Made by a program: the position numbers and the translations under genes
Part shown: one piece after another, positions 1 to 64,000 of the stretch
Layout: each line of letters opens with the position of its first letter
Numbering within the stretch: the first letter of the stretch is position 1
NCBI GenBank assembly: GCA_002798255.1
Contig: NWQQ01000034.1
Location: 1 to 64,000 of the forward strand
Length of the DNA stretch: 64,000 bases
Source: Lysobacteraceae bacterium NML95-0200
Lineage (GTDB): Bacteria; Pseudomonadota; Gammaproteobacteria; Xanthomonadales; Xanthomonadaceae
Direction: 5' to 3'
The notes under the pieces: generated by a model
Told to the model about the DNA's origin: nothing
The model's input: the letters and a program-made list of their open reading frames with translations, nothing else
Databases searched by the model: none

Positions 1-2
1 CA

Positions 3-986
3 GCGGCGGCCAAAGCCTTTGACCAGCTCTCCGGCGAAGCCCATGGCAGCGTGCGCAGCGTACTGGCCGATGACAGCCGCCACCTGCGCAATGCCGCCCT
101 GTCCCGTGCCCGCACCGGCCTGGATGCCTTCACGGCGCAGGGCACGGGTGCCGGCTTCTCGGTCTGGGCGGATTACCAGAGCCGTGGCGGCGCCCTGCAA
201 GGCGACTTCAACACCGCCTACACCCGCTATGACGGCCACCAGTGGCTGGTAGGCGGCGATTACCAGCTGGAGAACGGCCTGCGCATTGGCCTGTTCGGCG
301 GCAGCGGTCGTCTGGATGGCAACATCGGCCACCGCAGCTCGAAGTTTGAAGTCCGCAACAACAGCCTCGGCCTGCATGTGGGCGGTCGCTGGAACGGCTT
401 TGGCGTGTTTGCCGGCTACACCCACGGCAAACAGGACATCGACGTCAAGCGCACGGTGAACTTTGCGGGCTTCAGCGCCGGTCTCAACAGCGACTACAGC
501 GCCAAGACCCGTCAGGGCTTTGTGGAAGTGGGCTATCTGTTTGGCGGCGAACGCTTCCAGGCCGAGCCGTACCTGCAATATGCCGATGTGCGTGTGAAGA
601 CGGACGGCTTCAAGGAAATGGGCAGCAGCCCGGCAGCACTTGGTGCCGTGGGTCAGAGCAACGACCTGAAGGTGACCACCGGCGGGGTGCGTGCCAGCCT
701 GAACCTGGCAGGCAGCCAGCAGGAAGAAACCTGGCTGAGCCTGCGCGCAGGCCTGGGCTACCGCCATGCCTCGGGTGATTTGTCGGCCGCCAGCCTGCAA
801 TCGTTCAACGGCAGCCCGGCCTTTACCGTGCTGGGCGCACCGGTGGCGAAGAAGGCCACCGTGGCGGATTTGGGAGTTGCCGCCCGCCTGAGCGCGCGCA
901 GCCTGCTGGAAGTGGGCTATAGCGGCCAGTACGCCGATGAAGGCAACGACCACGGCGCCCACGCCCGCTTCACCTTCAAGTTCTGA
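3..986 (+). CDS. Autotransporter beta-domain (C-terminal fragment)
   Basis: This is the 3' end of a gene that enters from the left edge; the frame is open from base 3, so the ATG at 51 is internal and not the start. The visible ~327 residues match the C-terminal translocator of type V (autotransporter) secretion: an entry segment with AFDQLSGEAHGSV, then alternating short beta strands with frequent Gly and aromatic residues, and a terminal strand ending ARFTFKF with Phe as last residue, the usual outer-membrane barrel signature. The barrel inserts in the outer membrane and exports an N-terminal passenger, which lies outside the window, so the exported function cannot be told. A strong hairpin follows 65 bases after the stop. 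Confidence 0.9.
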   Translation, partial: AAAKAFDQLSGEAHGSVRSVLADDSRHLRNAALSRARTGLDAFTAQGTGAGFSVWADYQSRGGALQGDFNTAYTRYDGHQWLVGGDYQLENGLRIGLFGGSGRLDGNIGHRSSKFEVRNNSLGLHVGGRWNGFGVFAGYTHGKQDIDVKRTVNFAGFSAGLNSDYSAKTRQGFVEVGYLFGGERFQAEPYLQYADVRVKTDGFKEMGSSPAALGAVGQSNDLKVTTGGVRASLNLAGSQQEETWLSLRAGLGYRHASGDLSAASLQSFNGSPAFTVLGAPVAKKATVADLGVAARLSARSLLEVGYSGQYADEGNDHGAHARFTFKF

Positions 987-1050
987 GCCTGTTCACGGCA
1001 TGCGGGTTGAGGTGCTCACCCCAACCCGCACACACGCTTGAAGCACGAAG

Positions 1051-1088
1051 CCACACACCCCCGGGAGGAAAATCCCGGGGGTGTGTGG
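1051..1088. terminator. 16-bp perfect hairpin downstream of the autotransporter
   Basis: Arms 1051-1066 and 1073-1088 are perfectly complementary over 16 bp around the 6-base loop ggaaaa. It sits between the autotransporter stop (986) and the end of the convergent nqr cluster (1249), where a bidirectional terminator is expected. There is no T run after either arm, so intrinsic termination is inferred from position and stem strength. Confidence 0.55.
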
Positions 1089-1248
1089 CTGATGGGGTAT
1101 TGAAGCCCGTTTGCCCCGGAGGCTGCCAGTTGTTTTGGGCTACCGGAAGTTCTACTTTTGAACCGTAGGCTGCTTGACGGGGAAGCTTACGTGCTACAGG
1201 CAGCACATAGCGGTAAATACAGTGCACCGACAGTTTGAGGGCAACGCC

Positions 1249-1464
1249 TTATCCCTCTTGATTCAATACCGGAAGCTCGGTTTTTTGTTGCTTTTCCCGG
1301 CATTTGGAAAAGTCGTTGCCACAGATGCCGCATTCTTTTTCCAGGCCCAGATTGGCGATGCCGCCGCAGGAGCCGGCGATGGGTTTGCGCCCGAGCATGA
1401 CGCCCACGGCCATGCCGGCGACGACCAGCAGGAACACGATAAAGGCGGTAATCCAGGTCAGCAT
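1249..1464 (-). CDS. nqrM: Na+-NQR maturation protein NqrM
   Basis: Small membrane-anchored cysteine protein (71 aa) needed to assemble the membrane iron centre of Na+-translocating NADH:quinone oxidoreductase. One hydrophobic helix spans residues 4-24; the rest is a cytoplasmic tail with four cysteines at 33, 45, 48 and 55 (GSCGG, ECGICGN, SKC), the pattern of the former DUF539 family. It starts 2 bases after the apbE stop and ends the nqrABCDEF-apbE-nqrM transcription unit, the order seen in Vibrio. Identification rests on length, the cysteine pattern and this position. Confidence 0.92.
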   Translation of the reverse strand: MLTWITAFIVFLLVVAGMAVGVMLGRKPIAGSCGGIANLGLEKECGICGNDFSKCREKQQKTELPVLNQEG

Positions 1465-1466
1465 GT

Positions 1467-2486
1467 TCAGTTCTCGTCAGGATAAAGCGCCGCAAAGCGG
1501 CGGCTGGTGCGGGTTTCAAAGCCGTTTTCGCTGCGGCTGATGAAAACGGCGGCGATATCGTGTTGTTCGGCATAGGCAAGGCCGCGTTCAGGCCCCAGCA
1601 CCATCAGCAAGGTGGAGAGGCCATCGGCCTGCATCGCGCCTGGGTGGATGACGCTGACCGAGGCCAGCCGGTGCGTCACCGGGCGCAGGCTGTGTGGGTC
1701 AATCAGATGCGATTGGCGCTGGCCGTCCACTTCGCGGTATTGGCGGTAATCGCCGGAGCTGGAGATTGACTGGCCGCTTAGGGGAATGATTTTCTGCGCC
1801 TGCCGGGTATCTTCCAGTGGCGCTTCGATGCCGATGCGCCAGGGCACGCCTCCGGGCTTCAGGCCTTCGCCGCGCATCTCGCCGGTGACATCAATCAAGA
1901 AATTCTCAATGCCCTGGCTGGCGAGATAGTCGGCGATGCGGTCGATGGCGTAACCAGCGGCCATGCTGTTGAAGTCGATTTGGATAGCCGCATCCTTACA
2001 CAAGGCATCGCCCTCGATGCGCAAATGCTGCATGCCAATCAGCGGGCGTAATGTGGCAAGCTGCTCATCACTGGGCGCTGACCATTGCGCCACCGGGTTG
2101 GCGGCGGCTTTGGGGCCAAAGCCCCAGGCATCCACCACCGGCAGCAGGGTGATATCGAAGGCGCCTTCGCTGCTTTCGGCAAGTTCCATGGCGTGCACGG
2201 CCAGCGCAATGGCGGCCTCTGGCATCTGCATGCAGCCGGGCGCTGCGGCATTGAAGCGCGCCAGCGCCGAATCATCCCGATAGGTGGACACGGCCTGGTC
2301 GATATCGGCAAGGATGGCTTCCACGCCCTGTTGCAGCGCGGCGGTTTGCCCATTGCCGCGAGCCACATAGCTGATGGTGTAGTGGCTGCCCATGGTGGGG
2401 CCGGAAAACTTGAGCACCTGTTCTGGCTGGCAGGCGGCGAGCAGCAGGGGCAGAGCAACGGCGCAAAGGCGGGAAAGGGCAGGCAT
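1467..2486 (-). CDS. apbE: FAD:protein FMN transferase ApbE (lipoprotein)
   Basis: Periplasmic flavin transferase that uses FAD to attach FMN covalently to Thr/Ser of target proteins, here most likely NqrB and NqrC of the same cluster. The chosen ATG (2486) gives a 339-aa protein with a lipoprotein signal, PALSRLCAVALPLLLAAC, with lipobox LAAC. The frame is open further to a GTG at 2585 that overlaps the nqrF stop, but that extension lacks a signal peptide. Family motifs visible are FSGPTMGSHY near the N-terminus, a Gly-rich FAD region (FNSMAAGYAIDRI; LIDVTGEMRG) and SSSGDYRQY/SHLIDPHS. No separate promoter is evident, so it is probably cotranscribed with nqrF. Confidence 0.93.
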   Translation of the reverse strand: MPALSRLCAVALPLLLAACQPEQVLKFSGPTMGSHYTISYVARGNGQTAALQQGVEAILADIDQAVSTYRDDSALARFNAAAPGCMQMPEAAIALAVHAMELAESSEGAFDITLLPVVDAWGFGPKAAANPVAQWSAPSDEQLATLRPLIGMQHLRIEGDALCKDAAIQIDFNSMAAGYAIDRIADYLASQGIENFLIDVTGEMRGEGLKPGGVPWRIGIEAPLEDTRQAQKIIPLSGQSISSSGDYRQYREVDGQRQSHLIDPHSLRPVTHRLASVSVIHPGAMQADGLSTLLMVLGPERGLAYAEQHDIAAVFISRSENGFETRTSRRFAALYPDEN

Positions 2487-2581
2487 GGGCTCAAGGCGAG
2501 ATGGGGGGGAAGTTTGTTGTTTGGCAAATACCGCAGAAACAAGGCAGGCGCTTGGCCTGCCTGTTGTTCTGTTTGCCGGAC

Positions 2582-3801
2582 TCACCCGCCAAAATCATCC
2601 AGGAAGATATTGTCACGCTCAACGCCCAGGTCAAGCAGCATCTGGATGACGGCAGCGTTCATCATCGGCGGGCCGCACATGTAGTACTCGCAATCCTCCG
2701 GTGCCGGGTGGTCTTTGAGGTAGTTTTCGTACAGCACGTTGTGGATGAAGCCGGTGTAGCCGGTCCAGTTGTCCTCGGGCAGCGGGTCGGAAAGCGCCAG
2801 ATGCCAGGTGAAGTTGTCGTTTTCTTCGGCGAGCTTGTCGTATTCGTCCACATAGAACGCTTCGCGCAGCGAGCGCGCGCCATACCAGAAGCTGATTTTG
2901 CGCTTGGAATTGAGGCGCTTTAACTGGTCGAAGATATGCGAGCGCATCGGCGCCATGCCCGCGCCACCGCCGATGAACACCATTTCCGCATCGGTGTCCT
3001 TGGCGAAGAACTCACCAAACGGGCCATACACCGTGACCTTGTCGCCGGCCTTCAAGTTAAACACCCAGGAGGACATCTTGCCCGGCGGCAGGTCATCGCG
3101 CCGGGGCGGCGGCGAGGCCACGCGGATATTGAATTTGACGATGCCTTTTTCTTCCGGGTAATTGGCCATGGAATAGGCGCGAATCACCGGCTCATCGACC
3201 TTGGAGACATAGCGCCACAGGTCGAACTTGTCCCAGTCGTCGCGGAATTTTTCCGGGATGTCGAAGTCCTTGTAGGCCACGGTATGCGGCGGGCATTCCA
3301 GCTGCACATAGCCGCCGGCGCGGAAATCGACGTTTTCGCCCTCGGGCAGGCGCAGGGTCAGCTCCTTGATGAAGGTGGCGACGTTATCGTTGCTCTCCAC
3401 CGTGCATTCCCACTTTTTCACGCCGAAGACTTCTTCGGGCACTTCGATTTTCATGTCCTGCTTGACCGGGGTCTGGCAGGACAGGCGCCAGCCTTCGCCT
3501 GCCTGACGACGGGTGAAGTGCGACTCCTCGGTGGGCAGCATTTCGCCGCCGCCTTCATTGACGATGCATTTGCACTGCGCGCAGGTGCCGCCGCCGCCAC
3601 AGGCCGAAGAAAGAAAGATGTTCTGCGCCGCCAGCGTTTGCAGCAATTTGCCGCCCGCAGGTACGGTGATACTGCGCTCGCCATTGATTTCGATGGTGAC
3701 ATCGCCGCTGGCAACGAGCTTTGAGCGGGCAAACAGGATGATCAGCACCAGTGCCAACACGATGGCGGTGAACATGCCCACGCCCAGCAGGATTTCCGTG
3801 G

Positions 3802-3805
<4 letters not shown>
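2582..3805 (-). CDS. nqrF: Na+-NQR subunit F, NADH dehydrogenase flavoprotein
   Basis: Electron-input subunit (407 aa) of the sodium pump: it oxidises NADH through FAD and passes electrons to a [2Fe-2S] centre. Residues 4-26 form the N-terminal membrane anchor. A plant-type ferredoxin domain follows, with cysteines in [13 protein letters not shown] and the fourth in RLSCQ. The FAD/NAD reductase half shows RAYSMANYP (FAD), YGPFGEFF and [14 protein letters not shown] (NADH), YYMCGPPMM and the terminal LDDFGG typical of NqrF. Its start overlaps the nqrE stop by 4 bases. Full length and intact. Confidence 0.97.
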
Positions 3806-4409
<604 letters not shown>

Positions 4410-4410
<1 letters not shown>

Positions 4411-5078
4411 CACACGCCCTCCCGCTCGGAAACATGCGCCGCCATCTGGTAGGCCGGGGCTTCTTTTTGATCGGACTTCCAGCTGCGCAGCGCCCAGATA
4501 ATGAGGCCAATCAGGAAAAACGCCGAGGGCGGCAACAGCAGCAGGCCATTGGGCACGTACCAGCCGCCGTCATTGACCGTGGGCAGCACGGGATAGCCCA
4601 TCAGCTTGCCCGCGCCAAACAGCTCGCGAATCACGCCCAGCAAAATCAGCATGGCGCTATAGCCAAGACCATTGCCGATGCCGTCAAAGAACGACAGCAG
4701 CGGCGGGTTCTGCATGGCGAAAGCCTCGGCGCGCCCCATCACGATGCAGTTGGTAATGATGAGGCCGACAAATACCGAGAGCTGCTTGGACAGCGAATAG
4801 GCAAAGGCCTTGAGGGTCTGATCGACCACAATCACCAGCGAGGCGATGATCACCATCTGCACAATCATGCGGATGGAGGATGGAATCTGCATGCGGATGG
4901 TGGAGATGAACAGGTTGGAAAAACCTGCCACCAGGGTCAGCGCGATGGACATCACCAACGCCGTTTTCAGATTGGAGGTGACCGCCAGCGCCGAGCAAAT
5001 GCCGAGGATTTGCAGGCCAATCGGGTTGTTCTGCACGATGGGGTCAAAAAGTACCTGCCGAATGGTGGGTTGTGCCAT
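4410..5078 (-). CDS. nqrD: Na+-NQR subunit D
   Basis: Integral membrane subunit (222 aa, about six helices), partner of NqrE around the iron centre and the sodium path. Cysteine ligands are visible at residue 28 ([11 protein letters not shown]) and in [15 protein letters not shown]. The start lies directly next to the nqrC stop (5079-5081, TAA), giving tight translational coupling. The length is the family norm and no lesions are seen. Confidence 0.96.
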
Positions 5079-5861
5079 TTAAATCTCTCCCGTCCGCAGA
5101 TGGGTCAATAGCGGGCCAAAACCTTGCGGCCCAAGCCAGAAAGCCAGCAGATTGTTCACCCCGTTGCTGGTCAGGGTAGCGCCTGCCAAACCATCAATCT
5201 GATGGGGATGGTCTGGCGCTGCCGTACCTTTGACCACGGTGATGGCCGGTTGCCCTTTGGCATCGAATACCTGCTTGCCCGGCCACAGCGCCTTCCAGCG
5301 CGGGTTGTCCACTTCGCCTCCCAGACCCGGGGTTTCGCCATGCTGGTAAAAACCAAAACCCTCAATGGTGTTGTAGTCGTTTTTCAGCGCGATAAAGCCA
5401 TGCAGGGTGGACCACAGCCCGTAGCCACGTACCGGCAAAACCAGTGTTTGGGTCTGCCCCTGGGCATCCTCCACCAGATACACCACGCTATAGCGCTCGC
5501 GGCGGCGAATCGAAGCGATATCTTCCTCGCCGGAGAGCGCTTGACCCAGTGCCGGATCCTGCGCTGCCTTCAGCGGGTCGAAACTCGCAACCGGATAGGC
5601 ATCGCTGAAGCGGCCACTGTCCAGATCCACCAGCCGCGGCTGGATGCGGCTATCGAAAATCTGCCGCACTTGGGTAGCCGGGGCATCGGCATCGGCCAGC
5701 CCGGCGATAGAAAGGATATTGCGCTGCTTGTCCAGCTGGCGGTTGGCCACCTGGGTGGACTTGAGGCCCACTGCCGCACCGGCGACCACCACCGAGCAGG
5801 CAAGACAGACCAGCAAGGCCACGCTCAAGGTGCGGCGCATGGATTCAGGCGCATTACTCAT
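5079..5861 (-). CDS. nqrC: Na+-NQR subunit C (covalent FMN carrier)
   Basis: Membrane-anchored periplasmic flavoprotein subunit (260 aa). One N-terminal helix (about residues 10-32) precedes the soluble FMN-binding domain. The ATG at 5861 is used; it overlaps the nqrB stop, while the upstream in-frame start would add residues unlike the family. The FMN attachment site is [13 protein letters not shown] near the C-terminus, where Thr carries the flavin through a phosphoester bond. The residue before the GAT core is Ala, whereas the ApbE consensus D-x-x-[S/T]-G-A-[T/S] has Ser/Thr; NqrB shows the same change. Confidence 0.95.
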
Positions 5862-7065
5862 GGCGCTTGGCCCTCCGTTTGATATTGGCGCGGATGACAA
5901 AATGGTCAATCAGCGGCGCGAACAGGTTGGCGAACAAGATGGCCAGCATCATGCCCTCGGGGAAGGCCGGGTTGATGACGCGAATCATCACCGCCATCAC
6001 GCCAATCAAAGCGCCGAAAATCCACTTGCCGGTATTGGTCATGGACGCCGATACCGGGTCGGTGGCCATGAACATCATGCCAAGCGCAAAGCCGCCCAGC
6101 ACCAGATGCCAGTACCAAGGCAGCGCAAACATCGGATTGCTGTCCGAGCCAATCGCGTTGAGCAGCAGGCTGAATGCCACCATGCCGAGCATCACCCCGG
6201 CCACAATCCGCCAAGCGGCAATGCGCATGATGAGCAGGGCGAAGCCGCCAACCAGGATGGCAAGCGTACTGGTTTCGCCTACCGAGCCGGGCATGAAGCC
6301 CAGGAAGGCGTCCCACCAGCTCAGACCGCTTTCTGCCAGCGCCGCCACGCCGCCACTGGCGGCGTGACTGAGCGCCGTGGCGCCCGCATAGCCATCGACT
6401 ACATTCCAGACCGCATCGCCCGAAAGTGAGGCCGGATAGGCAAAGAACAGGAAGGCGCGCCCTGCCAGCGCCGGGTTGATGAAATTCTTGCCGGTGCCGC
6501 CAAACACTTCCTTGCCCAGCACCACGCCAAAACTGATGCCCAGTGCCACCTGCCACAGCGGGATGGTGGGCGGCAGGGTCAGGGCAAACAGCACCGAGGT
6601 GACGAAAAAGCCTTCGTTGACTTCATGGCGGCGGATGGAGGCAAACAGGATTTCCCAGAAGCCACCGACGATGAAAGTCACCGCATAAATCGGCACAAAG
6701 TACAGCGCGCCAAGCAGCAGGTTGTCGTAAAGGCTGGCCGGGTTGAAGCCCCCCAGCGATGCCATCAGCGCATAGCGCCAGTCGGTTTGTACAGACAACA
6801 GCTCCGGCTGCGCCGCAAACACCAGATTGGCCTGGTAGCCCGCATTCCACATGCCGAAGAACATCGCCGGGAAGGTGCACAGCCACACCAGAATCATGAT
6901 GCGCTTTAGGTCAATGCTGTCACGCACATGGGCATTGGCGCGGGTAACGCTGCCGGGACGGTACAGGAAGGTATCCACCGCCTCGTACAGGGCGTACCAC
7001 TTTTCGTACTTGCCGCCCTTGTGAACATGCGGCTCCATTTTCTCCAGCCAGGATCTCAAGCCCAT
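5854..7065 (-). CDS. nqrB: Na+-NQR subunit B (covalent FMN, quinone/Na+ path)
   Basis: Largest membrane subunit (403 aa), with a cytoplasmic N-terminus ([20 protein letters not shown]) followed by about ten helices. It holds riboflavin and a covalent FMN and forms much of the sodium channel. The flavinylation site reads [11 protein letters not shown]; Thr is the acceptor, and the usual Ser/Thr two residues before the final Ala-Thr is Ala. A strong Shine-Dalgarno (GAAGGAGG, 7 bases upstream) precedes the ATG, although the gene begins right after the nqrA stop, so translation is not left to coupling alone. Confidence 0.97.
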
Positions 7066-7066
7066 C

Positions 7067-8762
<1,696 letters not shown>

Positions 8763-10070
8763 GTGTTTGAGTTGCTGATCGTCATCGCACTGATTGCGTT
8801 GAACGGTTTTTTTGCCATGTCGGAAATGGCGCTGGTTACTTCGCGCAAGCTCCGCCTCAAGCAAATGGCTGAAACTTCGCGTGGTGCGGCCAAGGCATTG
8901 GCATTGGCCGAACAGCCGGACAATCTGCTCTCCACCGTACAGGTTGGCATCACCCTGATTGGCATTTTGACCGGCATGTTTGGCGGTGAAGCCATTGGTG
9001 TTTTGATAGCTGGCTGGCTGGAATCTCTCTGGCCTGCCGCCACGCAATACACGCGCCCGATCGGCATCGGCACGGCGGTCACCCTGATTACCGCAGGCCA
9101 GGTGATTTTCGGAGAACTCATCCCCAAACGCCTGGCCATCACCAATTCCGAGCGCATTGCCAGCCTGGTTGCCATTCCGCTGGATGTACTGGCCACGCTG
9201 GCAAAGCCGGTCGTGTTTGCCCTCGGCGCCCTCACCCGCCTGGTATTGCGCCTTTTGGGCATCCGTGACGATGACAAGAGCGCGATCACCGAAGAAGAAA
9301 TCCGCCTCTTGGTCAGTGAAAGTCATGAGCAGGGCGTGATTGACCTTGACGAGCGCAATATGATGAACCGGGTGATGCGCCTGGGTGATCGCGATGCCGA
9401 AAGCCTGATGACACCGCGCACCCGCATCAGCTGGCTGGATGCCGAGGCCGATTTCGAGCACAACCTCGCCACCATGCGCGCCACGCCGTTCTCGCGCTAT
9501 CCGGTGTATCGCGGCGATGACCAAAACGTACTGGGTGTTCTGGAAGTCAAGGCACTGCTGCATGACCTTGACCAGACCCGGCTTGACCTGTTCCGTGAAC
9601 TGCGCCCGGCTGTCTTCGTCTCTGAATCCACCCATGCCATGAAGCTTCTGGAAATCTTCCGCGAAGAACAGCAGTCGCTGGCTCTGGTGGTGGATGAATA
9701 TGGCGATATCTCCGGCATGGTCACCATCAATGATGTGCTGGGCGCGGTGATTGGCAGATTGCAGGCCAATGGTGAAAGCGCCGATAGCCAGCCAATGGTC
9801 ACGGTACGCGAGGATGGCTCACTGCTGGTCGATGCCAGCCTGCCGGTCGATGATTTGCGCGAGCTGATTGCAAGCAGCCGCCTGCCGGAAGAAGACGAGC
9901 ACGACTACCATACTGCCGCTGGCATGCTGATTGCCCACTTTGGCCGCATCCCGCATGTGGGCGAATACCTGGAATGGGCGGGCTGGCGTATTGAAGTCAT
10001 CGACCTTGACGGCCCGCGTATCGACAAACTGCTGCTGCAACGGCTGGAGGCCGAAAACGGCCATGAATGA
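8763..10070 (+). CDS. CNNM/CorC-HlyC family membrane protein with CBS domains (YtfL-like)
   Basis: Inner-membrane protein (435 aa) of the group annotated as 'hemolysin', CorC or magnesium/cobalt efflux, which includes E. coli YtfL/PaeA. Order: DUF21/CNNM transmembrane domain (about residues 1-190, with ALNGFFAMSEMALV and TAGQVIFGELIPKRLAI), a CBS pair (about 210-330, MTPRTRISWLDAE and VVDEYGDISGMVTINDVLG), and a C-terminal CorC_HlyC domain (about 345-425, DGSLLVDASLPVDDL). The start is GTG at 8763 with a weak ribosome site. Substrate cannot be told from sequence; ion or polyamine efflux is the family-level guess. It overlaps the next gene by 8 bases. Confidence 0.88.
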   Translation: MFELLIVIALIALNGFFAMSEMALVTSRKLRLKQMAETSRGAAKALALAEQPDNLLSTVQVGITLIGILTGMFGGEAIGVLIAGWLESLWPAATQYTRPIGIGTAVTLITAGQVIFGELIPKRLAITNSERIASLVAIPLDVLATLAKPVVFALGALTRLVLRLLGIRDDDKSAITEEEIRLLVSESHEQGVIDLDERNMMNRVMRLGDRDAESLMTPRTRISWLDAEADFEHNLATMRATPFSRYPVYRGDDQNVLGVLEVKALLHDLDQTRLDLFRELRPAVFVSESTHAMKLLEIFREEQQSLALVVDEYGDISGMVTINDVLGAVIGRLQANGESADSQPMVTVREDGSLLVDASLPVDDLRELIASSRLPEEDEHDYHTAAGMLIAHFGRIPHVGEYLEWAGWRIEVIDLDGPRIDKLLLQRLEAENGHE

Positions 10071-10668
10071 AGCCGGCTTTGGCCGTACCGGCACGCGCGC
10101 GCTTCTGGAAAAGCTGACCGAAGGCGAGCCCGATGACGTGCTTGAACTTGGCAACCTGCTTGGCGGCCTTGGCCGTCGCGCCTTTGGCGTGCTTCTGTTC
10201 CTGGCCGTGCCATTGGCCTTTTTCCCGGGAGTTGCCGCCGTTATCGCCGCCCCTGTCACGGTACTGGTTGGCCTGCATTTGCTGCTATTGCGCCAGCATC
10301 TGTGGCTGCCGCGCTTTCTGGCCGAACGTGGCCCGGAGCGCCAACTCATCAGCCGTTTCGAGCAACGCTTTGACAAATGGTTCGGGCGACTGGAGCGCTG
10401 GGCCAAACCACGCTGGCTGCTGCTGATTGACCACCCAGTCGCCTCCATTTTTACCGGGCTGCTGTTGATTCTTTTGGGCATCCTGCTATCGCTCCCCATT
10501 CCGTTCACCAATGCCCTGTTTGCCCTGCTACTGCTGCCTATCGCCCTTGGCCTGCTGGAGCGCGATGGCCGGCTGCTGCTCATTGGCTGGACGACGGGCA
10601 GCATCGCCATCACCGGCATTGGTCTGGCTTCCGGCGAACTGCTGAACATTGCCGGAAAGCTTTTCTGA
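10063..10668 (+). CDS. ExoD family (exopolysaccharide synthesis-like) membrane protein
   Basis: A 201-aa protein of the ExoD family, named after a Rhizobium protein linked to exopolysaccharide and alkali tolerance; its biochemical role is unknown. An N-terminal segment (LEKLTEGEPDDVLELGNLLGGLGRRAFG) is followed by a hydrophobic pair, a basic amphipathic middle (RFEQRFDKWFGRLERWAKP) and two C-terminal hydrophobic stretches around the family motif LLERDGRLLL. The ATG at 10063 overlaps the upstream gene (atgaatga), so the two are coupled. A decayed insertion sequence begins exactly at its TGA. A second member of this family is at 45788-46441. Confidence 0.85.
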   Translation: MNEAGFGRTGTRALLEKLTEGEPDDVLELGNLLGGLGRRAFGVLLFLAVPLAFFPGVAAVIAAPVTVLVGLHLLLLRQHLWLPRFLAERGPERQLISRFEQRFDKWFGRLERWAKPRWLLLIDHPVASIFTGLLLILLGILLSLPIPFTNALFALLLLPIALGLLERDGRLLLIGWTTGSIAITGIGLASGELLNIAGKLF

Positions 10669-11326
10669 GAACCTGTTCAAAATCTTCGTGCTAATTTGGC
10701 TATGCTCTTTGCATGAGAACGAAATACCCAGGCGACATCAGCCCCGAGCAATTCGAGCATGTGCGCCCTTTGCTGGAGCGGGCACTACTCAAAAGCGTGG
10801 CCAGCGAGAGACAGCGGCGCAACGCATGCAGCGCGCGCTTGTCGTGGACGCACAGAGCGTAAAGGGCAGTGACACCGTCGGCCACAAGGGCTATGACGCA
10901 GGCAAGAAAGTCTCGGGCATCAAACGTCACATCGCAATCGATAGCCAAGGCCTGTGCCCCACGCCATTGCTGTGACCACAGCCAATGTGACGGATCGCCA
11001 AGGCGCGCTACAGGCGCTCATGCGTTGTAGCCCGGCACTCAGGCGCGTGCAAAGTTTGCTGTGTGACAGTGGCTACGTGGGCAAGCCTTTTGCACAAGGC
11101 GTGCAGGCCATTTGGGGAGCGCACGTCAACGTGCAGATCGCCAAGCGCAGTCAGTTGCACACCTTCAAGGTGATGCCCAAGCGCTGGGTTGTGGAGCGCA
11201 GCTTCGCCTGGTTGGGGAAAAACAGACGCTTGTGGAAGAACTGCGAGCGTCTGCTCAATACCAGCTTGCAGTTCATCCACTTGGCTTTCCTGGCGCTTGT
11301 CCTCAAAAGATTTTGAACAGGCTCTC
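10667..11326 (+). mobile_element. Decayed IS5-family insertion sequence
   Basis: A 660-base element bounded by near-perfect inverted repeats: left end gagaacctgttcaaaatctt (from 10667), and the right end, read on the other strand, gagagcctgttcaaaatctt (to 11326), one mismatch in 20. Inside is a broken DDE transposase. The left end coincides with the TGA stop of the ExoD gene, so that protein is left intact. No clear target duplication can be fixed (TGA on the left, TCA on the right; family members often target TNA). The element is too short and broken to move by itself. Confidence 0.85.
10713..11316 (+). pseudogene. IS5-family transposase remnant (internal deletion, two frameshifts)
   Basis: Three fragments of one DDE transposase lie in different frames. 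The N-terminus (10713 on) reads MRTKYPGDISPEQFEHVRPL. A middle fragment (about 10820-10955) reads VVDAQSVKGSDTVGHKGYD and then GKKVSGIKRHIAIDSQGL. The C-terminal fragment (about 10956-11316) carries PHAIAVTTANVTDR, LCDSGYVG and RWVVERSFAWLGKNRRLWK. The junction near 10785 joins the N-terminal start directly to ERALLKSV, so roughly 60 residues normally between them appear deleted (inferred from family memory). A second break near 10957 looks like an extra TG. Not functional. Confidence 0.85.
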
Positions 11327-11397
11327 AGGATGTTACGCAAGAATGCGCGCCAAGGCGCATCTTGCACAACTCGAAAAACCGGATTCTTGCGTCAAAT

Positions 11398-12528
11398 TCA
11401 GCCAGTCATCCTGTCCCAGAAGCTTTTCACGCCATCCATGAAGGTGCTGTGGCGTGGCGAGTGTTTGCGGGCGCCCTCGCCGACGAAGGTGGCTTCGAAT
11501 TTCTCCAGCAGTTCTTTCTGCTCACGGGTGAGGTTGACCGGGGTTTCGACAATCACCGTGCAGTACAGGTCGCCCTCGCTGCGGCTGCGTACCGATTTCA
11601 CGCCCTTGCCGCGCAGGCGGAATACCTTGCCGCTTTGGGTTTCGGCAGGAATGCGGATTTCCGCCTCGCCCTTCAGGGTCGGTACGCGCACGCTATCGCC
11701 CAGCGCCGCCTGGGAGATGCGGATCGGCACTTCGCAATGCAAGTCATCGCCCTCGCGGGTGAAGATTTCGTGCTTGCGCACATGGATTTCGATATACAAA
11801 TCGCCAGGCGGTGCACCGGCAGGACCGGCTTCGCCCTCACCGGAGAGGCGGATGCGGTCGCCATTGTCCACGCCTGCGGGAATGGTGACTTCCAGCACCT
11901 TGTCTTTTTGTACGCGGCCATTGCCATGACAGGTTTTGCAGGGTTTGGCGATGGTTTGTCCGCGACCGTCGCAATGTGGACAGGTCTGTTGCATGCGGAA
12001 GGGACCGCGCTGCATCACCACCTGACCGTGACCATGACAATGCCGGCAGGTTTCGAGTTTGCCATCTTCCGAGCCACTGCCATTGCAGTCGCTGCATTCA
12101 ACCCGTGTGGGCATCTCGATGGTTTTCTTCAGCCCGGCCACGGCTTCTTCCAGCCCCAGCTCCAGGTGATAGAGCATGTCCGCGCCACGCCGTGCGCGCT
12201 GCTGGCCGCCCATGCCGCCACCGAAGATATTGCCGAAGATGTCGCCAAAAATATCGCCCATATCGGCATAACCAGCGCCTGCACCGCCGCCCATGCCATG
12301 CTCGAAAGCGGCATGGCCGTGCTGGTCATAGGCACGGCGTTTGCTGGCATCGGAAAGCACGTCATAGGCCTCTTTCACTTCCTTGAAGGCGGCTTCTGCG
12401 GCGGCTTCGTTGCCGGGGTTGCGGTCGGGGTGATGTTTGGCGGCAGCGCGGCGGTAGGCGGTTTTGAGTTCGGCTTCGCTTGCGCTGCGGGCAACGCCCA
12501 GTACTTCGTAATAATCGCGTTTGCTCAT
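11398..12528 (-). CDS. dnaJ: Chaperone protein DnaJ
   Basis: Type I Hsp40 co-chaperone (376 aa) that delivers clients to DnaK and stimulates its ATPase. Order: J domain (1-70) with the HPD motif in KHHPDRNPG; Gly/Phe region (about 75-125); zinc-finger domain with four CxxCxGxG repeats ([32 protein letters not shown]); and C-terminal client-binding domains. Complete. It lies 70 bases downstream of dnaK with a hairpin in the gap, so it probably shares dnaK transcripts at a reduced level. Confidence 0.98.
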
Positions 12529-12551
12529 GGCTGGCTACTGGTCTCATGCAA

Positions 12552-12579
12552 ACGGGCAGGCGTGAATCCGCCTGCCCGT
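12552..12579 (-). terminator. Hairpin between dnaK and dnaJ
   Basis: Arms 12552-12562 and 12569-12579 pair perfectly over 11 bp around a 6-base loop. It lies in the dnaK-dnaJ gap on the transcribed minus strand. No T run follows it, so a role as partial terminator, processing site or mRNA stabiliser is inference from position. Confidence 0.4.
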
Positions 12580-12598
12580 GTCTGCGTGTTGAGAAGAA

Positions 12599-14515
<1,917 letters not shown>

Positions 14516-14564
14516 TGTTGATTACTCTCTCTAATGATTGGGCGGCGATGCCGCGATGACAGGT

Positions 14565-14592
14565 ATTTGGGGATGCCCAGCGCCGCTTCAAG
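14565..14592 (-). promoter_or_regulatory. Sigma32-like heat-shock promoter for dnaK
   Basis: On the minus strand CTTGAAG (14586-14592), 13 bases, then CCCCAAAT (14565-14572), against the RpoH consensus CTTGAAA-N11-16-CCCCATnT. It lies about 50 bases upstream of the dnaK ATG. The same arrangement recurs in front of grpE and cbpA. Confidence 0.75.
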
Positions 14593-14608
14593 GGCTGGGC
14601 TGAAAAAA

Positions 14609-15109
14609 TCAGGGGGCAACCACTACCATTGCCGGACGCAACAGGCGCTCATTGAGCACATAGCCTTTCTGGAACACCTGCACGATGGCGCCGCTGGCAA
14701 TGCCCTCGGCTGCCATCTGGCTCACGGCGTTATGTTGCTCGGGATTGAACGCATCCCCTGCTGCCGCAGCCACTTCGGCAAAACCGTTCTTGCCGGCGAT
14801 ATCGCTCAGCTGCTTGAGGGTCAGCTCAAGGCCGGCACGCAGCGGGTCATCCGCCTTGGCACTGGCAAGCCCGGCCTCCAGTGCGTCAAACACCGGAATC
14901 ATTTCCGACAGCAGCTTTTCGTTGGCAAACTTGCGTGCCATTTCAATATCCCGCGCCAGGCGCTTGCGCTGGTTTTCAAGATCGGCGCGCTCCAGCAGCG
15001 ACTGTGCCTTGAGCTGCTCGATTTCGGCTTTCAAGGCTTCCAGCTCGTCTTCTGCCGCCATTTCCGGCTGCGGGTTTTCATTCGGATCAACTGTATTTTC
15101 TTGGCTCAT
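14609..15109 (-). CDS. grpE: Nucleotide exchange factor GrpE
   Basis: 166-aa nucleotide exchange factor that releases ADP from DnaK. An acidic N-terminal tail is followed by a long coiled coil ([20 protein letters not shown], then [19 protein letters not shown]) and a C-terminal beta domain with the family motif MVQ-type segment [21 protein letters not shown]. The ATG at 15109 is chosen because GGAAAGG lies just upstream; the longer open frame reaches into the promoter. It is divergent from recN, as in E. coli. Confidence 0.97.
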
Positions 15110-15140
15110 TGTGGCCTTTCCATGACGGGCGATACCCGCG

Positions 15141-15169
15141 ACATAGGGGCAGTGCCCACGGCTTTCAAG
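15141..15169 (-). promoter_or_regulatory. Sigma32-like heat-shock promoter for grpE
   Basis: On the minus strand CTTGAAA (15163-15169), 13 bases, then CCCCTATGT (15141-15149). The -35 element matches the RpoH consensus exactly and the -10 keeps the CCCC core. It sits 32 bases upstream of the grpE ATG in the 119-base gap shared with recN. Confidence 0.78.
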
Positions 15170-15228
15170 AGCCAACAAATCGCAGCCAGTCGCAGAATTT
15201 GCAACAGGTGCGCATTAAGCTATGCGCC

Positions 15229-16911
15229 ATGCTGATCCGACTTGCCATTTGTGATTTCGCCGTCGTGCAACAGGCCGAGCTGGCCTTTGACGCCGGCATG
15301 ACTGTTATCTCGGGTGAAACCGGCGCGGGCAAATCGCTGCTGGTCGATGCGCTGGGCTTCATTTCCGGCCAGCGCGCCGATGCCAGTGTGGTGCGCCACG
15401 GCGCCGAGCGTGCCGATTTGACTGCCGAATTCAGCCTGCATGACACCCCTGCCGCGCGTGAGTGGCTTGCCGAGCAGGAGATGGATGAAGCCGATGGCCT
15501 ATGCCGCCTGCGCCGGGTACTGCGCGCCGATGGCGGCTCCAAAGCCTGGATCAATGGCCGCATGGTCAGTGCCAGCCAGCTCGGCGAATTGGCAGCCCTG
15601 CTGCTGGAAATCCACGGCCAGCACGCCCAGCAGGCACTGCTGGCGCGCCCGGCGCAACTGGCATTGCTGGATCAATACGGCGGCCACCCACATCTACTGG
15701 ATGAAGTCGCGCAGGCTGCCCGCCATTGGCAACAGCTCAAGCGCGAGCAGGAAAAACTCAGCGCCCAAGGCGATGTCAGCGAGCGATGCGAATATCTGCG
15801 TCACCAGTTGGACGAGCTGGAATCCGAAACGCTGGAAACCGATGCCATCGCCACCCTGGAGGCCGAACACCGCCGTCTGGCGCATGGCAGTGAGCTTGCC
15901 AGCGCCCAAGCCCAAGCACTGGCCTGGCTGGCGGAAGGGGATGAGTTCAATGCCCTCAGCTTGCTGCATCGCGCCCGCCATGCGCTGGGCGATGTCATCG
16001 CGCATGATCCGCGTCTGGCCGATATCGACGCGATGCTGGAATCAGCCGGCATTGCGCTGGATGAAGCCAGCGATGCCCTGCGCCGCCTGGGCGATGAAGC
16101 CGAACTGGACCCGGCGCATTTCGATGCTCTGGATGCGCGCCTGCAACGGCTGCATACCCTTGCCCGCAAGCATCGCGTTGGCATGGATGAGCTCATCAAT
16201 GTTCGCAGCCATATCGGACGCGAGTTGGAGGCACTGGAAAACGCCGGTGAACGGCTTGCCGGACTGAAGGCGGAAATGGACAAGGCGCTAGCCGTCTGGC
16301 AGAACGCCGCCGAACAGCTTGGCCGTGCCCGCCAGACCGCAGCCACGGCACTGGCGAGCGCCGTGCTTGCCATCATCCGTGAGCTGGGCATGGGCAAGGC
16401 GGATTTCCAGATTCAGCTTGTTGAGCAAGACCGCGCCATCCCTGACCCACAGGGCGCAGAGCGTGTGGAATTCATGATTGCCGCCAACCCCGGCCAGCCG
16501 CCCAAACCGCTGCGCAAGGTGGCTTCCGGCGGGGAGCTCTCACGCATCTCGCTGGCGATTGAAGTCGCCAGTCACGCCGCCGGTGGCGCAGCCACCATGA
16601 TTTTCGACGAAGTGGACACCGGCATCAGCGGCGCTGTGGCCGAAGTGGTCGGGCAGAAGCTGCGCGCTCTTGGCGAACACGCACAAGTGATGTGCGTGAC
16701 CCACCTGCCACAAGTCGCCGCCCAAGGGCATCAGCAATGGCGGGTCAGCAAAAGCGGGGATGAAATGGTCACCTCAAGCGCCGTCGAAAAGCTGGACGAA
16801 GCCGGCCGAGTCGAGGAAATCGCCCGCCTGCTGGGCGGCGTCAATATCAGCGATGCCGTGCGCGAAGCCGCCCGCAGCCTGCTGGAGAGCAGCAATAGAG
16901 TCAGTGGCTAA
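15229..16911 (+). CDS. recN: DNA repair protein RecN
   Basis: SMC-like ATPase of double-strand break repair (560 aa). Walker A is ISGETGAGKSLL in the N-terminal half; a long coiled-coil middle region follows; the C-terminal half carries the ABC signature KVASGGELSRISLAIEV and Walker B TMIFDEVDTGISG, then VMCVTHLPQVAAQGHQQW. The ATG at 15229 gives the conserved start MLIRLAICDFAVV. It is divergent from grpE. I looked for a CTG-N10-CAG LexA box in the gap and did not find one. Confidence 0.97.
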   Translation: MLIRLAICDFAVVQQAELAFDAGMTVISGETGAGKSLLVDALGFISGQRADASVVRHGAERADLTAEFSLHDTPAAREWLAEQEMDEADGLCRLRRVLRADGGSKAWINGRMVSASQLGELAALLLEIHGQHAQQALLARPAQLALLDQYGGHPHLLDEVAQAARHWQQLKREQEKLSAQGDVSERCEYLRHQLDELESETLETDAIATLEAEHRRLAHGSELASAQAQALAWLAEGDEFNALSLLHRARHALGDVIAHDPRLADIDAMLESAGIALDEASDALRRLGDEAELDPAHFDALDARLQRLHTLARKHRVGMDELINVRSHIGRELEALENAGERLAGLKAEMDKALAVWQNAAEQLGRARQTAATALASAVLAIIRELGMGKADFQIQLVEQDRAIPDPQGAERVEFMIAANPGQPPKPLRKVASGGELSRISLAIEVASHAAGGAATMIFDEVDTGISGAVAEVVGQKLRALGEHAQVMCVTHLPQVAAQGHQQWRVSKSGDEMVTSSAVEKLDEAGRVEEIARLLGGVNISDAVREAARSLLESSNRVSG

Positions 16912-17089
16912 AGGCTCGTCGCCCTGCCCCGGATGGCGAAACTTGCATCATCCGCACATTGCCCAGCGGCTGTGCGAGCACTGGCTGCAAAACCGCCCGA
17001 TGCGCCAGTTCAACCCGCGCGAGCTGGCGCATATCGCCCAGGTACTTGTTCCAGTGGGCCTGGGCCTCGGGACATGCAGCAGGCCTCAT
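16901..17089 (-). CDS. Possible small ORF after cobS (62 aa, unrecognised)
   Basis: The gap between recN and cobS holds a minus-strand frame starting at the ATG at 17089, 8 bases after the cobS stop, and ending inside the last codons of recN. It would encode 62 residues (starting MRPAACPEAQAHWNKYLGDM, later QLARVELAHRAVLQPVLAQ). No family is recognised, there is no signal or membrane segment, and the ribosome site is poor. It may be chance in GC-rich DNA; position behind the cob genes is the only support. Confidence 0.2.
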   Translation of the reverse strand: MRPAACPEAQAHWNKYLGDMRQLARVELAHRAVLQPVLAQPLGNVRMMQVSPSGAGRRAFSH

Positions 17090-17097
17090 GGCCTGAA

Positions 17098-17835
17098 TCA
17101 GGCGCAATACGGCCAAGCAATGGTGCACAACAGCAATACGCCGGTTTCGGTGATTTCCACCAATGCCCCCAGGGTATCGCCAGTGCAGCCGCCCAGGCGC
17201 TGCATGCAGGCGCTGCGCCAGCGCCAGAAAACCAGCAGCAGGCCAAGCAGTAGCGCAAGCGCCAGCCATACCGGCAGCCATGCCAATGGCGCCAGTCCCA
17301 GCACGGTGATAAGCCAGCCCGCCCGGGGCGTGGGGGCAAGGCCGCTGCCAAGGCCATTGGCGCGCACATAGGGCGTGGCAAGCAGGGCGGGCAGCAATAC
17401 CAGGCGACCAGCAAAGACCGCAAAAAACAGTGCCGGTGCAACCTGCGGCAGGCTCGCCAGTGCAGCGAATTTCAACAGCAATACCAGCAGCAAGGCAATG
17501 ACCCCCATCGGCCCGCTGGCCGGGTCTTTCATGATGGCGAGGGTTTTCTTTCTATCGCCGATGCCGCCTACCCAGGCATCGGCGCTGTCGGCCAGACCAT
17601 CCAGATGCAGGCCGCCACTCAACCAGACCCAGGCCAGCAAAGTCAGGGCCGCCAGCAGCAGATTGGGCAGCCAATCGGCCAGCAGCGCATTCAGCAGCAT
17701 CAACAATGCGCCCAGCAATGCACCCACCAGCGGGTAATACAGCGGCGAGCGTTGCCGGGCCTGGCTATCGGCAAATACCGATACCGGCACCGGGATGCGG
17801 CTCAGAAAACCGAGGGCTACGGCAAAGGCTTTCAC
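17098..17835 (-). CDS. cobS: Adenosylcobinamide-GDP ribazoletransferase (cobalamin synthase)
   Basis: Membrane enzyme (245 aa) that joins adenosylcobinamide-GDP to alpha-ribazole(-5'-phosphate), the final assembly step of adenosylcobalamin. It starts AVALGFLSRIPVPV and carries the catalytic motif GGLHLDGLADSADAWVGG in the first cytoplasmic loop, followed by MKDPASGPMGV and several hydrophobic helices. Its start overlaps the cobC stop by 4 bases; it is the last clear gene of the cob operon. Confidence 0.95.
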   Translation of the reverse strand: MKAFAVALGFLSRIPVPVSVFADSQARQRSPLYYPLVGALLGALLMLLNALLADWLPNLLLAALTLLAWVWLSGGLHLDGLADSADAWVGGIGDRKKTLAIMKDPASGPMGVIALLLVLLLKFAALASLPQVAPALFFAVFAGRLVLLPALLATPYVRANGLGSGLAPTPRAGWLITVLGLAPLAWLPVWLALALLLGLLLVFWRWRSACMQRLGGCTGDTLGALVEITETGVLLLCTIAWPYCA

Positions 17836-18392
17836 AGAGGGCGCTCCGGCAGTGGCCAGGGCAGGTGCTGGAAGCTGGCATGCGGCACGTCGATGCCGGC
17901 CATATCGGCAAAGCTGCGGCCTTCCGCCCAGCAGCGCAGCAGGCGGATGACGCCGCCATGCGTCACCACCAAAACGCGCTCTTCCTTTGCCGGGGCGTAC
18001 AGCGCCAATGCCGCATGCAGGCGCGCGGCAAACTGTGCCAGGGTTTCAGCGCCGGGCGGCGGGTTCTGCCAGGGGTCAGCCCAGAACGCTGCCAGCGCCT
18101 CGCCGTCCTGTTCGGCAATCTGTGCAATCGGCACGCCTTGCCAGTGCCCAAAATGATATTCGGCCAAACCTTCGGCCACCGCCAGCGGCACGCCACGCTG
18201 CGCGGCCAGCTCTCGCGCGAAGGCGGCACAACGCTGCAAGGGCGAAGTCACGATGCGTTGCCACTGCCGTCCCTGTACTGCCTGCCGCAATTGCGCCCAA
18301 CCCTGCTCGGTGAGTGCATCATCCAGTTGCCCGCGATAGCTGGCCTTGCCAGTATCGCCATGCCGCAGCAGGTCAAAACCGGCCATGCTCAT
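17832..18392 (-). CDS. cobC: Alpha-ribazole phosphatase, histidine phosphatase family
   Basis: 186-aa phosphohistidine phosphatase likely to remove the phosphate from alpha-ribazole-5'-phosphate (or from adenosylcobalamin-5'-phosphate). The phosphoacceptor motif LLRHGDTG is at residues 8-15; the second-half histidine is in [12 protein letters not shown]. Assignment to CobC rather than another phosphoglycerate-mutase-like enzyme rests on its place between cobT and cobS, with 4-base overlaps to both. An in-frame Met two codons downstream is an alternative start. Confidence 0.9.
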
Positions 18393-19438
18393 GCCCGACT
18401 GACTCCGGCCTCAGCAAAAGTCGCCATTTGTCCATGCAGGGCGCAGGCCAGCCGTAGCAATGGCAAAGCTGTTGCCGCGCCACTGCCTTCCCCCAGCCGC
18501 AAGTCCAAATCGAGCAAGGGCTCGGCCGCCAGCGCCTGCAAAAGCCGTCCATGCCCCTGCTCCTTGGAGCGATGCGAAAACAGCAGCCAGTCGCGGACTT
18601 TGGGCTGGATGTGCACCGCGACCAGGGCTGCTGCACTGCTGATAAAGCCATCGACCATTACCGGCAAAGCAGCCTGTGCGGCGGCGATATACGCCCCGGC
18701 AAGGGCAGCGATTTCAAAGCCGCCAAGGCAGCGCAACCAATCCAGTGGCTGCGCTTGCCCGGCATGCAGCGCCAGCGCGCGGTTTATCACTTCGGCCTTG
18801 TGGGCGATGCCATCAGCCGACAGGCCGGTACCCGCGCCGGCCAGTTGTTCGGCAGGCAGCGCCAGCAAGGCGCAGGCCAATGCGCTGGCAGCGGTGGTAT
18901 TGCCAATGCCCATTTCACCGCCAATGAAAATATCCGCGCCTGCGGCCTTGGCGCGCTGCACACTATCGCGCCCCGCCGCCAGTGCGGCAGCCAGTTGTGC
19001 CGCGCTCATCGCAGGCTGCTGGCAGAAGTTTGCCGTGCCAGGCGCAATCCAGACACGCTGGACACCGGGAATCTCGCCAGGGTCGTTCACCACCCCGAGA
19101 TTCACCACCTCAAGCCTCGCGCCCAAATGCTTGGCCAGCACGCTGATGGCTGCGCCGCCAGTGGCAAAGTTCGCCAGCATCTGCCCGGTAACCGCCTGCG
19201 GAAAGGCCGAGATATTTTCTGCCGCCACGCCGTGGTCGGCTGCAAATATGGCAATCCAGGGATTTTCCAGCGCCGGCTTGAGCTGGCGCTGCATCGCCGC
19301 CAGTGTCACCGCCAGTGTTTCCAGGCGCCCCAATGCACCGGGTGGCTTGGTCAATTGCATTTGATGCTGCAAGGCGCGCTGGTGCATCTGTGCATCCAGC
19401 GCCGCCACCGGGGCATGCAACCATTCAAGATTCATCAT
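18389..19438 (-). CDS. cobT: Nicotinate-nucleotide-dimethylbenzimidazole phosphoribosyltransferase
   Basis: Makes alpha-ribazole-5'-phosphate from 5,6-dimethylbenzimidazole and nicotinate mononucleotide, supplying the lower ligand of B12. About 349 aa. Motifs: [36 protein letters not shown], and the catalytic-glutamate region [10 protein letters not shown] near the C-terminus. The start is one of two adjacent ATG codons (19438, 19435), overlapping the cobU stop. Confidence 0.96.
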
Positions 19439-19950
19439 TGTTTTCCTTTCAGATACCAGGGCAGCCCGGCGATGACCATCACCACCGCATCGCATTGTGC
19501 AGCCAGACGCTGATGCAGGCGGCCAGATTCGTCCACAAAACGGCGCGAAAGCGCGCCCATTGGTACCACCCCCTGCCCCACTTCATTGCTGACCAGAATC
19601 AGCTCGCCGGGAAGTTTAGGCAATATTGCCAGCAAGGTATCCAGTGTTTGCTGCAAATTTTCGGGCGCATGCAGCAGCTGATTGCTGAGCCAGAGCGTCA
19701 GGCAGTCCACCAGCAGCACGGCATCTGCTCGGGCGTGCGCCTGCAATGCCGCGGCCAATTGCAGTGGCGCTTCCACAAGCTGCCAGTGCGGCGGGCGCTG
19801 CTGGCGGTGCTGCTCGATGCGCGCGGCCATTTCCGCATCCTGCGCCTCGGCGGTGGCGATATACACCACCGGCTTGCCGGACTGGCTGGCCAAGCGTTCG
19901 GCAAACGCGCTTTTGCCAGAGCGTGCGCCGCCCAGAATCAGTCGTTGCAT
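19435..19950 (-). CDS. cobU: Adenosylcobinamide kinase / adenosylcobinamide-phosphate guanylyltransferase
   Basis: Bifunctional 171-aa enzyme that phosphorylates adenosylcobinamide and then transfers GMP to give adenosylcobinamide-GDP. The N-terminal P-loop is [15 protein letters not shown]; the guanylylated histidine region is [29 protein letters not shown] and [12 protein letters not shown] complete the family pattern. It overlaps the cobQ stop region, inside the minus-strand cob operon. Confidence 0.97.
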
Positions 19951-21410
19951 CGTGCAATCCCCACAAGTTTTTTCAAGGTAACGGTGTCCAGATGCGCCTC
20001 TACCGCATCGGCCAGTCGCTCGATGCTGGCTTCGCGCAGGGCACGCACATCCAGTGGCTGCGCCTTTTCAAGCCCTGCCCATTGCAGCAGCAGGCTGAGC
20101 GCCTCGGGCGTATCAAACAGGCCATGCAGATAACTGCCCAGTACCTGTCCATCGGCAGACAACGCGCCATCGCGCGCGCCGTTTTCAAGCAGCAACGGCT
20201 GCTCGCCGGCAATCCGGCTTTGCCCGCAATGGATTTCATAGCCCGATACCGGCGCAGTTTTGCCAAGCAGATGCAGCTGTCCACGCATATTGGCAAGGCG
20301 TTTTTGCTTTTGCAGCACGGTGTCGATGGGCAAATAGCCAAGCCCCTGGGTGCTGCCGGGCATGCCTTCCAGGCCGTCCGGGTCATGGACGGCCTGCCCC
20401 AGCATCTGCATGCCGCCACAGATGCCGATGATTTTTCCGCCATAGCGCAGATGCCGGGCAATGGCGCGCTCCCAGCCATTGGCGCGCAGCCAGGCCAAAT
20501 CGGCCGAGGTCGCCTTGCTGCCCGGCAGGATGATGAGCTCGCAGGGCGCTATCGGCTGCCCTGCCGGGATGAACTGCAAGTCCACTTGCGGGTGGACACG
20601 CAGGGCATCGAAGTCATTGTGGTTGCTGATGCGCGGCAACGCCGGAATCCGCACCCGCAATGGTGCGGCAACATGTGCAGCAAGTGTTTTCGGCAAGGCA
20701 TCCTCGGCCTCCAGATGCAGCCCCTGCATGAGGGGCAACACCCCCAGCACCGGCTTGCCCGTGCGCGCTTCCAGCCAGCGCAAGCCTGGCTCCAGCAGCG
20801 CAATATCGCCGCGAAAACGATTGATGACAAAACCGGCCACGCGCGCACGTTCGCTTGACGAAAGCAATTCCAGGGTGCCGACAAGATGCGCAAACACGCC
20901 GCCACGGTCGATGTCGGCAATCAGGATGACCGGGCAATCCACCGCCTCGGCATAGCCCATATTGGCGATGTCATGCGCGCGCAGATTGATTTCCGCAGGG
21001 CTGCCTGCGCCTTCTACCAGCAGCACATCATGCGCTGCCACAAGCCGCTGGTGCGAGGCCAGCACCGCCTTCAGCGCCTGCGGCTTGTACTGCTGATACT
21101 GCGCCGCACTCATCTGGCCGATGGCCTTGCCGTGCACAATCACCTGCGTGCCGGTATCGGCATGCGGTTTTAAAAGAATCGGGTTGAAATCGGTATGCGC
21201 AGCCACGCCTGCGGCCTCGGCCTGCACTGCCTGGGCGCGACCAATCTCGCCACCATCGGCAGTGACGGCGGCATTGAGCGCCATGTTTTGCGGCTTGAAC
21301 GGCGCCACCTTCACGCCCTGTCGCCGCGCCCAGCGGCATAGCGCGGTGACCAGCAGACTCTTGCCTGCATCGGATGTGCAGCCCTGCACCATCAAGACTT
21401 TTGCGCTCAT
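19938..21410 (-). CDS. cobQ: Cobyric acid synthase (CobQ/CbiP)
   Basis: Glutamine-dependent amidotransferase (490 aa) that amidates adenosylcobyrinate a,c-diamide at four positions to give cobyric acid. The N-terminal DTBS-like ATPase domain begins [20 protein letters not shown]; the C-terminal class I glutaminase-like domain has the nucleophile in [13 protein letters not shown] and the histidine in GSYLHGLFD. The ATG at 21410 is chosen; it overlaps the cobD stop by 4 bases. The longer open frame is the antisense of cobD. Confidence 0.96.
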
Positions 21411-22384
21411 TGCGCTATCTCCTGCAAGGCGGTTTGCAACCGCTGCCATGCATTTTCGCTGCCGGGCAGGCCAAAACGCAGCGCCAAAGGCTCGGCAAAG
21501 CGCCGCACCAGCACGGCGCGTTGCGCCAGTGCCTCGGCCACGGCACTGGCCTGTGCATCCTGCCAATAGCGGAAATACGCCGTGCCGGATGTATTCATAC
21601 CATGCGCGGCCAGCAATGCCGCAAGCCGTGCGCCTTGCTGTTGCAACCACTGCCGCTGCGCCTTGTGCCAGTCACTATCGGCCAGCGCCTTGCGCAGCAG
21701 CCAGCGCGCCGGGCCATTCACTGTCCACGGGCCAAACTGCGCGGCAAGTCTTTGCAGGGCGCTTTCCGTTGAAACCACAAAACCTGCGCGTATCCCGGCA
21801 AGGCCAAAGAACTTGCCCACCGAGCGCAGCACCCACAAACCTTCACGGCTGTCGGCACACAGGCTGTTTTCCGAGGTGACATCCATGAAGGCTTCATCCA
21901 CCACCAGCCAGCCGCCACTAGCGGCGAGCCGGGCATGCGCGGCCAACAGCGCCTGGCGGGAAAACACCGCGCCTGTCGGATTGCAGGGGTTTATCAGCAC
22001 CAGCACATCATGCGTGCCGGCAGCGGCCAGTATCTTGTCTGCGGGCAGCAGCGTGACTTGATGCCCGGCGCTTTGCCAGGCATGGGCGTGTTCGGCATAG
22101 CCAGGCGCCAGCACCGCCACACGGCTGGCCTTGCGTAGCCTCGGCAACATCTGGATGGCCGTCTGCGAGCCTGCCACCGGCAATAGCTGCGCGGCACCGT
22201 AATAATTGCAAGCTACCGGAAGCAGGCCGTCATCGTCTTCGGGCAGGCGTTGCCAGACCCTTGACGGGATTTCCGGCAGCGGCCAGGCGCGCGGGCTGAT
22301 GCCGGTGGAAAGGTCAAGCCAATCTTCGGCGGCAATGCCGTACTGCCGCGCGACATGGTTCAAGCGTCCCCCATGTTCAAGCAT
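21407..22384 (-). CDS. cobD: L-threonine-O-3-phosphate decarboxylase (CobD-type aminotransferase fold)
   Basis: PLP enzyme (325 aa) expected to make (R)-1-amino-2-propanol O-2-phosphate, the linker of the nucleotide loop; called CobD in Salmonella, CobC in Pseudomonas denitrificans. Starts [17 protein letters not shown], typical of the family, followed by [13 protein letters not shown] motifs: [18 protein letters not shown] and the Schiff-base lysine in [16 protein letters not shown]. The start overlaps the cbiB stop by 8 bases. Confidence 0.93.
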
Positions 22385-23297
22385 TGCCTGCCCTCCAGAC
22401 CAGGGTGACAAGCAGGATGATGACTGCCCACAGCCAGGCGCCATTTCGCACCAGACGCCAAGCCGCAAAGATGCAAGCGGCATCGGCCTTGCGCCCTGCT
22501 CCCAGTATCGGCCGGGACATCATCTGCCCGTGATACATCGCCGCACCACCCAACTGCACCTGCAAGGCGCCCGCACCTGCGGCCATCACCGGCCCTGCAT
22601 TGGGGCTTTTCCATTGGCGAGCCTGCACGCGCCAGGCCGCCAATGCCTGCCGCGTCGAGCCCAGCAAGGCATAGCTCAAGGCGGTCAAGCGCGCAGGAAC
22701 AAAATTCAGCACATCATCCACACGCGCCGCGCACATGCCAAAGCGTGAAAAGCGCGCATTGCGATAGCCCCACATCGCATCCAGAGTATTGGCAAGCCGG
22801 TACAGCAGCACGCCCGGCGCGCCCAGCAACAGGCACCAGAAAATTGCGGCAAAAACCGCATCGCAGCCATTTTCCAGTACCGATTCGGTCGCAGCCGTGG
22901 CAACGCCGGTTTCATCCAGCGCCGCTGTATCACGGCTGACAATCCGGCTTACAGCAGCACGCGCGGCGGGCAAATCCTGCTGCTGCAAGGCGGCTGCAAC
23001 CGGAGCGGCATGCTCGCCCAGACTGCGCAGGCCAATGGCGAAATACAGGACGATGCTGGTAAAGAGAGCCTTTAACCACGGCCAGCTTTCCAGCCAGCAA
23101 GCAAGCAGCGCACACAGCGCCACGGCAGGCAGCACCGCCAGACTCCAGGCAAGGACACCGGCCATGCGGCTATCGCGGTACAGATAGCGCTCAAGCCAGG
23201 CGGCAAAACGCCCAAAAACCAGCAGCGGATGCGCCCGGCGCGGCTCGCCCAGCAGCGCATCCAGACACAGCGCGGCGATGACGATCACAGCGAGCAT
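22377..23297 (-). CDS. cbiB: Adenosylcobinamide-phosphate synthase (CbiB; CobD of P. denitrificans)
   Basis: Integral membrane enzyme (306 aa) that condenses cobyric acid with aminopropanol (phosphate) to form adenosylcobinamide (phosphate). N-terminal motif [20 protein letters not shown]; then [25 protein letters not shown] split over positions ~117-141, the characteristic cytoplasmic motif; DAMWGYRN later. First gene of the second half of the cob operon: its start faces a 684-base repeat island, so transcription from the upstream riboswitch must pass through that or begin inside it. Confidence 0.94.
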
Positions 23298-23338
23298 GGG
23301 TTTGTGTCATCGGTTATCAGCACAGCATTCCCCTCCCT

Positions 23339-23420
23339 GTCACCCGGCGCACAATCGCAAGGTCTTGGTGGGCGCAGCAAGAGATTCTGCAACGGCGCTT
23401 ACGCTTGCGCAGAATGACGG
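23339..23420. repeat. MITE/REP-like repeat, copy 1
   Basis: Begins gtcacccggcgc and ends cttgcgcagaatgacgg. The ends are imperfect inverted repeats (GTCAccCTGCGC versus GTCAttCTGCGC read from the other end). It shares its layout with copy 2 at 23477-23557 and its right end with a fragment at 23815-23853. Confidence 0.7.
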
Positions 23421-23476
23421 GTGGTTTTTCAGATTCGACAAGCCCAACCGTCTTGCGCAAGTCACACCCACATCCC

Positions 23477-23557
23477 GTCACCCTGCGCGAAGTCGCAGGG
23501 TCTTTGTGGAGAAGCAAAAGGATTCTGCAACTGTACTTCGCTTGCGCAGAATGACGG
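23477..23557. repeat. MITE/REP-like repeat, copy 2
   Basis: Same element as copy 1: gtcaccctgcgcgaagtcgc at the left and cttgcgcagaatgacgg at the right, with gattctgcaa in the middle. About 80% identical to copy 1 by eye. Confidence 0.7.
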
Positions 23558-23718
23558 TGCTTTTGCTTTTGACTTTCCGCCCTGTTCGGACGCGCCGAGT
23601 ACCGCAGCGACCAATGGGAGAAGGCAGGGCATGTTTGAGCATCGTGCAACGATGCGAGTTTGCCCTGCCGCCATTGGTCGCGAGGAACGCAGGGCACCCC
23701 GCGTAGCGGGGCGCGGTA

Positions 23719-23800
23719 GCCAGGGCTGGTTTCTTTGCTTACTTTCTTTGCCAGCAAAGAAAGTAAGTGCGCCGCCGGGCGCAGTCCCGGCATTGAACAA
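23719..23800. repeat. Hairpin repeat, copy A
   Basis: Runs from gccagggctggtttctttgc to ggcattgaacaa and contains the palindrome ttactttctttgc/gcaaagaaagtaa with a 2-base centre. A second copy with few changes is at 23879-23961. Confidence 0.75.
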
Positions 23801-23814
23801 ACAGCAGCATCCCA

Positions 23815-23853
23815 GAAGACTCTGCAACGGCGCTGCGCTTGCGCAGAATGACA
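23815..23853. repeat. MITE/REP-like repeat, right-end fragment
   Basis: Third, truncated copy of the 81-base element: ctctgcaacggcgctgcgct followed by tgcgcagaatgaca. It lies between the two hairpin repeats. Confidence 0.6.
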
Positions 23854-23878
23854 GCTGATTTTGTTTGCTGTTGCTTTA

Positions 23879-23961
23879 GCCAGGGCTGGTTTCTTTGCCT
23901 CCTTTTCTTTGCTGGCAAAGAAAGTAAGTGCGCTGCCGGGCGCAGCCCCGGCATTGAACAA
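23879..23961. repeat. Hairpin repeat, copy B
   Basis: Second copy of the ~82-base hairpin repeat (compare 23719-23800), with the stem slightly degraded (cctccttttctttgc / gcaaagaaagtaag) and the same ending cccggcattgaacaa. It ends 20 bases before the cobO stop. Confidence 0.75.
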
Positions 23962-23981
23962 TATGCACCTGCCAACCCCCC

Positions 23982-24590
23982 TCACAACTCGATGCCTTTC
24001 TGCGCCTTGATACCGGCTTTGAAGGCATGCTTGACCAGCCGCATCTCAGTCACCGTATCGGCTGCCGCAATCAAGTCATCGGCTGCACCGCGTCCGGTAA
24101 TCACCACATGCTGATGGCGCGGGCGGGCTTTGAGTGCAGCCAGCACCTCATCCAGAGGCAGGTAGTTTTTCACCAGCGCGATATTGAGCTCATCCAGCAG
24201 CACAAACTCGAAAGTCTCATCCTCAAGCATCGCCCTGGCCTCGTTCCAGGCCGCCCTGGCTGCTGCCATATCACGCGCAAGGCTCTGCGTTTCCCAGGTA
24301 AAGCCCTCGCCCATCACCCGGTAGCGCAGCTCGTTTTCATCAAAACGGCGGAAGAACGCCTCCTCTCCGGTGGCGAAGCTGCCCTTGATGAACTGCACCA
24401 CGCCGCAGCGCATGCCATGCCCTAGCGAGCGCGCCAGCATGCCAAAGGCCGATGAGCTTTTGCCCTTGCCATTGCCGGTATTGACCACCAGCACGCCACG
24501 GTCTTCCGTGGCGCGGGCAATACGGGCATCGACCAGCGCCTTTTTGCGCTGGGCACGTTCACGATGCCGAGCCGGATCCTGTGCTTTCAC
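23982..24590 (-). CDS. cobO: Cob(I)yrinic acid a,c-diamide adenosyltransferase (CobO/BtuR)
   Basis: ATP:corrinoid adenosyltransferase (202 aa) that attaches the 5'-deoxyadenosyl group to cobalt. The N-terminus is basic (HRERAQRKKALVDARIARA), then the P-loop VVNTGNGKGKSSSAFG, VVQFIKGSF, FVLLDELNIALV (Walker B-like) and HVVITGRGAADDLIAAAD. The start is GTG at 24590, overlapping the upstream stop as GTGA; the longer frame is antisense to the BtuM-like gene. Confidence 0.95.
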   Translation of the reverse strand: MKAQDPARHRERAQRKKALVDARIARATEDRGVLVVNTGNGKGKSSSAFGMLARSLGHGMRCGVVQFIKGSFATGEEAFFRRFDENELRYRVMGEGFTWETQSLARDMAAARAAWNEARAMLEDETFEFVLLDELNIALVKNYLPLDEVLAALKARPRHQHVVITGRGAADDLIAAADTVTEMRLVKHAFKAGIKAQKGIEL

Positions 24591-25174
24591 GCGCGCGCCA
24601 TGCGCCCTTGTGAGCTGTGCTTGCCAAACACGCGCCACAGCAGCAGCCCTGCGCCGATATAGGCGCTGGCGGTCATCACATAGGACGGCCCCCACTGCCA
24701 GGCACGCGCCAGATATTCGGCCATATGCGGCTCGGCATAACGGCCACCCAGCCAATAGAAAGCGCCATTGGAAATGATGAAGGCCACCGTGCTTGCCAGC
24801 ACACCGACCGCAGCCACACCAAGCAGCGAAGCGATTTGCGTTGAAAGCTTGCCGCTCACTGCGCGACCGCTATACCACAGCACCGCATAGGCCACTTGCA
24901 AGAAGCCATAGCTTGGTGTGACGCAATAGGCATCGAAAAAGTTCTCGCCACGCAGGCTGATGGCTGTGAAGTCAATGGTGATACCCAGCACGACAAAGGC
25001 CAGGAACAGCCGGTGCCTGGAAAGCAAAAGCCCGCCCAGGAAAAACACCGCCATCGAGGCATCGTACAGATGCAGCAGCTTGCCGATTTCGTGAAAGCGG
25101 GTCAGCACCATCGCCAGAATCAGTGCAAACAGGATGAAACGTTGTTGCCGGGGAGAAGTGGTATCAGCCAACAT
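24587..25174 (-). CDS. BtuM-like vitamin B12 membrane transporter
   Basis: A 195-aa, about six-helix membrane protein. The start (25174) follows a good ribosome site (GGAGG 6 bases upstream). Size, helix count and a single Cys at residue 84, in ENFFDAYCVTPSYGFLQVAY, match the BtuM family, where a conserved cysteine near position 80 binds the cobalt and helps decyanation. It lies between btuB and cobO in the operon under the cobalamin riboswitch, fitting inner-membrane corrinoid uptake after BtuB. No btuCD/btuF genes are in the window. Family call is from memory of the Cys motif, so moderately sure. Confidence 0.68.
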   Translation of the reverse strand: MLADTTSPRQQRFILFALILAMVLTRFHEIGKLLHLYDASMAVFFLGGLLLSRHRLFLAFVVLGITIDFTAISLRGENFFDAYCVTPSYGFLQVAYAVLWYSGRAVSGKLSTQIASLLGVAAVGVLASTVAFIISNGAFYWLGGRYAEPHMAEYLARAWQWGPSYVMTASAYIGAGLLLWRVFGKHSSQGRMARA

Positions 25175-25239
25175 GAAAACCTCCGGTTTCAAGGAAAGGC
25201 GGCGCAGCCAAGTACGCCGCCGGGGATTAGGCACGAGTC

Positions 25240-27144
25240 TTAACGCACACCATCGTAGCGCAGGGTGAGCAGCCAGGTGCGACCGGCCTGATTGTAGAAC
25301 GCAGCCGTTTCGTAACGCTTGTCAAGCACGTTTTCAAGGCTTGCCTGCACCTGCCAGCCTTCGGCAAAACGCCAGCCTGCGCGCAAGTCGGTCACTGCAT
25401 AGCCCCCCAGGGCATTGGTATTGGCAAGGTTGTCATAACGACGGCCTGCCCCCGTCAACGAGGCGCCCAACTCGAAATCGCCAAAGCTGCGCTCCACATC
25501 AATCCGCCCGGTCTGCCTGGCGCGGCGCGGCAACAAATTGCCGCGATGCTTGCCACCCAGGCTCTCGGGATTGAGCCAGGTCAGCGCCGTGCGTACTTGC
25601 CAGCCGGCAATCTCGGTATTTGCCCCCAGCTCCAGGCCGCGAATGCGGGCGCGGTCAACATTGCCCGGCGCAAAGATGGCCGCGTCATAGGCAATCAGGT
25701 CGTCCACCGTGTTCTGGAACGCCTGCACATTCCAGCCGCCCCAGTCATGCTCGCCGCGCAGCCCCAGTTCCAGATTGCGGGCGCGCTCCGGACGCAGCGC
25801 GGCATTGCCGTAGCCCGGGTAGTAGAGCTCGTTGAAGGTCGGCGCCTTGAAGGCATTGCCCCAGCTGGCCGAAACACGCAACGCATCGGACAGCTGCCAG
25901 CCCCATTGCACAGAGCCGGTATTACGGCTGCCGAACTGCTCATTGCGGTCATGGCGGCCTGACAATTGCAGGCTGTGCGCGCCCAATGCCTGCCACCATT
26001 GCGCATAAACACCGCGGTTATTGCGACGGTTTTGCGTGTAAACGGTATCGCTTTCCAGCGCATCGCGGCTCCATTCAAAGCCCGCCAGCAAGCGCGTGTC
26101 CGCATCCAGATTCCAGTCCGTTTGCAGTCCGGCCTGGCTGCGGTCGGTATTGAAGGTGCTCTTCCAGATGCCGTCCTTGTAATTTTCGCTATGGTCGGCA
26201 GAGCGACCGGCACTCAAAGTCAGCGAGAAATTTTCATTCGCAAAATAGTGCAACTGCGTACCCAACACTTGCTGGCGGCCTTCGGCTTCATTGACGAAGC
26301 TGCCATCGTAATGATTGCGGGTGCGCGCCAGCATGGCATTGCCCTGCAAGCGCCATTGCTGGTTGAAATTCATCCCGGCATAGGCGCTGATGGACTGGTT
26401 GCGATAGCCATCGCGGTCGGGCTCATCGACAAAACAGCCCGCACCGGGCACATACCCCGGCTGTCCCCTGCGCCCCTGTGCAGCGCGGCCACGGCAGGCA
26501 TCAAAGCCCTCGGTTTCATCATGAGCCAAAGAAACGTCATACCAGGCGTTGTCATCATTGTTACGCCCGGCAACACCGGCACTGAGCTTGCGACCACCAT
26601 AACTACCAACGGCCAACGAAAAACTGGATTCAACAGAAGACGCCGGGCTTTTGTTGCCTTGACGGGTAAAAATCTGAATCACGCCGCCAATGGCTTCGGA
26701 GCCATACAGGCTGGAATACGGCCCGCGCACGATTTCGATGCGGTCGATATGGCTCAACGGAATATCCTGCCATGCCGCGCCGCCAGTGCTGGCAGAGCCC
26801 ATGCGCACACCGTCAATCAACAGCAAGGTGTGGTCGGACTCGGTACCGCGCAAAAACAGCGAGCTGGCCTTGCCCGCCCCGCCGTTGTTGCTGAACTGAA
26901 TACCGGCGCGGCCACGCAGCAATTCCAACAAGGAACGCGCCTGGCTGCGTTCAATTTCGCTGCGGTAAATCACCGTGGTCGAAGCTACTACATGGCGCAA
27001 TTCTCGCCACTGACGGGCACCGGTGACGACGATGGTATCGAGGTCACTGGCCGCATCGGCAGCATGCAGAGACAAGGCAGGCAACAAGGCTGCCAACGCC
27101 ACGGCAAGGACTGCCGGCCGGCAAGGATTGGAAGAAATTTTCAT
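25240..27144 (-). CDS. btuB: TonB-dependent vitamin B12 outer membrane receptor BtuB
   Basis: Outer-membrane barrel (634 aa with signal peptide) for corrinoid import. Signal peptide about residues 1-28 (VALAALLPALSLHAADA); TonB box DTIVVTGAR; plug domain with LLELLRGRAGIQFSNNGG, LIDGVRMGSASTGG and RIEIVRGPYSSLYGSEAIGG; barrel strands to the terminal TWLLTLRYDGVR. The ATG at 27144 is preceded by GGAG. The cobalamin riboswitch 120 bases upstream on the same strand supports the substrate assignment. Confidence 0.95.
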   Translation of the reverse strand: MKISSNPCRPAVLAVALAALLPALSLHAADAASDLDTIVVTGARQWRELRHVVASTTVIYRSEIERSQARSLLELLRGRAGIQFSNNGGAGKASSLFLRGTESDHTLLLIDGVRMGSASTGGAAWQDIPLSHIDRIEIVRGPYSSLYGSEAIGGVIQIFTRQGNKSPASSVESSFSLAVGSYGGRKLSAGVAGRNNDDNAWYDVSLAHDETEGFDACRGRAAQGRRGQPGYVPGAGCFVDEPDRDGYRNQSISAYAGMNFNQQWRLQGNAMLARTRNHYDGSFVNEAEGRQQVLGTQLHYFANENFSLTLSAGRSADHSENYKDGIWKSTFNTDRSQAGLQTDWNLDADTRLLAGFEWSRDALESDTVYTQNRRNNRGVYAQWWQALGAHSLQLSGRHDRNEQFGSRNTGSVQWGWQLSDALRVSASWGNAFKAPTFNELYYPGYGNAALRPERARNLELGLRGEHDWGGWNVQAFQNTVDDLIAYDAAIFAPGNVDRARIRGLELGANTEIAGWQVRTALTWLNPESLGGKHRGNLLPRRARQTGRIDVERSFGDFELGASLTGAGRRYDNLANTNALGGYAVTDLRAGWRFAEGWQVQASLENVLDKRYETAAFYNQAGRTWLLTLRYDGVR

Positions 27145-27260
27145 GGTGCAAAACTCCAGCCGCGCCCATCCGCACGGCATCAAGTGAATAAAAAAACTGC
27201 ATGCAGACAGGCGCGTCAGCCACTTTCACGGCTGCTCCCCATGCCCGCAGCATGTTCGCT

Positions 27261-27462
27261 TCACCCAAGGCCGGTCTCCGGGCTTGTGCACCGACATGAG
27301 GGCGTTGCCATCACTCGCGCTGCCACGCCTTCCCATGCCAAAGCACAGTGGCCTGTGTGGAAACTTGTGCACCTACCGTTGCGGGGGCAGCTCCGGCTTG
27401 AGACAAATACTTATCCGTACCGGATTCCCGTTTCAGCCGGGCATCATGCAGATAACCCCGGC
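27261..27462 (-). promoter_or_regulatory. Cobalamin (B12) riboswitch
   Basis: Read on the minus strand from 27462: GGCTGAAACGGGAA, a variable CCGGTACGG arm, GCCGGAGCTGCCCCCGCAACGGTA (positions near 27360-27390; split here only by description), the B12 box GCCACTG (27346-27352), GGGAAGGCG, and finally AGCCCGGAGACCGGCC ending near 27265. These are the conserved blocks of the AdoCbl riboswitch in order. It precedes btuB by about 120 bases and should turn off the btuB-btuM-cobO operon when B12 is plentiful. Confidence 0.95.
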
Positions 27463-27553
27463 CACCTTGAGTGAGCGCATTTTACCCGTGTTTTCTCGGC
27501 AAATACGGCGCTAACGGGATAAAATGATTCCATTCCGAATCGACCGCTTCGCC

Positions 27554-28237
27554 ATGACCGAAAACTCCTCCATCCCCCAGCTGAACCCGACTGAAGCGCG
27601 CATCCTTGGCTGCCTGATTGAAAAAGAAGCCACCACCCCGGATGTCTATCCGCTGACCGTCAATAACGTAATGATGGCCTGCAACCAGAAAACCGCACGC
27701 GAGCCGGTGATGTCGCTGGAGCAGGGCGCGGTGCATTACGCCCTGCGGCAACTGGAAGTGCGCGGCCTGGTGCGCTCGCAGCATACCGCCCGCGCCGAAC
27801 GTTATGCCCACCGCTTTGAACTGGTCTATGGCCTGACCCCGCCGCAAACGGCACTGATGGCGCTGCTGATGCTGCGCGGCGCACAAACCGCACACGAGCT
27901 GTATGCCCGTAGCGAGCGCCTTGCCAAGTTTGAAAATGTCGAAGAAGTGCAGGCAATACTTGAGCGGCTGATGCAAAAAGACACCCCACTGGTGGCACTG
28001 GTTCCGCGCAAATCCGGCCAGCGTGGCGAACGCTACCGCCATTTGCTGATTCCCGGCGAAATACAGGAAGACGATGACGAGCCAGACTTCAACTTCAACC
28101 TCTCCCAAGGCCAACCCAGCCTGCGCGAGCGCGTAGCCGAACTTGAAACCCGCCTTGCCGCCGTCGAGGCCCAGCTGGCTGCACTTTTGCCCGCCGCTGA
28201 CAGCGCCGCTCCAACCTCTTCCAATCAAGACACTTGA
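27554..28237 (+). CDS. YceH/DUF480 family protein
   Basis: Conserved protein of unknown biochemical role (227 aa from this start) with tandem winged-helix folds. Characteristic segments: LNPTEARILGCLIEKEATTP, YPLTVNNVMMACNQKTAREP, and a C-terminal coiled coil LRERVAELETRLAAVEAQL typical of the family. The ATG at 27554 fits the family N-terminus; an in-frame ATG at 27524 has a better ribosome site (GGGA) and would add ten residues. Divergent from the btuB riboswitch. Confidence 0.9.
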   Translation: MTENSSIPQLNPTEARILGCLIEKEATTPDVYPLTVNNVMMACNQKTAREPVMSLEQGAVHYALRQLEVRGLVRSQHTARAERYAHRFELVYGLTPPQTALMALLMLRGAQTAHELYARSERLAKFENVEEVQAILERLMQKDTPLVALVPRKSGQRGERYRHLLIPGEIQEDDDEPDFNFNLSQGQPSLRERVAELETRLAAVEAQLAALLPAADSAAPTSSNQDT

Positions 28238-28273
28238 GCCGCCAACAACCTCAACAGTGACGTTGGCAGCGGC

Positions 28274-28279
28274 TATAAT
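28274..28279 (+). promoter_or_regulatory. -10 element of the gcvP leader
   Basis: A perfect TATAAT lies 10 bases upstream of the first glycine aptamer. No good -35 hexamer is found at 16-18 bases; the nearest TTGAGC is too far. The transcription start would fall at the base of the riboswitch. Confidence 0.6.
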
Positions 28280-28288
28280 CCGCAGCCT

Positions 28289-28468
28289 CGACGGGAGAAG
28301 CGGCATCCCCGCTGCCGAAGGCGCAACCGCCCGCAATCGCTCAGGCTCCTGACCGTCGCGCGAACAACACTCTGGAGAGACTGGCCGCCTTTGCGCAGGC
28401 CAGCGCCGAAGGGGCAAAAGGCCGTTTCCGGGCGGCCTCCAAACTCTCAGGCAAAAGGACAGAGGGGC
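28289..28468 (+). promoter_or_regulatory. Tandem glycine riboswitch
   Basis: Two consecutive glycine aptamers. The first (about 28289-28366) shows CGGGAGAAGCGGC, GCCGAAGGCGCAACCGC and TCAGGCTCCTGACCGTCG; the second (about 28370-28468) shows CTGGAGAGACTGG, GCCGAAGGGGCAAAAGGC and ACTCTCAGGCAAAAGGACAG. The linker is only a few bases. Placed 53 bases before gcvP, it is expected to switch the glycine cleavage gene on when glycine is high. Confidence 0.96.
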
Positions 28469-28520
28469 ATGTCACAGGCGTATTGCGCGCCTGTCCTGCC
28501 CTCGCCTTTGGAGCCCCCTG

Positions 28521-31433
<2,913 letters not shown>

Positions 31434-31461
31434 AGCGCAAACTGCATCCTGTTACTCTCCG

Positions 31462-31488
31462 TGGAGCCTCAGCAGAGGCTCCATTTTT
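31462..31488 (+). terminator. Rho-independent terminator of gcvP
   Basis: Arms 31462-31470 and 31475-31483 (tggagcctc / gaggctcca) pair over 9 bp around agca, followed by five T. It lies 28 bases after the gcvP stop. Confidence 0.88.
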
Positions 31489-31634
31489 ATGCAGCGCATC
31501 ATTAAAAGTGTGATAGCCGTCATAAAAAAGCAAGCCACTCATCAAGCCAATATCACAAGCACTGTATTCATATTTATCATTGCGCCGCATTTCCCTTGCA
31601 CAGTGTCATCTTCCTTCGCTCACATGCATAAGGC

Positions 31635-34574
31635 ATGGAACGTCCTTTAACCAAACTTCTGGCCTGGCTGCTGGCAATTTGCCTGCTGCCGCCGCTTACC
31701 GCTGCTGCCCTGAACAGGGGGCATGTCAGTGATTACACCGTACAGCACTGGGATATGCGTCACGGTCTGCCGCACAACATGGTCAATGGCATTACCCAGG
31801 ATGGTGACGGCTTTATCTGGGTGACAACCTGGGAGGGAGCTGCGCGCTTCAATGGTCACAGCTTCACCGCATTTGATGACCGCAATATCCCCGGCCTTGA
31901 GACCCGCTCCTTTCGCGATGCAGTCACCGATACCCGGGGGCGGGTCATTTTTGGCGCGCCGCAAACCGGGCTATGGCGGCAGGAACGGGGTCACTGGCAG
32001 CCACTGACCGGACACCCGCGCCTGTCCCTGCTGCTGCTCCGGACCCGCAACGGCGATATCTGGGTCGGCACCGAAAGCGGCCTGTTCCGGCTGGATAGCC
32101 AGGGACAGCTGCATCCGGGTCCGAAAGTCTCAAGCAGCAGCCAAAGGGCATGGGTCACGGCAATAGCCGAGCTTGGCAACGGCCATCTGCTGCTGGCCGC
32201 CGATGATGTCCTGTTCGAGGTCAACCCGCAAACCTTGCAGGCGCGGCAACTGGAATTGGATATCCGTCATATCGGCACCATCTTCAACCTGCTGCATACC
32301 CGCCAGGGCGAAACTTTTCTTGCCCCGCAGCGCGGCCTGTACCAGAAAACCGCCAGTGGCCTGGTGCCCGTACCGGCGTTTGAAAAGCTGCGTATCAGCG
32401 CCATGCTCGAAGACCGGCGCGGCAATATCTGGGTCAGCACCGCCGAGCGCGGCCTGTTACGCTGGCGTGGCGACATGCTTGAAGCAGTGGGTGAGCAGGA
32501 AGGCTTGACCGGACACAGCACCCCGGCGCTGTTTGAAGACAATGAAGGCCATCTCTGGGCAGGCACCACCGATGGCCTGTTCCTGATTGCCCGCAGTACC
32601 GCCAAGGGCCTGGATACCCGTCACGGGCTGGACAACAAAAACGTCCGCACCGTACTGCATGCCCGCGATGGCAGCATCTGGATAGGCACCAGCGCCGGGC
32701 TTAACCGCTGGCAGCACGGGCATGTCACTACACTGAAATCTTTGTGGGGAGAAGATGCCCATAGCAGTGTACTGGCACTGGCGGAGGCCGCCGATGGCCT
32801 CTGGGTCGGCACCTATGAACGCGGCATCCTGCTGCTGGATGAAAACGGCAAGCCGCAAAAAACGCTTGACCGCGCATCGGGTCTGAGCTCAAACCGTATC
32901 CGTTCACTGCTGGTGGATGGCGAAGACTTGTGGATTGGCTCGCATGGCGGCCTCTCCAGGCTGGACAAGGCCGGTACAGTCCACCACTACGGTGCCGAAT
33001 ACGGGCTTGAAGAAGGCTTCATCACCGTCATTCACAAAGACGCGCAGGGCACGCTCTGGCTCGGCGGCAGCCAGGGGCTGTGCATACTGCCGCAAGGCCG
33101 GCAAAAGGGGCGCTGCTATAACAGGCAGAGTCAACCGCAACTGCCCGCCCAGACCGTTTTCGACTTTCTGGAAATGCCGGGCAATGAAATGCTGATTGCC
33201 AGCGACCACGGCATCCTGCGCTGGGATGGCAATACCTTCCGCCGCTATGGCAAGGCGCATGGCCTGCCTAATGAGTCCCTGTTCCGCCTGCTGCCAGACC
33301 GGCAGGGTTTCCTCTGGGTGAGCAGCAATAACGGCGTGTTCCGCATCGACCCAAGACAGCTGGATGAAATCGACCGGGGCAAGCGCAGCCAGCTTGCGCT
33401 GATGCATTTCACCCAGGACAGCGGCATGCCCAGCTCGCAGGCCAATGGCAATAGCTTTCCCGCCGCCGACATGGATGCCGATGGCAATTTCTGGGTTGCC
33501 ACCGGCGCCGGGGTCGCCATCATCAATACCCAGATACCCACCGACATTAGCCATGTAAAAGTGCCACTGGTTATTGAGCAATTACTGGTGGATGGTATTG
33601 AGCATTCTGCCTGGCAGCCTGCAACACGCCCGGCCACGGACAGCAAACGTATCGTCATTCGCTACGCCGGACTCAATCATCGCCATATTCATGAGCTGCG
33701 CTACCGCTACCGGCTACTTGGCTTTGACAACAACTGGGTAGAAGCCGGCAGCGGCACCGAAGCGGTATTCACCAACCTGCCCGCAGGCACATTCACCTTT
33801 GAAGTCCAGGCGATGGTGCCCCCGCTGGACTGGAACAATGTTCCGGCAAGCAACCAGGCCCGGCTCAGCCTGCACCTTACCCCGCCCTGGTGGCAACGCC
33901 ATGATGTGCAACTGCTGGTGCTCATTGCCAGCGTGCTGCTGCTCATGACCCTGATGCGCCTGCGCGAGCACAATCAGCGCAAGCGGCGTGAAAAGCTGGA
34001 GAAACTGGTCAAGGTTCGCACCCGCGAGCTCGACGAGAAAAACCATGCACTGCAAGAAGCCAGCCAGGTGCAGTCACAGCTGATGCAGCGTCTTGAGTTT
34101 CTGGCAGGCCAGGATGAACTGACCTCCCTGCCCAACCGCCGTAGCGCACGCAAGCACATGGAGGCCCTGTGCCAGCTACAGCCCATTCGCCTGGCGATGA
34201 TTGACCTGGACCACTTCAAGTCCATCAATGACCGCTACGGCCATGAAACCGGCGACCGCGCCCTGATTGTGTTTGCCCGCCTGTTGCAGCAACATGCAGG
34301 CCATCTGGAAAATTGCGCACGCTTGGGCGGCGAAGAGTTTGCCCTGCTGATACCCGATACTGACCACGATACCGCCCTGGCCCATTGCCAGTCGCTTTGC
34401 CAGCAAATGGCCGCCACACCCATCCATGCGGTGAACGGCCAGACGCTCCATTGCACCATCAGCATCGGGCTTTCAACGCCAAGCCGCGATCCGCACCAAT
34501 TGCTGCACGAGGCCGACAAGGCGCTTTACCGCGCCAAAAACGCTGGCCGCAACCGTGTGTGCATTGCCGATTGA
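31635..34574 (+). CDS. Periplasmic two-component-propeller sensor diguanylate cyclase
   Basis: Membrane sensor (979 aa) that should make c-di-GMP in response to a periplasmic signal. Signal peptide about 1-26; about a dozen propeller repeats with the FIWVTT/DIWVGT/SIWIGTSAGLNR pattern (about 30-640), Y_Y_Y domain (about 680-750, YRYRLLGFDNNWVEAG), one helix (about 757-776), a coiled-coil linker (KRREKLEKLVKVRTRELDEK), then GGDEF (about 820-978) with LTSLPNRR, DLDHFKSINDRYGHETGD and an active-site GGEEF. The five residues upstream of GGEEF lack an RxxD inhibitory site. The ATG has a poor ribosome site. It is followed by a TonB receptor; a shared nutrient signal is possible but unproven. Confidence 0.92.
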   Translation: MERPLTKLLAWLLAICLLPPLTAAALNRGHVSDYTVQHWDMRHGLPHNMVNGITQDGDGFIWVTTWEGAARFNGHSFTAFDDRNIPGLETRSFRDAVTDTRGRVIFGAPQTGLWRQERGHWQPLTGHPRLSLLLLRTRNGDIWVGTESGLFRLDSQGQLHPGPKVSSSSQRAWVTAIAELGNGHLLLAADDVLFEVNPQTLQARQLELDIRHIGTIFNLLHTRQGETFLAPQRGLYQKTASGLVPVPAFEKLRISAMLEDRRGNIWVSTAERGLLRWRGDMLEAVGEQEGLTGHSTPALFEDNEGHLWAGTTDGLFLIARSTAKGLDTRHGLDNKNVRTVLHARDGSIWIGTSAGLNRWQHGHVTTLKSLWGEDAHSSVLALAEAADGLWVGTYERGILLLDENGKPQKTLDRASGLSSNRIRSLLVDGEDLWIGSHGGLSRLDKAGTVHHYGAEYGLEEGFITVIHKDAQGTLWLGGSQGLCILPQGRQKGRCYNRQSQPQLPAQTVFDFLEMPGNEMLIASDHGILRWDGNTFRRYGKAHGLPNESLFRLLPDRQGFLWVSSNNGVFRIDPRQLDEIDRGKRSQLALMHFTQDSGMPSSQANGNSFPAADMDADGNFWVATGAGVAIINTQIPTDISHVKVPLVIEQLLVDGIEHSAWQPATRPATDSKRIVIRYAGLNHRHIHELRYRYRLLGFDNNWVEAGSGTEAVFTNLPAGTFTFEVQAMVPPLDWNNVPASNQARLSLHLTPPWWQRHDVQLLVLIASVLLLMTLMRLREHNQRKRREKLEKLVKVRTRELDEKNHALQEASQVQSQLMQRLEFLAGQDELTSLPNRRSARKHMEALCQLQPIRLAMIDLDHFKSINDRYGHETGDRALIVFARLLQQHAGHLENCARLGGEEFALLIPDTDHDTALAHCQSLCQQMAATPIHAVNGQTLHCTISIGLSTPSRDPHQLLHEADKALYRAKNAGRNRVCIAD

Positions 34575-34703
34575 CCCTCCGGCAAAAAACATTAGATTAG
34601 GCAACGCTTGAGCCCAGTTGATTCATCTATCAAGCCCGCCATCACGCCTTCCCGCCTGTCACGGACATGTGCGTGTCCGCCATCATTTCCATGGAGTCTG
34701 TCT

Positions 34704-37538
34704 ATGAGCGCCCGTTCAATTCCGGCCAAAAAATTGCTCTGCACCGCCCTGCTTTCAGCCCTTGCCCTGCCTGCGGCGGCACAGAGCCAGAACAATAATG
34801 CGGAACTTGACCGCGTCACCGTCACCGGCTCACGCATCAAGCGCACCGAGGTCGAAGCGGCGCTGCCCATCACCACCCTGAAAAAAGATGAAATCGAGCG
34901 CCAGGGCATCAGCTCCACCGAGCAGCTGATGATGTTCCTCAATATCGCCGGCAATGGCTCGGACAACCTTGCCAGCAATGGCGGCATTACTTCAGAAGAA
35001 CAGCGCGGCAATAATGGCGTCTCCGGCGCCAACCTGCGCGGCCAGGGCGCCGATGCCACCCTGGTGCTGCTCAATGGCCGCCGCGTCGCCACCCACGGCC
35101 TGAAAGGCCGCGCGGTGGATTTGAATTCCATTCCGTTTGCCGCCATCGAGCGCGTGGAAGTGCTGCGCGATGGCGCCTCGGCCATTTACGGCACCGATGC
35201 CATTGGCGGCGTTATCAACTTCATCACCAAGGATGATTATCAGGGGGCGCAGCTCAGTGCCGATGCCGATGTTACCGAAGCCGGTGGCGGCCACAGCTTC
35301 CGCTACAGCCTCCTGGCCGGTCATGGCGACCTGGATGAAAACGGCTGGAATGTCTTTGCCAGCCTGAGCCTGCGCCGCAGCACCATACTGCGCGGTGCCG
35401 ACCGCGACTTCTCCAATACCTTCCAGCCCGAACGCGGCCTCTCGCCGGACACCCGTGGCACCCCGTTTGCCACCGTGTTCAACCGCGAAGGCTCGCTGCT
35501 CGGCACGGCTGGCGTTATCGACCCGCGTGATGGCAGCCGCCAGAGCGCCGTCAATGTGCTGCGCCTGCCCGGCGGCGCTGGCTGCGCCAATGGTGGCGAG
35601 ATGATGGGCGATTACGACTACCTGCTTTGGCGGCAGCCTGCCTCGCGTTATGCCTGCGCCTGGGATTACCCGGCTGCGGCCGTCATCCAGCAGCCGGTGG
35701 AAAGCCGCGACTTCCTTGGCCGCGCCAGCTTCAAGATTGCCGACAACCACCAGGCCAGCATCGAGCTGACCGGCTCGCGCGTGGATGTCACCAAAACCTT
35801 CGAGCCGAACCAGATTTCCCCTGGCCGCACCTTTGATATCAGCACCTGGTATCCGGCCAGCGGCATCGCCTATGAGCGCATCTATCAGCAACTGGCCGCT
35901 TATTTCGGCGCCGCCCAGCTTGATTACGGCGCGCCGATTGCCTACCGCTGGCGCTGCTACAGCTGCGGGCCGCGACAAATCCAGACCGTGACCGATAGCT
36001 GGCGCGCACTCCTCGCATTCAATGGCACGTTGGGCGAAGCTTGGGATTACGATATCGGCCTCTCGCGCGCCTCCAGCCAGTCCACCTCCACCATCCGCAG
36101 CGGCTATCACTATACCGATGCACTGAAGGCCGCACTTGGCAGCGGGCATGTCAACCCGTTCCTGCTGCCGGGGCAGGCGCAAACCGCCGAAGGCCAGGCG
36201 CTGATGGATGCTGCCTCCGCCGCTGGCGTTGAGCTGTATTCGGGCACCTCCACCGTGACCCAACTGGATGCCTCGCTCTCTGGCGAGCTGCCCTGGAGCC
36301 TGCCCGGCGGCGCCATCGCCATGGCCACCGGCATCGACCTGCGCCGCGAGCAATACCGCTTCAAGGGCGATACCCGCGTGGCCGGACAACCCATCTTCAA
36401 TGCGCCATTTGATGATGCCAACGCGCTGGAGGGCGCCACCCGCAACGTGCGCGCAGCCTATCTGGAGTTCTACCTGCCGGTGCTGAGCACCCTGGAATTC
36501 ACTCTGGCAGGCCGCTATGACCGCTACGACGGTTTTGGTTCCACCACCAATCCCAAATACTCGTTCAAGTACCGTCCCGCCGACTGGCTGGCCTTCCGCG
36601 GCGCCTATAGCACCGGCTTCAAGGTGCCAAGCTTCAACCAGCTATTCAATGGCGTGAGCGAAACCCTGTACACCGGGCTTGACCTGGCCGACCCGGCGCG
36701 CTGCCCCGGTGGTGTTGCCGATGCCAGCAAACCCGGCTGTGAATCCATCCGCCCCGACCAGCTTTTCGGTGGCCGCGTGGATTTGCAGCCGGAAGAATCC
36801 AGGCAACGCAGCCTGGGTGTTGTCCTGGCGCCGCACCAGAACTTCAACATGAGCCTGGACTGGTGGGAAATCGAGCGCAGCAATACCATCCGCAACGCAC
36901 CGCTGGAAGTGCTGGTGGATTACTACGATGTCTTCAGTGCCAACTGGATTCGTGACGCGGCCGGCAATATCACCCATATCGACCGCCGCTACATCAACTC
37001 CGGCGGCAGCCGCATGCGCGGCATCGAGCTGGATGCCAACCTGACCGGCGAATTGGCCGGGGGCGCCTGGCGCGTCAACCTCAATGGCAGCTATCTCAGC
37101 GAATTCCGCACCAAGGCACTGGAAACCCTGCCTTATAGCGACAATCTGGTCGGCGAATATGTGCGCTACTACAACCTGCCACTGCGCTGGAAGCACACTT
37201 TGGGCTTCTCCTGGGCACGCGGTAACTGGGCGCACAGCCTGACCCAAGTGTACCGCTCCGGCTATAAGGATGAGTTGCCGATTTCAGTACGCAATGGCAC
37301 CCATACCCCACGGGAGTGGAACCCCGATGTACGTGACTATGCGCTGTACAACTACAGCCTGACCTACACCGGCTTTGAACGCTTCAAGCTCGGCTTCGGC
37401 ATCAAAAACCTGTTTGATGCCGCCCCGCCCTTCACTGCCCATATGAACGACTTTGCCGCCGGTGCGGGCTGGGAGCCGCGCGTGGCCGACCCCCGCGGCC
37501 GCGCCTATGTCTTCAAGCTCGAATACACACTCTGGTAA
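34704..37538 (+). CDS. TonB-dependent outer membrane receptor
   Basis: Large receptor (944 aa). Signal peptide about 1-27 ending in ALPAAAQ; TonB-box-like DRVTVTGSRIKR; plug with GANLRGQGADATLVLLNGRR and RVEVLRDGASAIYGTDAIGG; barrel with SFKYRPADWLAFRGAYSTGF and the terminal strand YVFKLEYTLW. The ATG at 34704 is chosen for GGAG 10 bases upstream and the signal peptide. This type (Oar/FecA-like 'VTGSRI' receptors) is expanded in Xanthomonadales and Caulobacterales, usually for oligosaccharides or other large ligands; no substrate genes lie next to it. A terminator follows. Confidence 0.93.
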   Translation: MSARSIPAKKLLCTALLSALALPAAAQSQNNNAELDRVTVTGSRIKRTEVEAALPITTLKKDEIERQGISSTEQLMMFLNIAGNGSDNLASNGGITSEEQRGNNGVSGANLRGQGADATLVLLNGRRVATHGLKGRAVDLNSIPFAAIERVEVLRDGASAIYGTDAIGGVINFITKDDYQGAQLSADADVTEAGGGHSFRYSLLAGHGDLDENGWNVFASLSLRRSTILRGADRDFSNTFQPERGLSPDTRGTPFATVFNREGSLLGTAGVIDPRDGSRQSAVNVLRLPGGAGCANGGEMMGDYDYLLWRQPASRYACAWDYPAAAVIQQPVESRDFLGRASFKIADNHQASIELTGSRVDVTKTFEPNQISPGRTFDISTWYPASGIAYERIYQQLAAYFGAAQLDYGAPIAYRWRCYSCGPRQIQTVTDSWRALLAFNGTLGEAWDYDIGLSRASSQSTSTIRSGYHYTDALKAALGSGHVNPFLLPGQAQTAEGQALMDAASAAGVELYSGTSTVTQLDASLSGELPWSLPGGAIAMATGIDLRREQYRFKGDTRVAGQPIFNAPFDDANALEGATRNVRAAYLEFYLPVLSTLEFTLAGRYDRYDGFGSTTNPKYSFKYRPADWLAFRGAYSTGFKVPSFNQLFNGVSETLYTGLDLADPARCPGGVADASKPGCESIRPDQLFGGRVDLQPEESRQRSLGVVLAPHQNFNMSLDWWEIERSNTIRNAPLEVLVDYYDVFSANWIRDAAGNITHIDRRYINSGGSRMRGIELDANLTGELAGGAWRVNLNGSYLSEFRTKALETLPYSDNLVGEYVRYYNLPLRWKHTLGFSWARGNWAHSLTQVYRSGYKDELPISVRNGTHTPREWNPDVRDYALYNYSLTYTGFERFKLGFGIKNLFDAAPPFTAHMNDFAAGAGWEPRVADPRGRAYVFKLEYTLW

Positions 37539-37560
37539 GCCTTATCGGCCAATGCATCAC

Positions 37561-37591
37561 AAAGCCCGACATCTGCCGGGCTTTGTCTTTT
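37561..37591. terminator. Terminator between the TonB receptor and cbpA
   Basis: Arms aaagcccg (37561-37568) and cgggcttt (37577-37584) with an 8-base loop, followed by gtctttt. Read on the other strand the stem is again flanked by T-rich sequence only weakly. It separates two convergent genes and probably serves both. Confidence 0.8.
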
Positions 37592-38471
37592 AGGCGGTTT
37601 TCGTTGCAAAGGCCTCACGCAGCGCTTCATAAGCTGCTCGCTGCTGCTCATTGACAGGCACCGGTGCCAGGACTTCCAACTCGACAATCTGGTCACCCGG
37701 CACCGTGCCCGGCAAGCCGCGACCGCGCAGCCGCAGCTTTTTCCCGGCTTCCGAGCCCGGCGGGATTTTCAGCTCGACCGCACCGCCCAGCGTCGGTACT
37801 TTCACCGTATCCCCCAGGGCTGCTTGCCAGGGCATGACCTCCAGAACATGAATCAGGTTACGACCATCGACTTCAAAATGCGGATGGGCGGCATATTCGA
37901 TTTCCAGCAACAAATCGCCATGCGTGCCTTGTCCCTTCAGGCGAATCACCTTGCCGGGGGCAATGCCCTTGGGCAGCTTTACATCCAGCGATTTGCCGCC
38001 GACGCTGACCCGCACCGAGTCGCCGTTATAGACCTTCTCCAAAGGCACCGAGAGCCTGGCGCGGGTATCGCCACGCGGCGCGCTGTGCCCGGCTCCAGGT
38101 GAAAAACCAGCGGTACGGCGTTGTTGGCCGAAAATCTGCTCAAAGAAATCACTGAAGCCGCCATGCCCGCCGCCGCCGGCAAAGATTTCTTCATAGTCAA
38201 AGCCCGGATGGCCGCCAAAACCACCCTGCGGTGGCACTTCGTCACCGGGACGAAAACCGCGGCTGCGCAGCTGATCATAAGCGGCGCGCTTTTGCGGATC
38301 GCGCAGCGCCTCATAGGCCTCATTGACTGCCTTGAACTTGTCTTCAGCCCCGGCTTCTTTGCTGACATCCGGGTGATATTTGCGCGCCAGACGGCGATAA
38401 GCGCTTTTGATCTCGGCATCGCCCGCTGAAGGCTCAACCCCGAGTGTGGCGTAATAATCCTTGAATTCCAT
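37590..38471 (-). CDS. cbpA: DnaJ-class co-chaperone CbpA
   Basis: Type II Hsp40 (293 aa), co-chaperone of DnaK, and in E. coli also a curved-DNA-binding protein. J domain 1-70 (starting MEFKDYYATLGVEPSAGDAE, with HPD in RKYHPDVSKE), Gly/Phe-rich segment (about 75-130), then two client-binding domains (RARLSVPLEKVYNGDS; KLPKGIAPGKVIRLKGQG; LGGAVELKIPPGSEAGKKL). It lacks the zinc finger that DnaJ (11398) has. cbpM does not follow it. A sigma32-like promoter lies 39 bases upstream. Confidence 0.93.
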   Translation of the reverse strand: MEFKDYYATLGVEPSAGDAEIKSAYRRLARKYHPDVSKEAGAEDKFKAVNEAYEALRDPQKRAAYDQLRSRGFRPGDEVPPQGGFGGHPGFDYEEIFAGGGGHGGFSDFFEQIFGQQRRTAGFSPGAGHSAPRGDTRARLSVPLEKVYNGDSVRVSVGGKSLDVKLPKGIAPGKVIRLKGQGTHGDLLLEIEYAAHPHFEVDGRNLIHVLEVMPWQAALGDTVKVPTLGGAVELKIPPGSEAGKKLRLRGRGLPGTVPGDQIVELEVLAPVPVNEQQRAAYEALREAFATKTA

Positions 38472-38509
38472 CGTATTTCTGCGCCTAGGCGTGATTGCAG
38501 ATGGTCTGG

Positions 38510-38538
38510 ATATGCGGCAAGTGCGCGGGTTTTTCAAG
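38510..38538 (-). promoter_or_regulatory. Sigma32-like heat-shock promoter for cbpA
   Basis: On the minus strand CTTGAAA (38532-38538), 14 bases, then CCGCATAT (38510-38517), one base off CCCCATnT. It is in the 117-base gap between cbpA and the divergent peroxiredoxin gene. Confidence 0.72.
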
Positions 38539-38588
38539 CACCTGCCAAGCTGGCAAAATGTCCGCAATTCATAGCCTAAGGAATTCTC

Positions 38589-39071
38589 ATGAGCATTCAA
38601 ATCGGTGAGCGTATCCCTGAAGTCATGCTGCAGTCGGTGGGCAAGGATGGCTTTGAGAACGTCTCCAGCACGCAATTGTTCCAGGGACGGCGGGTATTGC
38701 TGTTTGCCGTTCCCGGCGCTTTCACCCCAACCTGCTCCGAGCAGCATCTGCCGGGCTATATCGCCGCTCTGGATGCATTTGCCAAGCATGATGTGGCAGT
38801 GATGTGCCTGTCGGTCAATGACCCATTCGTGATGCAGGCCTGGGGCAAGGCGGCCAATGTCCCGGAAGGCTTGCAGATGCTGGCCGATGGCAATGCCGAA
38901 TTCACCCGGGCATTAGGCATGGCGATGGATGGCAGCGCCTACGGCATGGGGGTGCGCAGCAAACGCTATGCGCTGTACGCCGAAGACGGGGTGGTCAAAG
39001 ACCTGCAAGTGGAAGCGCCGGGCGAGCTTCGCGTATCGACGGCGGAGTACATGCTGAAGCGCCTTCCTTAA
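38589..39071 (+). CDS. Peroxiredoxin (Prx5-type)
   Basis: Thiol peroxidase of 160 aa that reduces hydroperoxides. The peroxidatic cysteine is in VPGAFTPTCSEQHLPGY (about residue 49), the Prx5/AhpE-like signature; no second conserved cysteine of a typical 2-Cys enzyme is seen apart from one in VMCLSVND. Starts MSIQIGERIPEV with AAGGA upstream. Divergent from cbpA; reducing partner not identifiable. Confidence 0.93.
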   Translation: MSIQIGERIPEVMLQSVGKDGFENVSSTQLFQGRRVLLFAVPGAFTPTCSEQHLPGYIAALDAFAKHDVAVMCLSVNDPFVMQAWGKAANVPEGLQMLADGNAEFTRALGMAMDGSAYGMGVRSKRYALYAEDGVVKDLQVEAPGELRVSTAEYMLKRLP

Positions 39072-39104
39072 TCGGCACGGAAACCCCTGCAAGGCTCGTG
39101 CCTA

Positions 39105-39716
39105 ATGTCAATCTACCTGTTAAAAAGCCGCTTCCAGAACCTGTTACGCCCGCTGGTGCGGCAGTTGCAGCAGATGGGTGTCAGCGCCAATGCCGTAACC
39201 CACGCCGCCGGGCTGGTTTCGCTCCTGGTCGCTGGCTGGGTGTATTGGCAAGCAGCTGATAAGCCGCTTTGGTATGCCTTGCTGCCGCTATGGATGCTGC
39301 TGCGCATGGGCATGAATGCCATCGACGGCATGCTGGCACGTGAGTTCGGTCATGCCTCGCGCCTGGGCGCCTATCTCAACGAGCTTTGGGATGTGCTGGC
39401 CGATGCAGCTTTGTACGCGGCCTTGGCCAGCCTTGCCGGTGTACGCCATGACATCGTGCTGGGCTTTGTGGTGCTGGCGATATTGAGCGAATACGCCGGC
39501 GTGCTGGGGGTGATGGTCGGCAGCCAGCGCCGTTATGAGGGGCCGATGGGCAAGAGCGACCGAGCCTTTGTGGTTGGCCTGCTGGGGCTGCTTTTGGCCA
39601 CTGGCATTGCCAATGCCGACTGGGTGAACTGGACATACGCACTGGCTGCGGCACTTTGCTGCATCACACTGCTACGCCGTATCCATGCCGGACTCAAGGA
39701 ACCAACAGATGAGTGA
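39105..39716 (+). CDS. CDP-alcohol phosphatidyltransferase family protein (YnbA-like)
   Basis: Membrane enzyme (203 aa) that would join a phosphatidyl group from CDP-diacylglycerol to an alcohol. The family motif Dx2DGx2ARx8Gx3Dx3D appears as NAIDGMLAREFGHASRLGAY then LNELWDVLAD: the first and third Asp are Asn here, the other two are kept. This N-variant is what I recall for YnbA-type members. It begins a six-gene operon and overlaps the next start (ATGAGTGA). The acceptor alcohol is unknown. Confidence 0.85.
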   Translation: MSIYLLKSRFQNLLRPLVRQLQQMGVSANAVTHAAGLVSLLVAGWVYWQAADKPLWYALLPLWMLLRMGMNAIDGMLAREFGHASRLGAYLNELWDVLADAALYAALASLAGVRHDIVLGFVVLAILSEYAGVLGVMVGSQRRYEGPMGKSDRAFVVGLLGLLLATGIANADWVNWTYALAAALCCITLLRRIHAGLKEPTDE

Positions 39717-41484
39717 AGCCGACCGCTACAAAACCCTCCGCCCCCAGCAAAGCCATCACTGGCAAACCCCTGATGGTCAAACCGTGTTTTATCGCCACTG
39801 GCCTGCACAGGGGGTATGTCGCGGCAGCATCGTGCTGCTGCATCGCGGCCATGAGCACTCTGGACGCATGGCACATCTGGTGGATGAGCTGGGCTTGGAG
39901 GATTTTGAGTTCTTCGCCTGGGATGCACGCGGTAACGGACGCTCATCGGGAATGCGTGGCGATGCCCCCGGCTTTATGGGCTGGGTACGCGATCTGGACG
40001 GTTTCATGGCGCATCTTGGCAGCCAGCATGGCGTGCAAATGGAAAGCACCGCACTGGTGGCACAAAGCGTAGGTGCCGTGATTGCCGCAGCTTGGGCACA
40101 TGATTACGCGCCACGACTGCGCGCCATGGTGCTGGCTTCCCCCGCCTTCAAGGTCAAGCTGTATGTCCCGCTGGCACGCCCGGCATTGGCAATGCTGTAC
40201 AAATTGCGCGGCAATTTTCAGGTCAATAGTTACGTCAAGGCCAAGTTCCTGACGCATGACCCCGAGCGCATAGCCAGCTACGAGCAAGATCCGCTGATTA
40301 CCCGGCCGATTTCGGTTCGGGTACTGCTGGGACTTTACAAGACTTCCGAGCGCATCGTGGACGATGCCGCCGCCATCATCGTCCCCACCCAATTGCTGGT
40401 ATCGGCGGCCGACTTCGTGGTGCATCGCGCGCCGCAGGACAGGTTCTTCGAGCGTTTGGGGGCTGCCGTCAAGGAGCGCCACCTGCTGCCGGGTTTTTAC
40501 CATGACACGCTTGGCGAGCGTGACCGGGGAGCGGCCATTGCCAAGATGCGAAAATTCTTGCTGGCGCGCTTTGATGAAGGGCTGAACCTACCCTCGCAGC
40601 TTGAAGCGCACCGACACGGCGTGCGCTTTGACGAGGCTGAAAAACTCGCCTGGCCGCTCCCCAAGTGGAGCGCCGAAGGCCTGTACTGGCGCGCCACCCG
40701 TGCCGGTCTGCGCTTGGGTGGCAAGCTGTCCAAAGGCATCAGACTGGGACTTGAGACCGGCTTTGATTCGGGCAGCACGCTGGACTATGTGTACGAGAAT
40801 CAGGCACGCGGCGCTGGCCCCTTGGGTCGCTTTGTTGACCGCAATTATCTCGATGCCATCGGCTGGCGCGGCATACGTATCCGCCGCGAGCATCTGCGCG
40901 AGCTTTTGGCATTGGCCATGCAGCGCCTGCGCGATGCCGGGATGCCGGTACACGCGGTGGATATTGCCGCAGGTCATGGCCGTTATGTGTTGGAGGCCTT
41001 GGCAGGCACACCGGCAGCGCGCGCCGATAGCATCTTGCTGCGCGATTACAGCCCGCTCAATGTGGAAAAAGGTCGGCAACTCATCCGTGCCCTGAGCGCC
41101 GATGATATTGCCCGCTTCGAGCCCGGCAATGCTTTTGATGGCGAGAACCTGGCCGGCTTGCAACCTTCCCCAACGCTTGCGGTCGTCTCGGGGCTGTATG
41201 AATTGTTCCCCGACAATGCCTTGCTGCAGGCTTCACTTGCGGGTCTGGCGCGCGCCGTGCCCGCTGGGGGGTATTTGGCCTATACCGGCCAACCCTGGCA
41301 TCCGCAGTTGGCCTTCATTGCCCGCGCCCTGACCAGTCATCGCGATGGCGAGGCCTGGGTGATGCGCCGCCGCTCCCAAGCAGAAATGGATGAATTGGTA
41401 CAACAAGCCGGCTTCAAGAAAGTGGCGCAGCGAATCGATGACTTCGGCATCTTCACCGTATCGCTGGCGCAACGTGAAGGCTGA
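39709..41484 (+). CDS. Alpha/beta hydrolase - SAM-dependent methyltransferase fusion (YnbC-like)
   Basis: 591-aa bifunctional protein. The N-terminal half (about 1-310) is a lysophospholipase-type alpha/beta hydrolase: LLHRGHEHSGRMAHLVDEL, nucleophile elbow VAQSVGAVIAA, acid LLVSAADFVV, and His in LLPGFYHDTLGE. The C-terminal half (about 390-590) is a class I methyltransferase with motif I VHAVDIAAGHGRYVLEAL and LAVVSGLYELFPDN. The same fusion occurs as YnbC in E. coli next to YnbA, B and D. Substrate unknown; the lipid enzymes around it suggest a phospholipid or lysolipid. Confidence 0.88.
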   Translation: MSEADRYKTLRPQQSHHWQTPDGQTVFYRHWPAQGVCRGSIVLLHRGHEHSGRMAHLVDELGLEDFEFFAWDARGNGRSSGMRGDAPGFMGWVRDLDGFMAHLGSQHGVQMESTALVAQSVGAVIAAAWAHDYAPRLRAMVLASPAFKVKLYVPLARPALAMLYKLRGNFQVNSYVKAKFLTHDPERIASYEQDPLITRPISVRVLLGLYKTSERIVDDAAAIIVPTQLLVSAADFVVHRAPQDRFFERLGAAVKERHLLPGFYHDTLGERDRGAAIAKMRKFLLARFDEGLNLPSQLEAHRHGVRFDEAEKLAWPLPKWSAEGLYWRATRAGLRLGGKLSKGIRLGLETGFDSGSTLDYVYENQARGAGPLGRFVDRNYLDAIGWRGIRIRREHLRELLALAMQRLRDAGMPVHAVDIAAGHGRYVLEALAGTPAARADSILLRDYSPLNVEKGRQLIRALSADDIARFEPGNAFDGENLAGLQPSPTLAVVSGLYELFPDNALLQASLAGLARAVPAGGYLAYTGQPWHPQLAFIARALTSHRDGEAWVMRRRSQAEMDELVQQAGFKKVAQRIDDFGIFTVSLAQREG

Positions 41485-41485
41485 G

Positions 41486-42772
41486 ATGCAGCGCCGCCCT
41501 TGGTTGCGTGCCTGCGTGTGGTTGGCATTTCTGGGGCCGTTCTTCTTCCTGACTTACGGCCTTGCCAATCAAATGGCAGTGCAACAAGATGCCTTGGGCA
41601 AGGTCGGCAATATTGCCCTGGCCTGGGAGCGGCATATCCCGCTATGGCCCTGGACCATCGTGCCGTATTGGTCAATTGACCTACTGTATGCCATCTCGCC
41701 GTTCCTGTGCCGCAGCCGTACAGAGCTTGACCGTCACGGCCTGCGGCTTCTTTGCGCACAACTGATTGCCGTGACATGTTTTCTGCTTTGGCCGCTGGCC
41801 TTTGGCTTCACCCGGCCACCGATAGAAGGCGTGTTCGGGCAGATGTTCAGTGCGCTGGAGCAGTTTGACAAACCCTATAACCAAGCGCCTTCGCTGCATA
41901 TCGTCCTGCTTGTCGTGCTGTGGGTGAAATATGCCCAGTATCTGCATGGCATCTGGCGGCCGTTGCTGCATATCTGGTTTGCGCTGATTGGCCTCTCGGT
42001 GCTTACCACCTGGCAGCATCATTTCCTGGATGTCCCCACGGGGCTTGCCGTGGGCTGGCTATGCGTATGGTTGTGGCCGGATGCGCCACTTGCATCGCCA
42101 CTGCAACGTGCTGCCCCAGCCCACTGCAGCCGCTGGCGTTTTGCCCTGCTGTATGCCTTGGGCGCCGCCTTGTTGTGCGGACTGGCATGGCAAGGTGGCC
42201 TCTGGCTGTGCCTGGCATGGCCAGCGTTATCGCTGGCCGTGGTGGCCTTCAACTATGCCTGGAGTGGCGCTGCCGGTTTTCAGAAGCAGGCCAATGGGCA
42301 GTTATCCATCGCCTCACGCTGGCTGCTGGCGCCCTACCTAGCGGCTGCCTGGCTGAATTCACGTCTGTGGACACATCGGCAGCCACAGCCGATTGCCCTC
42401 GGTGAAGGGTTGTGGTTAGGCCGTATCCCTGGTCGCGGCGAGCGGCAAAATTTTGCCCAAGTATTTGATTGCTGTGCGGAACTGCCGCGTGTGGATGCCT
42501 GCCCTGACGATGTCCAGCAGCTCATGCTGGATTTGCTGCCGCCAAGCAAGGCACAGCTCATTGCCGCGGCCGATGCACTCGACAAACAGCTCCAGCAAGG
42601 CCCGGTATTGCTCTGTTGCGCGCTTGGCTATTCGCGCAGCGCCAGTGTGGCGCTGGCCTGGCGGATACGTTGCCGGGGCGCGTCGTTTGCCGAGGCCTTG
42701 CAATGGCTGCAGCAGCGCAAACCCGAGTGCGTGATAAAGCCCGCGCATCGACATGTTTTGGAGCGCCTGTAA
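41486..42772 (+). CDS. PAP2-like / dual-specificity phosphatase fusion (YnbD-like)
   Basis: 428-aa membrane protein. The N-terminal part has several helices and a PAP2/inositol-phosphotransferase-like core with APSLHIVLLV and TTWQHHFLDVPTGLAVGW. The C-terminal domain (about 310-428) is a dual-specificity phosphatase with Cx5R in VLLCCALGYSRSASVALAWR; the residue before the nucleophile Cys is Cys, where His is usual. E. coli YnbD has this fusion. It could dephosphorylate a phosphatidyl-polyol phosphate. Begins 1 base after the ynbC-like stop and overlaps the next gene. Confidence 0.87.
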   Translation: MQRRPWLRACVWLAFLGPFFFLTYGLANQMAVQQDALGKVGNIALAWERHIPLWPWTIVPYWSIDLLYAISPFLCRSRTELDRHGLRLLCAQLIAVTCFLLWPLAFGFTRPPIEGVFGQMFSALEQFDKPYNQAPSLHIVLLVVLWVKYAQYLHGIWRPLLHIWFALIGLSVLTTWQHHFLDVPTGLAVGWLCVWLWPDAPLASPLQRAAPAHCSRWRFALLYALGAALLCGLAWQGGLWLCLAWPALSLAVVAFNYAWSGAAGFQKQANGQLSIASRWLLAPYLAAAWLNSRLWTHRQPQPIALGEGLWLGRIPGRGERQNFAQVFDCCAELPRVDACPDDVQQLMLDLLPPSKAQLIAAADALDKQLQQGPVLLCCALGYSRSASVALAWRIRCRGASFAEALQWLQQRKPECVIKPAHRHVLERL

Positions 42773-43182
42773 TGCGTCCACTGCAAACCCATCTCACCGC
42801 ACTCTCTGCCTGGCTTACCGCACTACGCAGCAGCCTGCGTCTGCCGCTTGGCATTGGCCTTGCCATAGCCGCCTGGGCACTATGGCTGAAAGCCGGTCTG
42901 CCCGGCAATATCGCGCTTGGAATCAGCATTGCACTGGCATTTGCCGCGCTGTACCTGGATTTGCGGCTGGGCTTTGACAGCCGCTTGCTCGCCATCGACG
43001 CCGATAGCCAACAACTTGATGCCGCGCTGCTATGGCTTGGCTTTCTGCCTGCGGCCAAAGCCGGGCGAAGCTGGGAGGCACGGCGTGATGGCTGTTTGCG
43101 CCTTGGCCGACGGCTGATATTCATCGTTATCCTGCAGTGGCTGGCATTGCTTGCCGCTTTTGCACTTTGGAGGTGGTCATGA
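42772..43182 (+). CDS. Small membrane protein in the phospholipid operon
   Basis: 136-aa protein with no recognised domain. Two hydrophobic stretches lie near residues 23-55 and one at the C-terminus (IFIVILQWLALLAAFALW), with a soluble middle (DADSQQLDAALLWLGFLPAA). It overlaps ynbD-like by 3 bases (TAATG) and the acyltransferase start by 4, so it is translated as part of the operon. No counterpart is known to me in E. coli ynbABCD. Confidence 0.7.
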   Translation: MRPLQTHLTALSAWLTALRSSLRLPLGIGLAIAAWALWLKAGLPGNIALGISIALAFAALYLDLRLGFDSRLLAIDADSQQLDAALLWLGFLPAAKAGRSWEARRDGCLRLGRRLIFIVILQWLALLAAFALWRWS

Positions 43183-43808
43183 CTTCCCGGCTGGTTGCCC
43201 GGCTCATTAGCGCGCTCATCCGTTTTTTGACCGGTGCTCGCGCCATCTGGCATTGCCGTCCGGAAGCCCGCAAGCGGGTATATTACGGCAACCACGCAAG
43301 CCATGGCGATTTCGTGCTGATTTGGTCAGCAATACCCCTCGCCCTGCGCGCCCAGGTGCGTCCGGTCGCAGCAGCCGAATATTGGCAAAAAGGAAGGTTG
43401 CGTCGTTACCTCATCAGCCGGGTGTTCAATGGCGTTCTCATCGAGCGTGAGGCGCAAAACCGTCAGCATGACCCACTGCAAACCTTGTGTCAGGCTGTGG
43501 ACGAAGGAGCCTCCTTGATTATCTTCCCGGAAGGCACACGCAATACCGATGATGGGCTGCTGCCGTTCAAAAGCGGTATTTTTCATCTGGCGCAGGCAAG
43601 GCCGCAGCTGGAATTCGTTCCCGTGTGGATAGACAACCTGGCGCGCGTCATGCCCAAGGGCAAGTTGCTGCCATTGCCATTGCTGTGCAGCGCCACCTTC
43701 GGGCAACCCATCCAGCTTGCCGCTGGCGAGGACAAGGCCGCCTTTTTGCAGCGCAGCCGTGATGCGCTGCTTGCACTGGGCGAGGCCCGTAGCCAGGAGC
43801 CGCACTGA
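43179..43808 (+). CDS. Lysophospholipid acyltransferase family protein (PlsC-like)
   Basis: 209-aa 1-acyl-glycerol-phosphate acyltransferase-like enzyme. Catalytic Hx4D motif in YYGNHASHGDFVLIW; motif III IIFPEGTRNTDDGLLPFKSG; EFVPVWIDNL as motif IV region. ATG at 43179 sits after GGAGGTGGTC, inside the 3' end of the previous gene. It probably acylates a lysolipid made or used by the neighbours; it may not be the housekeeping PlsC. Confidence 0.88.
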   Translation: MTSRLVARLISALIRFLTGARAIWHCRPEARKRVYYGNHASHGDFVLIWSAIPLALRAQVRPVAAAEYWQKGRLRRYLISRVFNGVLIEREAQNRQHDPLQTLCQAVDEGASLIIFPEGTRNTDDGLLPFKSGIFHLAQARPQLEFVPVWIDNLARVMPKGKLLPLPLLCSATFGQPIQLAAGEDKAAFLQRSRDALLALGEARSQEPH

Positions 43809-44758
43809 TGCTGCAAAAATTCTTGTCACTGCCGCATACCCTGCTGCTGTTTCTTGGCATCTTTGCCGTACTGAGCTTGGCCACCCTGATTGCCGAAGCC
43901 TTGCGCTGGCGTCTGCAAGGCGCTGCCAACCCGGTCATCGACAATCTGGTCGCGCGTATCCGCGCCTGGTGGGTGATGGCCGCACTCGTTGGCCTGGCGT
44001 TCTGGGCAGGGCGTGCCGGTGTGGTCGGCTTGTTCTTTTGCGTATCGTTCTTTGCCTTGCGCGAATTTCTCACCCTCACCCCCACCCGGCGCAGCGATTA
44101 CTATGCCGTCCTGGCCGCGTTCTATCTCGCGCTACCCCTGCAATACTGGTTGGTGTACAGCGACTGGTATGGCCTGTTTGCCATCCTGATTCCGGTCTAT
44201 GCGTTTTTGGCATTGCCGGTGCTTTCAGCGCTCGGTGGCGAAGTGCGTGGCTATCTGGAACGCACCGCCAAAGTGCAATGGGGATTGATGATAAGCGTGT
44301 ACTGCATTTCCCATGTGCCGATGCTGCTGAACCTGAAAATCCCCGGCTTTGAAGGCCGCAACCTGCTGTTGGTGGCGTTTTTAGTCATCGTCGTGCAGTC
44401 CTCTGATGTCCTGCAATACATCTGGGGCAAACTCTGCGGCAAACGTCTGATTGCGCCACGGCTATCGCCCTCCAAGACCCTGGAAGGCTTTGTCGGCGGC
44501 ATACTCTCGGCCAGCCTGCTCGGCATGGGATTGTGGTGGATTACGCCTTTCACCCCCTGGCAGGCCGGACTCCTGGCACTCATCATCACCCTGATGGGCT
44601 TTTATGGCGGGCTGGTGATGTCTGCCATCAAGCGCGATCGCGGCATCAAGGATTGGGGGCAGATGATCGAAGGACACGGCGGCATGCTCGATCGGCTGGA
44701 TTCAGTCTGCTTTGCAGCCCCGGTGTTCTTCCATGTCATCCGGTACTGGTGGAGCTAG
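43808..44758 (+). CDS. Phosphatidate cytidylyltransferase (CdsA/YnbB-like)
   Basis: 316-aa membrane enzyme forming CDP-diacylglycerol from phosphatidate and CTP. About eight helices; the CDS signature is complete near the C-terminus: SAIKRDRGIKDWGQMIEGHG followed by GMLDRLDS. Also LSPSKTLEGFVGG. Overlaps the acyltransferase as TGATG. As last gene it would provide the activated lipid used by the CDP-alcohol phosphatidyltransferase at 39105. Resembles the E. coli YnbB paralogue more by context than by any specific residue. Confidence 0.92.
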   Translation: MLQKFLSLPHTLLLFLGIFAVLSLATLIAEALRWRLQGAANPVIDNLVARIRAWWVMAALVGLAFWAGRAGVVGLFFCVSFFALREFLTLTPTRRSDYYAVLAAFYLALPLQYWLVYSDWYGLFAILIPVYAFLALPVLSALGGEVRGYLERTAKVQWGLMISVYCISHVPMLLNLKIPGFEGRNLLLVAFLVIVVQSSDVLQYIWGKLCGKRLIAPRLSPSKTLEGFVGGILSASLLGMGLWWITPFTPWQAGLLALIITLMGFYGGLVMSAIKRDRGIKDWGQMIEGHGGMLDRLDSVCFAAPVFFHVIRYWWS

Positions 44759-44848
44759 GTGCCAGCGCTGCAACGCAAGCACGTCAACAGGCCGCACATT
44801 TTCTGAATTACACAACCGCCTCTGCCGCAATCAATCTCAGTCAAAATA

Positions 44849-44879
44849 TGACAAGCCCCGGTATTTCCGGGGCTTGTCA
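44849..44879. terminator. 13-bp hairpin between the cds-like gene and nlpD
   Basis: Arms 44849-44861 and 44867-44879 (tgacaagccccgg / ccggggcttgtca) pair perfectly around tattt. It lies between two convergent genes. T runs are lacking on both sides, so it is called from position and strength. Confidence 0.7.
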
Positions 44880-44930
44880 ATACCGCACAGCGGCGTTGAG
44901 CAGTGCGCTTTGCGTTGAAGCTTTCGATAC

Positions 44931-45791
44931 TCAACGCCTCGGCAAATACACCTGCGGATCCACTGGCTTGCCGTTTTGGCGAATTTCAAAATGCAGCATA
45001 TTGCGCGGCGCGCCGCTGCTGCCCAGCTCGCCAATCTGCTGACCGGCCTTGACCAAGGCGCCTTCATTGACCAAGCGCCTGCGGTTGTGGCCATAAGCCG
45101 AAAGCCATTGGTCGTCGTGCTTGATGATGATGAGCTCGCCATAGCCCACCAGTCCCGAGCCGGAATACACCACGGTGCCGTCTGCGGCTGCGCGTACGGC
45201 CTCTCCCCCATTGCCGGAGATATCAATGCCCTGGCGGGTGGTGTCATTGGCAAGATAAGTGGAGATGATTTGCCCACCGCTGACCGGCCATTGCCAAGCA
45301 ATCCGGCTTATCGCCGCTGGCGCTGCGGTTACTGCCGTACTGGCAGGCGGTGCTGTCGGGCGCGTGACAGGACGGCCGGGGGCCGGTGCAGTGCTACGCG
45401 GTGGCGTGCTGCTGGCCGTGGCATCACGCGGATACAGGCGCAGGCGCTGGCCGGGGTAGATGGTGTAAGGCGGCGGGACATTGTTCCACAATGCCAAGTC
45501 CAGCGGCGTAATGCCGTTCTGGGTGGCGATGCGATATACCGTTTCACCGCGTTGCACCACATGGGTGGCACCGTATTTGGGCTGCGAAACCCTGGCCTGC
45601 GGCGTTGCGCTCTGCACTGGGCGCGCAGCAGACTGCGATTGTGATTGTGTCTGTGCTGCCCCGGTAGCAGCCGGCTGCGGACTGCGCACCACCGTACTGC
45701 GGGTACAGGCGCTTGCGCCCAACAGCAGGACAGCGCTCACCGCCATGGCGCGCAGCACACGGGTATTGGGCTGTGAAAACATATTGTTCAT
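44931..45791 (-). CDS. nlpD: NlpD-like lipoprotein, LysM and degenerate M23 domains
   Basis: 286-aa envelope protein that activates amidases for septal peptidoglycan splitting. Lipoprotein-type signal peptide ending GASAC, proline/Ser/Thr-rich spacer, LysM domain (about 75-120, THVVQRGETVYRIATQNGIT), second spacer, then an M23 domain (about 180-285). The first zinc-site motif reads RQGIDISGNG where active M23 enzymes have HxGxD, and LSAYGHN lacks the HxH pair; LHFEIR is kept. This is the NlpD/EnvC-like non-catalytic form. Overlaps the ExoD gene by 4 bases. Confidence 0.92.
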   Translation of the reverse strand: MNNMFSQPNTRVLRAMAVSAVLLLGASACTRSTVVRSPQPAATGAAQTQSQSQSAARPVQSATPQARVSQPKYGATHVVQRGETVYRIATQNGITPLDLALWNNVPPPYTIYPGQRLRLYPRDATASSTPPRSTAPAPGRPVTRPTAPPASTAVTAAPAAISRIAWQWPVSGGQIISTYLANDTTRQGIDISGNGGEAVRAAADGTVVYSGSGLVGYGELIIIKHDDQWLSAYGHNRRRLVNEGALVKAGQQIGELGSSGAPRNMLHFEIRQNGKPVDPQVYLPRR

Positions 45792-46441
45792 CCGCTCACC
45801 TTTTGCAGCAATTGAGTCAGTGCCACGCCACCACCAGCAAGCAGCACCGTGAAATAAATCATTGTTCCAATATTGGCCAGATGCCCCAACAATACCGCGA
45901 TACCATCGCGCTGGATGAACCCCACCGCATACAGCAGCAGTGCGATGCCCGGCAGGGTATTGCTGAAGGGCACAAAGCCAAATGGCGCCATCAAAAGCAG
46001 CGCCGCCAGAATGAAGCCCAGATTATTGAATAGCTGCATCATGCGGCCATCGACAAAAAACGGCAGGCGGTGCGGACGGCTGATGCGCTCCATGCGCCGC
46101 ACCCATTTCAGCCCGGTTTTGAGGCCGGGGCGCAGTTTGTCCACCTGCAACGGCTTGCTTTTGAGTTTCTCCGGCAGCCAAAGATTGCCACTACCCAGGC
46201 GGCTGATGCCGATCAGCAAAATCACCGCTCCAAACACGGTACTGACCCCGGGAATCGACACCGGAATCAAGAACACCAGGGTCAGCATGATGGTCAGCAC
46301 CAGCAGGCCTTCATCGCCCAGCACTTTCAAAAGCTCGCCCAGATGCAAATGTTCGGCAGGCAGGGCATCAATCATCACCTCGATTTGCTCGGAGAGTGAT
46401 TGCCCGGCATCAGGCGGCGTAGAAGCTGTGTGATTTGTCAT
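45788..46441 (-). CDS. ExoD family membrane protein (second copy)
   Basis: 217-aa ExoD-family protein with four or five hydrophobic stretches: [53 protein letters not shown] and a C-terminal pair, with the family [12 protein letters not shown] motif. Paralogous to 10063-10668 but in a different context: overlapping pcm and nlpD by 4 bases each within surE-pcm-nlpD. Function unknown. Its place could reflect an envelope role with NlpD. Confidence 0.85.
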
Positions 46442-47103
46442 TCCATCACCCCGGCCAACAACGGCACAAAACTCACCGGCGCCAGATTTTGCTGTAACCA
46501 GCGCCCTTCCGGGTCTTGCGCCAGGCGCAATAACTGGCCGTTTACCGGCGCCACCAAGATGCCGCCCGGCGCCAGTTGCTCAAGCAGTGCTGGCTCAAGC
46601 GCGGCCGCACCGGCAGTCACCACGATGGCATCGAACGGGGCGTACTCTGGCCAGCCCGCGCGGCCATCATCATGACGGCTGCGCACTTCAATGCCGAGTT
46701 GCCTAAAGCGCTTGCGCGCGGTGCGCAGCAAATCACCGATGCGCTCCACGGTAAATACCTGCATGCCAAGCGCAGCCAATACGCTGGCCTGATAGCCCGA
46801 GCCGGTACCGATTTCCAGCACTTTCTTCGGCGCGCAGGCCAGTACGGCTTCGCTCATCTTTGCCACCACCCAGGGCTGGGAAATGGTCTGGCCATGACCA
46901 ATCGGCAGGGCGGTATCTTCATAGGCGCGCCCGGCAAAAGCTTCATCCACAAACATATGCCGCGGCAAGGTACGGATGGCGGTCAGCACCCGCTCGTTTT
47001 CCACGCCCTGCTCACGCAGGCGTTCAATCAGCCGGTCACGCACCCGCTGGCCGGTCATGCCAACGCCGATGGCTTCCGGGCTTAAGCGCAATCGGGAAAT
47101 CAT
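46438..47103 (-). CDS. pcm: Protein-L-isoaspartate O-methyltransferase
   Basis: 221-aa SAM-dependent repair enzyme that methylates L-isoaspartyl residues in aged proteins. Motifs: [37 protein letters not shown] site [17 protein letters not shown], and [11 protein letters not shown]. Lies directly downstream of surE with overlap, as in many gammaproteobacteria. Confidence 0.97.
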
Positions 47104-47870
47104 GCCAACTTGAAACCCTGTACCCAGCTGGCCACCTGCTCCAGCGCCTGATAACGGGTCAGATCCACCTTGATCGGCGTGACCGATACCGCGCCACGGC
47201 GGATGGCATCAAAATCCGTGCCTGGCCCGGCATCTTGTTCCGGGCCTGCCGGACCTATCCAAAAAAACGAGCGCCCACGCGGGTCGGGGGCAGCGATGCA
47301 ACTTTCGGCACGGTGACGATTGCCCAGCCGTGTGGCTTCAAAGGCGCTGATTTTATCCCACTCGATATCCGGCACGTTGACATTCAGGATGGTGTCAGCT
47401 GGCAGCGGGTCGCTCGCCAGACGCTTGACAATCTGCACCGCTGCAAAGGCGGCCGTTTCAAAATGTTGCGGGTCGTGATCACGGCTCACCAGCGAAATCG
47501 CCACCGCCGGAAGCCCCAAAAAGCGCCCCTCCATCGCTGCCGAGACGGTGCCGGAATAAATCACGTCATCGCCCAGATTGGCCGCATTATTGATGCCCGA
47601 CACCACCATGTCCGGCTCGGCGCGATCCTGAAACATGCCGGTCAGTGCCAGATGCACACAATCGGTGGGCGTGCCATGCACGCGCCAAGTGTGCTCATCC
47701 TGCTGCACCACTCGAATGGGCATATCCAGCGTCAACGAATTGCTGGCACCGCTGCGGTCACGGTCGGGCGCCACCACTGTCACCTCATGACCGGCAGCAC
47801 GCAGCTCCGCGGCCAGGATGCGGATACCCGGCGCGTCCACGCCATCATCGTTGCTCACCAAGATACGCAT
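47100..47870 (-). CDS. surE: 5'/3'-nucleotidase SurE
   Basis: 256-aa metal-dependent nucleotidase of stationary-phase survival. N-terminal metal site [16 protein letters not shown]; further [17 protein letters not shown] and [20 protein letters not shown], the family signatures. Opens the surE-pcm-exoD-nlpD unit and is divergent from the smr gene, 105 bases away. Confidence 0.97.
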
Positions 47871-47975
47871 GCGCTTGATTCGTCCAAAGAGGCGACATGA
47901 TACCGGAGCCAGGTCGCAGTCTCACCTGCTGTTCACGCAAACACTGGGAAAACCCGGCAAAAACTTGCGTAAAGT

Positions 47976-48542
47976 ATGCCGATGTCCCGCAAACCACCTG
48001 CACCCGAAATCACCGATCTGGACGATGCTGCGCTGTTTCGCAGCGCGATTGGCTCGGTACGTGAAATTACCCCGCGCCCTGCTCCGCCGGCACGGCCACG
48101 CCCGATGCCAAGGGCGGCCATGGCCGAACGCGACGAGCGCGAAGCAGCCAGCGAGTTTCGTCTGGCGCTGGATGAGCAGCTTTTGGCGGCAGGCGATACG
48201 CTCAGCTATCGCCGCAATGAAATCCCGCCACGCACGCTGAAGCGTCTGGCACGCGGTGAATTTGCCGCTGTAGATGAACTGGACTTGCACGGCGTGGACA
48301 GCCGCACCGCCGAAAGATGGCTCCGCGAGTTTCTACGCCATGCCGTGCAGGAAGGCTTTGGCTGCGTGCGCATCATCCACGGCAAGGGGCGCTACAGCGC
48401 CGAAGGCGTGCCCGTGCTGAAAAACCTGGTGGATCGCATGCTGCGCCAGCGCGCCGATGTGCTGGCATTCCATTCCGCCTCAGCGGCGCAAGGCGGCACC
48501 GGCGCGGTGCTGGTATTGCTCGCCACACGCCGTCATCGTTGA
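47976..48542 (+). CDS. Smr domain protein (SmrB/YfcN-like)
   Basis: 188-aa protein with an unstructured, Pro/Arg-rich N-terminal half and a C-terminal Smr domain (about 95-188). Smr motifs: ELDLHGVDSRTAERWLREFL, GCVRIIHGKGRYS and the VLAFHSASAAQGGTGAVLVL end. Smr domains are nucleases; SmrB cleaves mRNA at collided ribosomes in E. coli. Two in-frame Met codons (47976, 47982) are possible starts. Confidence 0.9.
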   Translation: MPMSRKPPAPEITDLDDAALFRSAIGSVREITPRPAPPARPRPMPRAAMAERDEREAASEFRLALDEQLLAAGDTLSYRRNEIPPRTLKRLARGEFAAVDELDLHGVDSRTAERWLREFLRHAVQEGFGCVRIIHGKGRYSAEGVPVLKNLVDRMLRQRADVLAFHSASAAQGGTGAVLVLLATRRHR

Positions 48543-48573
48543 AAAACCACCGCTACGCCTCCATTGAAGGTTG

Positions 48574-50340
48574 ATGACTCATCCGCAATCGACCACAAAC
48601 AAAGAAAAGGCGCCGGTGTCCAGTCTGCGCACCCTCTGGCCCTACGTACAGCGCCAGCGCGGGCTGTTTTTTGCCTGGCTGCTGGCGCTGGGCTGCTCAT
48701 CTGCCGCCACCCTGACCTTGCCGATGGCCTTCCGGCAAATGATTGACCACGGCTTTGCCAGCGGCAGCAATATCGACCAAACCTTCAGCCTGGTACTGGC
48801 GGTGGTGCTGGTATTGGCACTGGCGACTGCTGCGCGGTTTTTTTTTGTCAGCCTGCTGGGCGAGCGCGTGGTAGCCGACTTGCGGCAGCGCCTGTATGCG
48901 CACCTCATCAGTCTGGACATGGCCTTCCACGATGCCAACCGCAGTGGCGAGCTGGTTTCGCGCCTGACCGCCGATGCAGAACTGTTGCGCAGCGTGGTCG
49001 GCTCGGCCATGTCGGTGGCACTGCGCAGCGCGGTGATCGTGATCGGCTCCCTGCTGATGCTGTTCATCACCGCCCCGAAGCTGGCCGCCTGGGCGGTGCT
49101 CGGCATCCCACTGGCGGTACTGCCGATCGTACTGGGTGGCCGCCGCCTGCAAAAAATCGCCCGGCAAACCCAGGACCGGATTGCCGATGCCAATACCCAT
49201 GCCGCCGAGGCACTGGCGGCAGTGAAAACCGTGCAGGCGCATGGCCGCGAAGCCTGGGAACGTGGCCGCTTTGCCGATGCCATCGCACTGGCGGTACAGG
49301 TAGCGAAAAAACGCATCAGCTGGCAATCGCTGGTCACCGCACTGGCTATCGTGCTGATTTTCGGCGCCATCACCCTGGTGCTGTGGAGCGGCGCGCATGA
49401 TGTCATCGCCGGAAAAATGAGCGCCGGCACGCTCGGGCAATTCGTGTTCTACGCCCTGATTGGCGGCGGCTCGGTCGGGGCACTGGCCGAAGTCTGGAAC
49501 GAATTGCAGCGCGCCGCAGGCGGCATGGGACGCATCAACGAACTGCTGCAACAGCAGCCGCAAATCAGCGCACCGGCCAATCCCAAACCGCTACCGGCTC
49601 CGCTGCGCGGCGAAGTATGTTTTGAAAACGTCACCTTCCACTACCCTGCCCGCCCGGACAGCGCCGCACTGGAAAACTTCAGCCTGCGCATTGCCCCCGG
49701 CGAAACCGTGGCGCTGGTCGGCCCTTCCGGCGCAGGCAAAAGTACCGTACTGTCGATGCTGCTGCGCTTCCATGACCCGGACAGCGGCCAGATCAAAATC
49801 GACGGCGAAGATATTCGGCACTTCGACCCGCGCGCGCTGCGCCAATCCTTGGCACTGGTACCGCAAACGCCCAGCATTTTTGCCAGCTCCGCCGCCGACA
49901 ATATCCGCTATGGCCGGCTGGACGCCACTGATGCCGAAGTAGAATCCGCCGCCCAGGCCGCCGAAGCCCTGGACTTCCTGCGTGCCCTACCCGCTGGCCT
50001 GGACGAGCCACTGGGCGAGCGCGGCGCACGCCTGTCCGGCGGCCAACAGCAGCGCATCGCCATCGCCCGCGCGCTTTTGAAAGACGCCCCCATCCTGCTG
50101 CTGGACGAGGCCACCTCGGCACTGGATGCACAAAGCGAGCACGCCGTGCAAAACGCCCTGGAGCACCTGATGCAAGGCCGCACCACTTTGGTGATTGCCC
50201 ATCGCCTCGCCACCATCCTCAAGGCCGACCGCATCGTGGTCATGGACAAAGGCCGGATTGTCGCCGAGGGCCGCCACACCGAACTGCTTGCCCAGGGCGG
50301 CCTCTACGCCGAGCTGGCCCGATTGCAGTTCTTGGACTGA
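48574..50340 (+). CDS. MsbA-type ABC exporter, fused membrane and ATPase domains
   Basis: 588-aa half-transporter working as homodimer in the inner membrane. Six-helix domain (about 1-310), then nucleotide-binding domain: Walker A LVGPSGAGKSTVLSMLL, signature LSGGQQQRIAIARALL, Walker B PILLLDEATSALD and the H-loop VIAHRLATI. It resembles the lipid A/multidrug exporter branch (MsbA, BmrA); the substrate is not deducible. ATG at 48574 follows GAAGG; the preceding TTG is less likely. A hairpin follows the stop. Confidence 0.92.
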   Translation: MTHPQSTTNKEKAPVSSLRTLWPYVQRQRGLFFAWLLALGCSSAATLTLPMAFRQMIDHGFASGSNIDQTFSLVLAVVLVLALATAARFFFVSLLGERVVADLRQRLYAHLISLDMAFHDANRSGELVSRLTADAELLRSVVGSAMSVALRSAVIVIGSLLMLFITAPKLAAWAVLGIPLAVLPIVLGGRRLQKIARQTQDRIADANTHAAEALAAVKTVQAHGREAWERGRFADAIALAVQVAKKRISWQSLVTALAIVLIFGAITLVLWSGAHDVIAGKMSAGTLGQFVFYALIGGGSVGALAEVWNELQRAAGGMGRINELLQQQPQISAPANPKPLPAPLRGEVCFENVTFHYPARPDSAALENFSLRIAPGETVALVGPSGAGKSTVLSMLLRFHDPDSGQIKIDGEDIRHFDPRALRQSLALVPQTPSIFASSAADNIRYGRLDATDAEVESAAQAAEALDFLRALPAGLDEPLGERGARLSGGQQQRIAIARALLKDAPILLLDEATSALDAQSEHAVQNALEHLMQGRTTLVIAHRLATILKADRIVVMDKGRIVAEGRHTELLAQGGLYAELARLQFLD

Positions 50341-50365
50341 AGAAACACAACAATCTGGCAAGCAA

Positions 50366-50390
50366 AGAGCGAGTCATCAAGACTCGCTCT
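50366..50390. terminator. 10-bp hairpin after the ABC exporter
   Basis: Arms agagcgagtc (50366-50375) and gactcgctct (50381-50390) around atcaa, between two convergent genes. No T run on the plus strand; the complementary direction has ttgc. Confidence 0.55.
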
Positions 50391-50450
50391 CAAGCTCACT
50401 CATGATGAGTGTCCAGGCCAGACTTGGCATCAGGCATGATGCCGTTTGCC

Positions 50451-51266
50451 TTAAAAACTGGCCGCGTAACCGCTGTCCTGGATGACTTTCTGCAAGGCTT
50501 CGGCAGTGCGCAAATTGCCGGCCACAAGCCCCCGGCTATCAATGCCGCGCGCATCCACAGGCGCAGTGGGCGCGCCCTTGAAATCGCAAACCTTGCCGCC
50601 CGCCTCGCGCACCATCAGCATGCCAGCGGCGATATCCCAGGGCTTGACCCCGGCTTCAAAATAGGCATCCAGGCGGCCACAGGCCACATAGGCCAGGTCG
50701 AGCGCAGCAGAACCGGTACGGCGGATGTCTTCGGCCTGATTGAGCAGGCGGCGGGTGCATTCAAGCTGTGCACCGGCGCGTTCGCGCTCACGCGGGTGAA
50801 AGCCGGTCGCCACCAGGGCGCCTTCCAGGCTGCGACGCTCGGCCACGCGGATGCGGCGGTCATTGAGCACCGCGCCGCTCCCCCGGCTGGCCGCAAACAG
50901 CTCGTTGCGCAGCGGGTCGAAAATCACGCCATGCGTGGGCTCGCCGTTTTCCACCAGCGCAATCGAAACGCAGTAATGCGGCAGGCCGCGCAGATAGTTG
51001 CTGGTGCCATCAAGCGGGTCAATCACCCAGACATTGCGCCCCTTGCCAATCTGGCCGTGTTCTTCCCCCAGGATGGCGTAGTCCGGCGTTGCGCGCTTGA
51101 GTTCGCGGATGATGGCTTCTTCAGCCTGGGCATCCACTTCGCTGGCGTAATCCTGCCGGCCTTTTTCTACGACATTGAGTGCATCAAGACGGCTGATATT
51201 GCGCATCAGTACATTGCCGGCGGCGCGTGCCGCCTTGACCATCAGGGTAATGGCAGGTTTCTGCAT
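50451..51266 (-). CDS. suhB: Inositol-1-monophosphatase SuhB
   Basis: 271-aa Mg2+-dependent inositol monophosphatase family member; in E. coli SuhB also serves rRNA antitermination. Motif [20 protein letters not shown], motif [18 protein letters not shown], and the metal-binding Glu in ILGEEHG. The ATG at 51266 gives the usual [17 protein letters not shown] start; the open frame beyond it is antisense to trmJ. Divergent from trmJ as in E. coli. Confidence 0.95.
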
Positions 51267-51331
51267 GGGGAATGCCTGGTTGGAAAGAACAATTCGGCCG
51301 CGTTGCCGACTGCGCAGTTTAACATTGTCAT

Positions 51332-52102
51332 ATGGACATGACACACAACCCCGCTGCCCGTATCCGCATCGTGATGGTCGGCACCCAGCACCCCGGCAAT
51401 CTTGGCGCCGCCGCGCGCGCAATGAAAACCATGGGGCTTGCCCGGATGGTTCTGGTTGCGCCTGAAAAAGCACCGGATTTTGAGACTGCCTCGATGGCCG
51501 CCGGTGCCGAGGCGCTGGTCTTTGATGCGCCGCGTTTTGCCGCATTGCAAGAAGCCGTGGCCGACTGCCAACTGGTACTGGGCTGTACCGCGCGCAGCCG
51601 CCGTATCGCGCTGGAGGAGCTGCCGCCACCGATGGCCGCAAAGCGGGCTGTACAAGCGGCGCAAACCTCGGCCGAAGTCGCCCTGGTGTTTGGCCGTGAA
51701 CGCACCGGGCTTGATAACCACGAATTGCAGCTTTGTCATGCTGCCGTACATATCCCTTCCGACCCGGATTTCAGTTCGCTGAACCTGGCCGCTGCGGTGC
51801 AGGTGCTGGCCTATGAGGTGCGCATGGCGATATTGGCCGCGACTATGGCGGATGCGCCGCAAGCATCGCAGGATGCCCGTGAGCTGCCCGCTTCACATGC
51901 CGAACTGGAAGGCTTTTTTGCACAGCTTGGCGACACCCTGGACGCCATCGACTTTCACAAAGGGCGCACCCCGGAATCGGCATTGCGCAAATTGCGACGG
52001 ATTTTTCTGCGTGCCGACATGAATGCGCGTGAAGTACGGCTGATGCGTGGCGTGCTGGCCGATGCGCAGCGCATGGCGCGATTGGCAGGCAAGCGTGTTT
52101 AG
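51332..52102 (+). CDS. trmJ: tRNA (cytidine/uridine-2'-O-)-methyltransferase TrmJ
   Basis: 256-aa SPOUT methyltransferase modifying ribose at position 32 of t[43 protein letters not shown] and [18 protein letters not shown] are the trefoil-knot motifs. A C-terminal helical extension (about 175-256) is characteristic of TrmJ. Two possible Met starts (51332, 51338); no strong ribosome site. Confidence 0.95.
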
Positions 52103-52122
52103 AGCCTCAAGTCCCGGCGCCA

Positions 52123-52389
52123 TCAACGCAACTGCGAGTCTTTGCTGCCGCGGCGGTTGTAGCCGCTGAAGGCGGCTTCTTCGCTATCGCGTGCTTCCTG
52201 GCAGGGGACGCACAGGCGCACGCCGGGGATGGCGCGGCGGCGCGCCTCGGGAATCGGCGCATCACATGCCTCACAATGCTCAAGGCTCTCGCCGCGCGGC
52301 AGCCGGCTGCGCGCACGGGCGATGGCATCGTTTACCGTGGCATCAATCTGCTCTTGTACTGCACCATCACCTGCCCAGCCGGTTGCCAT
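52123..52389 (-). CDS. ybiI: DksA/TraR-type zinc-finger protein YbiI
   Basis: 88-aa protein almost superimposable on E. coli YbiI in length and sequence: AVQEQIDATVNDAIARARSR, RGESLEHCEACDAPIPEARR, PGVRLCVPCQ, and the conserved end SGYNRRGSKDSQLR. Four cysteines form the zinc finger (CEAC...CVPC). It lacks the long coiled coil of true DksA. Role unknown. Convergent with trmJ. Confidence 0.93.
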   Translation of the reverse strand: MATGWAGDGAVQEQIDATVNDAIARARSRLPRGESLEHCEACDAPIPEARRRAIPGVRLCVPCQEARDSEEAAFSGYNRRGSKDSQLR

Positions 52390-52410
52390 GATTGTCGTCT
52401 CCAAACGCAA

Positions 52411-52440
52411 CAAAGGCGGAAGGGCATCCTTCCGCCTTTG
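52411..52440 (-). terminator. 13-bp hairpin between the ferritin-like gene and ybiI
   Basis: Arms 52411-52423 and 52428-52440 (caaaggcggaagg / ccttccgcctttg) around gcat, 34 bases after the ferritin-like stop on the minus strand; followed there by ttgcgttt. Likely ends the ferritin transcript and precedes ybiI. Confidence 0.72.
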
Positions 52441-52473
52441 CAATATCGCGCCGCGTATGCGGCAATTCAAGGA

Positions 52474-52935
52474 TTACTCCGTGAACGGGGCGATTTCACC
52501 AGGACGGCGCAGCATCTTGTTGACTTCGTCCAAGTGCATTTCTTCTTCGACAATCATTTCGCGGGCGTATTCTTCCAGCAGCACCGACTTGCCTTCCACT
52601 GCTTCGAGCAGTTCGTAGTAAATCTTCAGCGCCGCTTCTTCATGCGCCAGCGATTCACGCAGGATGTCGCCGATATCGTGCTGTTCGGTTTCCAGCAGCG
52701 GGCCAATCTTCAGCGACGGGTGACCGCCCAGCAGGGTGACCAATTCGCCGGCCTTGTGGGCATGTGCCAGCGATTCGTCGGCATTGCCCTTCATCCAGGA
52801 CACAATCGGGATGCGATTGTAGCCATAGACCATCAGCGAGTAGTGGGTGTAACGCACCACGCCAGCCAGCTCCATTTCCATGATGCGGTTGAGGATGCCG
52901 ATGGCGGTGTCTTTTTGCGCTTTATCAAGTGCCAT
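52474..52935 (-). CDS. Bacterioferritin-like / ferritin-like protein
   Basis: 153-aa four-helix-bundle protein, probably iron storage or iron/oxygen handling. Helix A carries NRIMEMELAGVVRYTHYSLM; helix B NADESLAHAHKAGELV; helices C and D SLAHEEAALKIYYELLEAVE and REMIVEEEMHLDEVNKML, with the usual ExxH in helix D. In helix B the Glu and His are spaced ExxxH (E54, H58) rather than the classic ExxH of E. coli Bfr, so di-iron geometry and haem binding are uncertain. Confidence 0.85.
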   Translation of the reverse strand: MALDKAQKDTAIGILNRIMEMELAGVVRYTHYSLMVYGYNRIPIVSWMKGNADESLAHAHKAGELVTLLGGHPSLKIGPLLETEQHDIGDILRESLAHEEAALKIYYELLEAVEGKSVLLEEYAREMIVEEEMHLDEVNKMLRRPGEIAPFTE

Positions 52936-52979
52936 GAGATGAACTCCTGTTAGGGTTTGTGGTTGAAAGTGGGTGCAGT

Positions 52980-54344
52980 CTAGCGGTTGTTTCTGGATGT
53001 TTCTGGAGCGGAATCATTCCTAAACGCATCACCATCCACTTTCTCGATTAGCACGCCGCCGTGCTTGTGCCCCTCATACACCTCCCGCTCGAGCATCCCG
53101 GTCTGCTTGGCGACCAGCACCGGCACCAGCACCTGGCCGGTGACATTGGTCAAGGTGCGCATCATGTCCAGCACGCGGTCGATGGCATACAGATAACCGA
53201 TGGTTTCCAGCGGCAGCCCGGCGGCAGTCAGTACCACGGTCGCCATCACCACGGCAGTACCCGGTACGCCAGCGGTGCCGAAGCTGCCGAGCACCGAGGC
53301 CAGCGCGATAATCAGGTACTGGTTGAGACTCAGGTCGATGCCCATGTACTGGCTGATGAACACGGCACAGAGCGCCGGATAAATCGCGCCGCAGCCATCC
53401 ATCTTGATGCTGGCGCCCAGTGGCACGGCAAAGCTGGCGTAATCGCGGTTGACGCCAAGATTGTCGCTGGTGGTGCGCAGCGACATCGGCATGGCCGCAA
53501 AGCTGGAGGAAGTCACGAAGGCCACCTGCATCGCCGGAAACGCGCCACGGAAGAACTTCAGCGGATTGAGGCCATGCGCCAGCAACAGGCCGCTATACAC
53601 CACCACGATATGGAAGGCGCAGGCCACATACAGGGCGATCACGAAGCTGCCCAGCGGCAGCAGCTTTTCAAAGCCATAAGTCCCCACCAGTGCGGCAATC
53701 AGGCCAAAGGTACCCAGCGGCGTCATTTCCAGCACATAGCGGGTGATTTGAATCCAGATGTCCGACAACTGGCTGGCCAGCTTGCGCGCCTCGGCGACTT
53801 TCTCGCCCAGTTTGACGATGGCAAAGCCAATCAGCCCGGCCACGAAAATCACCGGCAGAATCGAACCCCGCCCGGCAGCGAGTACCGTCTCGCCTGCCGC
53901 ATTGGTACGCACACCAATGCCGGTCAGTGCATAGAACACATTGCTGGGCACGATATCGAGCAAAACCTGCATGACGCTGGGCACATCGCGCGGCTTCCAG
54001 TTATCGGCCACCGCCAGCTGTCCCACCCCGCTGCCCGGCTGCATCAGCCAGCCTGCCCCCAGCCCCACAGCCACGGCCAGCACCGCAGTAATGGCAAACC
54101 ACAGGAATGTGCGGCCACCCAGCGCCGCCATCGACTTTTGCCCGGACAAGGCCGAAACCGCGCTAATCACCGCGAAAAACACCAGCGGCACGGCAATCAT
54201 CTTGATAAGCGTGACGTACAAATCGCCCAGCCAGCCAAACCAGAGCTTGGCATCGGCGCCCAGCAGCCAGCCCGCCAGTGCGCCGAGCACGAAACCCAGC
54301 ACGACCCGTTTCCAGAATTTGATTTTGAACCACCAGTCAAACAT
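52980..54344 (-). CDS. Dicarboxylate/amino acid:cation symporter (DAACS family)
   Basis: 454-aa inner-membrane transporter of the GltP/DctA family, importing glutamate/aspartate or C4-dicarboxylates with H+ or Na+. Family segments: YVTLIKMIAVPLVFFAVIS, the SSSFAAMPMSL hairpin, GASIKMDGCGAIYPAL, and FGTAGVPGTAVVMAT. In the NMDGT-type motif the sequence is KMDGCG, so the usual Asn and Thr are changed (Asn to Lys, Thr to Cys), which makes substrate prediction unsafe. Divergent from alkaline phosphatase. Confidence 0.9.
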   Translation of the reverse strand: MFDWWFKIKFWKRVVLGFVLGALAGWLLGADAKLWFGWLGDLYVTLIKMIAVPLVFFAVISAVSALSGQKSMAALGGRTFLWFAITAVLAVAVGLGAGWLMQPGSGVGQLAVADNWKPRDVPSVMQVLLDIVPSNVFYALTGIGVRTNAAGETVLAAGRGSILPVIFVAGLIGFAIVKLGEKVAEARKLASQLSDIWIQITRYVLEMTPLGTFGLIAALVGTYGFEKLLPLGSFVIALYVACAFHIVVVYSGLLLAHGLNPLKFFRGAFPAMQVAFVTSSSFAAMPMSLRTTSDNLGVNRDYASFAVPLGASIKMDGCGAIYPALCAVFISQYMGIDLSLNQYLIIALASVLGSFGTAGVPGTAVVMATVVLTAAGLPLETIGYLYAIDRVLDMMRTLTNVTGQVLVPVLVAKQTGMLEREVYEGHKHGGVLIEKVDGDAFRNDSAPETSRNNR

Positions 54345-54441
54345 CGCCCACTCCTGTCATTACAGCCGGTGAAGATACTCCACCGCGGCACTCGGCGCAT
54401 AATTCACACTTTCCCCTCTCCTCATGTTTAGAGACTGCGCC

Positions 54442-56133
54442 ATGCTTCAACGCCGCTTTTTCGCCCTGCCCCTGTTCATCGCCTCGCTGGCGCTGGCGCC
54501 GCTGGCAGCTGCACAAACCCCAGCCCTGGTGGAAGTCCCGGGCATTGAGCGCCCGGCAGGCGAAACCGCCGACTGGTGGTTTATCCATGGCGCGGCACAG
54601 GCGGCCGAGCGCGGCGCGATGCAGGGCAAGGCACGCAATGTGATTTTGTTTCTGGGCGATGGCATGAGCCTGACCACGGTAGCAGCCGCGCGCATCCTCG
54701 AAGGCCAGCGGCAGGGGCGCTCCGGCGAAGAGCAGCGCCTGTCCTGGGAAGACTTCCCGGCCACCGCGCTCTCGCGCACCTACAACACCAATGCCCAGAC
54801 CCCGGATTCGGCTGGCACCATGAGCGCGATTGCCACCGGCGTGAAAACCCGCATGGGCGTGCTGTCCATCGGCCAGGATGCGCCGCGCAATGACTGCGCA
54901 GCCGCGCTGAAATCACCGATGCTGACGCTTTGGCAGCTGGCTGCGGCCAGCGGCATGAAGACCGGCGTGGTGTCCACCACCCGCCTGACTCATGCCACCC
55001 CCGGCGCCACCTTCGCGCATTCGGCCAACCGCAACTGGGAAAGTGATGCCGAACTGCCCGCACATGCCCGGCAAGCGGGCTGTACCGACATCGCCCGGCA
55101 AATGATGGAGACCGGCCATGGCAACGGCGCCGACGTGATGCTGGGCGGCGGGCGCAGTTATTTTCTGCCCGACACCCTGCCCGACCCGGAATACCCGATG
55201 CAAAAAGGCCGCCGCAAGGATGGCCGCAACCTTGTGCAAACCTGGCAGGCGCGCCACCCCGGCGGCGTGTATGTCTGGAATCTTGAGCAGCTGAACCAAG
55301 CCGCCGGCGACAAGCCGGTTCTGGGGCTGTTCGAGCCCAGCCACATGCAGTATGAACACGACCGCCCGCAAGACCCGGGTGGTGAGCCGTCACTGGCGGA
55401 AATGACCCGCGCCGCGATCACCCGGCTGCAAGCCAGCCCGAATGGCTATGTGCTACTGGTGGAAGGTGGCCGCATCGACCATGCCCACCATGCCGGCAAT
55501 GCCTATCGCGCGCTCTCTGACACCGTGGCGATGTCCGATGCGGTGCGCGTAGCCGCCGAAATGACCTCCGCCGATGACACGCTCATCATCGTCACCGCCG
55601 ACCACAGCCATACCCTGCATTTTGCCGGCTACCCCACACGCGGCAACCCGATTCTGGGCAAGGTGCGCGGCTCAAGCTGGGAGGAAGGCGACCCCAGCGA
55701 ACATGCCCTTGATGGCAGTGGCCTGCCCTACACCACGCTCGGCTATGCCAATGGCCCGGGCTATGCCGGTGCCAACGAAAACGCCCCGGAAGGCCCCAAA
55801 GCCCTGGGCAAGATAAGCCACCGCTGGCAGCAGGCACGGCATGGCCGCCCCGACCTCAGCCATGTGGACACCGCGCATCCGGATTACCTGCAGGAAGCCA
55901 TGCTGCCGATGGCCTCGGAAACCCACGGCGGCGATGATGTCGGTGTCTGGGCGCGCGGCCCGGGCAGTCATGCGGTGCGCGGCAATATCGAGCAGAACAC
56001 CCTGTTCCATCTGATGCTGCAAGCCACCCCCAAATTGCGCCAGGCGCTGTGCAGCAGCGGCCATTGCAATGATGCCGGGATTCCGGTCAAGCGCCCGGAG
56101 CCTGCACAGTTTCGTGACGCCAGCAAGCAATAA
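54442..56133 (+). CDS. Alkaline phosphatase (PhoA family)
   Basis: Secreted phosphomonoesterase (563 aa). Signal peptide about 1-24 (FFALPLFIASLALAPLAAAQ). Metal site ILFLGDGMSLTTVAAARI, nucleophile Ser in TPDSAGTMSAIATGVKT, then THATPGATFAHSANR, VEGGRIDHAHHAG, TADHSHTLHFAG and ETHGGDDVGVWARGPG, in the family order. Longer than E. coli PhoA by about 90 residues, resembling the larger alkaline phosphatases of other proteobacteria. The ATG at 54442 is chosen; an in-frame ATG at 54424 would add six residues. Confidence 0.95.
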   Translation: MLQRRFFALPLFIASLALAPLAAAQTPALVEVPGIERPAGETADWWFIHGAAQAAERGAMQGKARNVILFLGDGMSLTTVAAARILEGQRQGRSGEEQRLSWEDFPATALSRTYNTNAQTPDSAGTMSAIATGVKTRMGVLSIGQDAPRNDCAAALKSPMLTLWQLAAASGMKTGVVSTTRLTHATPGATFAHSANRNWESDAELPAHARQAGCTDIARQMMETGHGNGADVMLGGGRSYFLPDTLPDPEYPMQKGRRKDGRNLVQTWQARHPGGVYVWNLEQLNQAAGDKPVLGLFEPSHMQYEHDRPQDPGGEPSLAEMTRAAITRLQASPNGYVLLVEGGRIDHAHHAGNAYRALSDTVAMSDAVRVAAEMTSADDTLIIVTADHSHTLHFAGYPTRGNPILGKVRGSSWEEGDPSEHALDGSGLPYTTLGYANGPGYAGANENAPEGPKALGKISHRWQQARHGRPDLSHVDTAHPDYLQEAMLPMASETHGGDDVGVWARGPGSHAVRGNIEQNTLFHLMLQATPKLRQALCSSGHCNDAGIPVKRPEPAQFRDASKQ

Positions 56134-56172
56134 ACTGGCAGGCCGCTTAACTCCCGCTACAGGAATGATTTG

Positions 56173-56961
56173 ATGAACACCCAGTTGAACGGAAAAGTCT
56201 GCCTTGTCACTGGCGCCGCCAGCGGCATCGGCAAGCGTATCGCCGAAGTCTACGCCGCTGCGGGCGGCAAGGTGGTGGTCTCCGACCTTAATCTGGAGGC
56301 GGCCGAAAAAACCGCCGCCGATATCCGCGCAAGCGGCGGCGATGCACTGGCCGTGGCCATGGATGTCAGCAGCGAAGAACAGGTGGTCAGCGGCTTTGCC
56401 AAGGCCATCGGCCACTACGGCCAGATTGACGTGCTGGTTTCCAATGCCGGCATCCAGATCATCAACAAGGTCACCGACTTTTCACTGGCCGACTGGAAAA
56501 AGATGCTCGCCATCCACTGCGACGGCGCATTTTTGACCACCCGCGAAGCGATGCGCGACATGGAAAAGCGCAAAGCCTCGGGCGCCATCATCTATATGGG
56601 CAGCGTGCATTCACTGGAAGCCTCGCCGCTGAAATCGGCCTATGTCACCGCCAAGCACGGCCTGCTCGGCCTGTGCCGCACCGTGGCCAAGGAAGGCGGC
56701 CCCTTGGGCATCCGCGCCAACGTCATCTGCCCGGGCTTTGTACGCACCCCGCTGGTGGACAGGCAAATCCCCGAACAGGCCCGCGAATTCGGCATCAGCG
56801 AAGAAGAAGTCATCAAGAACATCATGCTGAAGAACACCGTCGATCACGAGTTCACCACCATTGACGATGTCGCCAATGTGGCGCTGTTCCTGGCCGCATT
56901 TGAAAACAACGCGCTGACCGGGCAGAGCCTTGCCGTCAGCCACGGCTGGCATATGCAGTGA
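56173..56961 (+). CDS. bdhA: 3-hydroxybutyrate dehydrogenase
   Basis: 262-aa short-chain dehydrogenase converting 3-hydroxybutyrate to acetoacetate with NAD+. Cofactor motif [20 protein letters not shown] motif [14 protein letters not shown]; catalytic Ser-Tyr-Lys in [20 protein letters not shown] and [19 protein letters not shown] is typical of BdhA. AGGA lies 8 bases before the ATG. It overlaps the patatin gene, forming a two-gene unit. Confidence 0.93.
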
Positions 56962-58166
56962 TGTTGAGCCGCAAACAGCAGCGGGCATTGCTGGAAAAAA
57001 TCGCCCAATACCCCTCCGTCGCCCTGGTTTTGCAGGGTGGCGGCGCGCTCGGCGCCTACCAGTGCGGTGTCTATGAAGCACTGAATGAGGCCGGCATCCG
57101 CCCCAACTGGTATGCCGGCATTTCCATCGGCGCCATCAATGCCGCGCTGATTGCCGGCAACCGCCCGGAAGACCGGGTCGAGCGGCTGCGCGAATTCTGG
57201 GACACCATCTGCCAGCCTGCCGGGCTTGCCACCCTGCCCGCGCTTGGCATTCGCAACAGCCTAGCCATGCTGCCGATGTCACCGGCACTGGAAACCTGGG
57301 CAGCCTCGATGAGCGCGATGGCCGCCCTCTGGCAGGGGCAGACCGGCTTCTTCGAGCCGTGGCTTACCTCACCGTTCGTGCTGGCCGACGGCAGCGCCAA
57401 TGCCACCAGTTTCTACGATACCCGCCCGCTGATTCAGACCCTGGAGCGGTTGGTGGACTTCGACCGCATCAACCAGGATCCGGATACCCGGCTCACGGTC
57501 GGCGCCACCGATGTGGAAAGCGGCAACTTCCGTTACTTTGACAGCCGCGATACCCGCATCGGCCCGGAGCATATCCTCGCCTCCGGCTCACTGCCCCCGG
57601 CATTTGCGCCGGTAGAGATTGATGGCCGTTTCTACTGGGATGGCGGCATCGTCTCCAATACCCCGCTGGAGCATATCCTCGACGAATGGCCGCGCAACGA
57701 CACCCTCGCCTTTCAGGTGGACTTGTGGAGCGCACGCGGCGAGTTTCCGCAGACCATGATGGATGTACTTGAGCGCGCCAAGGACATCCAGTTCTCCAGC
57801 CGCACCCGCCACGGCACCGACATGGTAGCGCGCATGCAGCAGCTGCGCACGGCGCTGACCGACCTTATCGAGCAGCTGCCCGACAAAAAGCTGCCGGCGG
57901 ATTTGCGCAAAACCCTGGAGCCGTGGCTGGACGACCGGGTGGTCAATATCGTGCACCTGATTTATCAGGCCAAACCCCACGAGCAGCAGTTCAAGGACTA
58001 TGCCTTTGGCAGCATCAGCATGCAGAACCACTGGGAAAGCGGCCTGCGCGATACCCGCCAGACCCTGACCCGCCCGGAATGGTTCAACCTGCCCAGCCGC
58101 GACTGTGGCTATGCCGTGCACGATATCCACCGCGAAGAACAGAAAACCGGGCTGACGCGGCTGTAA
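56961..58166 (+). CDS. Patatin-like phospholipase (DUF3734), PatD-like
   Basis: 401-aa patatin-family hydrolase. Oxyanion loop LVLQGGGALGAYQCGVYEAL; nucleophile elbow GISIGAINAALIAG (GxSxG); catalytic Asp in FYWDGGIVSNTPLEH; a C-terminal DUF3734 region of about 120 residues (GSISMQNHWESGLRDTRQTL). It may hydrolyse phospholipids or act on poly-3-hydroxybutyrate. The start codon overlaps bdhA (GTGATG), so the two products probably act in one pathway. The same gene pair (bdhA-patD) is described in Legionella. Confidence 0.92.
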   Translation: MLSRKQQRALLEKIAQYPSVALVLQGGGALGAYQCGVYEALNEAGIRPNWYAGISIGAINAALIAGNRPEDRVERLREFWDTICQPAGLATLPALGIRNSLAMLPMSPALETWAASMSAMAALWQGQTGFFEPWLTSPFVLADGSANATSFYDTRPLIQTLERLVDFDRINQDPDTRLTVGATDVESGNFRYFDSRDTRIGPEHILASGSLPPAFAPVEIDGRFYWDGGIVSNTPLEHILDEWPRNDTLAFQVDLWSARGEFPQTMMDVLERAKDIQFSSRTRHGTDMVARMQQLRTALTDLIEQLPDKKLPADLRKTLEPWLDDRVVNIVHLIYQAKPHEQQFKDYAFGSISMQNHWESGLRDTRQTLTRPEWFNLPSRDCGYAVHDIHREEQKTGLTRL

Positions 58167-58229
58167 GCGGCGGCGCTCCCGATTGCAGCGCACAGCCGTC
58201 AGAACCTGCGACTGTGCGGCAACCGGCCA

Positions 58230-59393
58230 TCAGACGATAGCGCTCAATGCCTCAACTACTGGTGCTGTCTGGGCGCTGCGACCAAGTGCCTGGCCGATGC
58301 GTTCAAGTTTGGTCGCCAGGGCTTCGGCACTGTCGGCGCAGAGGGTGGCATGTCCCACCTTGCGACCGGCACGTGGCTGTTTGCCATAGTCGTGCCAGTA
58401 ACCGCCGACTTCTTGCAGGACCGGCAGGGAATCGGGCATTTCGCCAATCCAGTTCAGCATGCAGCTGGGCTGGCGCAGCCCGGTATCGCCCAGCGGCAGT
58501 CCCAGCACTGCGCGCAGATGATTCTGGAATTGCGAGGTGATACTGCCTTCAATCGTCCAGTGGCCGGAGTTATGCACCCGTGGCGCCATTTCATTGGCGA
58601 GCAGTTCACCATCGCGGCAGAACAGCTCCAGCGCAAACACGCCGACATAATCCAGTGCCTCGGCGAGCTTCCGGGCATGGGCAACGGCTTGCTGCTCGAT
58701 TGCAGCACTCATCCCTGCCGGGGCAAGGCTGGCCGAAAGGACGCCATCGACATGCCAGTTGCGGGTCAGCGGCCAGGTGCGGAATTCACCATCGCGGCCG
58801 CGCACGGCGACCACCGACACCTCGCTCTGGAACGGTACGAAGGCTTCCAGAATCAGCCCGGTTTTTTCCGCCTGTGCGCCCAGCGCCTGCCAGGCAGCCT
58901 CGACATCGGCGGGTGATTTGATACGGAACTGCCCCTTGCCGTCATAGCCCAGGCGGCGGGTTTTCAGGATGCAGGGCGTGCCAAGCCGCGCCACTGCCGC
59001 ATCCAGTGCCGCACGGCTTGCCACATCGGCAAAATCCGGCACCGGGATGCCCAGCTCGCGGAACAGGCTTTTTTCACTCAGGCGGTCTTGTGCCACCGCC
59101 AAGGCTCTTGAGCCTGGAAACACCGGCGTATGCGCTGCCAGCCATTCGGCGGTGGTGGCGGGGACATTTTCAAAGTCGAAAGTCGCCACATCCACCTGTT
59201 CGGCAAACTGGCGCAGCACGGCCTCGTCGCCATATTCGCCGACCAGCATCGGCGCGAACTGCCCGGCGCAGGATTCGGCATTGCCATCAAGCACCAGAAA
59301 GCGTAGCCCCAGCGGTGCGCCGGCCAAGGCCATCATCCGCGCCAGTTGTCCACCGCCCAAAATACCCAGCGTTGTTGCCTGCATCTTGCTCAT
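58230..59393 (-). CDS. purK: N5-carboxyaminoimidazole ribonucleotide synthase PurK
   Basis: 387-aa ATP-grasp enzyme of purine synthesis, forming N5-CAIR from AIR, bicarbonate and [20 protein letters not shown] at the N-terminus, [16 protein letters not shown] in the ATP-grasp domain, [20 protein letters not shown] and SGHWTIEGS. Start is the Met at 59393 (or 59384), overlapping the purE stop by 4. Confidence 0.97.
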
Positions 59394-59893
59394 CCAATCC
59401 TGGGGTCATCGGCGGCCATCACGTCCGCGCATTGCTTGCTGCGGAAGGCCTCCAGACTGGCAGCGACTTGCGCATCATCAGCAGCCAGCATGGCCGCGGC
59501 AAACAGCGCGGCATTGGCGGCACCAGCATTGCCGATGGCAAAAGTCGCCACCGGGATGCCCGCTGGCATCTGCACAATCGACAGCAGCGAGTCCATGCCA
59601 TTCAGCGCCCTGGACTGCACCGGCACACCCAGCACCGGCACCGCGGTCTTGGCCGCCAGCATACCCGGCAAGTGCGCCGCCCCGCCGGCACCGGCGATGA
59701 TGGCGCGCAGGCCGCGGCTGGCCGCCTGTTCGGCATATTCAAACAGCACATCCGGGGTGCGGTGCGCCGATACCACGCGCACTTCATGGGGCACGCCCAG
59801 CAAATCCAGTTTGTCTGCCGCATGCTTCATGGTTTCCCAATCAGAACGCGACCCCATCACGATGCCCACTTTGGGCGGTTGTTGCGCAGTCAT
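59390..59893 (-). CDS. purE: N5-carboxyaminoimidazole ribonucleotide mutase PurE
   Basis: 167-aa class I PurE, converting N5-CAIR to CAIR right after Pur[35 protein letters not shown] (with the active-site His), [17 protein letters not shown] and [20 protein letters not shown]. First gene of the purEK unit, divergent from the trm112-like gene. Confidence 0.98.
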
Positions 59894-59947
59894 GGCTGTC
59901 CCGGTAACTAAAGGCGTATTCTAAGGCACCCCAATACGATTGATGTC

Positions 59948-60211
59948 ATGGACAAGAAATTGCTCGATATTCTCGCCTGCCCCGTGACCCGCCAGCCGCT
60001 GGCGTTGCTGGATGGCACACGCCTTGCAGCACTCAATGCCGCGATTGCCGCAGGCGGCCTTGCCTTTGGCGAGCATACCCAGACCACGCCATTGCAACAG
60101 GCGCTGATTACCCAGGATGGCAAGCGCCTTTATCGGGTGGATGACGGCATCCCGGTACTGCTGCCGGAGGAATCCGCCGAAGCCCGCACGATTGCCGGTT
60201 TGGGTGCATGA
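59948..60211 (+). CDS. Trm112 family protein (YcaR-like)
   Basis: 87-aa protein with the Trm112 fold. N-terminal LLDILACPVTRQPLAL has one cysteine of the usual CP-x-C pair, and the C-terminal half has GKRLYRVDDGIPVLLPEE, the family tail. An insert of about 20 residues (AALNAAIAAGGLAFGEH) separates the two parts. It may activate a methyltransferase, as Trm112 does in eukaryotes; the partner is unknown. Overlaps nadC by 4 bases. Confidence 0.9.
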   Translation: MDKKLLDILACPVTRQPLALLDGTRLAALNAAIAAGGLAFGEHTQTTPLQQALITQDGKRLYRVDDGIPVLLPEESAEARTIAGLGA

Positions 60212-61086
60212 GCCAGGTACAGATTCTGCCGCCGGACCCCGAGCGGGTGCTGGACGATGCGCGTCGCGCGCTGGCCGAGGACATGGCCACGGGCGATGTC
60301 ACCGCCGCGCTGCTGCCCGATACCCCGGACAGCGCCTATCTGCTATGCAAGGAAGATGCGGTCATTGCTGGCCGTCCCTGGTTTGATGCCTGTCACCGGC
60401 TGCTGGATGAAAACGTGCAAATCCAGTGGCGCATCCAGGAAGGTGCGCGCGTCAAGGCCGGTACGGTCATCGCCACCTTGCAGGGGCGCAGCCGCGCGCT
60501 GGTCAGTGCCGAGCGTTGCGCGCTCAACTTCCTGCAAACGCTCTCCGGCACGGCCACCACCACCGCGCAATATGTGGCAGCAGTTGCAGGCACGCATACC
60601 AAAATCCTCGATACCCGCAAAACCATTCCCGGCCTGCGGCTGGCGCAGAAATACGCGGTGCGTGTGGGCGGCGGCCATAACCACCGCATTGGCCTGTTCG
60701 ATGCGGTGATGTTGAAGGAAAACCATATCCGCGCCGCAGGCTCGCTGCGCCAGGCCGCCAATCAGGCTCGCGCGCAATTTCCGGATTTGCCGCTGATTAT
60801 CGAAGTGGAAACCCTGGATGAATTGCGTCAGGCACTGCAAACCGGCTGCACCCGCATCCTGATTGACGATTTTGATACCGCCAGCCGTCGCGAAGCGGTG
60901 CGCATTGCCCGCGAGGAATTTGCCGGACGCATCCCGCTGGAAGTCTCCGGTGGTGTGGATATGAACAGCATTGCCGACATCGCCCGCGATGGGGTGGACT
61001 ATATTTCCATCGGCAGCCTGACCAAGCATGTGCATGCCATTGACCTGTCCATGAAGCTCGGCCCACCGCCCGCTTCTTTTAGCTGA
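60208..61086 (+). CDS. nadC: Nicotinate-nucleotide pyrophosphorylase (carboxylating)
   Basis: 292-aa enzyme converting quinolinate and PRPP to nicotinate mononucleotide in de novo NAD synthesis. ALAEDMATGDVTAALLPD near the N-terminus; ERCALNFLQTLSGTATTT; ILDTRKTIPGLRLAQKYAVR; GGGHNHRIGLFDAVMLKENH; EVSGGVDMNSIADIARDGVD. All family motifs present. Its product also supplies the CobT reaction elsewhere in the window. Confidence 0.98.
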   Translation: MSQVQILPPDPERVLDDARRALAEDMATGDVTAALLPDTPDSAYLLCKEDAVIAGRPWFDACHRLLDENVQIQWRIQEGARVKAGTVIATLQGRSRALVSAERCALNFLQTLSGTATTTAQYVAAVAGTHTKILDTRKTIPGLRLAQKYAVRVGGGHNHRIGLFDAVMLKENHIRAAGSLRQAANQARAQFPDLPLIIEVETLDELRQALQTGCTRILIDDFDTASRREAVRIAREEFAGRIPLEVSGGVDMNSIADIARDGVDYISIGSLTKHVHAIDLSMKLGPPPASFS

Positions 61087-61094
61087 TACTTATC

Positions 61095-62096
61095 ATGAAA
61101 CTGCCCTTTTCACTGCGTATTTCCACGCTGACGACTGCCCTGCTGCTGGCAGGCTGCGCCAGCGCCCCCAAGCCGCAAGCGCAACCGCCCGCGCCGGTCA
61201 GCCCCCCGCCACCCGTGGTTTCGTCCACACCCGAACATGCGCCCGTACAAGACGATAACCGGCGCACGGCATGGCAGGCGCCACCTGAAATATTCCCGCC
61301 CGGCACACCGCTGGCAACGCGCATCGTGGAAGTCGCCAAACGCGAACATGCGGCCTGGTCAAAACCCTTTATCGATGCCAATGGCCGGCTTGCCAGCCGT
61401 CGCACCGCCGAAGCCGAACGCTCCAGCCTGACCGATGGCAGCCCGGCCTGGGAGCGGGTCGTCGCCTACTGGCGTGACAGCGGCACCTTGCAGCGCGTAT
61501 TCGGCAGCTATACCTCGGCCTATCAATGCCAGGACCCGCTGGCATCGAGCTATACCCGCAGCGATTGCCGCAGCTTCGTGGTGGATGCGCCGTGGTCAGC
61601 CGCCTTCATTTCCTATGTGATGGTCAAGGCCGGTGCCAGTGGCTTCCGCCATTCCGCCAGCCATATCGACTACATCCGCGCCGCCTATCGTGATAGCGGC
61701 CCCTACCGCTTCGCCGACCCCAATCAAACCCCGGTAGCGCTGGGTGACATGCTTTGCTACGTGCGCAACAACCGCAATGTGGTCGGCTTTGGCGGCCTGT
61801 CGGCTTTTCTTGCCAGCAGCAATGGCGGCCTGCAATCGCATTGCGATATCGTCGTCAATCTCACCCCGAATGAAGTCTGGCTGGTGGGCGGCAATGTCGC
61901 CAATATGGTGGCGATGCGCAAACTCAGGCTCGACGGTCAAGGACGCGCCATCTTGCCGCGCCCCATCAGCAATGATTGGGTTGCCAGTGACGAGGACGGC
62001 CAGTCACCCGCCTGCTCGCCGGAAAACGAAGCTGCCTGCAGCATGAACCGGCAGAATTGGGCGGCGCTGCTCAAGCTCAAGCCCGAGGCGCAATGA
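61095..62096 (+). CDS. DUF2272 lipoprotein
   Basis: 333-aa lipoprotein: signal ALLLAGCASAPK with lipobox LAGC, a Pro-rich spacer (about 25-50) and a DUF2272 domain (about 70-300). The domain has PWSAAFISYVMVKAGASGF, a pattern like a cysteine/histidine amidase fold but without Cys at the nucleophile site (SAAF), and later SHCDIVVNL. Role unknown; perhaps cell-wall or periplasmic. Cotranscribed with nadC by spacing (8 bases). Confidence 0.85.
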   Translation: MKLPFSLRISTLTTALLLAGCASAPKPQAQPPAPVSPPPPVVSSTPEHAPVQDDNRRTAWQAPPEIFPPGTPLATRIVEVAKREHAAWSKPFIDANGRLASRRTAEAERSSLTDGSPAWERVVAYWRDSGTLQRVFGSYTSAYQCQDPLASSYTRSDCRSFVVDAPWSAAFISYVMVKAGASGFRHSASHIDYIRAAYRDSGPYRFADPNQTPVALGDMLCYVRNNRNVVGFGGLSAFLASSNGGLQSHCDIVVNLTPNEVWLVGGNVANMVAMRKLRLDGQGRAILPRPISNDWVASDEDGQSPACSPENEAACSMNRQNWAALLKLKPEAQ

Positions 62097-62407
62097 TGGA
62101 AAACATGCTGTGGGCATTGCTGGCAGTCGGCGCCTTGATGGTTTGGGTCAATGCCGCCCGCCGCGCTGCCGAGCAGGCCAGTGAAATCGGCCGTCAAGCC
62201 TGCCAGCGCGCCGGCGTGCAGTGGCTCGACCACAGTGTGCATGCCACCGGCTTTCGCCTGCGCCGTGGTCATGATGGCCGGCTTGGCCTTGAGCGCAGTT
62301 ACCGCTTTGAATACTCCCGGGACGGTCATGACCGCCACACTGGCAGCATGTCACTGCTGGCAGGCGAGCTGACCCGCTTTGTCGGCCCGGTGTCTGACGA
62401 AAACTGA
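62093..62407 (+). CDS. DUF3301 protein
   Basis: 104-aa protein with one N-terminal helix (MLWALLAVGALMVWVNAA) and a cytoplasmic segment with EIGRQACQRAGVQWLDHSVH, HDGRLGLERSYRFEYSRDGH. This fits the DUF3301 family, whose role is not known. Overlaps the DUF2272 gene by 4 bases (ATGATG start choice, 62093 or 62096). Confidence 0.85.
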   Translation: MMENMLWALLAVGALMVWVNAARRAAEQASEIGRQACQRAGVQWLDHSVHATGFRLRRGHDGRLGLERSYRFEYSRDGHDRHTGSMSLLAGELTRFVGPVSDEN

Positions 62408-62480
62408 TACCACCGCCCTCAATCCATGACTTCCGGCAGGCACATAAATACCCTGGAAGGCTTACAGTTCAACACAACAA

Positions 62481-62499
62481 TCTGCCCACGGTGGGCAGA
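62481..62499. promoter_or_regulatory. 19-bp palindrome before the M13 peptidase
   Basis: tctgcccac-g-gtgggcaga is a perfect 9-bp inverted repeat around one base, just upstream of the ribosome site (GGAA) and ATG at 62511. A 1-base centre does not make an RNA hairpin easily, so an operator for a dimeric regulator is possible. No known regulator matches. Confidence 0.4.
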
Positions 62500-62510
62500 A
62501 GGAAACAACC

Positions 62511-64000
62511 ATGCGTACACCTTATCTTGCCCGTCTGGCGCTTTGCCTTGGCATCAGCGCCGCCCTGGCTGGTTGCAGCCAGTCCGACAACAGCAGCCCG
62601 GCTGCACCAGAAGCGCCCCGCTACACGCTGGACGAGGCCAAGCTGCCGCCGATGAACAGCTTCAGTGCCGCCGATATCGACAGCGCCGGCAATGCCTGTG
62701 CGGACTTTGGCAGCTATATCAACAAGAACTGGCTGGCTGCCAACCCGATTCCCGCCGACCGCACCAGCTGGGGCGCGTTCGAGATGCTGGATGAGCGTTC
62801 CAATGCCATCCAGCGCCAGATTGTCGAGCAGGCCGCCGCCATGAAAGATGCCCAGGGCATCGACAAGCTGATTGGCGACTTCTACGCCACCGGCATGGAC
62901 GAAGCCAAGATTGAAGCCCAGGGCATCAGCCCGCTGAAATCGCGTATTGAAGCCATTGAAGCGCTCAGCGACACCGCCAGCATTGCCGAGCACCTGCGAC
63001 ACAGCTATTCGCAGGGTGAAGGCATGCTGTTTGGTTTTGGCCCGGAAGCGGACTTCAAAAACTCCGGCATGAATATCGCCTATGCCACCCAGGGCGGCCT
63101 GGGGCTGCCGGACAAGGGGTTCTATTTTGATGCCGACAAGCAGGACAAGCGCGCCGCTTATGAACAATATGTGGCGCGTATCCTGACCCTTTCCGGCCTT
63201 GCCCCGGCCGATGCCGAGCGCGAGGCCAAGGCGGTGCTGGCCTTTGAAACCCGGCTTGCCAATGCCTCCAAGTCCAGTGAGGAACTCGCCCGCGATGTCT
63301 CGCTGTACTACCACCCGGTCAGCCCCGAAGAGGCCGACAAGCTCACCCCGAATTTCTCCTGGTCGCAATTTTTTGAATCCCAGGGCGTGGAAAAGCCGGC
63401 CATGTTCTCGCTGGCCGTGCCGGAATTCCACCGCGAAGTCAGCCAGATGCTGGTTGATGTCCCGGTCAGCACCTGGCAAAGCTATCTGCGCTTCCATCTG
63501 GTCGATGGCGCCGCGCCGTATCTGTCCAGCGATTTTGTCAACGCCCATTTCGACTTCCACAACAAGGCGATGCGCGGCCAGCAGGAAAACCGCGAACGCT
63601 GGAAGCGCGTGCTGGGCACCATCAACAGCCAGGCGGGCGAAGCCCTCGGCCAGATTTACGTCAAGCTCGCCTTCCCCGCTGAATCCAAGGCGCGCATGGA
63701 AACGCTGGTGAAGAATCTGGGCGATGCCTTTGCCGAACGCCTGAAACAGCTGGACTGGATGGGCGAGGAAACCCGCGCCCGCGCCGAGGAAAAGCTCAAA
63801 GGCTTCACCACCAAGATTGGCTACCCCGACAAATGGCGCGATTTCAGCGGCCTTGAAACCCGCCGCGACAGCTATATCGAAAACGTGCTGGCGGCCAATG
63901 CCTTCAACTACCGCTGGTCGCTCGGCAAAATCGGCAAGCCCGTGGACAAGGACGAATGGGCGATGAGCCCGCAGACGGTCAATGCCTATTACAACCCGCT
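62511..64000 (+). CDS. M13 family metallopeptidase (PepO/neprilysin type), N-terminal part
   Basis: The gene runs off the right edge; about 496 residues are visible. Lipoprotein signal ALCLGISAALAGC, then the M13 N-terminal domain: FGSYINKNWLAANPIPADRT, IGDFYATGMDE, GGLGLPDKGFYFD, YLRFHLVDGAAPYLS and MSPQTVNAYYNPL at the edge. The zinc site HExxH lies beyond the window. Periplasmic/outer-membrane-attached peptidase of oligopeptides, common in Xanthomonadales. Preceded by GGAAAC and a palindrome. Confidence 0.94.
   Translation, partial: MRTPYLARLALCLGISAALAGCSQSDNSSPAAPEAPRYTLDEAKLPPMNSFSAADIDSAGNACADFGSYINKNWLAANPIPADRTSWGAFEMLDERSNAIQRQIVEQAAAMKDAQGIDKLIGDFYATGMDEAKIEAQGISPLKSRIEAIEALSDTASIAEHLRHSYSQGEGMLFGFGPEADFKNSGMNIAYATQGGLGLPDKGFYFDADKQDKRAAYEQYVARILTLSGLAPADAEREAKAVLAFETRLANASKSSEELARDVSLYYHPVSPEEADKLTPNFSWSQFFESQGVEKPAMFSLAVPEFHREVSQMLVDVPVSTWQSYLRFHLVDGAAPYLSSDFVNAHFDFHNKAMRGQQENRERWKRVLGTINSQAGEALGQIYVKLAFPAESKARMETLVKNLGDAFAERLKQLDWMGEETRARAEEKLKGFTTKIGYPDKWRDFSGLETRRDSYIENVLAANAFNYRWSLGKIGKPVDKDEWAMSPQTVNAYYNP

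Follow-up and report, generated by a model that had tools for sequence, protein, structure and literature searches.

By alignment, asparagine occupies two of the four metal-binding aspartate positions of gene A, the CDP-alcohol transferase-like member of a six-gene lipid operon at positions 39105-44758 of the window (the whole 64,000-nucleotide stretch of DNA that was analysed), and does so throughout the family. This is what the present report adds; the substitutions are simple and specific, and they caution that a pathway step assigned from annotation may be wrong. The operon is apparently of the arc1 type and not new: it represents a widespread, defence-linked lipid module, and no lipid product of either arc1 or ynbABCD was found reported in the open-licence literature, so that on this point the preliminary description, for which the end product was not known, still stands.

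Six intact open reading frames are packed tightly on the + strand in the order A-C-D-X-P-B, as judged from the reading frames and Pfam, with start codons of our choosing (the ATG adjoining the preceding stop). Gene A (39105-39716; YnbA-like and presumed to be Arc1A, i.e. PA2541, which we take to be a CDP-alcohol transferase) encodes 203 amino acids with a CDP-alcohol phosphotransferase fold (CDP-OH_P_transf, 3.5e-7). Gene C (YnbC-like; 39709-41484) encodes 591 amino acids in which Hydrolase_4 (4.9e-67) and Methyltransf_20 (1.6e-145) are fused, and gene D (YnbD-like; 41486-42772) encodes 428, a membrane PAP2 domain (1.0e-7) being followed by a C-terminal dual-specificity phosphatase domain (DSPc, 8.9e-8; at 32.5 bits, 1 bit below the cut-off). 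Gene X (42772-43182) encodes a small membrane protein of 136 amino acids with no Pfam family, gene P (PlsC-like; 43179-43808) one of 209 (Acyltransferase, 1.7e-18), and gene B (43808-44758) a YnbB-like, CdsA-family CTP transferase of 316 (CTP_transf_1, 5.2e-68). The genes and order given in the preliminary description are thus borne out, as is its proposal of a dedicated phospholipid-type pathway; its statement that nearly all the genes overlap by 1-8 bases holds at four of the five junctions (8, 1, 4 and 1 bases) but not at C/D, where there is a 1-base gap. For the 57-nt leader of A, no RNA structure beyond that of shuffled sequences is predicted, 26 of 200 shuffles folding as well (z -1.12).

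The same description had singled the operon out as the best candidate for an undescribed lipid pathway. The novelty of the operon mostly fails, since it matches antagonism resistance cluster 1 (arc1A-F, PA2541-PA2536), reported from Pseudomonas aeruginosa in 2022 (PMC8926400). In that paper, PA2536-41 comprises six genes, five of them phospholipid-related and four resembling phosphatidylglycerol-synthesis enzymes. The annotations of PA2536 (phosphatidate cytidylyltransferase), PA2537 (acyltransferase) and PA2540 (putative phospholipase) fit B, P and C in the same spacing. Both operons have six genes, five of them lipid-related, with a CdsA-like end gene, an adjoining acyltransferase and a phospholipase-like gene; the one lies in a Lysobacteraceae-like genome and the other in P. 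aeruginosa, and the two are likened by gene number, annotations and spacing. Among the best 80 of at least 581 relatives, the named Pseudomonas loci carry A-C-D-X-P-B, and no locus there is named P. aeruginosa. The excerpts of the 2022 paper describe arc1 as Gac/Rsm-controlled and protective against T6SS attack (PMC8926400), and those of a later study describe arc1A as an auxiliary factor in resistance to T6SS lipases, its loss making P. aeruginosa more sensitive to Vibrio cholerae T6SS, less so when active TseL is absent, and to Acinetobacter baylyi carrying only Tle1 (PMC12663445). The role of Arc1 as a lipase defence is not clear-cut: in the 2022 paper, mutating the attacker's effectors one at a time left the Arc1 defect unchanged, and only one of the Arc1 genes exceeded the threshold set for defence against Tle3 (PMC8926400).

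The residue and gene-order counts given below come from a sample composed of the best 80 of at least 581 relatives found by contig scan plus 32 strong matches; the window's own genome and eight weak matches (G052, G109, G459, G212, G461, G455, G304 and the second one in G247) were left out, and both kinds of count are weighted towards Lysobacteraceae and Pseudomonas. The gene-order count excludes three duplicate genomes, which the residue counts retain; from the latter, rows outside set lengths were dropped. Conservation of the operon in relatives, on which the preliminary description had made its proposal depend, proved to be patchy in presence (strong matches in 10 of 100 relatives, the own genome counted), but where the genes are present their order is mostly kept, A-C-D-X-P-B being found in 92 of 109 distinct loci; among the 17 with other orders, L063, L119, L134 and L141 are truncated, their contigs being 4.3 to 6.9 kb long. 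In G001, the nearest genome that carries the operon, a block running from a DnaJ/CbpA-type gene (named by eye) through a peroxiredoxin gene to the operon (37609-44754) is conserved as a unit with 90% DNA identity; the nlpD-side genes are there on a different contig. This identity and the shared order in the 92 loci rule out chance open reading frames. In a tree of C, 11 Pseudomonas-type rows form one clade. Among the neighbour clusters listed, which were read in part, the commonest are lineage-bound and many are shadow frames.

As the canonical motif of the CDP-alcohol phosphotransferases we took DxxDGxxAR(x8)GxxxDxxxD, with four aspartates; gene A has instead N71-x2-D74-G-x2-A-R-x8-G88-x3-N92-E93-x2-D96, i.e. 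asparagine at the first and third aspartate positions. Across 111 aligned A rows, from the sample that includes the best 80 of at least 581 relatives, the first aspartate is replaced by asparagine in 109 and the third in all 111, while the second and fourth are kept in all 111, so that the canonical four-aspartate motif is absent from gene A; E129 is invariant. All four aspartates are kept in the genome's three other CDP-alcohol transferases. The fold itself is not in question: the AlphaFold model (pLDDT 92.4) has 19 PDB matches at E <= 0.001, every one a CDP-alcohol transferase, with TM-scores of 0.67-0.81 and with PgsA1/PIPS, AF2299 and DIPPS nearest. In the available text of a study on archaeal phosphatidylserine synthase, changing these aspartates to serine or asparagine cut or abolished activity, which suggests that A may not run the textbook transfer. 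We found no remark on the asparagines of the YnbA motif in the open-licence literature.

The other enzymes of the operon were checked in 113 (C), 108 (D), 98 (B) and 100 (P) rows of the sample that includes the best 80 of at least 581 relatives, and most of the catalytic residues examined show little or no variation. In its hydrolase half, C is an alpha/beta hydrolase of the monoglyceride-lipase/lysophospholipase type, with a Ser120-Asp235-His265 triad assigned by position and invariant in the 113 rows. In D, the phosphatase motif is C378-x5-R384, the residue before the phosphatase cysteine being C in 101, H in 5, S in 1 and T in 1 of the 108 rows, and Lys129 is kept in 97. The PlsC signatures H39-x4-D44 and FPEGTR are present in P, the histidine in 100/100 rows, Asp44 in 92/100 with Glu in 8/100, and E-G-R of FPEGTR in 100/100; the C-terminal CdsA signature of B is intact, 10 of 11 checked positions being invariant in 98 rows and the last aspartate kept in 97. 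The best NCBIfam models are below cut-off for both P and B (for B, phosphatidate cytidylyltransferase PRK11624). X is predicted to fold as four helices and has conserved R65, D69, D83, R99 and R104; its fold search returned no PDB match at E <= 0.001 (best 0.6, NINJ1), and a Pfam scan of 39 members revealed no shared family (17 families with one member each, best E 0.0018).

Because A has two asparagines whereas the catalytic residues of the other enzymes are nearly all conserved and the genome's other transferases keep four aspartates, the transfer of the phosphatidyl group to an alcohol, as assumed in the preliminary description, is the least certain step of the pathway. A bolder version, which we put forward only as a doubtful possibility, is that Arc1A/YnbA, although folded as a CDP-alcohol transferase, has a remodelled metal site (N-x2-D...N-E-x2-D plus E129), has given up the two-metal textbook reaction, and together with the fused lipase-methyltransferase would make an undescribed class of lipid for a membrane that T6SS lipases find hard to destroy.

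We favour, with somewhat better than even confidence, the reading that the arc1 operon is a dedicated second phospholipid assembly line beside the housekeeping one, used to withstand attack on membrane lipids; outside the operon the genome has three CDP-alcohol transferase genes, four genes of PlsC type and one of CdsA type, which count for a second line. P would form phosphatidic acid by acylating a lyso-precursor that is probably 1-acyl-glycerol-3-phosphate, and B would use CTP to turn the phosphatidic acid into CDP-diacylglycerol. The phosphatidyl group would then be moved by A, a divergent protein with the CDP-alcohol transferase fold, to an acceptor that is probably phosphorylated, and D would take off the extra phosphate. 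Several of PgsA1/PIPS, AF2299 and DIPPS use phosphorylated acceptors, and these fold relatives of A, together with the phosphatases of D, fit a phosphorylated intermediate. C may trim the acyl chains of damaged or excess (lyso)lipid, methylate the product or both, X would be a membrane helper, and the pathway would yield a minor lipid replacing or resisting what T6SS lipases destroy.

The operon could instead serve repair or clean-up with no new lipid, C hydrolysing lysophospholipids or monoglycerides, P re-acylating, and B and A recycling the backbone, so that lipase products are detoxified. The hydrolase half of C, with its invariant triad, is nearest to monoglyceride lipases, and its best named model is lysophospholipase L2, although far below cut-off (31.8 of 362 bits); the contribution of arc1A to lipase resistance (as excerpted from PMC12663445) and the altered site of A, which could mean that textbook synthesis has been lost, point the same way. 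We nevertheless consider clean-up rather unlikely: it gives no clear job to the fused methyltransferase, the two phosphatase domains or CDP-DAG synthesis, and the available text on P. aeruginosa has Arc3 and Aas already handling lysophospholipids. Improbable in our view is a glycolipid pathway, in which a sugar-diphosphate diacylglycerol produced by B would lead to an MPIase-like glycolipid and the operon would serve membrane protein insertion. E. coli YnbB is reported to be unable to replace CdsA, and its overproduction to raise MPIase, which may point to another product; against this, deletion of ynbB did not significantly change MPIase, and Pfam finds no glycosyltransferase among the six genes of the operon. 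Least of all do we expect phosphatidylinositol(-phosphate) synthesis, in which A would transfer to inositol-1-phosphate and D dephosphorylate: PIP synthases are among the best PDB folds for A and its best named NCBIfam models are archaetidylinositol-phosphate synthase (4.3e-21) and phosphatidylinositol-phosphate synthase (5.5e-13), but both score far below cut-off (75.6 of 180 and 49 of 170 bits), our reading of the alignment finds A not basic where PgsA1 has K135 and R137 (which we take to be inositol-phosphate ligands) and only the R155 position kept, and the own genome, of listed completeness 100%, has no match (0/1) to PF07994 inositol-1-phosphate synthase, which argues against this product, and we reject it.

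A second assembly line, as we favour, can be set beside several known systems. PgsA1/PIPS, AF2299 and DIPPS share with A the fold and most of the CDP-alcohol transferase motif but differ from it at the first and third aspartate positions, where A has asparagine, and the two presumed inositol-phosphate ligands of PgsA1/PIPS are not kept in A. According to the parts of the two studies available, Arc3 (DUF2339) and Aas/LplT, like arc1, protect P. aeruginosa against T6SS lipases (PMC8926400; PMC12663445), but they are proteins other than those of the A-C-D-X-P-B operon. An Arc3A-type DUF2339 protein is present in the same genome; by matches over cut-off, DUF2339 occurs in 7 of 10 operon-bearing genomes and in 50 of 90 others, a weak and unconvincing association. 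The kinship with E. coli ynbABCD (NC_000913.3) that the preliminary description had proposed is upheld, A, B, C and D being 39%, 40%, 55% and 40% identical to YnbA, YnbB, YnbC and YnbD, respectively; the E. coli genes stand in the order A-B-C-D, without X or P alongside, and we found no defence role for them in the open-licence literature. The notion of ynbABCD plus two extra genes is rejected, since most loci of our sample, in which close relatives weigh heavily, have the six-gene order; judged by sequence, E. coli ynbABCD is a four-gene version of the six-gene module. Since YnbA has both asparagines at the same positions, the identity of the lipid can be addressed in E. coli K-12.

The six genes lie on the plus strand: A (39105-39716) is of the CDP-alcohol phosphotransferase family, C (39709-41484) is an alpha/beta hydrolase fused to Methyltransf_20, D (41486-42772) joins PAP2 and dual-specificity phosphatase domains, X (42772-43182) has no matching family, P (43179-43808) is a PlsC-type acyltransferase and B (43808-44758) is CdsA-type. 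Four junctions are overlaps (8, 1, 4 and 1 bases) and one is a 1-base gap; the operon is real and tightly built, and the six genes of the preliminary description were recovered when coordinates, junctions and families were re-derived in the window. A peroxiredoxin gene (38589-39071) flanks it upstream of A and an NlpD/M23-type gene (44931-45791), oriented towards the operon, stands on the other flank. The hairpin-like GGCACG...CGTGCC sequence directly 5' of the A start codon (39074-39102) was no better than shuffles (z -1.12).

Gene order was mapped with six profiles at 112 loci. Of these, 32 are strong matches from the relative, class and phylum samples (8 weak matches were excluded) and 80 come from named genomes, these being the best 80 of at least 581 matches, a sample that leans to close relatives. 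With three duplicate genomes taken out, and in a sample that includes those best 80 of at least 581, the core order A-C-D-X-P-B is retained in 92 of 109 loci and exact in 72; a second CDP-alcohol-transferase-like gene lies between X and P in 10 (Xanthomonas/Lysobacter-type loci L046, L082, L083, L084, L085, L087, L093, L094, L096 and L098), an extra PlsC-type acyltransferase gene precedes A in 8 (Pseudomonas-type loci L066, L097, L101, L102, L103, L124, L127 and L143), and an upstream acyltransferase-type gene on the opposite strand and an extra partial B occur once each. At L046 the second A-like gene (region L046:12644-14850) is preceded by an ORF of 517 aa with a Gly/Cys-rich tail; at L050 the second, partial CdsA-like frame is downstream of the operon (L050:13723-14236). 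In E. coli K-12 the order is ynbA-ynbB-ynbC-ynbD, with neither X nor P adjoining. Set against this four-gene form, the frequency of the core order means that X and P should not be regarded as two additions to YnbABCD, as they first were; in the sample the six-gene form is the common arrangement and the E. coli form the unusual one.

The single unexpected, testable feature of the operon is in its first enzyme. The defining motif of the CDP-alcohol transferase family is DxxDGxxAR(x8)GxxxDxxxD; in the M. jannaschii phosphatidylserine synthase (PMC8633023), the first three Asp of the motif bind one metal and all but the second help to bind the other, and activity was lowered or abolished by Asp to Ser/Asn changes, certain of them being partly rescued by more Mg. 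Among the matches listed in our alignment of A (111 rows, including the window, E. coli YnbA, the three duplicate genomes and the best 80 of at least 581 matches), Asn replaces the first Asp in 109 rows, the two exceptions with Asp being genomes G003 and G012, and the third Asp in every one of the 111; the second and fourth are Asp throughout. The other three CDP-alcohol transferases of the genome retain four Asp. Glu93, adjoining the third motif position, and Glu129 are invariant in the same 111 rows listed, and from the alignment could have taken over the metal-binding role. For A, structure prediction (pLDDT 92.4, pTM 0.85) gave a fold that matches PgsA1/PIPS, AF2299 and DIPPS (E <= 0.001), with phosphatidylserine and phosphatidylglycerol-phosphate synthases ranking behind. 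Together, motif counts and fold matches make A look like a maintained protein of the CDP-alcohol transferase fold with a changed active site. The second A-like protein departs further from the motif (10 rows: first position Asn 9, Ser 1; third position Asn 6, Ser 3, His 1).

In contrast to A, the other four enzymes keep the catalytic residues checked: among the matches listed, a sample including the best 80 of at least 581, the Ser-Asp-His and methyltransferase loop of C, the PAP2 PSxH and HxxxD and the Cx5R of D, the CdsA signature of B and the HX4D and FPEGTR of P are invariant or nearly so, with Glu in place of the HX4D Asp in 8 of 100 rows of P. X, found in 101 of the 112 loci (again including the best 80 of at least 581), is weakly conserved (mean column identity 34%, with D69, D83 and R104 invariant; 39 rows). 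A high-confidence model of it (pLDDT 92.3) predicts four helices and has zero PDB matches at E <= 0.001; in Pfam it meets no family apart from scattered matches, each by one member. X is the only gene of the operon without a lead.

In whole-genome samples the hydrolase-methyltransferase is limited to a minority of genomes: counting the source genome (2.38 Mb in 46 contigs), a strong Methyltransf_20 match occurs in 10 of 100 relatives (4 of them in the genus, which has 17 genomes in the sample; one further match, the eleventh, is weak), and the protein in 16 of 369 class members (13 above cut-off) and in 17 of the 299 genomes of the phylum sample. Closest to the window's C in the tree, among the rows listed, are G001 and a 'Pseudomonadota bacterium', whose C proteins share one sequence, 94% identical to the window's; Luteimonas and other Lysobacteraceae follow. 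G003 and G012 (loci L053 and L054), two of the four genomes of the window's genus with a strong match, have a very distant version in different order, with B and C on one strand and A and D on the other. In G001 (L049), a single block at 90% identity covers window 37609-44754, which contains the operon together with the peroxiredoxin and a DnaJ/CbpA-type gene; the block and the nlpD-side genes of G001 are on separate contigs. Genome G006 encodes an NlpD with 93% identity to that of the window. There, no stretch longer than 80 bases in the 8.7 kb adjoining the nlpD side matches the window, and a Methyltransf_20 match is absent from the genome. The G001 placement and the G006 nlpD side thus indicate that the block's position differs among close relatives.

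The proposed route from lyso-precursor to phospholipid is short: P would acylate the precursor, B would activate the acylated intermediate with CTP, A would carry out the transfer and D would dephosphorylate; C may trim and/or methylate. A phosphorylated intermediate is suggested by the phosphatase domains together with the similarity of A to enzymes that use phosphorylated acceptors, and our guess at the product is a phosphatidylglycerol-like or methylated lipid. Since the genome has housekeeping counterparts (three CDP-alcohol transferases, one CdsA-type protein and four acyltransferases outside the operon), the operon would be a second line. In E. coli, according to PMC6362211, YnbB overproduction raises MPIase, ynbB deletion does not change it significantly and YnbB cannot replace CdsA, so that YnbB is at least not a plain CdsA. 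The main rival to synthesis is that the operon serves clean-up, consistent with the resemblance of the hydrolase half of C to monoglyceride lipases and, weakly, to lysophospholipase L2. A phosphatidylinositol product is unlikely, since the genome has no inositol-1-phosphate synthase match and A scores far under the cut-offs of inositol models.

The pathway was first put forward as a candidate undescribed one; by published description and annotation, the operon matches the already known arc1 (PA2541-PA2536) of P. aeruginosa, and loci of named Pseudomonas show the window's gene order. PA2541 we take to be a CDP-alcohol transferase. Other literature gives PA2536 as a probable phosphatidate cytidylyltransferase, PA2537 as a probable acyltransferase and PA2540 as a putative phospholipase, which fit B, P and C at matching positions, and lists PA2541 among RsmA targets. 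In transposon screens, genes of PA2536-41, there named arc1A-F, helped P. aeruginosa survive the Burkholderia thailandensis T6SS; five of these genes relate to phospholipids, and four have similarity to enzymes on which phosphatidylglycerol synthesis depends (Ting et al., eLife 2022, PMC8926400). As reported in 2025 (PMC12663445), loss of arc1A increases sensitivity to the V. cholerae T6SS, less so when the attacker lacks active TseL, and also to A. baylyi armed with the lipase Tle1 alone. A clean lipase-defence story is weakened, since no single effector mutation in the attacker affected the Arc1 defect (PMC8926400) and arc1A is apparently auxiliary to arc3A (PMC12663445); the available text of the two accounts names no product lipid. 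Our genome also encodes a DUF2339 protein (contig C6, 55542-57803) of the family of Arc3A, another lipase-defence factor of P. aeruginosa. The operon adds a new member to a lipid module already known and linked to defence.
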